From Candidatus Saccharimonadota bacterium (lineage in GTDB: Bacteria; Patescibacteriota; Saccharimonadia; Saccharimonadales; Saccharimonadaceae), in NCBI GenBank assembly GCA_017421325.1, contig JAFOJO010000014.1, positions 1 to 41,035 of the forward strand: 41,035 nucleotides of DNA. The letters are read 5' to 3'. Made by a program: the position numbers and the translations under genes. The notes beneath the pieces were generated by a model. The model did no database searches, was not told where the DNA came from, and saw only the letters and a program-made list of their open reading frames with translations. How positions within the stretch are numbered: position 1 is the stretch's first letter; each line of letters begins with the position of its first letter. This document shows, in pieces, positions 1 to 41,035 of the stretch.

Positions 1-2540
1 CCAGTCATTTTTTGATAGAGTTCTTCGGCTAGGAACGGAGTAAATGGTGCTAAGATTTTGCTAAGATAGACCAAGACATAATAGAGGGTGGCGTAGGCGG
101 AAGTCTTATCAGCCACATCGTCGTTTTTACTGAAGCGACGACGAGAGCGGCGAACGAACCAGTTGGAAAGATCGTCTATAAATGGGAGGACATTTTCTAG
201 TGCCTTGGGAATATTGTATTCTTCCATGCCGGCGGCAATATCATTTCTTAGCTGATGAACGCGGGAGAAGATCCATTGATCCAAAGGATTTAATGTTAAA
301 AATACGTCTTTCTCGGAACGCTCCCTCAGGCCCGTCGTTACGGGCTTCGGTCGCTCCGTATTTGGCCCGTCGCCAAATATGCTCCTCGAAAGAGTATTTT
401 CTAGCATCTCTTCTAGCTTGTCACTATCAATATTATCAATCTCGGCGTAGGTCGTGAAGAAATCGTAGACATTCCAGATCATGGCGAGTTTGCGGTTGAC
501 GTCGGAGACGTCTTTGTCGAGCAGAGCAAAATCTTCACCAGAGAGAACCGGGCTAGATAATAGTAAGAAACGGAGACTATCGGCGGAGTATTGATCCATC
601 AGAATATTAGGGTCGGTGTAGTTGCCGAGGGATTTACTCATCTTGCGGCCGTCATTCCCCGCCAAGGTGCCGGTAGTAATAACGTTTTTATAGGCATTTT
701 TGGCACCGTTTTTAGCCTTTTTGCCAAAGGCGCCGATTTCGGCCAAGGTGGTATTTACGGCGTGGACATAATAAAACCAAGCGCGAACCTGTCCGACGTA
801 TTCCACAATAAAATCAGCAGGATAGTTGCGTTCGAACTTTTCTTTATTTTCGAACGGATAGTGGAGCTGTGCGAATGGCATGGAACCAGATTCAAACCAG
901 CAGTCTAGTACCTTTTCGATGCGGACGAAATGCTCGCCATCGATATCGAATTCAATCTCATCTACCCAAGGGCGGTGGTAATCTTCGAGTTCTACGCCAG
1001 AGAGTTCTTTAAGTTCGGCATAGGAGCCAACTACCTTGACGGAGCCTTTGTCGCCCTTCCAAACTGGCATAGCGGTAGCCCAGAAACGGTCGCGGGAAAG
1101 ATTCCAATCTGGGGCAGCTTCGATGTTTTTAGCGAAACGGCCATGCTTGAGGTAAGCTGGGAACCAGTTGATGTTTTCGTTTTCGGCGAGCATCAGGGAC
1201 TTTTGACCCTGGACATCAAAGAACCAGCTAGGAAATGCGCGATACATAATACGTTCTTTACTGCGGGGATTGAAGGGGTATTCATGCTGGATGTATTCTA
1301 TTTCTTCGATTATCTTGACTTCTTTGAGACACTTAGCAATGATCTTGTTCATACCCCAAGCGTGAATTTTGTCATTTTCGTCTGGCTTGACGCCGGCGAT
1401 GAGGAGACCCTTATCGGCGCCTTCGAGATAGAATCCATTGTCATCGAGGACATCTATTAGCGGGATTTGGTTTTTACGACCAAGCTCGAAATCGTCTTCG
1501 CCATAAGCGGGGGCGATGTGCACAATGCCGGTACCTTCACCCTCGCCAACGAAGTCGGCAGACCAAACTTTGTGGATGTTTGCGGGTTTGAACTTGTAAT
1601 AATTTTTGGTGAAATTTTGCCATTCGACAAGTGGGCAAGATGCGTCGGAATTGAGAAAATTCGGGATGTATCCTAAACCGGCTAGAGCACTACCCGGAAA
1701 AGTCTCGATTTCTTGCCAGTCTTCTCGCTGTTTACTCTTGAGAACTATAAACTTGCGCTTTCTAGGGTCAGCGGTCTCTTGATATAGCCCGTAGGTGAGA
1801 TCGGGATTCACGGCGAGAGCCGTGTTGCCGAGCAAAGTCCAAGGGGTAGTGGTCCAAGCGAGGAGATAAGCGCCCTCGAATTTGCCGTCTTTAACCATGA
1901 ATTTGACATAAGCCGATGGGTCTGTAACGGTTTGGTAGGCGTCGTTATCCATGGTAACTTCGGCTTTACTGACTGGAGTGGCAAATTTGGTGTCATACAT
2001 GAGGACTTTGGCACCTTCGTAGATTTTGCCGGCGTCGTAGAGCTGTTTAAACGCCCACCACACAGACTCCATAAAATCTTTGTTCATAGTGCGGTAGCAA
2101 TTATCGAAATCTACCCAACGACCAACACGGTCGATGGTGCCGCGCCATTCTTCAGAGTTAGCGACCATAGATTCGCGAGCTTTGATAATATAATCTTCTA
2201 GACTCCATTTAGTACCGATATCGCGACGATCGGTAATGCCGAGTTGTTTTTCTACGAAATTTTCAGCTGGCAGACCGTGACAGTCCCAACCCCATTTGCG
2301 CTCTACCCGGTAGCCGTTCATAGTCCAGTAGCGCGGAACGGCATCTTTTACTACGGAGCTGAGAAGGGTACCATGATGTGGCAAGCCAGTAATAAACGGG
2401 GGGCCGTCGTAAAAGACGTAAGATTTATCGACTGGGCGATTCTCTATTGACTGTTCAAAAGTTTTATTCTTTTTCCACCACTCGGTGAGGGCTTTTTCGT
2501 ATTCTATGGCTTTTCTTCTTTGGCCAGCTCGGTATTTCAT
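1..2540 (-). CDS. ileS: Isoleucyl-tRNA synthetase, 5' part (runs off left edge)
   Basis: Class I aminoacyl-tRNA synthetase charging tRNA-Ile in the cytoplasm. 846 codons are present and the C-terminal end lies outside the window. The HIGH signature is HHGT at residues 55-58 (after DGPPFITGLP), the CP1 editing domain shows TWTTTPWTL and GTGIVHIAPAYGEDDF, and the KMSKS loop is GRKMSKSLGNY near residue 632. The ATG at 2540 is preceded by AAAGGAG at good spacing. The reading frame stays the same from start to edge. A GC-rich palindromic insert of about 34 codons (about 299-400) sits in frame in the anticodon-binding region. Expression is controlled by the T-box leader directly upstream. Confidence 0.95.
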   Translation of the reverse strand, partial: MKYRAGQRRKAIEYEKALTEWWKKNKTFEQSIENRPVDKSYVFYDGPPFITGLPHHGTLLSSVVKDAVPRYWTMNGYRVERKWGWDCHGLPAENFVEKQLGITDRRDIGTKWSLEDYIIKARESMVANSEEWRGTIDRVGRWVDFDNCYRTMNKDFMESVWWAFKQLYDAGKIYEGAKVLMYDTKFATPVSKAEVTMDNDAYQTVTDPSAYVKFMVKDGKFEGAYLLAWTTTPWTLLGNTALAVNPDLTYGLYQETADPRKRKFIVLKSKQREDWQEIETFPGSALAGLGYIPNFLNSDASCPLVEWQNFTKNYYKFKPANIHKVWSADFVGEGEGTGIVHIAPAYGEDDFELGRKNQIPLIDVLDDNGFYLEGADKGLLIAGVKPDENDKIHAWGMNKIIAKCLKEVKIIEEIEYIQHEYPFNPRSKERIMYRAFPSWFFDVQGQKSLMLAENENINWFPAYLKHGRFAKNIEAAPDWNLSRDRFWATAMPVWKGDKGSVKVVGSYAELKELSGVELEDYHRPWVDEIEFDIDGEHFVRIEKVLDCWFESGSMPFAQLHYPFENKEKFERNYPADFIVEYVGQVRAWFYYVHAVNTTLAEIGAFGKKAKNGAKNAYKNVITTGTLAGNDGRKMSKSLGNYTDPNILMDQYSADSLRFLLLSSPVLSGEDFALLDKDVSDVNRKLAMIWNVYDFFTTYAEIDNIDSDKLEEMLENTLSRSIFGDGPNTERPKPVTTGLRERSEKDVFLTLNPLDQWIFSRVHQLRNDIAAGMEEYNIPKALENVLPFIDDLSNWFVRRSRRRFSKNDDVADKTSAYATLYYVLVYLSKILAPFTPFLAEELYQKMT
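299..400. repeat. GC-rich palindromic element inserted in frame in ileS
   Basis: The ends are inverted repeats: AAAATAC-TCTTTC-like arms at 299-314 and 385-400. The interior holds two smaller hairpins, GCCCGTCGTTACGGGC (330-345) and ATTTGGC/GCCAAAT. The length of 102 bp equals 34 codons. The encoded segment (GPNTERPKPVTTGLRERSEK region) looks like a linker. The core CCCGTCGTTACGGG recurs in the intergenic element at 20616-20735. Confidence 0.65.
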
Positions 2541-2740
2541 TTTGCTCCTTTCATTAAAAAAATCCAATAGCTTTGGCTATTGGAACTCTTTATAGAGCGG
2601 TACCATCCAATTTCTGAGTAATTTTTGCACTCAGCACTTAATTTATCTCTTACGCGGACTCACGGGCGGGTCTAGTTGGGACAATTCCCTTTCTTCCGCC
2701 AGCTCACAGGTGATAGCTGCTCGAACGCTTTTATTTTTAT
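2541..2740 (-). promoter_or_regulatory. T-box leader of ileS (short stem I, transcription attenuation)
   Basis: Read on the minus strand. Stem I is tiny: AGCT-ATCACCTGTG-AGCT, with specifier AUC (isoleucine) at 2714-2712. The T-box bulge TGGTACC is at 2605-2599 inside the antiterminator, where ATTGGA pairs with TCCAAT and GCTC pairs with GAGT. The antiterminator 3' arm overlaps the 5' arm of a terminator hairpin just before the ileS ribosome-binding site. UGGU in the bulge can pair with an uncharged ACCA tRNA end. Known ultrashort stem I T-boxes occur mainly before actinobacterial ileS, where control is often translational. Here a terminator argues for transcription control. Confidence 0.9.
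2556..2583 (-). terminator. T-box attenuator terminator
   Basis: Perfect 8-bp stem CCAATAGC/GCTATTGG (2583-2576 with 2571-2564), 4-nt loop, followed on the minus strand by seven T (2562-2556). It is mutually exclusive with the antiterminator of the T-box leader. Confidence 0.88.
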
Positions 2741-2746
2741 AGATTA

Positions 2747-2752
2747 AGTATA
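2747..2752 (-). promoter_or_regulatory. -10 box for the ileS T-box transcript
   Basis: TATACT on the minus strand, placing the transcript start near 2740, just 5' of the short stem I. No convincing -35 element is visible. Confidence 0.45.
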
Positions 2753-2785
2753 TCATATTTAATGAATAAATAAAGTGCTCAGAGC

Positions 2786-3586
2786 TTATTTCTTTTGGTG
2801 GAGGTCGAGCTGAGTGTAAGGGACGTGAATTTTATTTTCTTCCATGGTGGTATAAATGACACGGAGACAATCGCGGCGGGCCTGGAGGCGGTCTGCGGGG
2901 TTGCAGGTGATGACTACTTGATAGTTAAGTGCAGAGGTATCAAATTTAGAGACCCCCTGGTAAGCAGCCGTAGTAATCCTCTCTTGTTTTTGTAATTTTT
3001 TTATAATTTCTTGGATAATTTCTTCGGCTTTTTCTACTTTTAGCTCATACGGCATGGGGATAGGGATATAAACATAGCCCGGATCTACTTCAACTTTATC
3101 GATATTACGATTGGCGATAGACACAAAATTGTTGGTGTTGATGTCTTGGATTTTAGTGGTAAGCAGACTAACCGATACCACCGGACCTAAATTATCACCA
3201 TATTTGATGACATCGCCGATTTCGTAATAATTGTCTGAAACAATTACGAAACCACGAATGATATCCTTCAATGAATCCTGCAGGGCAAAGCCGATTACGA
3301 TGCTGGCGATGCCGACACCGGCTAACATAGAAGTAACGTTGATACCGTAGATTTCTAGTACCATCAAAACCGTGATAATACTAAGGGCGCTGGCGACGAT
3401 ACTCTTGAGCATACGAATGAGGGTTTTATTCTTTTTATTACTCATGATTTTGGAATTTTTCTTTTCCCTACCGTTTAATACTCTAGCAATAATATGGTAG
3501 AGTAGCAGACTAAATGCGACGACGATAGCGGACCAAAAAAGACGCTGGACCCAAACGTTTTTGACGATATTCTCGATAAAATCCAT
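2786..3586 (-). CDS. mscS: MscS-family mechanosensitive channel
   Basis: Small-conductance mechanosensitive channel that opens on membrane tension to release osmolytes. 266 aa, close to the short bacterial MscS length. N-terminal membrane segments lie at about residues 15-35 and 60-85. The pore-lining helix and start of the beta domain are AGVGIASIVIGFALQDSLKDIIRG (about 90-113), followed by GFVIVSDNYYEIGDVIKYGD, the hallmark of the family. A C-terminal soluble domain follows. It lies 4 bp downstream of the 643-aa unknown gene. With mscL in the same window, the cell carries both channel classes. Confidence 0.9.
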   Translation of the reverse strand: MDFIENIVKNVWVQRLFWSAIVVAFSLLLYHIIARVLNGREKKNSKIMSNKKNKTLIRMLKSIVASALSIITVLMVLEIYGINVTSMLAGVGIASIVIGFALQDSLKDIIRGFVIVSDNYYEIGDVIKYGDNLGPVVSVSLLTTKIQDINTNNFVSIANRNIDKVEVDPGYVYIPIPMPYELKVEKAEEIIQEIIKKLQKQERITTAAYQGVSKFDTSALNYQVVITCNPADRLQARRDCLRVIYTTMEENKIHVPYTQLDLHQKK

Positions 3587-3590
3587 ATGG

Positions 3591-5522
3591 TTATATTTTA
3601 CTATAAAGAGTTTGATTTGTTAATTTTTTGTCTAGCAAACATTTTTTCCGATTTTCACGCGTTGCGTTCATATAAGCCATAATGAGCGGGTATATCTTAT
3701 CATAATAGCTGCTGTCGCTGTTTTCTACGTCTTTCTTATTGGATTCATTAGCGGTCCTACGCTCACCGTCGACAATTTCAGTGCAAACATATCTCGTACT
3801 GTCTTTCATGCGAAAAGCGAATTTTATTGTATTAGGGTTACCCGGAGCAAAACCTCGCCAGGGTTCTTCGCCTATTTCTGTATAATGTTTGCCGTTCTGA
3901 TAATCTAGCACGTCACATTGTATAATTTCCTCAATGGAATCTGAGGAAAAATAATATATTTGCCCTTCTCTGGTAGCCTGGTGACATGCTTCTGTGGCTT
4001 TTTGAAGCTCACTGGCAATAAAATCTATTCTTTTTTCTATTTCAAGTTTACCTAAATCTATTATTTTCTTATTTATCTCATCGCCTTGGAAAAGCTTATC
4101 GTGATCGTGATATCTAAGTTCAAAGACTAGCTTTTCACGACCGTCACCTACTCTAGTCTCCACTTTCATCTTTTTGCTATATTTAGAAGTAGTTTTAATT
4201 TTGTCTATGGCTGCACTTATTTCTTCATAAGTGCTATCTCCATTGACAGAATTCAACGCATTAGCGGCTCTGTGCTCCATTTTTTCTTCATAGGCAGCCC
4301 TATCTATATTTACTATAGGAATACGAAAAAAGGTAGCGTGTCTCAGCATGTCATCCGTAATTTCGCCGTTTTCCGTGATAACATAATCTGGTCTACGTGC
4401 TTCACCGGTTTCAGAATAACGACGTATTAAAAATTCATTGTAAGGCCCTCTGTCGGATGCCCCCTCAAGACTATCGATAGTTTGAAGGTCTGTTTCGTCA
4501 AGCAAGGACTCCGTATCTTTGCTAATTATGTTTGAAGTCCCGCCATCTGTTTGCGATGTGAATAAGAGTTCACCGCCATTAATGTGAGAGAAACCATAAC
4601 ATAAATCAGCATGGCCAGACGTATTGCTAACCCTACCATCTAGGTTGCTTTCGGAATTGATGTAAGATGTGGAAATGACATTACCTCTAGCGTTACCTCC
4701 TTTAGCACCAAAACCATCATCTTGCATAGCTTCACTTTCGCTCTGCGCCCAAATGCCTGGATCTTCCACTAACCTCTTGGACGTTTGAACCCCGATATGA
4801 TTTGGGTCCTTCGAACCAACTTTACGATACTCAACATCATGGCTAATCATAGAAAACGGAATGCCTCTTAATGTATAAACTTGGACTTCGGTGCCTGCGT
4901 AAGATAGTATAGCTTTATCGACCTCGGGGTTTCCTGCGAGAACTTCGTTCTCTAAACTACTTACTGTCAAAAGACGTTGGTTTAAGTCTTGTTCAATTAT
5001 CTCTTGGATACGTTGTATCTGGAAACGTTTCTGTTTTTGCTTTCTATACAATTCCATCTCGTCGACAAAATCTTTCTCGAAGGATGCCTTTTCTTTCTCG
5101 AAGGATGCTTTTTTTCTTGCTGCTTCACGTTCCATTTCTCGCCTTTGATACTCTGTTTGTTCTTCTAGGCGACGCTGGGCCTCTTCCTGCTCTGCGTCGT
5201 ATTCCTGCACGGCGACCGCCATAGCTTCGCGACGGCGGCGAGTTTCTGAGCGTCTAAAATGAATGCCCAAGCGGTCCAAAGCTAGGCGACCAATTCTACG
5301 TAAAGTGGAGGGCGGTACATCGATTTGTTCATATCTGTATCTAGAAGATTCACCAAACTGATCTTGACTTAAGTTATCTTTCATTTGGTCTATCCTGCGG
5401 CGTTCTGTAGCGTCGTATTTATCAGCCATTTTTTCTAGAATGGACCACCTGGAACTGGTTTTAGAATCATTGCTCGTTTCCGGCTCTTCTGGGCTAGACG
5501 TAGGTATTTTGTTAGGATTCAT
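3591..5522 (-). CDS. Uncharacterised 643-aa protein with coiled coil
   Basis: I do not recognise a named family. Residues 1-60 are polar and disordered. About 95-190 is rich in E, R, K and Q (REMEREAARKKASFEKEKASFEKDF) and predicts a coiled coil. The middle contains VISTSYINSE, LCYGFSHI and then YNEFLIRRYSETGEARRPDYVI followed by HATFFRIPIVNID. That combination resembles an unnamed domain I recall from large bacterial proteins that end in a PDYI...IPIV pattern, but I cannot confirm this. No signal peptide or membrane segment. TATAGT ends 6 nt before the ATG, so a leaderless transcript is possible. It overlaps the end of the thioredoxin-like ORF region by promoter only. Confidence 0.75.
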   Translation of the reverse strand: MNPNKIPTSSPEEPETSNDSKTSSRWSILEKMADKYDATERRRIDQMKDNLSQDQFGESSRYRYEQIDVPPSTLRRIGRLALDRLGIHFRRSETRRRREAMAVAVQEYDAEQEEAQRRLEEQTEYQRREMEREAARKKASFEKEKASFEKDFVDEMELYRKQKQKRFQIQRIQEIIEQDLNQRLLTVSSLENEVLAGNPEVDKAILSYAGTEVQVYTLRGIPFSMISHDVEYRKVGSKDPNHIGVQTSKRLVEDPGIWAQSESEAMQDDGFGAKGGNARGNVISTSYINSESNLDGRVSNTSGHADLCYGFSHINGGELLFTSQTDGGTSNIISKDTESLLDETDLQTIDSLEGASDRGPYNEFLIRRYSETGEARRPDYVITENGEITDDMLRHATFFRIPIVNIDRAAYEEKMEHRAANALNSVNGDSTYEEISAAIDKIKTTSKYSKKMKVETRVGDGREKLVFELRYHDHDKLFQGDEINKKIIDLGKLEIEKRIDFIASELQKATEACHQATREGQIYYFSSDSIEEIIQCDVLDYQNGKHYTEIGEEPWRGFAPGNPNTIKFAFRMKDSTRYVCTEIVDGERRTANESNKKDVENSDSSYYDKIYPLIMAYMNATRENRKKCLLDKKLTNQTLYSKI

Positions 5523-5529
5523 ATATTTA

Positions 5530-5784
5530 CTATATCATATAGAATAAAACTTCGTTGATAAGTGGCAGACTTTGGCCACGCCAGGAGGCGCGAACATCGC
5601 CAGTTTCACCAAGAGCGAGAATGGTGGGGTATTCTACAATGTCGTAAGCCTCGCAAAAACCGACGTTTTCGTCTGGATTCATGGTTTCTATTTCCCGGCC
5701 GGTTTGGCGTCGGAAACTTTCGAGCCATTCGCTGACCGCGCGGGAATAATCTTGATTGTCTCTGTAAACACACACCACCCGCAT
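5530..5784 (-). CDS. Thioredoxin-fold small protein without CXXC
   Basis: 84 aa. The N-terminal strand VVCVYRD, the helix, and the YPTILAL segment (the usual cis-proline site of thioredoxin and glutaredoxin folds) suggest a thioredoxin-like fold. There is no CXXC pair, and the only cysteines are isolated, so ordinary dithiol chemistry is unlikely. It follows nrdR by 3 bp and has a GGAAG ribosome-binding site, so it is the last gene of the ftsZ-nrdR unit. The location beside nrdR hints at a redox or ribonucleotide reductase role, but this is inference. Confidence 0.65.
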   Translation of the reverse strand: MRVVCVYRDNQDYSRAVSEWLESFRRQTGREIETMNPDENVGFCEAYDIVEYPTILALGETGDVRASWRGQSLPLINEVLFYMI

Positions 5785-5787
5785 AAA

Positions 5788-6237
5788 TTATTTCTTCCTT
5801 TTTTGCTCTTTTAAGATGTTTTCAAAATCTTCGAGGGTTTTAAATTCGCGGAAAACGGAGGCGAAACGGACGTAGGCGACTTCGTTAATTTCGGCTAAGA
5901 CATCTAGCACGGCTTCGCCGATTTGCTTAGACGTGATTTGATCGGTGCCATAACTATATAAGATGTCCGTGGCTTTATTAACCACGTCTTCTACTTCGAG
6001 CTCGGAATTGAAAAATTTGCCTACGCTGCGCTTGACGGCGAGGAGTAATTTGTCGCGGTCGTAGATTTCTTTATTACCACTGCGTTTACTTACCGTAAGG
6101 GGCGGCATTTCAATACGCTCGTAAGTGGTGAAGCGGTGACCATCGTCAGATACGCGGCGGCGACGGATCATAGTGCCATCTACCGTTTCGCGGCTTTCTA
6201 GAACTTTACTGTTGCCAATTCTGAATTTCCGCTCCAT
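5788..6237 (-). CDS. nrdR: NrdR-type repressor lacking the zinc-ribbon cysteines
   Basis: NrdR represses ribonucleotide reductase genes through an ATP-cone and binds NrdR boxes. 149 aa, the normal length. The ATP-cone runs from about 47 to 135 (VSKRSGNKEIYDRDKLLLAVKRS through EVAYVRFASVFREF). The N-terminal part keeps RRRRV and RFTTYERIEMPPL, which match the family, but the four zinc-binding cysteines are gone and the whole protein contains no cysteine. The start is supported by AGGAAAGG. It lies 19 bp after ftsZ. A likely target is the promoter at about 20888-20943. Confidence 0.88.
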   Translation of the reverse strand: MERKFRIGNSKVLESRETVDGTMIRRRRVSDDGHRFTTYERIEMPPLTVSKRSGNKEIYDRDKLLLAVKRSVGKFFNSELEVEDVVNKATDILYSYGTDQITSKQIGEAVLDVLAEINEVAYVRFASVFREFKTLEDFENILKEQKRKK

Positions 6238-6256
6238 TTCGCACCTTTCCTAGGGA

Positions 6257-7420
6257 TTATTTTCTCTTTTTACCTTTCAAGCGTTCACGGAGAGAAGGCG
6301 GAACGTCCATGTCGTCGTCATTTGTCACTGGCTCTGGTTCGGGTTCGTTTTTGATGGAATCCCACATGTTGGATTTGTTTTCTAGGGCAAAATCTTTGGC
6401 TTCGGAAGCTGGCTTTTCGTCTTTAAAACTGCTAGTAGTAGCTGACTCGGGCTCTGAGACAGGTTCGTTGTAATAGTCAGAGTCAAAGCCGGTAGCCACT
6501 ACAGTAACTATAATTTCGTCTTCTAGCTCTGGACGGATAGAAGCACCAAAGATAATGTTGGCGTCTGGAGAAACAGCACCAGTGATAACTTCGGCCGCCT
6601 CTTGGATTTCGCTCATAGACATATCGTAACCACCAGCTACGCTGAAGAGTACGCCACGGGCACCTTCGATCTTTACCTCAATCAGCGGGGACTCTACAGC
6701 CTGCTGGGCAGCAATAACCGCGCGGTTTTCACCGCTGGCGCGGCCAATGCCCATTAGGGCAGAGCCGGCGTTTTTCATAATGGCTTTGACATCGGCAAAG
6801 TCTAGGTTGATAAGCGAGTGTTCTGTGATAAGTTCTGAAATACCCTGTACACCCTGGCGAAGTACATCGTCAGCGATTTTAAAGGTTTCAAGAAGTGGAG
6901 TACGAGGATCAATAGTTTGAAGCAATCTATCATTTGGGATAGTGATAAGCGCGTCTACCTGGCGAGCGAGCTTGTCGATAGCGAGGTCGGCGTTAGCACG
7001 ACGGCGAGCGCCTTCGAAGGTGAACGGCTTAGTAGCTACGCCTACGGTGAGGATGTCTTTTTTGCGAGCTTCTTCGGCCACGATAGGACCAGCGCCAGAG
7101 CCAGTACCGCCACCAGCACCAAGAGTAATAAATACCATATCGGCACCGTCTAGAGCTTTTTCAATGGCTTCCCTGCCCTCTTCGGCAGCTTCGCGGCCCT
7201 TTTCTGGGTCGCCACCAGCACCGAGGCCTTTACCAATGTGGACTTTGGTATCAGCAGGCGAGTGGTGCAGAGCTTGAGCATCGGTATTAATCGCCACAAA
7301 TTCTACGCCAGAAAGGCCTACCTCTTTCATACGTTCCACAGCAGAGCCGCCGGCACCGCCGACCCCTACTACTTTAATACTAGCTTTGCTTTCCACCTCT
7401 GTCGGTTTTACCTCTGGCAT
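6257..7420 (-). CDS. ftsZ: Cell division protein FtsZ
   Basis: Tubulin-like GTPase that forms the division ring. 387 aa. The GTP-binding loop is ITLGAGGGTGSGAGP (tubulin signature GGGTGSG, about residues 98-112). The synergy loop region contains NLDFADVKAIMKNAGSALMGIG. A variable acidic linker follows after about 320, ending in the basic tail PPSLRERLKGKKRK. The start has GAGG upstream. The usual partner ftsA is 3.1 kb away at 10522, with a FISUMP gene and a Fic gene between them. First gene of a unit with nrdR and the thioredoxin-like gene. Confidence 0.96.
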   Translation of the reverse strand: MPEVKPTEVESKASIKVVGVGGAGGSAVERMKEVGLSGVEFVAINTDAQALHHSPADTKVHIGKGLGAGGDPEKGREAAEEGREAIEKALDGADMVFITLGAGGGTGSGAGPIVAEEARKKDILTVGVATKPFTFEGARRRANADLAIDKLARQVDALITIPNDRLLQTIDPRTPLLETFKIADDVLRQGVQGISELITEHSLINLDFADVKAIMKNAGSALMGIGRASGENRAVIAAQQAVESPLIEVKIEGARGVLFSVAGGYDMSMSEIQEAAEVITGAVSPDANIIFGASIRPELEDEIIVTVVATGFDSDYYNEPVSEPESATTSSFKDEKPASEAKDFALENKSNMWDSIKNEPEPEPVTNDDDMDVPPSLRERLKGKKRK

Positions 7421-7472
7421 AATTTATCCTCGCTTTAATATAATATCAGTATATATCTATTCTATGAGAAAA

Positions 7473-8411
7473 TCAAGGGTAAATACGGTAGTACTCTAAA
7501 ATCTGGCGGAATTTGTCTTGTGCGGCAAGGCAAGTATCGGTAAGATAGCCTGACTCTTTAGGCCATTCTTTGAGCCCGCGATAGTAAAACATTTTAAGAT
7601 CTTCATCGATGATAAAAGGCACAATGTTGAGCCGGAGACATTCCTTGAATAGAATTAACCTTCCAACCCTACCATTACCGTCTTGAAAGGGGTGGATTTT
7701 TTCAAATTCATAATGAAAGGCTAGCAAATCATGCAAATCTAGCAACTTGCGAGCACGGTATTTTTTGAGTAGCTTTTTCATTGCGGCTGGGACGTCCTCT
7801 GGCGCAGTAGTTTCCTGCCCACCTACTTCGTTAGGCATCTTTTTGTAATCGCCTACTGCAAACCAATCTTCTAGAGAATCGCTGGTGCCATTTTTTAGAA
7901 TAAAATGTAGTTTTTTGATCATGTGTTCACTAAGCCTACGATTGGCGTTTTCGATAATGTAATCAATGCAACGAAAATGATTGGCGGTTTCCACTACGTC
8001 GTCTACCCGGATGCCTTCGTATTTTTTGAGGGCGCCGATGGTGTTGGTTTCGTAAATGTAGCGGGTTTGGTCTTCGGTGAGACGGCTACCTTCGATATGA
8101 TTGGAATTATAGGTGAGTTCTACTTGGATTTTGTGATAAATGCCACCCTTGGTGCGTAGGTGATCTTCACGGCGGAGGATTTGAAGCAAAGTTGGCTTTT
8201 TTTCTATTGATTTATTAGTGCGCTCGGGCTTTTCGGCCGTTTCGGGAATAAACCAGATACCGCCCTCTAGCTTGGCGCCAATAATGCGGCCTTCGGCACA
8301 ATAGTTGCGAACTGAGCGCTCGGAAATATCCCATTGCTCAGCGGTTTCGCTAACGCTGAGATATTTTACACTATCATTTTGGGTAGATTTTTTAATATCT
8401 AAATCTGTCAT
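7473..8411 (-). CDS. Fic-family protein (class II, predicted AMPylase)
   Basis: Fic proteins transfer AMP from ATP to target hydroxyls. 312 aa. The catalytic loop HPFQDGNGRVGR lies near residue 240 and fits HPFx[D/E]GNGRxxR exactly. SNHIEG near residue 106 fits the inhibitory helix motif [S/T]xxxE[G/N] ahead of the Fic core, so this is a self-inhibited class II member. An N-terminal helix-turn-helix-like segment (SVSETAEQWDISERSVRNYCAEGRI) resembles MerR or excisionase helices. TATAAT ends 6 nt before the ATG and no Shine-Dalgarno is seen, so the mRNA is probably leaderless. No antitoxin gene is adjacent. Confidence 0.88.
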   Translation of the reverse strand: MTDLDIKKSTQNDSVKYLSVSETAEQWDISERSVRNYCAEGRIIGAKLEGGIWFIPETAEKPERTNKSIEKKPTLLQILRREDHLRTKGGIYHKIQVELTYNSNHIEGSRLTEDQTRYIYETNTIGALKKYEGIRVDDVVETANHFRCIDYIIENANRRLSEHMIKKLHFILKNGTSDSLEDWFAVGDYKKMPNEVGGQETTAPEDVPAAMKKLLKKYRARKLLDLHDLLAFHYEFEKIHPFQDGNGRVGRLILFKECLRLNIVPFIIDEDLKMFYYRGLKEWPKESGYLTDTCLAAQDKFRQILEYYRIYP

Positions 8412-8433
8412 AAGCTTATTATACTCTCTTAAA

Positions 8434-8480
8434 CGGCAAAAATCAAGTGGAGAAGTTCAGTTCTATTTAAGTTTTTGCCG
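8434..8480 (-). terminator. Possible terminator of FISUMP paralog 1
   Basis: Inverted repeat CGGCAAAAA/TTTTTGCCG with a long loop of about 29 nt, downstream of the gene ending at 8513. Only a short T run follows on the minus strand. Confidence 0.35.
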
Positions 8481-8512
8481 ATTAGAAGATACGAGATTGC
8501 TGTTAAATTTTG

Positions 8513-10147
8513 TCACCGGGCGAGGCAGCGGAGAGAATATCCATACTGTTTCACGTCGGAAAACTGATCGTCTGGCAAAACCGAACTTTCGCCGATATTT
8601 AGCCTAAATGAAGAATTTGCCGAATAATTAGTACTGGAGAAATAGTTACTCCTTTCATTATAGGAAAATAATTGCGCCGTATAAATTGCTCCACCTTTCT
8701 TCGCAAAATAAAGTGGCGCCGAAATCATACCGACAGACGTTGCGGCTAAATTATTATTGTATAGATAATTCAACCTCGCAAACTCATTAGTAGAACCGCT
8801 TATTGTATTGGGCTGGTTGGATATAGTAGGTAGCCTCCATCCTTTAGGGCAAATGGAGTTTTTAGGGTTCTTGGTTGTATCGTTTAGTGTACTTTGCGTT
8901 AACGAAGAAGAATTATTACTAGCTATAGCCGCTGTCCAGTTGTAATAGTTACCTAGTGATGCATGGCCGACTTCTGTGCTGTCAGTTTTATTTGCAGAGT
9001 ATGGATTATTATTATCATTTGCCCATCCAGTTACGGTGGTATTTTGAAAGTCTATAGTTTTTCTTTCTGGCGTCCAAGTAGTGGCCCCAGTATTCGTATT
9101 GTACGCATACCCATCCGAGTAAGCTCCGGTTAGTGAATGGTCTGTCAAATCTGTATCATTGGAAGTAAATGGTTTCATTACTTCTTGGCCCTGCTCGTTT
9201 GTATAAGTAGTCAAATCTAAGTCTAAATTCTGCGTCATCCAACAATGACCATCTTCTAGCTTGGCTACCCAGTATAATTTGTTATCTCTAATGTCTGCCA
9301 ATTGTGTAGCTGAGGCTTCATTTAATAGTTCCACTTTACTACATATATCACTAGTCATATCCTGCATAGTATAATAACTATTTCCATCTACATTAATGGC
9401 TCCTTTACCATTTGCGGCAAATACTTCATTAAAGCCAAAGTATTGACTATTGCTTTGTGGATGCACCATCAAATACTTAACCTTCCCAGTATAAGTTCCA
9501 GCGGGTTGCAGAGAACTAGCATAGATATCATAAGTAGTAGTAAAGTAGGAGCCAGTAACGGAAGTATCTATAGTCATATCGGTTTTAGAGGCCCTTGAAG
9601 CTACCAAAGTATAGTTTTCTGGTACTACACTATAACTATCATAGTTATTCCTGATAGTAGGTGGAGTAGTATCAACACCACTACCTACTCCTGCAGCCAG
9701 TTTCATAGACCAAGTAGAAGGAGAGGAAGGCGTAATACTGCCACTATCATATATACCGGTATGAATATTATAGTTATCATTGATATTACTAACTAAATCT
9801 GCATTACCATCTACATTATTACTACTACCTATAGCATAGATACTATAGCCATTATTATCATTACAATAAGCATTAACTTTAGTAACGCCTATATCATCTT
9901 CATATTGTCCACCATTTAGACTAGCCTCGTGCGCTTCTTCTATCGAACTACTTAAAGTGCAGGAAGTAGATAGAGTAAGAGTAAGATTATCTGTTTCTAG
10001 GTCTGAGACGGTAGCAGAACTATGAATAGATAAATGAAATAAGGCAACACCAGAAACTACAAGAAGAGGAATAGAAACGAGGAGAATATTACGGAAAGCT
10101 TTATAGAAGAATTCTGTATAATTATTTGTTTTATCGCTATGGCTCAT
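8513..10147 (-). CDS. FISUMP-domain membrane-anchored surface protein, paralog 1
   Basis: 544 aa from the ATG at 10147 (MSHSDKTNNYTEFF), preceded by AGGG. An upstream GTG at 10189 is in frame but falls inside the conserved leader. A membrane segment (about 17-38, NILLVSIPLLVVSGVALFHL) is followed by HSSAT, then a family domain (STSCTLSSSI, YCNDNNGYSIYAIGSSNNVDG). The C-terminal half is a FISUMP-type domain (Fibrobacter succinogenes major paralogous domain): DGHCWMTQNLDLDL, NYYNWTAAIASNNSSSL, NSICPKGWRLPT and the ending YGYSLRCLAR. The likely location is the cell surface. One of four paralogs in the window, all behind the same leader RNA. It separates ftsA from ftsZ. Confidence 0.88.
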   Translation of the reverse strand: MSHSDKTNNYTEFFYKAFRNILLVSIPLLVVSGVALFHLSIHSSATVSDLETDNLTLTLSTSCTLSSSIEEAHEASLNGGQYEDDIGVTKVNAYCNDNNGYSIYAIGSSNNVDGNADLVSNINDNYNIHTGIYDSGSITPSSPSTWSMKLAAGVGSGVDTTPPTIRNNYDSYSVVPENYTLVASRASKTDMTIDTSVTGSYFTTTYDIYASSLQPAGTYTGKVKYLMVHPQSNSQYFGFNEVFAANGKGAINVDGNSYYTMQDMTSDICSKVELLNEASATQLADIRDNKLYWVAKLEDGHCWMTQNLDLDLTTYTNEQGQEVMKPFTSNDTDLTDHSLTGAYSDGYAYNTNTGATTWTPERKTIDFQNTTVTGWANDNNNPYSANKTDSTEVGHASLGNYYNWTAAIASNNSSSLTQSTLNDTTKNPKNSICPKGWRLPTISNQPNTISGSTNEFARLNYLYNNNLAATSVGMISAPLYFAKKGGAIYTAQLFSYNERSNYFSSTNYSANSSFRLNIGESSVLPDDQFSDVKQYGYSLRCLAR

Positions 10148-10175
10148 ATATGTATTACCCTGTTTAGTTTTCTTT

Positions 10176-10371
10176 CTTTGTGGTGCCACTTTGCGTAAAC
10201 GGGGTAGTAATACAAAAATGGCACCGCAAGGGGTGCTACAACCTAGTAATTTGTGTCGATATGATATCTACCCAAACACGTCGGCTTCCTTACGGTGCCG
10301 TCTTCTCGTGTTTAAGTAATTGTCATATCTAATAAAATATACGACACATTTAATTTTACTAAGTTGTAGCA
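10176..10371 (-). ncRNA. Conserved structured leader RNA, copy 1
   Basis: Closing helix TGCTACAACTTAGTAA (10371-10356) with TTACTAGGTTGTAGCA (10249-10234), 16 of 16 pairs with one G-U. Inner helices are TGTGTCG/CGACACA and AACACG/CGTGTT. The apical motif is GGCACCGTAAGG. It is followed by the block CACCCCTTGCGGTGCC, then TTTTTGTATTACTACCCCG and the end GGCACCACAAAG. TACAAT at 10382-10377 sets the 5' end just before the helix. Confidence 0.8.
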
Positions 10372-10440
10372 TTTTAATTGTAACGTGATTTTGATATTAA
10401 AACAAGGGCGGATTTTGGGCAGATTTCAGCCAAAAACAGT

Positions 10441-10463
10441 AAAAATTAGCCCAAATGGGCTAA
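10441..10463 (-). terminator. ftsA terminator
   Basis: Hairpin TTAGCCC-ATTT-GGGCTAA followed on the minus strand by five T, 59 bp after the ftsA stop codon. The rest of the 10190-10521 gap is the leader RNA and its promoter. Confidence 0.8.
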
Positions 10464-10521
10464 AAATCACGAATTTCATATAATTCTAACAGGGGTGGCG
10501 GGATTTTGAAATTAGCGAAAA

Positions 10522-11757
10522 CTAGAATTTGGAGAAGAGTTTTTTGAGGAAACCTGGGGTTTTGGGCATTTTAAGGGCCTTTTTAGCCTTTTTGCCACCA
10601 ACTGGGGCATATTGGCTCTCTTCGGCAGCAAACATGGCTAGGCCTACAGCAGTGGCAAATTCGGGCTTTTCGATAGCATCAGCTACACCGCCCAGCCCCT
10701 GTGGGGTGCCGATTTTAACGGCGGCCTCGAGAGATTTTTTGGCGAAGAGGTCGATATCGCGCATTTTGGCGCCACCGCCTACCAGGATAATTCCCTCTGG
10801 GAGACGCTGGTCGTATTTGGCAGACTTCAACTTTTTACGGATTTCGCCGAAAATTTCGTCGAGACGAGCCTTTACTACTTCTTCTACTTCTTTACGCTCA
10901 AACACGCGCTCGTCTTTGCCTTCGCGGCCAATGCGAATAACTGGGGATTTTTCGGCATCAAAATTGCCAGTGACGAAGCGTTGCTTGATTTCTTCGGCTA
11001 AGGTAGGGTCTATAGCTAAGACAATGGCGAGGTCGTTAGTGATGTTATTAGAGCCGGCTGGGACTACACCTACATATTGCAAATCACCTTCTTCGTAAAC
11101 GGCAATAGAGGTAGTGGCGGCACCCATATCTATGACGGCAACGCCGTTTTCTTTTTGGCGGTCGGTAAGCACAGCCTTGGCTGCAGCAATAACGCTAGGA
11201 ATTAGCCTATCGGCGTGGACATCGGCAGCGGCGGTAGCTTTTTTAAGATTTTCACAGTTAGGGGTAAGAGCAGACACTACACAAGCGCGCATTTCGAGCC
11301 GGGCGCCAGACATGCCAAGCGGATCCTTAATTCCCCCTTGGCCGTCTAGGGCATATTCTAGGGGTACTACATCTAAAACATCACGATTGGCCGGAATGCG
11401 GCCAGATACGGCGACGTCTTCTACGCGGTTGATATCTTCGCCGTTGATTTCGTGCTCTACTGTGCCGACGGCGATCATACCTTCGGTGCGGGTGGATAAA
11501 ATACTGGAGCCGTTGATAGAGACGTAGGCGTTGCGGACATCGTAGCCGCCCATACGTTCGGCTTCGCCGAGCATTTTGTCGATAGCGCCAGCGGGGCCAG
11601 CCAAGTTGGCCGGGACACCTTTACGCATGCCGGCGGATTTGCCTTCGTTGTAACCAACTACAGCAAGGTGACCGTCTTTGTCTACAGAAGCGATAACAGC
11701 GCGGATGTTTTCCGTGCCCACGTCTAAGCCAGTAACGAAACGTTTGTCGTTATCCAT
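10522..11757 (-). CDS. ftsA: Cell division protein FtsA
   Basis: Actin-like ATPase that tethers FtsZ to the membrane. 411 aa. The phosphate-1 region is FVTGLDVGTENIRAVIA at the N-terminus. The SHS2/1C region follows (AYVSINGSSI). Phosphate-2 is GVAVIDMGAATTSIAVYEEGD near residue 210. The adenosine motif is GIILVGGGAKMRDI near 325. The basic C-terminal end TPGFLKKLFSKF fits the amphipathic membrane-targeting helix. The ATG at 11757 is 6 nt after TATAAT (11769-11764), while the ATG at 11763 touches that box, so 11757 is preferred and the mRNA is probably leaderless. Confidence 0.93.
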   Translation of the reverse strand: MDNDKRFVTGLDVGTENIRAVIASVDKDGHLAVVGYNEGKSAGMRKGVPANLAGPAGAIDKMLGEAERMGGYDVRNAYVSINGSSILSTRTEGMIAVGTVEHEINGEDINRVEDVAVSGRIPANRDVLDVVPLEYALDGQGGIKDPLGMSGARLEMRACVVSALTPNCENLKKATAAADVHADRLIPSVIAAAKAVLTDRQKENGVAVIDMGAATTSIAVYEEGDLQYVGVVPAGSNNITNDLAIVLAIDPTLAEEIKQRFVTGNFDAEKSPVIRIGREGKDERVFERKEVEEVVKARLDEIFGEIRKKLKSAKYDQRLPEGIILVGGGAKMRDIDLFAKKSLEAAVKIGTPQGLGGVADAIEKPEFATAVGLAMFAAEESQYAPVGGKKAKKALKMPKTPGFLKKLFSKF

Positions 11758-11775
11758 AAGCATATTATAGCACTA

Positions 11776-12552
11776 TTAGTCTGGCAAAGTCAAAACTTCA
11801 TAGCCGTCTTTGGTGACCAATACAGTATGCTCACAGTGGCAGCCGATGGAACCGTCTTTCATCTTGACAGTCCAGTTATCGTCTTTGTCTACGAAGTTAG
11901 CGGGCTTACCAAGACAAGACATAGGCTCTATGCAAATGGTGTCGCCTTCTACTAGCTTGTAGCCGTGACCTTTTTTGCCGTAATTGGGTACTTCGGGGAG
12001 TTCGTGCATAGATTTGCCGATGCCGTGGCCGATGTAATTTTCAATCACGCCAAGGTGGCCTTTGCGCAAAACCTTTTCTACGGCACTGCCGACGTCGCCA
12101 ATGTGGGCGCCGGGTTTCACCTGCTCAATTCCCTCCCACATGGAGGCTTCGGTGACTTGGATCATTTTTTTGACGGCAGGGCTACCTTTTTCGCCCACAA
12201 TCATGGTAAAGGCAGAGTCGGTGAAATAGCCTTTGTAGTAAATGTCTAGATCAAAAGAAACTTTGTCGCCTTCTTCGAGAACTTCGTCGGTGGGGGCACC
12301 GTGGACGAGTTGTTCGTTGATAGAAATGCAGATGGCACCGGGAAATTCTTCTTCTAGCATATCGTAGGCTACGCCAGCACCGCGCCTTACAATTTCTTTG
12401 CGGACCCAGGCGTCGATTTCTTTCCCTGTCATACCAGGTTTTACATAATCTTTAAGGTCACGGAGTAAATTACCGAGGATTTTGCCGCCTTCGCGCATAG
12501 CGGTGATTTTTTCTTGCAGAGTTTTCGCATCGGCAGTGTCTTTATTCACCAT
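11776..12552 (-). CDS. map: Methionine aminopeptidase
   Basis: Removes the initiator methionine from nascent proteins. 258 aa from the ATG at 12552 (MVNKDTADAK), which overlaps the adk stop codon. Starts at 12582 or 12603 would add an adk-overlapping extension. The five metal ligands are visible: D in FDLDIYYKG, D in YFTDSAF, H in GHGIGKSMHELPEVPN, E in IEPMS and E in HCEHTVLV. The length and motifs fit type I MetAP. It is translationally coupled to adk. Confidence 0.94.
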   Translation of the reverse strand: MVNKDTADAKTLQEKITAMREGGKILGNLLRDLKDYVKPGMTGKEIDAWVRKEIVRRGAGVAYDMLEEEFPGAICISINEQLVHGAPTDEVLEEGDKVSFDLDIYYKGYFTDSAFTMIVGEKGSPAVKKMIQVTEASMWEGIEQVKPGAHIGDVGSAVEKVLRKGHLGVIENYIGHGIGKSMHELPEVPNYGKKGHGYKLVEGDTICIEPMSCLGKPANFVDKDDNWTVKMKDGSIGCHCEHTVLVTKDGYEVLTLPD

Positions 12553-13135
12553 AACTGTGCTCGATTTCTCCACCGTTAACATCTTTTTCTTGCTCAGTAG
12601 CATCAGGGTTCATCTCTTTTGCAACTTCCACCAAGCGGGCAGTGACTTCTTCGACTTTACCTACGCCGTTTACGCGTTTTATTGGTATATTAGCGGCTTC
12701 GAGCAATGGCAAAATTGTACTAATATTTTGTTCGTAAATGTCAAACCGGCGCTCGATGCTGGCACGCTCTTTGTCGTCGTCGCGGCCACGGAGAGCCAAG
12801 CGTTCGAGCAATTCTTCTTTGGGGACTTCTAGGATAATGGCGCCATCTAGTTTGCCGGACATGTTTTCTAGAATCCATTTGGTTTGCACGGCGTCACGTG
12901 GATAGCCATCCAGAATTACGTCAAAGCCTTCGTCTTCAGCCTTAGCAATTTGCTTGCCCATCATTCTTATTACGTCTTCATCTGGGATCATGTTGCCTTG
13001 GTTGATAATATCATCGTATTCGTTGGTCTGGCGAATAGCTTCACCCACAGACAGCCAGCGCCAACCGAAAATTTCTGCTAGGGCGCGACCCTGCGTGCCT
13101 TTACCTGAACCTGCTAAACCAAATAGTGTAATCAT
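12542..13135 (-). CDS. adk: Adenylate kinase
   Basis: Interconverts AMP, ADP and ATP. 197 aa. P-loop FGLAGSGKGTQG at residues 5-16, AMP-binding DGYPRDAVQ near 83, and LALRGRDDDKERASIERRFDIYEQ where the lid begins. The short lid has no zinc cysteines. AAAGGAG precedes the ATG. First gene of adk-map, with ftsA following under its own -10 box. The C-terminal tail is acidic and specific to this lineage. Confidence 0.94.
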   Translation of the reverse strand: MITLFGLAGSGKGTQGRALAEIFGWRWLSVGEAIRQTNEYDDIINQGNMIPDEDVIRMMGKQIAKAEDEGFDVILDGYPRDAVQTKWILENMSGKLDGAIILEVPKEELLERLALRGRDDDKERASIERRFDIYEQNISTILPLLEAANIPIKRVNGVGKVEEVTARLVEVAKEMNPDATEQEKDVNGGEIEHSYGE

Positions 13136-13163
13136 TTTTCTCCTTTTTCGTTGTTTATTTTAC

Positions 13164-13191
13164 CATAAAAAAGAACCCCGGTAAACGGGGT
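13164..13191 (-). terminator. rpsU terminator
   Basis: Stem ACCCCG/CGGGGT with a 5-nt loop, followed on the minus strand by a T-rich run, directly after the rpsU stop. Confidence 0.85.
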
Positions 13192-13195
13192 ACTT

Positions 13196-13414
13196 TTACT
13201 TAAGTCCTAATTTGATGCGCTCGGTCTTTTCGGCCTTGCGAGCTTCGCGGATGATAGCCTTTAAGCGGCGTTCGCGCTTAGAAATAGGTTTGCTAAAGCG
13301 CATTTGCGACTTCTTCAAAGGCATCATACCACTCTGGAGAACTTTGCGATTGAAACGACGAATGATGTTTTCGTTCGCCTCACCTTGATCTTTTCTAGTA
13401 ACTTTAATAGCCAT
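13196..13414 (-). CDS. rpsU: Ribosomal protein bS21
   Basis: 72 aa, basic. NENIIRRFNRKVLQSGMMPLKKSQMRFSKP (about 14-43) followed by KRERRLKAIIREARKAEKTERI is the bS21 pattern. In many bacteria rpsU precedes dnaG-rpoD. Here it stands apart from that pair by about 18 kb. TATAAT ends 9 nt before the ATG without a ribosome-binding site, so the mRNA has almost no 5' UTR. Confidence 0.9.
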   Translation of the reverse strand: MAIKVTRKDQGEANENIIRRFNRKVLQSGMMPLKKSQMRFSKPISKRERRLKAIIREARKAEKTERIKLGLK

Positions 13415-13455
13415 ATTGGTGGTATTATATCACACCTTTAGGGATATGGCAAGAG

Positions 13456-13479
13456 AAAACCCCGCGTGGGCGGGGTTTT
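13456..13479. terminator. Terminator between Nudix gene and rpsU
   Basis: Symmetrical hairpin AAAACCCCGC/GCGGGGTTTT with a 4-nt loop. It ends the Nudix transcript on the minus strand. Confidence 0.85.
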
Positions 13480-13490
13480 AGGATGGGGGA

Positions 13491-14171
13491 TTAGGATTTG
13501 AGAAAGGCACGGTAGAGAGCCCAGGCGGCGAGAGTGTAGCCGCAAGTGATTTTACCCTTAGCAATGAGGTCATCTATCTCTTCTGCCGTAAGAAGTACAA
13601 GGTTTTCGATACCTTCGTAGCCATCTTGGGCGATGGCATCTTTGCCGCCCGATAAGCCCTGTATGTCGCCGAGAAAAACAGAGCAATACCAAGCATTTGA
13701 ATGGGTTTCGGGGTAGGTTTTTCCGAGAAACTTGATATTGGTAAGCTCGGCACCTTTGCATTCCTCTTCGATTTCGCGCACGGCGTCTTGTTCGGGAGTA
13801 GAGCCGTGCTCACAATGTCCACGAGGAAACGCCAAGTGCTTGCCGCAAACCGGATAGCGATATTGGTCTTCTAAAACGAATTTGTTGCCAAGCTTAGGTA
13901 CGATAATTACGCCGTTATCCGGCATAATGATGCGACCGTGAAGCTTGAGCGCGCCGTCTTTTTCGATCAAATCTACTACAAAAACTTCGTATGAGCCCAT
14001 TTGATACAATACGCCAAGGCGCTCGCCGGTCGTAGCTTCATATTCGCAGATTGCTTCGGGGTCTGTGATATATTTCACGCCGTGAGCACTTTTAAAAAGC
14101 TCCGGGTGGCTCATTACTAACCCCTGATATAAGGCGCGAGTCTCTTCCCTGCCATTAGTGGTAATGTTCAT
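13491..14171 (-). CDS. Nudix hydrolase
   Basis: Hydrolyses a nucleoside diphosphate linked to another moiety. The substrate is not evident. 226 aa. The Nudix box is AFPRGHCEHGSTPEQDAVREIEEECKG near residue 113, matching PGGxxExG(x6)AxREIxEE with the GE acidic position as S and the last glycine shifted. The region before the box (GVIIVPKLGNKFVLEDQYRYPV) resembles the ADP-sugar pyrophosphatase subgroup. GGAGGT precedes the ATG. It is transcribed alone. Confidence 0.88.
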   Translation of the reverse strand: MNITTNGREETRALYQGLVMSHPELFKSAHGVKYITDPEAICEYEATTGERLGVLYQMGSYEVFVVDLIEKDGALKLHGRIIMPDNGVIIVPKLGNKFVLEDQYRYPVCGKHLAFPRGHCEHGSTPEQDAVREIEEECKGAELTNIKFLGKTYPETHSNAWYCSVFLGDIQGLSGGKDAIAQDGYEGIENLVLLTAEEIDDLIAKGKITCGYTLAAWALYRAFLKS

Positions 14172-14304
14172 AGTTTACCTCCAGTTCAAAAAATTTTTCA
14201 ATGGCTTAGGCTTAATTATATAATAATTTATGAGTTTAGACAAGGCCAGGCAGCGTTTTGGTGAATTATGGAGCGGAGATGAGGTATGGATTAGTAGGGA
14301 CAGT

Positions 14305-16098
14305 TCACAGTGACCTAGCAATACAGCGCACTGACCACCCGTCTTGTCCGATGACGCCGTAGGCCGGCCGGAGGCTGCCACTATCAAAACGCAGTCCGTA
14401 AGTACTAGAGCTACTATTAGCCGTACTAGACCAGTAGTATCCAAGTATGCCGGGGTTAACTAGACTACTGACAGAGATAACGCCAGACCGCACAAAATAA
14501 TATGGGCTGGAACGTATTTTGTTAAAACCGCCATCTTTATAGCCTACAGAATCGTTACCGTTAGACACCTTTGCAGTAATACTTGCGTTAAAAAACATTC
14601 TACCAAACTCATTATATTCATTATCTGTCTGTGAGGCATTGGGAAGTCTCCAACCTTTAGGGCAAATAGAATTGGGGACCCTACTATCGTTAGTGCTTAT
14701 ATTAGTAGAGTTATTAGATGCTATAGCTGCAGTCCAGTTATAGTAATTACCGGCAAAGTAATGTTTACATTCTGCTTCGGTATGACCTGCATCTTTACAA
14801 GTTTTGAGAGAGTTATATCTTGTATCGGCGCTAGTGGTGTTAGAGGTATAGTAATAAGCATCGCCGCCTTCAGCTGAATATGGCGCGGTGGTGCTATTTG
14901 ACCAACCCGTAACGCCAGTTCCTGATATGGTTCTTCCCGATGTGACGGCCGTAGAGACCGGATCCCAAGTATAGACCCCGCCCGATACTGTATAGTCCGA
15001 ATAAATGCCGGTGTTTGCATAAACTTCTGGATTAGTACTAATATCTGTGGTATTTGAATTGAGTGGCATATTCGTATTACCTATATCTAAGTCTAGGTTG
15101 CTCGTCATCCAACATTTACCATCATCCAGCTTCGCTACCCAGTAAAGTTTATGATCTCTAGTATCTACTAATTGTGTGGCAGTAATTTCACCTGTTCTAG
15201 TAATAGAATCACATATATTGCTATTCATATCCTGCATAGCGTAGTAGGAGTCATTCTCGTCTTGATATATTTTCTGCTTGCCAGCCGCGGCAAAGGCAGC
15301 ATTTATGTCTGGGATGGTATTTTTGGAATTGCTATTCGGGTGGACCATTACATATTTAACCTTGCCTTCATAACTCCCAGCAGGCTGGACTGAACTAGCA
15401 TAAACATCATAGGTGGTAGTGAAATAAGAACCAGTAACATCGGTATCTATAGTCATATTAGTGCCAGAAGTTCTTGAGGCCACTAAGGTATAGTTACTGG
15501 GTATTACGTTATAGTTGTTATAATCATTCATGATAGTAGGTGGAGTGAGTGGAATACTACTACCAGTATTGGTATCTATGCCGCTACCACTGCCAGCGGT
15601 AAGCTTCATAGACCAAGAGGAGGCAGTAAGAGAGTTAGAATTATTTTCATCGTAGACACCTGTATGGATATTATAGTTACCACCAATATTGGCATTTACT
15701 AAGTCCGTATTACCATCTACATTATTACTACTGCCTATGGCGTAGATACTATAGCCATTATTATCATTACAGTAAGCATTAATCCTAGTGCTACCAATAT
15801 CTGAAGTATAAGTACCGGCATTAACCGTGGCAGTATGATTGCTTTCTATTATACTATCTAGAGTACAGGCAGAGAGAATGGAGATAGATAGACTATCTGA
15901 ACCGGAAGTGGTGGCAGAAGAGTGGGAGATACTAAAGCCAAGGATAAGGGCAGAGAGGACAAGGAGCGGTACAGAAACTAGAAGAATGTTGCGAAAGAAA
16001 TGATAGTAGAATTCTATGTAACTAGCATCTCCACTATTTAATGATTTGTTTCTATTACTTCCTACTTTTATTTTAGACTTTGTGGTTCTATAACCCAT
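14305..16098 (-). CDS. FISUMP-domain membrane-anchored surface protein, paralog 2
   Basis: 597 aa. The ATG at 16098 (MGYRTTKSK) is best placed after AAGG. ATG 16104 and GTG 16107 are alternatives. Membrane segment at about 30-52 (NILLVSVPLLVLSALILGFSI), then HSSATTS and the family domain with YCNDNNGYSIYAIGSSNNVDG. The C-terminal FISUMP domain has DGKCWMTSNLDLDI, NYYNWTAAIASNNSTN, NSICPKGWRLPN, GYYWSSTANSSSS and GWSVRCIARSL. It shares long nucleotide identity with paralog 1 in the YCNDNNGYSIYAIG region. Downstream, 14172-14304 shows no gene or terminator. Confidence 0.88.
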   Translation of the reverse strand: MGYRTTKSKIKVGSNRNKSLNSGDASYIEFYYHFFRNILLVSVPLLVLSALILGFSISHSSATTSGSDSLSISILSACTLDSIIESNHTATVNAGTYTSDIGSTRINAYCNDNNGYSIYAIGSSNNVDGNTDLVNANIGGNYNIHTGVYDENNSNSLTASSWSMKLTAGSGSGIDTNTGSSIPLTPPTIMNDYNNYNVIPSNYTLVASRTSGTNMTIDTDVTGSYFTTTYDVYASSVQPAGSYEGKVKYVMVHPNSNSKNTIPDINAAFAAAGKQKIYQDENDSYYAMQDMNSNICDSITRTGEITATQLVDTRDHKLYWVAKLDDGKCWMTSNLDLDIGNTNMPLNSNTTDISTNPEVYANTGIYSDYTVSGGVYTWDPVSTAVTSGRTISGTGVTGWSNSTTAPYSAEGGDAYYYTSNTTSADTRYNSLKTCKDAGHTEAECKHYFAGNYYNWTAAIASNNSTNISTNDSRVPNSICPKGWRLPNASQTDNEYNEFGRMFFNASITAKVSNGNDSVGYKDGGFNKIRSSPYYFVRSGVISVSSLVNPGILGYYWSSTANSSSSTYGLRFDSGSLRPAYGVIGQDGWSVRCIARSL

Positions 16099-16140
16099 AT
16101 GCATCACCTTGTATTATTTTTTTAGTTGAAATACTTTATC

Positions 16141-16317
16141 TTTGTGATGCCATTTTGTGTAAACGGGGTAGTCATACAAAAATGGCACCGCAAGGGTGCA
16201 ATCATCTAATAATCGTACCGAAGTCCGACAGTTAGACACCTCACGATGCCATTTTATGCTGTCGGATAATCGGTTGAATGAAAATATTCGGTACTTGTAT
16301 ATTATTAAATGATTGCA
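16141..16317 (-). ncRNA. Conserved structured leader RNA, copy 2
   Basis: Closing helix TGCAATCATTTAATAAT (16317-16301) with ATTATTAGATGATTGCA (16213-16197), 17 of 17 pairs with one G-U at the same place as in the other copies. Inner helices GTACCGAA/TTCGGTAC and CCGACAG/CTGTCGG. Apical GGCATCGTGAGG. The conserved downstream block ends GGCATCACAAAG. TATAAT at 16328-16323 sets the 5' end. Confidence 0.82.
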
Positions 16318-16351
16318 TTTTTATTATAACATACATAATGTTTTTGGTGGC

Positions 16352-16380
16352 TTGTATTTTTGGGGAAAGTGATGTATAAT
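16352..16380 (+). promoter_or_regulatory. Promoter of tRNA-Asp
   Basis: TTGTAT (16352-16357), 17-bp spacer, TATAAT (16375-16380). The predicted start is about 5 nt before the tRNA. Confidence 0.7.
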
Positions 16381-16391
16381 ATATTCATATT

Positions 16392-16468
16392 GGATTCGTA
16401 GCTCAGTTGGTTAGAGCGCTGCCCTGTCACGGCAGAGGTCGCGAGTTCGAGTCTCGTCGGATCCGCCA
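16392..16468 (+). tRNA. tRNA-Asp (GTC)
   Basis: Acceptor GGATTCG pairs with CGGATCC (one G-T wobble). D-arm GCTC...GAGC. Anticodon stem CTGCC/GGCAG with loop CTGTCAC, anticodon GTC. T-arm GCGAGTTCGAGTCTCGT. Discriminator G, then encoded CCA. Confidence 0.96.
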
Positions 16469-16473
16469 AAATA

Positions 16474-16492
16474 ATGCCTGACGGCATTTTTT
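16474..16492 (+). terminator. tRNA-Asp terminator
   Basis: ATGCC-TGAC-GGCAT followed by T6, six bases after the tRNA CCA. Confidence 0.8.
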
Positions 16493-16521
16493 GTCGAATC
16501 CGGAGCGTCCCAAGGGGCAAA

Positions 16522-16532
16522 CGGATCCGCCA
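16522..16532 (+). repeat. Second copy of the tRNA-Asp 3' end
   Basis: CGGATCCGCCA repeats the last 11 bases of tRNA-Asp (16458-16468), 64 bp downstream. Such duplications are left by elements that integrate at tRNA 3' ends, but the repeat is short and no integrase lies between the copies. Confidence 0.45.
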
Positions 16533-16575
16533 TTAGAATAAAAATAAGTCCTAAAGGGACTTTATTTTTATTCTA
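16533..16575. repeat. Long AT-rich hairpin
   Basis: Nearly perfect inverted repeat: TTAGAATAAAAATA-AGTCC, loop TAAA, GGGACT and TTATTTTTATTCTAA. It may act as a bidirectional terminator, though the outer arms lack a clean T run. Confidence 0.5.
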
Positions 16576-16589
16576 ATAACTGGAGCCGT

Positions 16590-16704
16590 ACGAGTCACGA
16601 ACGTAAGTTCGCCTTTTGGAGGAGATGAGAGAAAAGAAAGCTTGCTTTCTTTTCCGAAACGACGAACAAAAGTCTTCTCATCCAAAGGATGAGAAGAGAC
16701 TCGT
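16590..16704. repeat. Nested palindromic element downstream of the DHH-like gene
   Basis: Outer arms ACGAGTC (16590-16596) and GACTCGT (16698-16704) enclose two further hairpins: AAAAGAAAGC/GCTTTCTTTT (16632-16653) and CTTCTCATCC/GGATGAGAAG (16674-16696). The last one can serve as terminator for the gene ending at 16718. Confidence 0.55.
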
Positions 16705-16717
16705 CTGTTTTCGTATT

Positions 16718-18655
16718 TTACATCCCGGGGATTTTGAAGGCACCGGGGTCGGAAGCCTGAGGAGTATAGACTTGGTCTTGCATAGCTGGCTGAGGGCCTA
16801 GCGGGGTAGGCGTAGGCTCTACCGGAGGTATGGCGGGCTGGATAGGCTCAATTGGTTCAGTGGGAGCAGCTAGCTCGATAGGCGCAATAGGTTCGGCTGG
16901 AGTAGCTGGAACTTCTGGCGTCGGAGCAGACATGTCAATTGGTGGAGTGGGTGGCGGTGGCAAAACTTCTTCGCCGGGCATAGGCATGTAATTCATCTCT
17001 GGGACGCCGTTGATTTCTGGCGCACTGGCTACCTGTGGAGCCATAGCAGAAGCTGGGTTATCAATAACGGGAGGGGTTGCAGCCGAGGTAGACGTACCGC
17101 CTAAGCCAGAGATGGCATCTTCTAACATTTTGCCGTATTTATCGGAGCCTTCGTCTGAGGCGCTTAAGTCCATATCTAGTGAAGGCTGAATGACTTTTTC
17201 GGGTTTATCACCACCATCAATGATTCCCTCTTCACCCAGACTAGGTTCTGGAGCAGATTCAATAGAAGCAGGCTCTTCGGCAGCAAAATCAGATGACGGC
17301 ACGACCGGTGGCAAGCTGGGCTCTGGGGTAGGCTCTGGAGCCGAAGCAGCGACTGGTCCGGCCGAAGTGGACACAGGAGCAAAGGCTGGCTCGGTAGATA
17401 TTGTTGGAAGGGTAGGCTCTGAGATTGGCTCAGCTGAGATTTCTGGGTTAGCATTTAATTCAGTTTCTACAGTGGCAGTATCGGCAGGTGCATTATCTAA
17501 TTTAACCGGCTGATTGCTAGTATCCGGCACGGTTTCATTGCCGGCAGTAGCGAGGCTAGCTTCGGCGGCCTTTAAATCATCTAGCAAACTGGAGGTTTCT
17601 TCGGTGATGGGTGCATCTACTTCTTTGGTCTCATCTACATTTTCTTCGGCACCGTGTTCGATATCTAGTTTGGTAGGATCGGCATTGCGCTTTGGCGCGT
17701 TGTCGCCTAGAAGCGAATAAAGCTCGTTGTCTACGTCTGGAGTGATATTTTGGGAGATGAGCTGCTGATTAGCACCGGATTGCATCAAACGGGAGGCTAC
17801 CTGCATGGTCTCGGGGGTGGTCTTAGCGTTGGAAAAGCGGCTGGTAGCAGCCACGATACCAGTAAGGAAGGCGGTGGCTTCGTCTTTTTCAATTTTGGCT
17901 TTACTATTGATGCTATATAATAGCTTAGCAATCATTTCGGATACAGAGCTGGCTGATTTGTCGCTCCATTCAATTTCGCCAAAGCGACCAGGGTTGCCGG
18001 TAGTAATATTGATAATGACAGCGTCGTGCATAATGCGGCCATGCTCGCGCAAAGCAGAATCTAGATCGATACCATTGGCCACATCAAGAGCCAAAACTAA
18101 ATCTACATTGTAGTCGCCATAGGAGAATTCTAAATCTTCTTCACCAATGCGGGCCTTATAAGGAGTGATATAAATTTTGACGTAGTCACCGTCTAGTTTA
18201 TAACGAAGGTGGTCGGCTTTATCTTTATTTAAGGCGATAACAAAATCCTGTAAAGTATCGGCAGAAGATTCGAAAGTTTCTTCGGGCTTCAAGAATTCTA
18301 GAGCGTTAGGCGTGGAACCGGAATAAATAGCGGTGGCGCGCTTGCCAAGCTTATCTAAGAATAAGGAAAGGCCGATAGCGGCAGCCATTTCATCTACCGA
18401 AGGGTCGCTAGAAAGAGCAACCAGTACATTTTGAGCTTCGGCGATTTTTTTAACTACTTCGCCGGTGACGTCGGCACCTTGCACGGGGGTAGAAGCCGCA
18501 GCCATGGCTGGATCTGGGGCAACAATAGGAGTATCTAGAGGGGCGGCCGAAGCTTCTGGCGCAAAAGCCGCAGCGGGATTGATCGCTGAATCGTCGGAAG
18601 AAACAGGCGCAGTAGGTGCCTGAGTAACTGGATTTGAGCTTAAATCTTGATCCAT
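16718..18655 (-). CDS. DHH-phosphoesterase-like protein with degenerate active site and proline-rich tail
   Basis: 645 aa. Residues 60-330 follow the DHH/DHHA1 layout of bacterial NrnA-like enzymes: VLVALSSDPSVDEMAAAIGLSLFLDKLGK (78-106), YNVDLVLALDVANG, and GRIMHDAVIINITTGNPGRFGEIEW where active members have IDHH. The usual HNPDGDA and DHH metal ligands are replaced by SSDPSVDE and INITTGN, so hydrolysis is doubtful. Residues 370-645 are a low-complexity P/A/E/S tail. The N-terminus is also Pro/Ala rich. Family reading rests on pattern and order only. No signal peptide. Confidence 0.72.
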   Translation of the reverse strand: MDQDLSSNPVTQAPTAPVSSDDSAINPAAAFAPEASAAPLDTPIVAPDPAMAAASTPVQGADVTGEVVKKIAEAQNVLVALSSDPSVDEMAAAIGLSLFLDKLGKRATAIYSGSTPNALEFLKPEETFESSADTLQDFVIALNKDKADHLRYKLDGDYVKIYITPYKARIGEEDLEFSYGDYNVDLVLALDVANGIDLDSALREHGRIMHDAVIINITTGNPGRFGEIEWSDKSASSVSEMIAKLLYSINSKAKIEKDEATAFLTGIVAATSRFSNAKTTPETMQVASRLMQSGANQQLISQNITPDVDNELYSLLGDNAPKRNADPTKLDIEHGAEENVDETKEVDAPITEETSSLLDDLKAAEASLATAGNETVPDTSNQPVKLDNAPADTATVETELNANPEISAEPISEPTLPTISTEPAFAPVSTSAGPVAASAPEPTPEPSLPPVVPSSDFAAEEPASIESAPEPSLGEEGIIDGGDKPEKVIQPSLDMDLSASDEGSDKYGKMLEDAISGLGGTSTSAATPPVIDNPASAMAPQVASAPEINGVPEMNYMPMPGEEVLPPPPTPPIDMSAPTPEVPATPAEPIAPIELAAPTEPIEPIQPAIPPVEPTPTPLGPQPAMQDQVYTPQASDPGAFKIPGM

Positions 18656-18709
18656 AACTAAATGTTAGCATAAGCCTTAAAAAATCGCAAGGTAGTTTGA
18701 GGGATTTTC

Positions 18710-18738
18710 TTTACTTTTTTCGGGAAAAGAGTTATAAT
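18710..18738 (+). promoter_or_regulatory. Promoter of rpsT
   Basis: TTTACT (18710-18715), 17-bp spacer, TATAAT (18733-18738). The transcript would have a 5' UTR of about 33 nt with AGGAAG before the ATG. Confidence 0.7.
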
Positions 18739-18777
18739 AGGTAAAAGTCATTAATTTTTAATCTCAATAGGAAGAAA

Positions 18778-19122
18778 ATGCCAATTATTAAATCTGCCAA
18801 AAAGGCTGCCCGGCAGGCGGAAAAGCGCACCGAGCATAACGTAGAAATCAAAAAAGCAATTAAGGCCGCTTTGAAGGCTTTTAAGGCTAACCCTACTCCA
18901 GAGACTCTGGCTAAGGCACAATCTGAGTATGACAAAGCCGTGAAAAAGGATTTATTGAAGAAAAATACCGCCGCTCGCCGCAAAGCAAAGTTGCATGATA
19001 TTGCAAAAAAGGCTGGCGTGAAGTTGGAGAAGAAGGCCGCTAAGTCAGCTGCTGCTAAAACTACAGCGAAGAAAGCCGCAGCAAAAACGACTGCACCAAA
19101 AGCCAAGGCTGCAAAGAAGTAG
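18778..19122 (+). CDS. rpsT: Ribosomal protein bS20
   Basis: 114 aa, longer than the usual 85-90. The core is MPIIKSAKKAARQAEKRTEHNVEIKKAIKAALKAF, with NTAARRKAKLHDIAKK near residue 63, as in bS20. After about residue 80 there is a repetitive Lys/Ala tail (KKAAAKTTAPKAKAAKK) like histone-H1-type tails. The 3' end overlaps the convergent holA gene by 62 bp, all within that tail. Confidence 0.93.
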   Translation: MPIIKSAKKAARQAEKRTEHNVEIKKAIKAALKAFKANPTPETLAKAQSEYDKAVKKDLLKKNTAARRKAKLHDIAKKAGVKLEKKAAKSAAAKTTAKKAAAKTTAPKAKAAKK

Positions 19123-19669
19123 ATTTGAGATCTAGGTCAAGTTTGGAGAGTTCCTTTAGAACTCTCTTTTCTTTGGTTCCCTGTTTTTGATTAAAATCTT
19201 TGAGAGCCTGAGAGATTAAAAGACCGCAAAACATAATAGGGTCTTCTTCGGCTTGGATTTTTTCTAGCATTTTGACGGCTTTTGCCCCATCGTGTTTGGC
19301 GGTGCGGTAGATATCGAAGACTAAGTTAAAATTAGGGTTTTTAGGCAAGGTGAATTCTTGGAACTCTACCTGGTCTTTGAGGGATTTATAAGTAGCAGAA
19401 CGTTTGTCTAACTTAAGTTCTAAAATAACAACCTTGTGCGGGGTGTTTAAATAATCTGGCAACTTTTCGTAGGCGGGTTTATTTACGGTAAGGTCGCGAA
19501 TAAGAATGGTGCGAGTAGTAGCAAAAAGTGAGTTGCCGAGAAAAATGCTGGGGAGGTCGGCGGAGTCTAGGTCGGCGCCCTCGATAATTTCGTAATCTGT
19601 GGCGCCAAGGAATTGTTCGATCGCTTTCTTAGCGCGGACGCGGTCGTCGCCGTAGAAAAATTTAATCAT
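19061..19669 (-). CDS. holA: DNA polymerase III delta subunit (short)
   Basis: Clamp-loader subunit. 202 aa, much shorter than the usual 320-340. It keeps the N-terminal fold MIKFFYGDDRVRAKKAIEQFL, then NSLFATTRTILIRDLT and LPDYLNTPHKVVILELKLDKRSATYKSL. The C-terminal ending DLDLKSTSLQPWLLVQSFLLRLSSL matches the family's K(S)xxxxPWLLLE pattern. ATG at 19669 overlaps the mutM TGA as ATGA. Its last 62 bp lie opposite the end of rpsT. Family call is from these patterns. Confidence 0.72.
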   Translation of the reverse strand: MIKFFYGDDRVRAKKAIEQFLGATDYEIIEGADLDSADLPSIFLGNSLFATTRTILIRDLTVNKPAYEKLPDYLNTPHKVVILELKLDKRSATYKSLKDQVEFQEFTLPKNPNFNLVFDIYRTAKHDGAKAVKMLEKIQAEEDPIMFCGLLISQALKDFNQKQGTKEKRVLKELSKLDLDLKSTSLQPWLLVQSFLLRLSSL

Positions 19670-20523
19670 TTTAGCTCCTGACAGTGCGGGCAAATGTGGG
19701 TGCCGCGGCCGGCTACTTTAATTTTGATAATTTTGGTGCCACAATTTAGACAGGGCTGGCCTTCGCGGTGAAAAACTTGGGCGAATTTTTCTAGATAATT
19801 TCCCTTGGTGCCGTCTGCCTTAACGTAGGTGGCCATGGTGGAACCACCAGATTCAATAGACCTATCCATTACTGCGCAGGCGGATTTTAGCAATTTGGCT
19901 GTTTCTTCCCTGGTGATGGTACCGCAGCGGCGCTCGGGGTGGATGCTGGCGGCAAAAAGGGCTTCGTCGGCGTAAATATTACCTAGGCCACAGATGATGG
20001 ATTGGTCTAAAATGGTAGCTTTCACGCACGAATTTTTGTGCCTTTGGAATTTTTCGTATAGCTCATCAGTAGTCATATCCCAAGGCTCTTTGGCGAGTTT
20101 TTTGATGAAAGAATCGTTTGGTATCTCTTTAGTTTCGAGAATTTTGATGAAGCCGAATTTGCGTTGATCATTAAAATAGAGAGTGCCGTCCGGAAATTTT
20201 AAGAGGACACGGGTTTGTTTGTTGGGTAATTTGGCGGTGAAATTGTCGCTAGGGTGGCCGGCGGCGTAACGCTCCTTTTTGGCGCCGTCATAGATGAGCT
20301 GGCCGGTCATACGCAAGTGGATCATTAGCGAAATGTCGTTATCTAAATCTAAAATCAGAGCCTTGCCAAAGCGGCGGATGTCTTTAACGGTATGGTTCTC
20401 GGCGTTTTCTGGTTGGCCCTGAAAAGATTTATCACAAAAAACTTCGATTTTTTGAATTTTTTTGTTCAAGATAAAATCTTTCAATCCACGACGAATGGTT
20501 TCTACTTCTGGCAACTCCGGCAT
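19666..20523 (-). CDS. mutM: Formamidopyrimidine-DNA glycosylase
   Basis: Excises oxidised purines such as 8-oxoguanine and nicks the strand. 285 aa. It begins MPELPEVETIRRGL, where Pro2 is the catalytic nucleophile and Glu3 assists. The H2TH region is ILDQSIICGLGNIYADEALFAA, with the catalytic lysine in the loop PNDSFIKKLAKEPW region or earlier. The C-terminal zinc finger CLNC-x16-CPHC (FAQVFHREGQPCLNC to CPHC) is intact, unlike NrdR and DnaG here. AAGGAG precedes the ATG at 20523. Confidence 0.95.
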   Translation of the reverse strand: MPELPEVETIRRGLKDFILNKKIQKIEVFCDKSFQGQPENAENHTVKDIRRFGKALILDLDNDISLMIHLRMTGQLIYDGAKKERYAAGHPSDNFTAKLPNKQTRVLLKFPDGTLYFNDQRKFGFIKILETKEIPNDSFIKKLAKEPWDMTTDELYEKFQRHKNSCVKATILDQSIICGLGNIYADEALFAASIHPERRCGTITREETAKLLKSACAVMDRSIESGGSTMATYVKADGTKGNYLEKFAQVFHREGQPCLNCGTKIIKIKVAGRGTHICPHCQELK

Positions 20524-20615
20524 AATTCTCCTTTCCCTATATTTTAGCATATTTTACGAAATAGGCGTCTTGGTATTAACTTTAAAACTCGTATTTTTCT
20601 CAACGAATCGCGAGA

Positions 20616-20735
20616 AGCAACCAAAATAATACTTTCGCGACTCGCTCGCTTCGGCCCGTCGTTACGGGCGAAGCTTCGCTCATTCCGCTCCTCGTTAGTC
20701 GCGTACGGTCGCGAGAAGTATTATTTCTGGTTGCT
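20616..20735. repeat. Intergenic GC-rich palindromic element
   Basis: 120 bp with long terminal inverted repeats: AGCAACCAAAATAATACTTT at the left and AGAAGTATTATTTCTGGTTG plus CT at the right. The core carries GCCCGTCGTTACGGGC (20654-20669), identical to the element inside ileS. It contains no gene and lies between mutM and the NrdR-regulated promoter. No ORF is evident in the rest of 20551-20887. Confidence 0.65.
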
Positions 20736-20740
20736 AGAAA

Positions 20741-20852
20741 CTTATATGGCAGGCGATTTCAAATGCTTCGAAAAATAGAGTTTTGAAGTTTGAGGAAGTC
20801 AAATCGCAAGTTTGGTTTTTATGTTCCTTGATGTAGTGAATTGTGAAACAAA
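20741..20852 (+). repeat. Partial MITE-like repeat, copy C
   Basis: A hairpin (GCGATTT/AAATCGC with inner AAAA/TTTT arms) precedes TTTTTATGTTCCTTGATG and TAGTGAATT. This matches the right end of copies A (26035-26162) and B (28703-28835). No matching left end is seen. Confidence 0.4.
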
Positions 20853-20887
20853 ATAATAACTAAAGTTTTCCACATTTTTTCAGAAAA

Positions 20888-20943
20888 ACACCACATTTAG
20901 TGTAAAAAAGTACTTGACGCACACTATATGTGGGGTTTATAAT
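20888..20943 (+). promoter_or_regulatory. Promoter with two NrdR-box-like palindromes
   Basis: -35 TTGACG (20914-20919), 18-bp spacer, -10 TATAAT (20938-20943). Box 1 ACACCACATTTAGTGT (20888-20903) and box 2 ACACTATATGTGGGGT (20921-20936) each match 13 of 16 positions of the NrdR box ACACTATATATAGTGT. The boxes start 33 bp apart, about three helical turns, as expected for paired NrdR boxes, and box 2 covers the -35/-10 spacer. This predicts repression by the NrdR encoded at 5788-6237. Confidence 0.72.
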
Positions 20944-20997
20944 TATGTAGCATAAGCTTAAAAATAATATCAAAACAATTAAGTGAGGGTAAAAATC

Positions 20998-21438
20998 ATG
21001 AAGAAAATTATTTATCGCAATCCTAATGACGCCGAGAATTTTGACATCAAAAGATTTGTAAAGTCGCTTAGCAAATATGCTAAGGTATCTGAGAAAGAGG
21101 CGAAAGAGGCATTGGCGGAATTTGATCAATACGAGACAATGCATGTTTCCTGCTTGGTAGAAGTTGGAATGAAATTAATTGGTGAAAGGGCTGGTGATGC
21201 AGCGATGAAGGAATACTATGATGAGCACGCCGAGTATTTTGACGAAGGTAAGTTTGAGCGGCTTCGCCGGATTACCGGCTACCTAGTAGGCACTTTGGAT
21301 CGCTGGAACGATGCGAAAAAAGCCGAAGAGCATGCTCGGGTCAAGCACTCTGTGAATTCCGCAATTGACGATGCCGAAAGACTAGCCGCGCTAGAAACCC
21401 AGGCGATGGAACACAATATCGCTTACGCGACACGCTAA
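20998..21438 (+). CDS. Small protein resembling the NrdD C-terminal region
   Basis: 146 aa from ATG 20998, preceded by GAGGG. ATG 20983 is too close to the ribosome-binding site. Residues about 80-110, RRITGYLVGTLDRWNDAKKAEEHARVKH, resemble the tail of anaerobic (class III) ribonucleotide reductase NrdD, where GYL..xRWNxGKxAE..xR follows. The glycyl-radical site and the CxxC pair of true NrdD are absent, and the rest of the protein is unfamiliar. The NrdR-type promoter supports a ribonucleotide reductase link. The stop overlaps the convergent RhuM-Doc gene by 4 bp. Confidence 0.55.
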   Translation: MKKIIYRNPNDAENFDIKRFVKSLSKYAKVSEKEAKEALAEFDQYETMHVSCLVEVGMKLIGERAGDAAMKEYYDEHAEYFDEGKFERLRRITGYLVGTLDRWNDAKKAEEHARVKHSVNSAIDDAERLAALETQAMEHNIAYATR

Positions 21439-22418
21439 TTTTCAAGTAATTTACAGATGAGGGCTACCAGGAGGCCCTTTTCTGATGGGTTGGACTCGGC
21501 GATAAGAAGAGCCAGGGCGGTGAGGGCGCGGTCGCTGATTTTGGTTTCACCGTTTTTAGTGAGGTGATAATCGTTGATAGTCAGAAAAACTACAAAAAGT
21601 AGGGCGCCGATACGTTTGTTGCCGTCGTAAAAGGGGTGATCCTTGATAACGAGATAGAGGAGATTGGCGGCCTTTTCGGCGATAGAGGGGTAGACATCTT
21701 GGCCGTCAAAAGTTTGAGAAATGGCACTTAGGCTAGCCTCGAAGGCGCTGCTGCGGGGCTTGCCAAAGAGTGCGTCGCCCTTGACGTTACGCTTAAGTTG
21801 TGTTATAATATCTATGCACTCAGAAGGAGTGAGGGTTTTGGTGGCCTTCTTCCCCTTCGCGAAGGAGATATGGCCTTCGTCAAATTCTTGTAAAGCTTTG
21901 AAGCTGGGAGCGTATTTGGTAATAACTTCTAGGATACCGCCTGCTTCGCCGGCGGATAGTTCTGATGCGGCAACTAAGCGCTTGACTATACCTAGGGCGC
22001 CTTCAATTTCGTGGAGTTTTTTGGCATCTAATTCTTTGAGTCTTCTTTCGTTGATAGCGGCGCCGTCTACGACATAATGGTGAAGGACTTTGGTAGCCCA
22101 AATACGGAAATCGGTAGCTTTTCTAGAATTTACGCGGTAGCCAACAGAGATGATAGCGTCGAGATTATAAACTTTGATTTTACGGCGAACTTCACGATTC
22201 CCTTCTTTGCGAACCGCGAAAATTTCTTTCGCAGTTCGTTTTTCGTCTAGTTCTCCGTCGCGATAAATATTACGAATGTGACGGTTTGTCACCGAACGAT
22301 CTACATTAAAAAGCTTCGACACCTGATCTTCCGTAGCCCATAAAGTTTCAGCATTTTGGTCAACATCAAAAACAATTTCTCCGTTTATCACCTTATACAC
22401 TTCAATTTCATTGCCCAT
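21435..22418 (-). CDS. RhuM-like N-terminus fused to a Doc/Fic domain
   Basis: 327 aa. The ATG at 22418 follows GGAGG exactly. The in-frame TTG at 22430 lies within that site. The N-terminal half (LWATEDQVSKLFNVDRSVTNRHIRNIYRDGEL, then GYRVNSRKATDFRIWATKVLHHYVVDGAAINERRL) is the RhuM domain found in virulence-associated proteins. The C-terminal half carries HPFYDGNKRIGALLF near residue 270, the Doc form of the Fic loop (HxFxxGNKR), which in Doc phosphorylates targets instead of AMPylating. No antitoxin is adjacent. Confidence 0.85.
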   Translation of the reverse strand: MGNEIEVYKVINGEIVFDVDQNAETLWATEDQVSKLFNVDRSVTNRHIRNIYRDGELDEKRTAKEIFAVRKEGNREVRRKIKVYNLDAIISVGYRVNSRKATDFRIWATKVLHHYVVDGAAINERRLKELDAKKLHEIEGALGIVKRLVAASELSAGEAGGILEVITKYAPSFKALQEFDEGHISFAKGKKATKTLTPSECIDIITQLKRNVKGDALFGKPRSSAFEASLSAISQTFDGQDVYPSIAEKAANLLYLVIKDHPFYDGNKRIGALLFVVFLTINDYHLTKNGETKISDRALTALALLIAESNPSEKGLLVALICKLLEN

Positions 22419-22495
22419 TTTTGCCTCCAACTTGTGTTTGAAACATATGTTGCTTTAATTATAACAACGTATCTGTCGTTTGTATAGCCCCAACT

Positions 22496-22556
22496 TGTGC
22501 ATTTTTTGCACAAGTTGATAGTTTTGATGTTCCTCGATTGCAGTAAATTATACAAT
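22496..22556 (+). repeat. Partial MITE-like repeat, copy D
   Basis: Perfect hairpin CAACTTGTGCA/TGCACAAGTTG followed by GATGTTCCTCGATTG and CAGTAAATTAT. This is the right-end motif of copies A-C with a different hairpin before it. It lies 12 bp from the polA stop codon and could serve as its terminator. Confidence 0.4.
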
Positions 22557-22567
22557 GAGACCTGAGT

Positions 22568-24988
22568 CTACAATTCGCCCCAGTTGTGGCCGATGGTAAC
22601 ATCGACGGCGAGCTTAATTTTGAGCTCGGGAGCGACAGATTCCATTTGCTGCTGCAAGATTTTAGCGATGTCTTTTGCTATATTTTCATCACATTCTACG
22701 ATGAGTGAATCGTGCACCTGCATCACGAGTTCAGCGCCAGTAGGCAGAGCTTTGTCTACATTGATCATAGCGCGTTTCATGAGGTCGGCTTCGGTGCCTT
22801 GGATCGGCATATTCTGGGCGGCGCGCTCGGCGGCTTGGCGAATAAGAAAGTTGGAAGATCTAACATCTGGTGTGGGACGGCGGCGGCCGTAGAAAGTCTC
22901 GACATAGCCCTCTTCACGGGCCTGCTTTAAGATTTCTTCTAGTTTGTGCTTGATGGGGGCACGAAGTTCGAAGTAATTGTCAATAAACTGCTTGGCCTCG
23001 GGTACGGACATTTTGGCAGCATCGGCTAAACCTTTTACGCTCATACCGTAAAGTATGCCGAAGTTAATAACCTTAGCGGCGCGGCGCTGATCTTTGGTTA
23101 CTTTATCGAACGACACGTGGAAGGCTTCGGCGGCAGTCTTGGTGTGGATATCAATATCGGAGTTAAAATCATTAATTAGGGCTTGGTCGCCCGCTAAGAT
23201 GGCAGCCAGGCGGAGCTCAAATTGAGAATAGTCGGCCGAAACTAGCACTTTACCCTCTGGTGCAATAAAACCAGTGCGGATACGCTTACCTTCGCCGGTG
23301 CGGACAGGAATATTTTGAAGGTTAGGATTTTGCGAGGAAAGGCGGCCGGTGGCAGTAACGTTTTGAGTGAAGGTGGTGTGGATGCGGCCATCTTTATCGG
23401 CTAAGTCTGGCATAGGGATGATGTAGGTAGAAAGTAATTTGGCGGCTTCGCGGTATTCGGTGATTTTGGCGATGATAGGATGCAAATCTTTTAACTTATC
23501 TAACTCTTTGGCGCCGGTAGAATAGCCTCGAGAGGTCTTTTTGATGCCTTTAACTGGCAATCTGAGATCAGTAAATAAAACTTCGGAGAGCTGAATAGGC
23601 GAATTGAGGTTAAAATCTTTACCGGCAAGTGTATAAATTTCTTGTTCAAGACGGTGAACCTCGGCAGTATACTCGGAATTGAGCCTAGAGAAATAGGCGC
23701 GGTCTATCAACATACCCTTCTTTTCCATCTTGTAGAGCACAGGAATAAGTGGGAGGTCGAAATTGATGTATATATTATATAGGGCGGGGTATTTTTCTAG
23801 AGCAGATTTTTGAGTCTGATATTCTTCTTCGGGCACGGAAAGAGTGGGTTGCTCGCGGGATAATGGGTTTAAGAGAAAGGCGGCTTGGGATAAATCCCAA
23901 AAAGGTTTGCCGGATAGAATTTCATAGGCAATTTTTTGGTTGCCATGCATGATGGTTTTGATGTCCCAACCAATAATTAGATTGCTGTCTGAATTCAAAA
24001 TAGCGTCCTCTCGGGACGGGTCGCTCACGCCCGCCGTCGCGGGGTTCGAGCCCTCATTCTCGGTCGTAACCTCCGAAAGCCCTCGAGTGACACTATTTCT
24101 GAATTCAGGCTTGCCCTGGTCAAGTTTGCGGATCAACGAGTTGAATTCCAGCTTCTTTAGCCCGGCGAGAACTTGGTCGCGGTCGAAATGAAAATCTAGT
24201 AGACCAGCGAGGTCGACGGGGGCATCAAACATAATTTGAGCAAGTTGGCATGACATATAGGCACTGTCTTTCCCCGCTTCGAGCTTGGCGCGTGTAGATC
24301 CGGTGATTTTATCTAAGTTTTCATAAATACCATCTAACGAGCCATATTCGTTTAATAATTTTGCAGCAGTTTTTTCACCAATACCGGGTACACCAGGAAT
24401 ATTATCAGAAGAATCACCTTTCAAAGATTTCAAATCTAGAAATTGAGATTTTTTGATGCCATATTTGGCTTCTACTTCGGCCACGTTGATTTGTTCGATA
24501 TTCGAAAAACCTTTGAGAATACGCCACATGTGAGTATTTTCATCTACAATTTGCAACATATCTAAATCAGAGGAAATGATATAGGTTTCATATTCGCATT
24601 GGCCGGTGGAATCTAAAGTTTCGTCTGCCTGGCGACTAAGCGTGCCAATAATATCATCCGCTTCGTAATTATCTATTTCTACGAAATTCCAGCCAAGATC
24701 ATGGATAAGCTCTTCTAAAAGTGGAATTTGGGTGTAAAAATCATCGCCCGGCTTCACGCGGCCAGCTTTATATTCTGGGTAAATTGCCCGTCGGCGCGAA
24801 GTGGAGGATTTAGAGTCCCAAGCCACTACTACTTTAGTGGGATTTAGTTTTTGGACAATTTCCATGGCGATAGCGGCAAAACCATACACGCCGCCAGTAG
24901 GTGTGCCATCGGATAGGCTAAGCGGTCCCATAGCATAGTAACCACGGTAGAATACTGATTTTCCGTCTATTAAAACTAAGCGCTTCAT
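22568..24988 (-). CDS. polA: DNA polymerase I
   Basis: Fills gaps and removes RNA primers. 806 aa, shorter than the usual 870-930. The 5' nuclease spans about 1-290 (GDSSDNIPGVPGIGEKTAAKLL). The 3'-5' exonuclease region is short and lacks catalytic acids, so proofreading is unlikely. The polymerase motifs are SADYSQFELRLAAILAGD (A), DQRRAAKVINFGILYGMS (B, O-helix) and QVHDSLIVEC (C). A 40-codon palindromic insert lies at 23989-24108 between nuclease and exonuclease-like parts. The ATG shares a base with the TAA of the membrane protein gene upstream. Confidence 0.95.
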   Translation of the reverse strand: MKRLVLIDGKSVFYRGYYAMGPLSLSDGTPTGGVYGFAAIAMEIVQKLNPTKVVVAWDSKSSTSRRRAIYPEYKAGRVKPGDDFYTQIPLLEELIHDLGWNFVEIDNYEADDIIGTLSRQADETLDSTGQCEYETYIISSDLDMLQIVDENTHMWRILKGFSNIEQINVAEVEAKYGIKKSQFLDLKSLKGDSSDNIPGVPGIGEKTAAKLLNEYGSLDGIYENLDKITGSTRAKLEAGKDSAYMSCQLAQIMFDAPVDLAGLLDFHFDRDQVLAGLKKLEFNSLIRKLDQGKPEFRNSVTRGLSEVTTENEGSNPATAGVSDPSREDAILNSDSNLIIGWDIKTIMHGNQKIAYEILSGKPFWDLSQAAFLLNPLSREQPTLSVPEEEYQTQKSALEKYPALYNIYINFDLPLIPVLYKMEKKGMLIDRAYFSRLNSEYTAEVHRLEQEIYTLAGKDFNLNSPIQLSEVLFTDLRLPVKGIKKTSRGYSTGAKELDKLKDLHPIIAKITEYREAAKLLSTYIIPMPDLADKDGRIHTTFTQNVTATGRLSSQNPNLQNIPVRTGEGKRIRTGFIAPEGKVLVSADYSQFELRLAAILAGDQALINDFNSDIDIHTKTAAEAFHVSFDKVTKDQRRAAKVINFGILYGMSVKGLADAAKMSVPEAKQFIDNYFELRAPIKHKLEEILKQAREEGYVETFYGRRRPTPDVRSSNFLIRQAAERAAQNMPIQGTEADLMKRAMINVDKALPTGAELVMQVHDSLIVECDENIAKDIAKILQQQMESVAPELKIKLAVDVTIGHNWGEL
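23989..24108. repeat. GC-rich palindromic element inserted in frame in polA
   Basis: 120 bp, exactly 40 codons. Ends are inverted: CTGAATTCA-AAATAG at the left and CTATTTCTGAATTCAG at the right. The interior is GC-rich with hairpins such as CCCGCCGTCGCGGGG. It encodes a polar Ser/Thr/Glu/Arg linker at the junction before the exonuclease-like part. Confidence 0.62.
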
Positions 24989-25428
24989 TATAGCCCCAAA
25001 TATTCGCGGCCAGGACGGCGCGAAATCAATTGTTTAATAACAGAAAGGACTTTGGGCACCTGATGACAGGCCCCAAGTTCGCAAATGTCAATTGTGTCTT
25101 CCCCGTCTAGTTCCAAGGAATTGGTATTGACGCCATCATAAACCATGACCGTACGATTGACAGAGGTGCTTTCAAAACTTTCGTCTTCTACAAAAATACG
25201 ATCATTATATACATAGTATGTGGTACGGATATTACTACCTTCATTATAATTATCGGTAACGGCAAATTTATAGCCGAGTGGAACCGCGGCAGAAATTTCG
25301 CCGTTCATCATGTTGAAAAATGTAGAAAAGAGCACCACGATACATACGGCAGCAGCTCCCCACAAGGTATACCGCATCCAGTTGCCTTTTTTGTAGGCGA
25401 CAGATGTGAGCTTGGAGGCGTCGCTCAA
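24988..25428 (-). CDS. Membrane protein of unknown function
   Basis: 146 aa. The TTG at 25428 overlaps the TGA of the upstream kinase gene as TTGA, with GGAG before it. One membrane segment at about 20-42 (YTLWGAAAVCIVVLFSTFF), then an extracytoplasmic domain with GYKFAVTDNYNEGSNIRTTYYVYNDRIFVEDES and CELGAC near the end. No family is recognised. It is translationally coupled to both neighbours and so probably co-expressed with polA. Confidence 0.65.
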   Translation of the reverse strand: MSDASKLTSVAYKKGNWMRYTLWGAAAVCIVVLFSTFFNMMNGEISAAVPLGYKFAVTDNYNEGSNIRTTYYVYNDRIFVEDESFESTSVNRTVMVYDGVNTNSLELDGEDTIDICELGACHQVPKVLSVIKQLISRRPGREYLGL

Positions 25429-25991
25429 AACTCGATCTCCTTCAAAATTTCATCTAGATCTCTTTGCATATTTTCAACGGTACCATTGTTCAAAATATAA
25501 TAATCCGCGGCGGCGATGGGGCCACCTTTTTCTAGATTTTCAATCTCTGAGCGGTCGCGTTCGCGAATGGCGGCAGCATCAAAAGACCGGCCAGGGCGAT
25601 GCGCCACACGTTCATATCGTAATTTCTTGTCCACTACCACAGCGAGAAAAATCATATTTTTAGGAAATTCGTGTTTCAAAGTTTTATATTCTGTCCAACT
25701 GTAAACACCATCCAGCACGATGCGTTTCTGGCCAGCGTTAATTAAATCCTTGGTTTCGGCTATTACTTGGCGCACTACCCAATCTTTGCCTTCGGTGGCG
25801 CGGATCATTTCACGGAATTCTTTTTCACTTTCGCCGTCTTCGGTGCGAGCAATTCCCCGCTTTTCCATTTCTTTGTAAATCATGCCGCCAAAGTAAACTT
25901 TGGGGTAACCTTTTTCAGTAAGATAATCCACCACCACGGATTTGCCGCTACCGCTCATGCCCACAGTAGCTAAGATTTTTACGTTGTCCAT
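25425..25991 (-). CDS. P-loop kinase, UPF0200 / dephospho-CoA-kinase-like
   Basis: 188 aa. P-loop VGMSGSGKSVV near residues 9-19. KVYFGGMIYKEMEKRGI follows, then IVLDGVYSWTEYKTLK, RPGRSFDAAAIRERDRSEI and AADYYILNNGTVENM. This order (GMPGSGK, GDVIREE, VIDGVRS, RDERE, AD..I.N.G) is that of the archaeal UPF0200 / dephospho-CoA kinase-like family more than bacterial CoaE. TATACT ends 6 nt before the ATG at 25991 and no ribosome-binding site is seen, so the mRNA is probably leaderless. An upstream in-frame start at 26087 would read through that promoter. Confidence 0.7.
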   Translation of the reverse strand: MDNVKILATVGMSGSGKSVVVDYLTEKGYPKVYFGGMIYKEMEKRGIARTEDGESEKEFREMIRATEGKDWVVRQVIAETKDLINAGQKRIVLDGVYSWTEYKTLKHEFPKNMIFLAVVVDKKLRYERVAHRPGRSFDAAAIRERDRSEIENLEKGGPIAAADYYILNNGTVENMQRDLDEILKEIEF

Positions 25992-26034
25992 AATATTAGT
26001 ATAACACAACAGCTTACGAAAGGCAGTTCCTACC

Positions 26035-26162
26035 GCATAATTCATTATATCTCGGAAGCTACGTGACGTGATAATAAATTTTATCACATCACTCCGCCCC
26101 TTCGGCGGCCAAACCGCCTGTGGCAGTTTGGCCTTTATGTTCCTCGATATAATGAATTATTC
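26035..26162 (+). repeat. MITE-like palindromic repeat, copy A
   Basis: Terminal inverted repeats GCATAATTCATTAT and ATAATGAATTATTC. Interior: GTGATAA/TTATCAC hairpin, CACTCCGCCCCTTCGGCGG, then hairpin CCAAACCGCC/GGCAGTTTGG, then CTTTATGTTCCTCG. Copy B (28703-28835) has the same order in reverse orientation with a different second hairpin. It lies between two divergent genes. Confidence 0.75.
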
Positions 26163-26181
26163 AGTAGAGGCTACCGTATGG

Positions 26182-26187
26182 TATAAT
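26182..26187 (+). promoter_or_regulatory. -10 box for leaderless kinase mRNA
   Basis: TATAAT ending 5 nt before the ATG at 26193. No -35 consensus is evident. One of many such placements in this window. Confidence 0.6.
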
Positions 26188-26192
26188 AAGGT

Positions 26193-27008
26193 ATGGCGAA
26201 TTTTTTTACTCCTGATGACCCACTAGATAAAATTATTGCAAAGACTTTTCCTGAAAAGAAAATCGAGAAAACTGAGCATATTCTAACCGGGTGGACTAAT
26301 ATTGTAATAGAAGTCACCACTAATGATGGTGCGTATTTTTTTCGTTTTCCCCGTAATCCGTTTTGGTCTAAAATGATTGTGAAAGATGCTACTGTATGTA
26401 ATTTCGTGGACGGCAAAACCAGTTTTTATACACCACAGATGGAATTACATTATGACGATAAAAAGCGTCCATATTCGGTGCATAAAAAAATTGAAGGATA
26501 TACGTTGGGCGATAGGATTTATCATCTATCACACACGGCATTAACCGGTGCAGCATACGATGTGGCAAAGTTTATTAAGGAATTATCTGGTATAGATTTG
26601 CGCGGAGCGCCGGAGAAAGTGAAATATCCTTTGAGTGAATTTTTGCATGAATTAGATTATGAACACTATACCAAGCATATAGATGCAGATCATGAGTACA
26701 TCAAAGAGACTGAGCTGCAAAATTTGGTACACGGAGATTTAAACCTAGGTAATATTTTGCTAGATAAAAACGATAAAGTGATAGGTGTGATAGATTTTTG
26801 CTTTGCGGGGACTGGCAATCCGAATATGGATGTAGCTAGGATGGTGTCGCGCCCAGTGCCAGAAGAGTTTGAGAAAGTGTTCCTGGCGCAGTTTGCGGAT
26901 GAGGCCGAGGAAGTAGACAGAATGAAGCTGGCATGGAAGCATATAGATGCGGGGTATGCGGATCATATCCGCACGAATTTCCCGGAGATTAATTTGAATC
27001 AGCTATAG
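26193..27008 (+). CDS. APH/choline-kinase-family phosphotransferase
   Basis: 271 aa. N-lobe ILTGWTNIVIEVTTNDGAYFFRFPR with the ATP-binding lysine region, then the catalytic loop LVHGDLNLGNILLD near residue 180 (HxDxxxxN) and metal site VIGVIDFCFAGTGNPNMDVARM (DF..D). This is the aminoglycoside phosphotransferase fold shared with choline and homoserine kinases. The substrate is not deducible. Transcribed from TATAAT 5 nt upstream, so leaderless. Confidence 0.85.
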   Translation: MANFFTPDDPLDKIIAKTFPEKKIEKTEHILTGWTNIVIEVTTNDGAYFFRFPRNPFWSKMIVKDATVCNFVDGKTSFYTPQMELHYDDKKRPYSVHKKIEGYTLGDRIYHLSHTALTGAAYDVAKFIKELSGIDLRGAPEKVKYPLSEFLHELDYEHYTKHIDADHEYIKETELQNLVHGDLNLGNILLDKNDKVIGVIDFCFAGTGNPNMDVARMVSRPVPEEFEKVFLAQFADEAEEVDRMKLAWKHIDAGYADHIRTNFPEINLNQL

Positions 27009-27041
27009 ATCTCTTTGTTTATGTCTACGTCGAGGATGAGT

Positions 27042-27083
27042 AAAACCCAAATCCAACCCTTTCGGAGCTTGGACTTGGGTTTT
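27042..27083. terminator. Bidirectional terminator
   Basis: AAAACCCAA/TTGGGTTTT with inner TCCA/TGGA arms, between the convergent kinase gene and FISUMP paralog 3. Outer weaker arms CTTTGTTT/AAACAAAAAG surround it. Confidence 0.8.
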
Positions 27084-27156
27084 GCCCGACCATCTTTGCA
27101 AACAAAAAGTTAATTTTGAGATTTGGAGAACTCTGGTTTCAGCTAGTCGTTTAAAG

Positions 27157-28662
27157 TTATTCAGCTACGCAACGAATGGGTCTGCCTACGTTTCGATCGT
27201 CAGCATTAGAGACATTGGCAAGAGAGCTTGTAAAATAAAGTCCATAGGCGCCGCCTTGGCTATGTAATGTACTAGACCAAATACGGCCATCGCTACCAAG
27301 TGCACCTAAGGTCCCTTGCCAAATAGCACTATTTTTTGTAAACCATAAAGGATTAGTCGTTAGACCTTCATCGCTATTAGTTTTATTCTTATTGTAAAGG
27401 AGATTTAACCTAGCAATTTCATTAGTGGAGCCGGATATTGTATTAGATTGATTGGATATAGTAGGCAATCTCCACCCTTTAGGACAAATGGAATTTTTTG
27501 GATTGTTTGTTATATTATCTAGTGTATCTTGAGTTAATAAAGATGAATTATTACTAGCTATAGCTGCTGTCCAGTTATAGTAATTACCTAGTGAAGCATG
27601 GCCTGTTTCTGTACTGTCTGTCTTATTAGCAGTATATGGTGCAGTATTGCTATTCTGCCATCCAGGAACAGTAGTACCGGTAAAATCTATGGTGGTAGCA
27701 CTACTGGCTGGTTGCCAATAGATAATACCTCCATTGTTGGTATATCCGTCACGGTATTCGGGATAGCTATTGGTAGATGCATCATAGGCCACATTTAGGT
27801 CTGTAGTGTTGGAATCAAGTGTAGTATTGGCTTTTATGTCAAAATCTAAGTTCTGCGTCATCCAAATATGCCCATCCTTAAGTTTAGTCACCCAGTATTT
27901 CTTACCATCCCGTACATCTATAGCTTGTACGCTTTCTTCCAGAGCTAATTCGTTTTTCCATTTGTCTACATCTTGCATGTAGCGAAATGCTGGCGGATAA
28001 GCTGGATGAGTAAGCAAATACTTCACCTGCCCCTGATAAGTCCCAGCATATTGACTTGAACTAGCATATACAGCATAAGTAGTAGTAAAGGATGACCCTT
28101 GTGCCATGTCTGTAGTCCCAGAAGCTCTACTAGCTACCTTAGTCCAATAACTTGGTATTAGCCCATATGTATTATTATAATCACTTTCTATAGTAGGAGG
28201 AGTAGGTGAAGGGTCATCCGGTATGTTATTTAGTTTCATAGCCCAAGCAGAAGTAAGACCACTTGTAGCTAATCCTGTATCTATACTATATTGTGGATAT
28301 TCTGTATTTATTAATTTATTATTACCTTCTTCATTATTACTATACCCATTAGCATATACTGCATACCCATTACCATCATTACATAGTGTTTTAATAGTAG
28401 TCTTTCCTATACCTCCTAAATAGTTACCATTATATACTTCTGCATTATGAGGAATATTAACTACACTAGATAGAGTACAAGATGATGAGATAGTAATAGC
28501 TAGATTGTCTGAACCAGATGCAGAACCTGTGGCAGAGCTATGAGGTAATGATAAGATAATAGTTGAAATAATGACTAACGGAACGCTAACGAAAAGTACA
28601 TTACGGAAAGCATAGTAGAAGAAATCTGTATAACTATTTGTTTTATATTGTTTATCACCCAT
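27157..28662 (-). CDS. FISUMP-domain membrane-anchored surface protein, paralog 3
   Basis: 501 aa. ATG at 28662 follows GAGGT. Membrane segment at about 18-40 (NVLFVSVPLVIISTIILSL), then HSSATGS, then SSCTLSSVV and LCNDGNGYAVYANGYSNNEEG. FISUMP domain: DGHIWMTQNLDFDI (the usual Cys replaced by Ile), NYYNWTAAIASNNSSLL, NSICPKGWRLPT and IRCVAE. The block covering NYYNWTAAIASNNSS through GWRLPT is very similar at DNA level to paralog 1 (about 8820-8960), suggesting gene conversion. The leader RNA is separated from the start by a MITE-like repeat. Confidence 0.88.
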   Translation of the reverse strand: MGDKQYKTNSYTDFFYYAFRNVLFVSVPLVIISTIILSLPHSSATGSASGSDNLAITISSSCTLSSVVNIPHNAEVYNGNYLGGIGKTTIKTLCNDGNGYAVYANGYSNNEEGNNKLINTEYPQYSIDTGLATSGLTSAWAMKLNNIPDDPSPTPPTIESDYNNTYGLIPSYWTKVASRASGTTDMAQGSSFTTTYAVYASSSQYAGTYQGQVKYLLTHPAYPPAFRYMQDVDKWKNELALEESVQAIDVRDGKKYWVTKLKDGHIWMTQNLDFDIKANTTLDSNTTDLNVAYDASTNSYPEYRDGYTNNGGIIYWQPASSATTIDFTGTTVPGWQNSNTAPYTANKTDSTETGHASLGNYYNWTAAIASNNSSLLTQDTLDNITNNPKNSICPKGWRLPTISNQSNTISGSTNEIARLNLLYNKNKTNSDEGLTTNPLWFTKNSAIWQGTLGALGSDGRIWSSTLHSQGGAYGLYFTSSLANVSNADDRNVGRPIRCVAE

Positions 28663-28702
28663 TTTACCTCACCTATAGTTTTAGTTTAATTAACTTACTG
28701 AT

Positions 28703-28835
28703 GCATAATTCATTAATGTTGAGGGACATAAAGGTAAAATCTACCAGGTGTAGATTTTACCGCCGAAGGGGCGGAGTGATGTGATAAAAAATCTATTATC
28801 ACATCACGAAGCTCCCGAAACATAATGAATTATGC
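28703..28835 (-). repeat. MITE-like palindromic repeat, copy B
   Basis: Same structure as copy A in the opposite orientation: GCATAATTCATTATG, GTGATGTGATAA/TTATCACATCAC hairpin, CTCCGCCCCTTCGGCGG, a different hairpin TAAAATCTAC/GTAGATTTTA, then CCTTTATGTCCCTC and TAATGAATTATGC. It sits between leader copy 3 and the start codon of FISUMP paralog 3. Confidence 0.75.
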
Positions 28836-28849
28836 AAAAGTACTTTTCA

Positions 28850-29034
28850 CTTGTGGTGCCACTTGTAAACGGGGTAGTCATACAAAAATGGCACCGCAAG
28901 GGTGTTACAGTCTGATAATCACACTAGGCCATGTAGGCTAATTGAATAATCAGCTCCTTACGATGCCGTTTATATCCAATTAACCTATTAAAATTGAAAA
29001 TACCTAGTGTTTTTCAATTTATCAAACTGTAACA
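28850..29034 (-). ncRNA. Conserved structured leader RNA, copy 3
   Basis: Closing helix TGTTACAGTTTGATAA (29034-29019) with TTATCAGACTGTAACA (28918-28903), 16 of 16 pairs with one G-U. Inner helices ACACTAGG/CCTAGTGT and TAATTG/CAATTA. Apical GGCATCGTAAGG. The downstream block is the same as the others and ends GGCACCACAAG. TATAAT at 29045-29040. Unlike the other copies it lies about 190 nt from its gene because of repeat copy B. Confidence 0.82.
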
Positions 29035-29061
29035 TTTTTATTATATCATAGTCATATAAAA

Positions 29062-29092
29062 ATTAAGTGTTGTAAAAATTACAACACTTAAT
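29062..29092 (-). terminator. Terminator of the dnaG-to-kinase cluster
   Basis: Perfect 14-bp stem ATTAAGTGTTGTAA/TTACAACACTTAAT with a 3-nt loop, followed on the minus strand by TTTT, 18 bp after the zeta-like gene. Confidence 0.85.
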
Positions 29093-29109
29093 TAAGCTAT
29101 ACTTCCCTA

Positions 29110-29904
29110 TTATTTGGTGAGATAGGCGATTTTGGCGTCGCGGCGGGCGTCGTCGTCCTTCTCTGGCATGTCTTCACGTGTGGAATATTTAGTAAAGATA
29201 TTTAGGCAACCTTTAATCGGGCCGTCGTAGATAGGCGGCTTGTCATAAACACCCCATAATATAATATGCAGATTTGGAGCGTGCTCGGCATAGAAATTAA
29301 GCGCATGCGAGGTGGCGCGGATAAATTCTTCCTCGGTTTCTTTGGTATGGCGCCAGGCGCGGCCAGCCAAGAAATGCGCGGTAACGGTAGGCGAGACGGC
29401 AATCATTAGAAGTAGCATTTTGTACTTAGTAGCTTGAACAGTTTTCAAAAGCATAGCTTCTATCTCTGGGTCTAACAAAGTAACGTCTAGGATGATATCG
29501 TAGCCGTTTTTTAGAAGTTCGGTGAGAGTGAGAAAAAGCATGATGGTGGCGAATTCGTCTGTCATCTTGCGAAGATTAGCGTCACCGTAAAAATCTTTAA
29601 TTTCTTGATAGTGCGGATGATATTCTACGAAACGACGCGCAGCAATAAGAATGGGTTCGTAATTATTTTTCTTACAATAAGCCTCTACGGCGGGGAGGAT
29701 TTGAGTGGTTTTGCCAGAGCCAGAAAGGCCCGCAATGCGGATGAGATGGCGATTTTTAGTGGCAGCCATAGTGAAATCCGCAAGTACTTTTTGCACAAGT
29801 GCTGGATATTCTGGCAGACCTACTTGCCATTCTGGCTTGACTTGGCTAGGCCAGTGAGCTTTCATATATTCAATAATTTTGGCAAAATCTGGGTTTTGTT
29901 GCAT
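29110..29904 (-). CDS. Zeta-toxin-like P-loop kinase
   Basis: 264 aa. P-loop IAGLSGSGKTTQILPAVEAYC near residues 55-75, then ILIAARRFVEYHPHYQEIKDFYGDANLRKMTDEF, ELLKNGYDIILDVTLLDPE and FLAGRAWRHTKETEEEFIRATSHAL. These fit the zeta-toxin/PezT kinase layout, where the P-loop is followed by a D.R..hP.Y and a later R..R region. No epsilon or other antitoxin gene is next to it. AGGAG precedes the ATG. Last gene of the dnaG cluster, 10 bp after the lipid kinase gene. A housekeeping kinase role is also possible. Confidence 0.72.
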   Translation of the reverse strand: MQQNPDFAKIIEYMKAHWPSQVKPEWQVGLPEYPALVQKVLADFTMAATKNRHLIRIAGLSGSGKTTQILPAVEAYCKKNNYEPILIAARRFVEYHPHYQEIKDFYGDANLRKMTDEFATIMLFLTLTELLKNGYDIILDVTLLDPEIEAMLLKTVQATKYKMLLLMIAVSPTVTAHFLAGRAWRHTKETEEEFIRATSHALNFYAEHAPNLHIILWGVYDKPPIYDGPIKGCLNIFTKYSTREDMPEKDDDARRDAKIAYLTK

Positions 29905-29913
29905 GATAATCTC

Positions 29914-30894
29914 CTACTTATGAATAACCTTAATATACTTATCGCTTTTCTTAATTTCAATTTGTTTGATATTTTTGAAAACTTGATATTCCCCTTCGGC
30001 TTGGAGTTCTATGGTGGCTGGCTCTAAAAACTCTATTTTGTCGTTTGTAGTTTCGGTATTGGCGATGCGGAAAAAGATGCTTTTTGTTATTAGTTTGGCA
30101 AGGCGCCAGAAGTTGGTAAGGCGATCTGTTTCGTGCAAGAAAATGTGTGGGTTCTGGTAATATGGTGTGCTTTTTAAAACGCGAGCTAAGAAATGGCCAT
30201 TAATAGCGGCATAGTCTGAAGTATTTTTGGGTTGCAGTTTGCCATTTAATTTAAAATCTGGCAAGAACTGTTTTTTATGACGATATTTAAAATACCAGCC
30301 GGCGAGATCTGTGTATGAGCTAATCTTGCGGCCAAATGACGTCTTAAGTTTTTTGCGCATTTTGGGCTGATCGTATATTTTGACGGATTCCGCCATCATG
30401 CCAATAGTAACGTAACAGGTAGCATAACGAAAGAATTTACCATCCACGATAATTTCCAATGGATATAGTCTCTGAACGGGTCCTGACCTCGCAGTTTCCC
30501 CCACCGTGCTCGCCTGGCGGCTGCGCGCGGCGGGGGTCCCCCCAGCGAGGCCACCCGTCCATGTAACGATATCTTGGAGCTTAGCAGTACCAAGGGTATG
30601 GGAAAGGTCGTTGAAGTTGCCGTAGGGTAACACCGCCAAGGTGGCGTCTTTGCCGGATTTAAGAATACCGTTACTGGCGATAATGCCGGTGGCGTCACCG
30701 CCGGCAGAGATTACTAGATCGCCATCCTTGATGATTTTAGATAACTTAGTGATGTTGGCTTCGAGATTGGTTTTCTCTACTTCATATTTGCCAATCATGT
30801 AACCTTTGAGTTTTTGAGCGGGGGTGAGAACTTCCTTTTTGACATCAGAAAAGCGCGAAGAATTAGGATTGTAAACAATAATAATACGCTGCAT
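29914..30894 (-). CDS. Diacylglycerol kinase catalytic-domain lipid kinase
   Basis: 326 aa. Begins IIIVYNPNSSRFSD (NPxS). The nucleotide motif VISAGGDATGIIASNGIL (about 57-74) corresponds to GGDGT with A for G, followed by LAVLPYGNFNDLSHTLG, the usual P.GT.ND.AR position. A palindromic insert at 30476-30558 adds about 28 codons after TAKLQDIVTW. It follows the pilin-like gene by 2 bp. Lipid or sphingosine substrate is not resolved. Confidence 0.85.
   Translation of the reverse strand: MQRIIIVYNPNSSRFSDVKKEVLTPAQKLKGYMIGKYEVEKTNLEANITKLSKIIKDGDLVISAGGDATGIIASNGILKSGKDATLAVLPYGNFNDLSHTLGTAKLQDIVTWTGGLAGGTPAARSRQASTVGETARSGPVQRLYPLEIIVDGKFFRYATCYVTIGMMAESVKIYDQPKMRKKLKTSFGRKISSYTDLAGWYFKYRHKKQFLPDFKLNGKLQPKNTSDYAAINGHFLARVLKSTPYYQNPHIFLHETDRLTNFWRLAKLITKSIFFRIANTETTNDKIEFLEPATIELQAEGEYQVFKNIKQIEIKKSDKYIKVIHK
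30476..30558. repeat. GC-rich palindromic element inserted in frame in lipid kinase gene
   Basis: Inverted ends ACGGGT and CCTCGC at the left pair with GCGAGG and ACCCGT at the right. The interior is strongly GC-rich (GGCGGCTGCGCGCGGCGGGG region). It encodes a Gly/Ala/Arg-rich linker. The base composition stands out from its neighbours. Confidence 0.55.
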
Positions 30895-30896
30895 AA

Positions 30897-31277
30897 TTAA
30901 CTACCGCTAAAGCTAGGTAACAGCCAGCTGAGTATGGCGTAAATTAAAACGTAAGCTACTAAACCAATGACAATTTCAAACATACGGCGTTTGGCTTTGC
31001 GAGTTTTTTCTTCGCTGCCGCCAGCGGTGAGATACTGGATGCCGGTGATAGAAATACCGATGACGCCTAGGATGCCGATGCCGATAGTCATGATATCCAC
31101 GACAAGTTTAAGAATATCGACAATGCTAGAACCTTTACCGTCGTCGCATTTGCAACCATTTTCACCTAGAATCGCCGTAGGAACACAGTTTTCTGGACAA
31201 TCAGCAAAAACCGGCACAACGGTCAAAAACCCGCCTACGAAAACTGCCGTAATAGATAATAATATTTTTTTAAACAT
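30897..31277 (-). CDS. VirB2/TrbC-like pilin-type membrane protein
   Basis: 126 aa. Signal peptide MFKKILLSITAVFVGGFLTVVPVFA followed by DCPENC and GCKCDDG, giving four cysteines that could form disulfides. Two hydrophobic segments, about 52-76 (LVVDIMTIGIGILGVIGISITGIQYL) and 99-119 (FEIVIGLVAYVLIYAILSWLL), separated by a basic loop GGSEEKTRKAKRR. This layout is that of VirB2/TrbC-like pilins common in CPR genomes. It lies between rpoD and the lipid kinase gene. Confidence 0.75.
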   Translation of the reverse strand: MFKKILLSITAVFVGGFLTVVPVFADCPENCVPTAILGENGCKCDDGKGSSIVDILKLVVDIMTIGIGILGVIGISITGIQYLTAGGSEEKTRKAKRRMFEIVIGLVAYVLIYAILSWLLPSFSGS

Positions 31278-31284
31278 ATGTCTC

Positions 31285-32259
31285 CTACCTTAAGTATTCG
31301 TGTAATTTTTTAGTATCTTTGTTTTTGCGAAGTTTGGCTAGAGCTTTAGCCTCGATCTGACGAATGCGCTCGCGAGTAACATCAAATTCGTTACCTACCT
31401 CTTCTAGGGTGTGCGGGCGACCGCCGCCAATGCCAAAGCGCAGGCGGATAATTTTTTGTTCCCTATCGGTGAGGGTGGCGATAATTTCGGAAAGTTGTTC
31501 TTTTAGAATCTGGTTGGCAGCGGAATCTTCGGGAGAGGCGCGTTCTTCGTCTTCGACAAAATCACCAAGGACGGAATCTTCGTCGTCGCCGTCGCGGCCA
31601 ACGGAAGCGTCGAGCGAAGCAATATCTTGCTTAATACGCATGACGTAATCGATTTTTTCAGGCTCCATATCTAGGGCTTTGGCGATTTCTTCGTTGGTGG
31701 GCTCACGATTTAGTTCTGCAGTGAGCTTGCGGGTGGTGCGCAAGACTTTATTAATAGTCTCTACCATGTGAACTGGGATACGAATAGTACGGGCTTGATC
31801 GGCAATGGCACGAGTAATAGCTTGGCGGACCCACCAAGTAGCGTAGGTGGAAAACTTGAAGCCTTTTTCGGGATCGAACTTTTCGACAGCACGGAGCAAA
31901 CCGGTATTACCCTCTTGGATAAGGTCGAGAAAATCTAGACCACGGCCGCCGTAACGCTTAGCAATAGATACCACTAAACGCATGTTGCTTTCGACCATTT
32001 TATCTTTGGCCTTTTTATCGCCTTTGACGATGCGCTGGGCAAGGTCAGCCTCCTCCTCAGGAGTTAAAAGTGGGATTTTGCCGATTTCGCGTAGATACAT
32101 ACGTACGCTATCGTCTGCGAAAGCGTCGACGTTCTCGGCCGTGATAGCTAACTCTTCATCAGAGAGTTCTTCTTCGTTTACGAGATCGTCATTTGCTGGT
32201 TCGTCTAAATCTAGTGGCAAATCCTTTGCGTTCAAAATATTATCTTTTTTAGAGCTCAT
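31285..32259 (-). CDS. rpoD: Primary RNA polymerase sigma factor
   Basis: 324 aa, short because region 1.1 is absent or replaced by an acidic N-terminus. Region 2 is [60 protein letters not shown] (-10 binding with [29 protein letters not shown]). Region 4 is [26 protein letters not shown] for -35 binding. Sigma-70 group 1. TATACT ends 7 nt before the ATG, so it has its own leaderless promoter inside the dnaG end. Confidence 0.96.
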
Positions 32260-32280
32260 TAAACCTAGTATAATCTAATT

Positions 32281-33915
32281 TTAGAGTTTTTGCAAGTTTC
32301 TTATCTCGCGCAGGACTTTTTCATATTCTTCATCATTCTCATCTAGCTCGTCTAATTTTTCACTCAACTCTTTAATTTTTTGCTTAGTCACTAAAGAATT
32401 ATAGCGAGTAAGCAGTTCTCTAGCCTCGCGTTCATAGCTAGTGCTATCGGCGGGAAGTTGATGTTCGGAATTAAAAATGAGTTCAAGCTCGGCGAGGCGG
32501 GTGTCGTCTTCGGGAATTTCCAATGGAATTTGCACTTTAGTAACACCGCCGAAAATTTTAAGGGCGAGGAGGCTATTTTCTAATTTCTTGACTGTGTCGC
32601 TTTTGGCTGCGGTTTTGGGCTTCTTTAGGTATTTCTTACTGGATTGTTCTAATTTTTTGTTCAACCGTTCGCCCTTTTCACGAAGCACCGCTACATCTAC
32701 ATCTAGTTTTTTGGCGACTTTTTCTTCGTAGCTGGCGCGCTCTATTTCGTCTTTTACGTAATCTAATAATTTAAGGGCAATGTCGGAATATTTGCGCTTG
32801 CCGGGAGCAGAACTTAAATCTACACTTTCTTCATATTTTTTAAGGAGCCAGTCTACCGCTGGGACGCTTTTTTGGACGGCGGCTTGCCAGAGGGCAGGGT
32901 CTTTTTGAATGAGTTCGTCGGGATCTTTGGCGCCGTGATAATCTGAAATGACGGTGAGATCTATACCTAGGTCGCCGGCTAGCATAATGGCGCGTTCGGT
33001 AGCCTTGATGCCGGCATCGTCGCCATCGTAAGCTAGGCGGATGTCTGAGGTAAGATTAGACAGTGCTTTAAGGTGCTGCTCGGTCATGGCAGTGCCAGAT
33101 GTAGCCACGGCTTCTTTCACGCCGGCTTGGTGGCTGGAAATAACATCCATGTTGCCCTCTACTATCACTACAAAACCATTGCGGCGGATGGACTCTTTGG
33201 CTTGATGGAGGCCAAAGATAAAGCGAGATTTATTGAAAAGCAAAGTTTCGGGAGTATTTAGATATTTTGGTTCGCCTTTTTTGAGAATGCGCGCAGTAAA
33301 ACCGATTACGTTGCCGGTAGTATCGATAAACGGTACCATCATGCGGTCGCGAAACATGTCGGATTTAAAACGATTTAAGAGCCCGGCGGTATCTAGCTCT
33401 TCTTCCGTGTAGCCGTGTTTTTTTAATACTTCGGTAAGGGCCTTGCCGCTGGCGGGAGAGTAGCCAATCTTGAATTCTTCAACAGTTTTGCGGTTGAGAT
33501 TTCTTTGGTAAAACACATATTCGCAAACATTTTTATTACGCGTAAGGCAGATTTGGTAATATTTGGTAGCTAGCGCGAGAGCCTCGCGGGCGCGGGCTTT
33601 TTTGCGGGAGACCTGCGGGTCGCCACCGCGGTATTTGGCAAGATCTACACCGGCTTGAGCAGCGAGTTTTTCCATTGCTTCACGGAAACCAATGCCTTCT
33701 ACTTCCATCACAAAGGTAAATATGTCGCCGCCTTTATTGGCGGAAAAGTCGTGCCAAATACCCTTTTCAGGCGAAACCATAAAACTAGGAGTTTTGTCCA
33801 CACCCCAAGGCGAACGGCCTTTTAAATTTCGGCCGGCACGTTTTAATTCCACATACTGCCCCACCACATCTTCCACCGCTAGTCGGGATTTAATTTCCTC
33901 CTTGGCGTCTTGCAT
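32281..33915 (-). CDS. dnaG: DNA primase lacking the zinc-finger cysteines
   Basis: Makes RNA primers for replication. 544 aa. The N-terminal domain keeps GQYVELKRAGRNLKGRSPWGVDKTPSFMVSPEKGIWHDFSANKGGDIFTF, aligning with the CHC2 zinc domain, but C-x-x-H and C-x-x-C are replaced (SPWG, DFSAN). There is no cysteine before residue about 107. The TOPRIM core follows (GFVVIVEGNMDVISSHQAG, then RLAYDGDDAGIKATERA). The C-terminal helicase-binding part is short and charged. TATAAT ends 8 nt before the ATG. Upstream of rpoD as in many bacteria. Confidence 0.94.
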   Translation of the reverse strand: MQDAKEEIKSRLAVEDVVGQYVELKRAGRNLKGRSPWGVDKTPSFMVSPEKGIWHDFSANKGGDIFTFVMEVEGIGFREAMEKLAAQAGVDLAKYRGGDPQVSRKKARAREALALATKYYQICLTRNKNVCEYVFYQRNLNRKTVEEFKIGYSPASGKALTEVLKKHGYTEEELDTAGLLNRFKSDMFRDRMMVPFIDTTGNVIGFTARILKKGEPKYLNTPETLLFNKSRFIFGLHQAKESIRRNGFVVIVEGNMDVISSHQAGVKEAVATSGTAMTEQHLKALSNLTSDIRLAYDGDDAGIKATERAIMLAGDLGIDLTVISDYHGAKDPDELIQKDPALWQAAVQKSVPAVDWLLKKYEESVDLSSAPGKRKYSDIALKLLDYVKDEIERASYEEKVAKKLDVDVAVLREKGERLNKKLEQSSKKYLKKPKTAAKSDTVKKLENSLLALKIFGGVTKVQIPLEIPEDDTRLAELELIFNSEHQLPADSTSYEREARELLTRYNSLVTKQKIKELSEKLDELDENDEEYEKVLREIRNLQKL

Positions 33916-33992
33916 ATAGATACATTATACCATTAAAGTGGCCAGATGAATGTGGGCTCAGAAAAGAAAGTAAACTTTGTTTTTGCGTATGT

Positions 33993-33998
33993 TATAAT
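33993..33998 (+). promoter_or_regulatory. -10 box of the membrane protein-mscL unit
   Basis: TATAAT ending 8 nt before the ATG at 34007 with no ribosome-binding site between, so leaderless. It drives both genes, since mscL follows after 13 bp with its own Shine-Dalgarno. Confidence 0.55.
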
Positions 33999-34006
33999 TA
34001 GAATAT

Positions 34007-34621
34007 ATGGATAGGCAAGAATATCTGAACCAGATTTCTATGAAAAGTCGCCCAGCCAAAAATTCTAAGAGTGGGATTTTTGCTTCAAAATTCTTTTGGG
34101 TGGGGGTAATAGGCGCAGCAATATTTATTTTAATATTAATTATTGGCGGAATTTTGAGTGGCGCGCGCGGAAACAATAAAGACCGCTTGCTAGCTTTGGT
34201 TTTGCATATAGATAACACTTCGGAAGCAATTGGAGAGTACCAGCCTAATGTGAAATCTTCGGATTTAAGGTCTTATAGTGCATCTCTTAATGGGGTGCTT
34301 TCCAATACGAGTCGCGAGCTAACGAATTATATCGCTGAAAAATACAACATGAAGCCAAAAGATGCAAATGAAAACATCGCCGAAGAAGAAACTTTAGCAA
34401 AAGACGACCTAGTGAATGAATTATTTGAAGCGAAGATTAATGGGAATTTGGACCGGATTTATGCGCACAAAATGGCTTACGAGATTTCTTTAATCACTAG
34501 CCGTGAAATACAACTATATAAATCCACTAATAATGAAAGTTTGAAAGAAATACTAGATACGTCTTATAATAGCTTGAGTAACTTATACGATAAGTTTAAT
34601 GATTTTTCGGAAACTAAATAA
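34007..34621 (+). CDS. Single-pass membrane protein of unknown function
   Basis: 204 aa. A cytoplasmic N-terminus of about 28 residues ([23 protein letters not shown]), a strong membrane segment at about 30-52 ([22 protein letters not shown]), then a mostly helical extracytoplasmic domain rich in N, E and K. No family is recognised. It is co-transcribed with mscL, 13 bp apart, which suggests a link to membrane tension or the envelope, but this is inference. Confidence 0.75.
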
Positions 34622-34634
34622 AGAAAGGAGTTTT

Positions 34635-35042
34635 ATGGCGGAGTCCAAGGAAGTAGCCAAAATCAAAGAAAAACAAGGGTTAAAAGAGGAATTTATTGAG
34701 TTTATCAACCGTGGTTCGATGATAGACCTCGCCGTAGGTGTGGCAGTAGGTGGGGCGTTTACAGCGATAGTTAATTCCCTGGTAAACGACATAGTGATGC
34801 CAATAGTGGGGTTGATATTAGGTGGGGTAGATTTTACGCACCTGGCAATTCGCATTCCCAATTTCTTTGGCACTGGCGATGAAGCAGTGATTGCGTATGG
34901 CAATTTCATTCAAAATGTAGTGCAATTCCTAGTAATTGCCTGGGTGATTTTCTTGGTAATCAAGGCGATGAACCGGATGAACCGCCGGAGAGATGCGAAG
35001 AAAGCCGCTAAGGAAGCGAAGGCTGCTGAAAAGAAAAAATAG
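34635..35042 (+). CDS. mscL: Large-conductance mechanosensitive channel MscL
   Basis: 135 aa, the family length. N-terminal amphipathic helix with [45 protein letters not shown] (TM1) and [25 protein letters not shown] (TM2), then a charged C-terminal helix [17 protein letters not shown] at 34635 follows AAAGGAG. Opens at high membrane tension as an osmotic safety valve. Confidence 0.94.
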
Positions 35043-35056
35043 TTTGCCTGTATTCA

Positions 35057-35087
35057 AAATCCCCTAGTAATGGCTGGGGGATTTTTG
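35057..35087. terminator. Terminator between mscL and FISUMP paralog 4
   Basis: AAATCCCC/GGGGGATTT with an 11-nt loop followed by TT on the plus strand. It serves the convergent genes. Confidence 0.75.
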
Positions 35088-35092
35088 CGAAG

Positions 35093-36745
35093 CTAGCGGG
35101 CGAGACAACGGATAGACCGCCCTAGGGTTTTGCCGTTATAATAACTGTAACCGTCGCTAGAAGTGGCTGGATTGGCGCTACTGTTACTAAAGCTCAGGAA
35201 GTAAGCGTAGTTACCATTGTGGACCGTACTAGACCAATAACCGCCATTAGCACCGTAATTATTAAGTCCGCCAGCGCGCACGAGGCCGGAATGTGCAAAC
35301 CATAAAGGAGAAGCAATCAAGCCGGCATCGCTAGTGGCGGAACCACTGTTATATAAATTATTTAGCTTAGCGAATTCATTATTAGCTGTCACGCTAGAGA
35401 TGGTAGGGAGCCTCCAACCTTTAGGGCAGATAGAATTCTGTGGATTTTTGCTTACGTCGCCGTAAGTACTCGTAACATAACTGCTAGAGTTGTTGGATGC
35501 AATGGTGGCAGACCAGTTATAATAATTGCCGGCGGCTGTATGGCCAGTAAGCGTACCGTCAGTTTTTCGGGCCGAACACATAATATTATAATTACTATTA
35601 TTCCATCCAGACATGCTAGTACCAGAAAAATTTATTGTTGCATTCGCTGGCCTCCAAGTAAGCACATTATTTTCATACATATAGCCTAACTCATACGCTC
35701 CACTTAGCGAATTATCGTTCAAATCTGTATTCTCAGAAGTTAGGGGAGCTACATTAGTAGGAATAGTCTCTAGGTCTAGAGCTAGGTTCTGTGTCATCCA
35801 GCAGTTGCCGTCTTGTAGTTTGGTAACGTAATAAGTCTTGTTGTCTCGCACGTCTATGAGTTGTGCTTCTGAGGCAGTGTCTACATAGGTAACAGTACCA
35901 CAAATGCCAGCATCCATGTCTTGCATTCGATAGTATCTACCTACGATATCTTCTGCTGGAATGTCTTCAGAGCCTTCACTACCTTCTTCTACTGTGGTGC
36001 CGTCTGTTTTAAGAATTAGCCTAGTTTTATTGGCTAGGAAGAAGGCGTTGTCTATAGTAGTAGCTAGATTATCTGCTGTAGATGGGCGTAATAGCATAAA
36101 CTGTACTTGTCCAGAATAAGTACCAGCTGGCTGGCTAGGAGTAGTATATACAGCATAGGTAGTAGTAAAGGCAGATTTAACGTTATCGCTGATATCGGTA
36201 TTAGTACTAGTACCAGAAGATCTAGATACTACTTTAGTCCAATCACTAGGTACTGGAGCATATTTATTATTATAAGTATCTACTACGGTAGGAGAATAAT
36301 CACTAGCTACAGGATTTAGTTTTAAGGCCCAGCTAGAGTTACTGTTGGTACTAGGAATATTGCCAGTCTTGATATCATAACTTGGACCAATAGGAGAAGA
36401 TAAGACTGGTTCATTTAAGCCATTTTGAGTAATACCTTTAGCATAGACTACATAACCATTCTTATCATTGCACAAAGTATTAATTTCTGTGGAGCCTATA
36501 TTCTCTTTTAGTTGTCCACTAACCATATTAGTAATATGACTATTATTGCCAGAAGTAACCAAGGTGCAAGAGGAAGGAAGATTAATGCTGACATAATCCG
36601 AAGAAGAGTTATTGACGGCAGAACTATGCGGTAAAGATAAGGCTATAGTAAATACAATAAGGAGTGGGAGAGAAACTAGGAGAATGTTGCGGAAGAAATG
36701 ATAGTAGAATTCTGTATAATTTTCTGTTTTATTATTGTGCCTCAT
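35093..36745 (-). CDS. FISUMP-domain membrane-anchored surface protein, paralog 4
   Basis: 550 aa. ATG at 36745 (MRHNNKTENYTEFYY) follows AGGG. Membrane segment about 17-39 (NILLVSLPLLIVFTIALSL), HSSAVNN, then SSCTLVTSGNN and LCNDKNGYVVYAKGI. FISUMP domain: DGNCWMTQNLALDL, NYYNWSATIASNNSSS, NSICPKGWRLPT, NGGYWSSTVHNGNYAY and SIRCLAR. It carries a longer linker (TDGTTVEEGSEGSEDIPAEDIVG) than the others. Its first 16 codons and upstream sequence are nearly the same as paralog 1. Confidence 0.88.
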   Translation of the reverse strand: MRHNNKTENYTEFYYHFFRNILLVSLPLLIVFTIALSLPHSSAVNNSSSDYVSINLPSSCTLVTSGNNSHITNMVSGQLKENIGSTEINTLCNDKNGYVVYAKGITQNGLNEPVLSSPIGPSYDIKTGNIPSTNSNSSWALKLNPVASDYSPTVVDTYNNKYAPVPSDWTKVVSRSSGTSTNTDISDNVKSAFTTTYAVYTTPSQPAGTYSGQVQFMLLRPSTADNLATTIDNAFFLANKTRLILKTDGTTVEEGSEGSEDIPAEDIVGRYYRMQDMDAGICGTVTYVDTASEAQLIDVRDNKTYYVTKLQDGNCWMTQNLALDLETIPTNVAPLTSENTDLNDNSLSGAYELGYMYENNVLTWRPANATINFSGTSMSGWNNSNYNIMCSARKTDGTLTGHTAAGNYYNWSATIASNNSSSYVTSTYGDVSKNPQNSICPKGWRLPTISSVTANNEFAKLNNLYNSGSATSDAGLIASPLWFAHSGLVRAGGLNNYGANGGYWSSTVHNGNYAYFLSFSNSSANPATSSDGYSYYNGKTLGRSIRCLAR

Positions 36746-36774
36746 ATATGTATTACCCTGTTTAATTTTCTGGT

Positions 36775-36931
36775 CTTTGTGGCGCCATTTTGTGTAAACG
36801 GGGTAGTAATACAAAAATGGCACCGCAAGGGTGCTATAGTCCAACGATATTCAAACAATCGAGAGACACCTTACGATGCCATGATTAATTGTTTGAATAA
36901 CGTTTATAAAAAATAACGTTGAACTATAGCA
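36775..36931 (-). ncRNA. Conserved structured leader RNA, copy 4
   Basis: Closing helix TGCTATAGTTCAACG (36931-36917) with CGTTGGACTATAGCA (36846-36832), 15 of 15 pairs with one G-U. Inner helix TATTCAAACAAT/ATTGTTTGAATA. Apical GGCATCGTAAGG. The conserved block ends GGCGCCACAAAG. TATAAT at 36942-36937. Confidence 0.82.
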
Positions 36932-36968
36932 ACTTAATTATAGCATTTTTACAACAAAAGCAAAATAT

Positions 36969-37256
36969 TTAGGCGGTGATATTGTAGCTGAGGCGAACAA
37001 GGTCGGCAAGTTCAGCTTCGGAAAGTTGGCCGGCAAGAACGATTTCGATACCGCCACGACCAAAGTAGCGGGACTCCATCACACTTTCGTATTTCCCTTT
37101 TAGGAGGTCACTCAGTTTTTGATCACAGCGGACTTCCATAGTGTTGCGATGTAGCACTAAAAAAGTGCGGCCATTTTTAAGATATAGTTCACGGTCTTTT
37201 TCTTTTTGAATAGTAAATTCGCCTAGTCCACTTATTTTAGAAACGTCAAATACCAT
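36969..37256 (-). CDS. MmcQ/YjbR-like small protein
   Basis: 95 aa. The C-terminal SRYFGRGGIEIVLAGQLSEAELADLVRLSYNI resembles the MmcQ/YjbR family ending (W...L.G.L...EL..LI..SY). The N-terminal beta strands (FTIQKEKDRELYLKNGRTFLVLHRN) also suit this fold. The family binds DNA or is of unknown role. It overlaps orn by 25 bp and has AGGAG before its ATG, so it is in the argS-orn operon. Confidence 0.5.
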   Translation of the reverse strand: MVFDVSKISGLGEFTIQKEKDRELYLKNGRTFLVLHRNTMEVRCDQKLSDLLKGKYESVMESRYFGRGGIEIVLAGQLSEAELADLVRLSYNITA

Positions 37257-37756
37257 TTTAGCTCCTCTATGCTGCCATTAATATCGTCTAAAGCACGGTG
37301 ATTTTCCGGCTTAGTGAATTTTTTGTTTAAAGCGTTTTCGAAATAAATTTTCCAAGCAGAAACGTCTAGCATACGATAATGCAATTTTTTATCTAGTTCT
37401 GGCATTTCGCGCTCGATAAACTTGCGGTCTTGGTGGATAGAATTGCCAGCGAGATAAATCGTTTTGCCGAAATATTTATCTATAAAATCTATCAGTTCCT
37501 TCTCTACTTCTGCTACGGGTTTGCCGTCTTTGTTTTGCGCCATTAGGTCGTCACGAGATTTGCTGTTTTTCTCCCAGAAATCGCCCACCATGCGGGATTT
37601 AATGAGCTTATCATCTACTTTTACCACTGCCTCGTAGGTAGCGATTTCGTTTAACTGCATATCGGTAGCGATGGCGGCAACTTCGAGGATTTTGTCCTTA
37701 TCCGGCTCGAGGCCAGTCATTTCTAAATCTACCCATAGTAATTTAGCTTTTTTCAT
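37232..37756 (-). CDS. orn: Oligoribonuclease
   Basis: Degrades 2-5 nt RNA fragments, including pGpG. 174 aa. DEDDh exonuclease motifs: LLWVDLEMTGLEPDKDKILEVAAI (D, E), LAGNSIHQDRKFIEREMP (D) and HRALDDINGSIEELKWY (H..D). The ATG shares a base with the argS TAA (TAATG). Second gene of the argS operon. Confidence 0.93.
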   Translation of the reverse strand: MKKAKLLWVDLEMTGLEPDKDKILEVAAIATDMQLNEIATYEAVVKVDDKLIKSRMVGDFWEKNSKSRDDLMAQNKDGKPVAEVEKELIDFIDKYFGKTIYLAGNSIHQDRKFIEREMPELDKKLHYRMLDVSAWKIYFENALNKKFTKPENHRALDDINGSIEELKWYLTFLK

Positions 37757-39390
37757 TACATTTCCTCCGGAATGTTAATGCCTAGAATGTTGAGGCCGTG
37801 GGTCATAGTGTTTAGGTAAACCTTGGTTAAGGTGGCGCGTTCAGCTTCTCTCTCACTGCCGGCTACGGGGCAATGCTCGTAAAATCTAGAAAATTCCTGG
37901 GCTAATTCATATAGATAACTGGCGACTTTGTGTGGCGCCATTTCGGCAACAGCTTCTTTTAGTGTATCCTTATATTCTAGAATCTTTTTGGCGAGATTTT
38001 TCTCATAATTATTATATGTATAATCTTTTTTTTCTGTATTGTTTTTGCAATTAGCAAGAATTCTTTTGGCGCGGACAGCAGAATATAACAGATATGGGCC
38101 GGAGTTGCCGGTCATTTTGACGGATTCTTTAGGATCAAAGATAATATGACCGCCCATTTTATATTTGAGGAAAGCGTATTTTGTGGCGGCGAGAGCTACA
38201 GTATCGTCGGTGGAATTATATTCGTTCTGTAGCTCTTCGCGAACCATATTTAATACATCTATGGCTTTGAGGAAATTGCCTTTGCGGGAAGACATTTTGA
38301 CATTGCCAGGGAGTTTGACTAGGCCATGAGTGAGATGACTGGTTTTTTCTACCAGCTCTGGGGCGTATTGTTCGACGGATTTTAGCACTACTTTCATATA
38401 ATCTAACTGTTCGCTGCCGGTGATAACCACGGATTTGTAAAAATGATAATCTTGCCACTTGGTAAAAATTAGGCCGACATCTTTGGTTTCGTAGGTAGGG
38501 ACGCCCTCTTTATTAATAAAAACACGGGTGTGCAGGCCGTATTTTTCGCCGTTGAAGATTACCGCGCCGTCACTCATTTCGTAGACGCCTTTTTCTAGTT
38601 CTTCTTTAACTTTCTTAAGACCTAGATCGGCAACGGTAGACTCGGGGTAGAATTTGTCAAATTTTACACCAATTCGAGCGTAAAAATCTTTAAAATAATC
38701 GTAGGATAATTCCCTGCCCTTCCAGTAAAGTTCAGCTAGCTTACTATCATGAAAATTTTCGGAATTAATCTGATAAATTTTTTTGTTCAGTTCGGTGATT
38801 CTGGCATGAGCACCCTCACTATCTTCATAGGCAGCAGTGCCTTCTACATAGCATTTGGCAATATCTTCGATAGTAAAATCTGCAGGAGATTTTTGCTCTA
38901 GGATATAGAGAGTCTTGGCAACGTGCAAGCCCACATCGCCGCCAAAGTTGGCACGAATAACCTTGGCTCCGGAATATTCAAAAAGTCGCGAGATGGAATC
39001 GCCAATTATACTAGTGTAAAGATGCCCTACGTGTAGTACTTTGAAAGGGTTTGGATCACTAAATTCACAAATTACGGTTTTGCCAGAATATTCATCTGAT
39101 GATATGTTTCCTCTGAAATTTGTGCCGAGATTTTTGATTTGGGCGGTTAGATATTCGTCTGGCAAAGTGAAGTTGAGAAAACCTGGTGCAGAAACTTTTG
39201 CGGAGATTTTATGAGCGATTTCGTTTGCTATTTCCATTGGTGCTTTGTGTAAATCTTTGGCAAGTTTCAGGGCGATATTAGAAGAATAATCCGCATCGAT
39301 ATTCTCAGGTGATGGAGTAATATCTGGTGCAACATCTAGGCCATAAAGGTCTTTGATGGTGGTTTTAATCTGTTCGCGGATTTGTTCCAT
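37756..39390 (-). CDS. argS: Arginyl-tRNA synthetase
   Basis: 544 aa. Class I synthetase. EFSDPNPFKVLHVGHLYTSIIGDSISRLFE contains the HIGH-type motif HVGH, and KMSSRKGNF is the KMSKS-type loop near residue 345. The N-terminal Add1 domain (IKTTIKDLYGLDV) and the C-terminal anticodon-binding domain (PHKVASYLYELAQEFSRFYEHCPV) are both present. TATAAT ends 6 nt before the ATG with no ribosome-binding site, so it is probably translated from a leaderless mRNA. First gene of argS-orn-yjbR-like. Confidence 0.95.
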   Translation of the reverse strand: MEQIREQIKTTIKDLYGLDVAPDITPSPENIDADYSSNIALKLAKDLHKAPMEIANEIAHKISAKVSAPGFLNFTLPDEYLTAQIKNLGTNFRGNISSDEYSGKTVICEFSDPNPFKVLHVGHLYTSIIGDSISRLFEYSGAKVIRANFGGDVGLHVAKTLYILEQKSPADFTIEDIAKCYVEGTAAYEDSEGAHARITELNKKIYQINSENFHDSKLAELYWKGRELSYDYFKDFYARIGVKFDKFYPESTVADLGLKKVKEELEKGVYEMSDGAVIFNGEKYGLHTRVFINKEGVPTYETKDVGLIFTKWQDYHFYKSVVITGSEQLDYMKVVLKSVEQYAPELVEKTSHLTHGLVKLPGNVKMSSRKGNFLKAIDVLNMVREELQNEYNSTDDTVALAATKYAFLKYKMGGHIIFDPKESVKMTGNSGPYLLYSAVRAKRILANCKNNTEKKDYTYNNYEKNLAKKILEYKDTLKEAVAEMAPHKVASYLYELAQEFSRFYEHCPVAGSEREAERATLTKVYLNTMTHGLNILGINIPEEM

Positions 39391-39396
39391 AAAATT

Positions 39397-39428
39397 ATTA
39401 TACCATATTTACAGGGATATGGTATAAT
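39397..39428. promoter_or_regulatory. Palindromic divergent promoter region
   Basis: Perfect 12-bp inverted repeat: ATTATACCATAT (39397-39408) and ATATGGTATAAT (39417-39428), 8 bp apart. The left arm gives the argS -10 box on the minus strand. The right arm gives the tRNA-Gly -10 box on the plus strand. Confidence 0.65.
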
Positions 39429-39439
39429 AGAAGGAGTCC

Positions 39440-39514
39440 GCGGGTATCGTATAGCGGCTATTATGTATCCTTCCCAAGGATAAGATTGGGGTCCGACTCC
39501 CCATACCCGCACCA
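39440..39514 (+). tRNA. tRNA-Gly (CCC)
   Basis: Acceptor GCGGGTA/TACCCGC. Anticodon stem TATCC/GGATA with loop TTCCCAA, anticodon CCC. T-arm TTGGGGTCCGACTCCCCA. Discriminator A and encoded CCA. About 12 nt after its TATAAT. Confidence 0.95.
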
Positions 39515-39523
39515 GTGTTGATA

Positions 39524-39792
39524 AACAGCCTCTTCGGAGGCGTTTTTCATCTGCCCAGAAGAGGTCCGAACTTTTTCGAGCTTATCTATTAGAGTCTGCT
39601 TGTCTTTCTTTATCGGTTGTAGCCAGAAGTGTTCTTCCGGGCTTAATCTCCCATCTGTTAAAATGGGGTAGGGATGTCGCTTCGCTCCATTCGAACCTAA
39701 GGCCGATAAAACCTGCTTTTTGTCTTCTAATGCGCCATTATTGAACCTTCCTGTAGCTGATGTTAGCCCAGTAAGAGTCGTTCCCGCTATTT
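39524..39792 (-). pseudogene. Remnant of a site-specific serine recombinase C-terminus
   Basis: Conceptual translation of the minus strand gives ATGRFNNGALEDKKQVLSALGSNG, then LSPEEHFWLQPIKKDKQ and ending near QHWCG at the tRNA-Gly. The NG.LE.K..VLSALGSN pattern and the ending at a tRNA resemble the C-terminal part of CPR serine recombinases that integrate at tRNA genes. About 85 codons remain, with no N-terminal resolvase domain. The rest of 39548-39799 holds no other gene. Confidence 0.5.
39528..39547 (+). terminator. tRNA-Gly terminator
   Basis: GCCTC-TTCG-GAGGC followed by GTTTTT, 14 bases after the tRNA CCA. Confidence 0.8.
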
Positions 39793-39798
39793 CTATGA

Positions 39799-39804
39799 TA
39801 TAAT
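39799..39804 (+). promoter_or_regulatory. -10 box for leaderless ASCH mRNA
   Basis: TATAAT ending 6 nt before the ATG at 39811. No ribosome-binding site is present. Confidence 0.6.
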
Positions 39805-39810
39805 GTGAAT

Positions 39811-40149
39811 ATGAAAACGCACGAAATGAACTTACAACCCAGCTACTTTGATTTTATTAAAGATGGTACAAAACGAATTGAACTTCGTCTCTTTGATGAA
39901 AAACGTCAACAAATTCAACTTGGCGATATTATTGAGTTTACCAAGTCGGAAGACGACAAATTTAAGGCAGAAGTTATCGGACTTCTCAGGTATAATTCTT
40001 TCAATGATTTATTTGAGGATTTTGATATTTCTATTCTTGCTGATAAATCTATGACAAAACAAGAGCTACTTGATGTATTGTCTGAATTCTATACTCCAGA
40101 GAAGCAAGCCGAATTTGGAGTGCTCGGTATTAGATTAAAAATACTCTAA
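39811..40149 (+). CDS. ASCH-domain protein
   Basis: 112 aa. The ASCH fold is indicated by MNLQPSYFDFIKDGTKRIELRLFDEKRQQIQLGDIIEF (G-x-K-x-x-E-x-R...GD.I.F). ASCH domains belong to the PUA-like group and are thought to bind RNA or modified bases. An in-frame GTG at 39805 is possible but less likely. The neighbour on the other strand carries another ASCH domain at its N-terminus. Ends at a shared terminator. Confidence 0.8.
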   Translation: MKTHEMNLQPSYFDFIKDGTKRIELRLFDEKRQQIQLGDIIEFTKSEDDKFKAEVIGLLRYNSFNDLFEDFDISILADKSMTKQELLDVLSEFYTPEKQAEFGVLGIRLKIL

Positions 40150-40162
40150 GATATAGCCAATG

Positions 40163-40192
40163 AAAAAGACGCTCCTGGCGGGGCGCCTTTTT
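40163..40192. terminator. Bidirectional terminator
   Basis: AAAAAGACGC-TCC / GG-GGCGCCTTTTT hairpin between the convergent ASCH and ASCH-GNAT genes. Confidence 0.8.
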
Positions 40193-40197
40193 GCTGA

Positions 40198-41025
40198 TTA
40201 GATGGTTCCGTTGAATACGTGTTCTCTGGAATGGTCATTATAGTAGCCACTATCAAGAACTTGAGTCTCTTCCCAGCCATACTTTTTGATAATTCCAGCA
40301 AACTGGTCGAGTTTATAGTCGGCAATGGTAATGAGTGGCTTGGTCGTGCCGAGCCATTCAAAACATCTTTCGACTAAAGCCGTAGCGATACCTCGTTTCT
40401 GATACTCGGGCTTTACGTAGAGCGTGCTGATTTTGAGTTCCGTTTTGTCTTTTTTGAGAAATGCCGTAGCGGCAATTTTGCCATCAACGTAGCAAGAAAT
40501 TACCTCACGTTCTCCATCAAAGATACCCGGAACGTACTTACTGTAGAAATGGTCGCAATGCGACGGATAGTCTTTACAAATCCAATCCGTAATCATATAA
40601 CTTTCTGCAATCAGTTTTGAGAAAGTCTTATTGCGTTCCGCTTTCAGCAAGTCAGATGCTTTCAGGAATTCAAGCGTGGGCTTCTTGGCGTCATTGGTCT
40701 TGAATCTCAATTCAAAGACATAAACACCGAGCGACTCCCTATCCTTTGGATAAATATCGCGGAGCGTCCTGAGCGCTCCATCGAAAGTCATATCCGGAAG
40801 TACGTTTTTTACCCCCTCTACTTCAAGCATCCTCTCAAAACTGTCGTACACACTAACACGCAGTACATCGAACTCGTTCTTACCATAGTTCTCAAAAGTA
40901 ATGGTGTCTCCTTGTCTCACCTTCTTGATTTGCGAGTATCCTACTCGAATTTCAAGATTTTTGCTCCCGTTTTTGAGTTGACGGAAGTATTCCTTTTTGA
41001 CTCTCCAGACGTGTTTTTTCGCCAT
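40198..41025 (-). CDS. ASCH-GNAT fusion protein
   Basis: 275 aa. Residues 1-110 form an ASCH domain: VWRVKKEYFRQLKNGSKNLEIRVGYSQIKKVRQGDTITFENYG. Residues about 130-275 are a GNAT acetyltransferase: ISCYVDGKIAATAFLKKDKTELKISTLYVKPEYQKRGIATALVERCFEWLG, where QKRGIATAL is the acetyl-CoA loop. A fusion of a base- or RNA-binding module to an acetyltransferase suggests modification of a nucleotide or RNA-linked target, but the substrate is not visible. The start is ATG at 41025, near the window edge. Confidence 0.85.
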   Translation of the reverse strand: MAKKHVWRVKKEYFRQLKNGSKNLEIRVGYSQIKKVRQGDTITFENYGKNEFDVLRVSVYDSFERMLEVEGVKNVLPDMTFDGALRTLRDIYPKDRESLGVYVFELRFKTNDAKKPTLEFLKASDLLKAERNKTFSKLIAESYMITDWICKDYPSHCDHFYSKYVPGIFDGEREVISCYVDGKIAATAFLKKDKTELKISTLYVKPEYQKRGIATALVERCFEWLGTTKPLITIADYKLDQFAGIIKKYGWEETQVLDSGYYNDHSREHVFNGTI

Positions 41026-41035
41026 CGTTAATCAA

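What the first reader, a model, noticed from the sequence alone, without database searches (positions are those of the whole stretch)
16141..16213. Leader contains mutually exclusive pairings, as in a riboswitch or attenuator
In all copies the central GGTGCC can pair with three partners: GCACC just 5' (small hairpin with loop CTTGC), GGCAYC in the upstream apical loop (a pseudoknot), or GGCRYC at the leader's 3' end, where the pairing extends to about 12-14 bp (GGTGCCATTTTTGT with ACACAAAATGGCATC in copy 2). Apical and 3' partners have nearly the same sequence, so only one can pair at a time. The 3' pairing lies about 40 nt before the start codon and could affect translation or elongation. No T-rich terminator is present, which argues for translational control or a protein ligand.
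Basis: inference. Interest (0 to 1): 0.8.

Follow-up and report, generated by a model that had tools for sequence, protein, structure and literature searches.

The report
RNA on/off switch before surface-protein genes
A tiny parasitic bacterium (Candidatus Saccharibacteria) carries at least 44 copies of a previously undescribed RNA switch, mostly in front of surface-adhesin-like genes, in which one strand can either form a transcription stop signal or pair with a distant loop that would cancel it; relatives of the switch occur across the phylum, so it may show how these organisms control the proteins they use to contact their hosts.

Summary
The region is the 3' part of a ~145-nt structured RNA that starts just after its own -10 box. 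The window holds four copies and the genome 44; 33 of these precede a FISUMP-domain secreted protein. A covariance model finds the RNA in 17 of 40 genomes of the genus. A second model, trained only on relatives from other genera, re-finds 41 own-genome copies, and reaches 17 of 40 genera of the family and a few genomes elsewhere in the phylum. It matches no Rfam family. The GGTGCC strand (S) has two conserved, mutually exclusive partners. The other is the apical loop (A), a 12-16-bp pseudoknot with compensatory changes at 8 of 16 pairs. In three distant loci, hairpin arm and A carry the same substitution matching S. The third partner (D) is a genus-level feature, absent from distant relatives. 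Most likely mechanism: transcription attenuation with a pseudoknot antiterminator and an unknown signal. Which fold is ON, and the ligand, are inferred, not shown.

The parts
16323..16331 (-). Promoter -10 (TGTTATAAT, extended) of copy 2; predicted RNA start about 16317-16316
   Evidence: sequence; TGNTATAAT-like box lies directly before the basal helix in almost all copies; no mapped start site
16301..16317 (-). P1, 5' strand (copy 2)
   Evidence: 16 alignment columns pair, nearly all with both-sided changes
16239..16257 (-). A: apical-loop strand AUAAAAUGGCAUCGUGAGG, partner of S (copy 2)
   Evidence: (A:S covariation)
16197..16213 (-). P1, 3' strand (copy 2); its last bases GCA overlap the 5' arm of the terminator-like hairpin
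16185..16199 (-). Terminator-like hairpin GCACC-CUUGC-GGUGC (copy 2), followed by CA and UUUUU
16176..16195 (-). S: switching strand CCUUGCGGUGCCAUUUUUGU (copy 2)
16143..16160 (-). D: genus-level third partner ACACAAAATGGCATCACA (copy 2)
14305..16098 (-). Gene behind copy 2: 597-aa secreted FISUMP-domain protein
   Evidence: NCBIfam TIGR02145 E 8.3e-14
10212..10371 (-). RNA element copy 1 (hairpin 10236-10221, A 10304-10288, D 10195-10179)
8513..10147 (-). FISUMP-domain gene behind copy 1
28882..29034 (-). RNA element copy 3 (hairpin 28904-28891, A 28974-28956, D 28866-28852)
27157..28662 (-). FISUMP-domain gene behind copy 3
36811..36931 (-). RNA element copy 4, the shortest (hairpin 36834-36820, A 36883-36869, D 36795-36778)
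35093..36745 (-). FISUMP-domain gene behind copy 4

Best explanation
The element is a cis-acting transcription attenuator. Transcription starts at the foot of a long stem (P1-P2-P3, with a U-rich segment on its 5' side) whose apical loop displays strand A. Strand S follows the stem directly. If S pairs back onto the foot of the stem, it makes a short GC hairpin before a U run and RNA polymerase stops before the gene. If S is captured by A (a 12-16 bp pseudoknot that covers the hairpin loop, its 3' arm and part of the U run), the hairpin cannot form and the gene is transcribed. Shown by comparison: the stem P1, the A:S pairing, the hairpin pairing, their mutual exclusion, the U run and the gene association. 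Inferred: that the hairpin really terminates, that A:S is the ON state, and that a cellular signal changes access to A. In this genus the module stands between promoter and start codon of a large family of secreted FISUMP proteins, which would give one shared signal control over the surface repertoire.
For: A:S: 93.2% of cells paired, 8 of 16 pairs with both-sided changes, 0/500 shuffles, slid controls 38-54%; own A-S duplex -26.0 versus -23.7 (sd 0.16) kcal/mol when partners are swapped among copies. Hairpin: arm position x1 against y1 is G-C 115, A-U 21, A-C 17, G-U 2; Fisher p 1e-13, phylogeny not corrected. Three-way covariation in distant loci: L298 hairpin GACAACC/GGUUGUC with A GGGCAACU; L303 and L311 GACGACC/GGUCGUC with A GGGCGACU. 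U run of at least 5 in 159 of 161. Terminator scan finds it blind. A model trained only on other-genus copies re-finds 41 own-genome copies. Promoter directly upstream in almost all copies; no obvious second promoter was seen by eye between U run and start codon. 33 of 44 copies precede a FISUMP domain.
Against: No RNA data. The genus-type hairpin is short (-4 to -7.5 kcal/mol) with a two-base spacer before the U run, so it may be a weak terminator alone. A:S is also a GC-rich helix before the U run and could itself terminate. A long straight stem would put A far from S; a test for fold-back geometry was inconclusive. No ligand or sensing protein identified.
Confidence: 0.68

Rival explanations
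1. Reverse logic: the A:S pseudoknot itself, ending at the U run, is the terminator (OFF), and the local hairpin or the D pairing relieves it.
For: A:S is GC-rich, long, and ends exactly at the U run; D competes for S in this genus.
Against: The compact hairpin with tetraloop and U run in distant homologues (e.g. GACACC-UUGC-GGUGUC-G-UUUUUU, GACACCA-CGCG-UGGUGUC-G-UUUUUU) is the textbook terminator; A:S also pairs with part of the U run; D is missing in those homologues and is made only after the U run.
Confidence: 0.17
2. Translational or RNA-stability control: S:D in the leader near the start codon, with S sequestered by A in the other state; the U run is incidental.
For: D pairs with S in 95% of own-genome copies and lies about 30-200 nt before the start codon.
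Against: D absent in 11 of 11 other-genus copies while U run, hairpin and A:S persist; D does not cover the ribosome-binding site.
Confidence: 0.1
3. A stand-alone small RNA ended by its own terminator and protected at its 3' end by A, acting in trans, with genes downstream by chance.
For: Own promoter-like box and terminator-like end; compact, length nearly constant.
Against: 44 copies, 33 directly before one gene family on the same strand; no obvious other promoter for the genes by eye; homologous genes without the RNA mostly carry the -10 box right before the start codon.
Confidence: 0.05

Closest known systems
T-box riboswitch (RF00230)
   Same: 5' leader, terminator against antiterminator, many copies per genome; the A strand of some copies (UGGUACCGCG) happens to match the T-box core UGGNACCGCG
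   Different: No Rfam hit; the UGGN tRNA-acceptor site is not kept (C instead of U in 49 of 161 copies); A lies in an apical loop; no recognised stem I, no amino-acid genes
Intrinsic-terminator riboswitches and attenuators in general
   Same: promoter, structured RNA, competing pairings, GC hairpin plus U run before the gene
   Different: proposed antiterminator is an apical-loop pseudoknot that captures loop, 3' arm and part of the U run, rather than the 5' arm; no known aptamer; copy number 44 in 0.86 Mb
Cyclic-di-GMP riboswitches (GEMM) in front of surface genes
   Same: many copies in one genome, surface-protein regulon (from general knowledge)
   Different: no Rfam hit; no GGDEF and no DAC domain found in this genome
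LOOT RNA (RF03000)
   Same: also in this phylum; one lies about 1.1 kb downstream of an element in L297, before another gene
   Different: separate sequence and fold; the element itself does not match its model

Membership tests
Any Rfam 15 family | covariance-model match | tested here: not met
   window at gathering, copy 2 at E<=5, 14 divergent loci at E<=1: no match over the element apart from chance miRNA scores far below their cut-offs
T-box riboswitch | covariance-model match to RF00230 | tested here: not met
T-box riboswitch | invariant UGGN that pairs with tRNA NCCA | tested here: not met
   U is replaced by C in 49 of 161 copies
T-box riboswitch | stem I with specifier loop | tested here: inconclusive
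   no conserved internal-loop codon seen in P1-P3; not formally tested
Transcription attenuator with intrinsic terminator | GC hairpin followed by U run, upstream of the gene on the same strand | tested here: met
Transcription attenuator with intrinsic terminator | conserved competing pairing that excludes the terminator | tested here: met
Transcription attenuator with intrinsic terminator | measured termination and read-through | not testable with these tools
   needs RNA
Riboswitch | direct binding of a small ligand | not testable with these tools
   no ligand candidate; cyclic-di-GMP and cyclic-di-AMP synthase domains not found
LOOT RNA | match to RF03000 | tested here: not met

The most novel reading that the evidence does not exclude
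A new class of ligand-sensing RNA, specific to Patescibacteria, whose antiterminator is an apical-loop pseudoknot, and which in some Saccharibacteria has spread to more than 40 copies so that one host- or stress-derived signal sets the adhesin repertoire of the episymbiont.
Probability: 0.35. Interest if true: 0.93.

Novelty: new variant of a known kind. Interest (0 to 1): 0.82.

Why it matters
Little is known about gene regulation in Patescibacteria (CPR), which have tiny genomes and, where cultured, live on host cells. This would be a regulatory RNA found across much of one family and scattered through the phylum, which in one lineage stands before most copies of a large surface-protein family, at a density of about one per 20 kb, unusually high for a cis-regulatory RNA as far as I know. 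It gives a concrete handle (one conserved switch, point mutants with predicted opposite effects) on how episymbionts choose which surface proteins to show. It also offers a rare case in which three-way covariation documents a switching strand.

Tried and rejected
Rfam at strict and loose thresholds: nothing over the element. T-box membership: rejected on the UGGN test. Integron attC-like DNA sites: considered because the sequence varies while the fold is kept; set aside because a promoter-like box lies before almost every copy, copies are dispersed on both strands, and the sense strand folds better than its complement (mean z -4.35 versus -3.29), as expected from G-U pairs in RNA. Phage origin: no match in phage records, no match to the distant-type pattern and one match to the genus-type pattern in viral contigs. 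Trans pairing between copies: less likely, as own A-S pairs beat swapped ones (within one genome p 0.035). Fold-back geometry test by helix lengths: inconclusive, helix boundaries are ambiguous. U-loop branch hairpin P2a: only slightly above shuffled sequence (89% versus 80% with at least 4 bp), so weakly supported in the genus type. Pairing of the 5' junction strand with A in distant copies: seen by eye, not testable because A hardly varies there. Papers: no description found of such an RNA in Saccharibacteria or Patescibacteria.

Full report
WHAT IS THERE. On the minus strand, 16317 to 16176 is a ~142-nt RNA element followed by a 77-nt stretch and the ATG (16098) of a 597-aa secreted protein. 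The same element occurs four times in the window and, by covariance model R1, 44 times in the 861-kb genome. A -10 box of the form TGNTATAAT lies about 6-7 nt before the foot of the stem in almost all copies, so the RNA probably begins with the first strand of helix P1.

ANATOMY (RNA sense). P1 (about 16-20 bp), P2, a U-rich segment on the 5' side, P3, and an apical loop of about 25 nt carrying A = (AAA)UGGCRYCGYRAGG. The 3' strand runs back through P3', P2', P1' and passes directly into S = CCUYGCGGUGCCAUUUUU. Helix sequences differ almost completely between copies of one genome, but P1 is kept: 16 columns, nearly all with compensatory changes. The region inside P1 folds far better than shuffled sequence (mean z -4.35, 96% of 161 copies beyond -1.645) and better than its complement (-3.29).

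TEST OF THE THREE PARTNERS. (1) Apical loop A: on 78 diverse copies, the 16-bp A:S helix has 93.2% of cells paired, 8 pairs with both-sided changes, 70 cells with such changes; 0 of 500 shuffles reach any of the measures; slid versions give 38-54%. Own A-S partners pair better than swapped ones (-26.0 versus -23.7 kcal/mol, sd 0.16), which favours pairing in cis. (2) Local hairpin: its core CACC/GGUG is nearly invariant and says little, but the next pair covaries: G-C 115, A-U 21, against A-C 17 and G-U 2. In homologues from other genera and families it is a textbook terminator shape: GACACC-UUGC-GGUGUC-G-UUUUUU; GACACCA-CGCG-UGGUGUC-G-UUUUUU; GACACCG-UUGG-CGGUGUC-CC-UUUUU. (3) D, the 3' partner: significant in 95% of own-genome copies (recent paralogues) and 77% of other genus-level copies, and in none of 11 from other genera. 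Three-way covariation supports mutual exclusion of (1) and (2): in L298 hairpin arm, S and A all carry the extra A/U step (GACAACC, GGUUGUC, GGGCAACU); in L303 and L311 all carry G/C there (GACGACC, GGUCGUC, GGGCGACU). Fisher and shuffle values do not correct for shared ancestry; the independent lineages just named are the stronger argument.

TERMINATOR. A run of at least five T follows in 159 of 161 copies, and the conserved element ends there; what follows differs between genomes. A blind scan reports 16199-16185 and 10236-10221 as terminator-like. The genus-type hairpin is modest (-4 to -7.5 kcal/mol; distant type -9.7), whereas the A:S duplex is -21 to -25 before any pseudoknot cost.

GENES. 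The four window genes carry the FISUMP (Fib_succ_major) domain, TIGR02145 E 9.5e-11 to 5.1e-14, above its cut-off. Thirty-three of the 44 own-genome copies have such a domain within 2.5 kb downstream on the same strand; most of the remaining copies lie near contig ends. That FISUMP proteins are surface adhesins is an inference from the N-terminal membrane segment, their size and general knowledge of the domain, not tested. In genomes of the genus without the RNA, FISUMP genes are common, and in most of the 20 upstream regions read, the -10 box lies right before the start codon, i.e. they look leaderless: the RNA looks like a module placed between promoter and gene. In other genera the downstream genes vary: OmpA-like, DUF4352, Ltp lipoprotein, DUF4190, a FISUMP protein, but also a Tsp45I-like restriction enzyme and a DNA methylase.

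DISTRIBUTION. R1: 17 of 40 genomes of the genus, 1-20 copies in those other than the own genome; rare in a phylum sample (4 of 287). R2, trained on ten other-genus copies only, re-finds 41 own-genome copies and hits 17 of 40 family genera and 18 of 380 phylum genomes, including members of other families, another order and another class (in these large samples only the best few candidates per genome are scored, so the counts are lower bounds). Named relatives are Candidatus Saccharibacteria MAGs, many from ruminant gut.

MECHANISM. Best reading: attenuation by an intrinsic terminator, relieved when the apical loop captures S. Because the stem is complete before S is made, the choice is taken as S leaves the polymerase; A can nucleate on the hairpin loop CCUUG before the 3' arm appears. 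Which fold is ON and what alters A are inferred. Cyclic di-GMP and cyclic di-AMP made by the cell itself are unlikely signals, as neither GGDEF nor DAC was found in the genome although the control genomes gave matches.

LIMITS. No RNA data; a cis pseudoknot needs the stem to bend and my length test was inconclusive; P2 and P3 could not be aligned well enough for pair-by-pair counts; novelty rests on Rfam 15 and an open-access paper search only.

Noticed in passing
window 28690-28850 (- strand); also in L030, L033, L035: Between D and the start codon of copy 3 lies a ~150-bp insert with terminal inverted repeats (TTTTGCATAATTCATTA...TAATGAATTATGCATCA) and inner hairpins; near-identical inserts sit at the same place in several other copies, as a small non-coding mobile element would.
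   Followed up: no
L020, L026, L032, downstream of the element: A second repeated insert (AGCGGGKCCTGTCACYCATATTCTATCTTGGGCTGCGTCC...) lies between RNA and gene in other copies.
   Followed up: no
L251-L270 (same-genus genomes without the RNA): FISUMP genes there mostly have a -10 box about 6-7 nt before the start codon, i.e. look leaderless.
   Followed up: partly
L297:2745-2862: A LOOT RNA (RF03000, 74 bits) stands in front of a gene close to one of our elements; LOOT may be another gene leader in this phylum.
   Followed up: partly
L051, L057, L062 (genome G014): The downstream segment repeats the 5' strand of that copy's own P1, so it could pair with P1' and the hairpin arm (e.g. GUGUGAACACCC with GGGUGUUCAUAC): a copy-specific extra competitor.
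   Followed up: no
own genome, contig ends: Many contigs break a few hundred bases downstream of an element, inside the shared N-terminal part of the FISUMP genes, so copy numbers are lower bounds and these genes may recombine.
   Followed up: no
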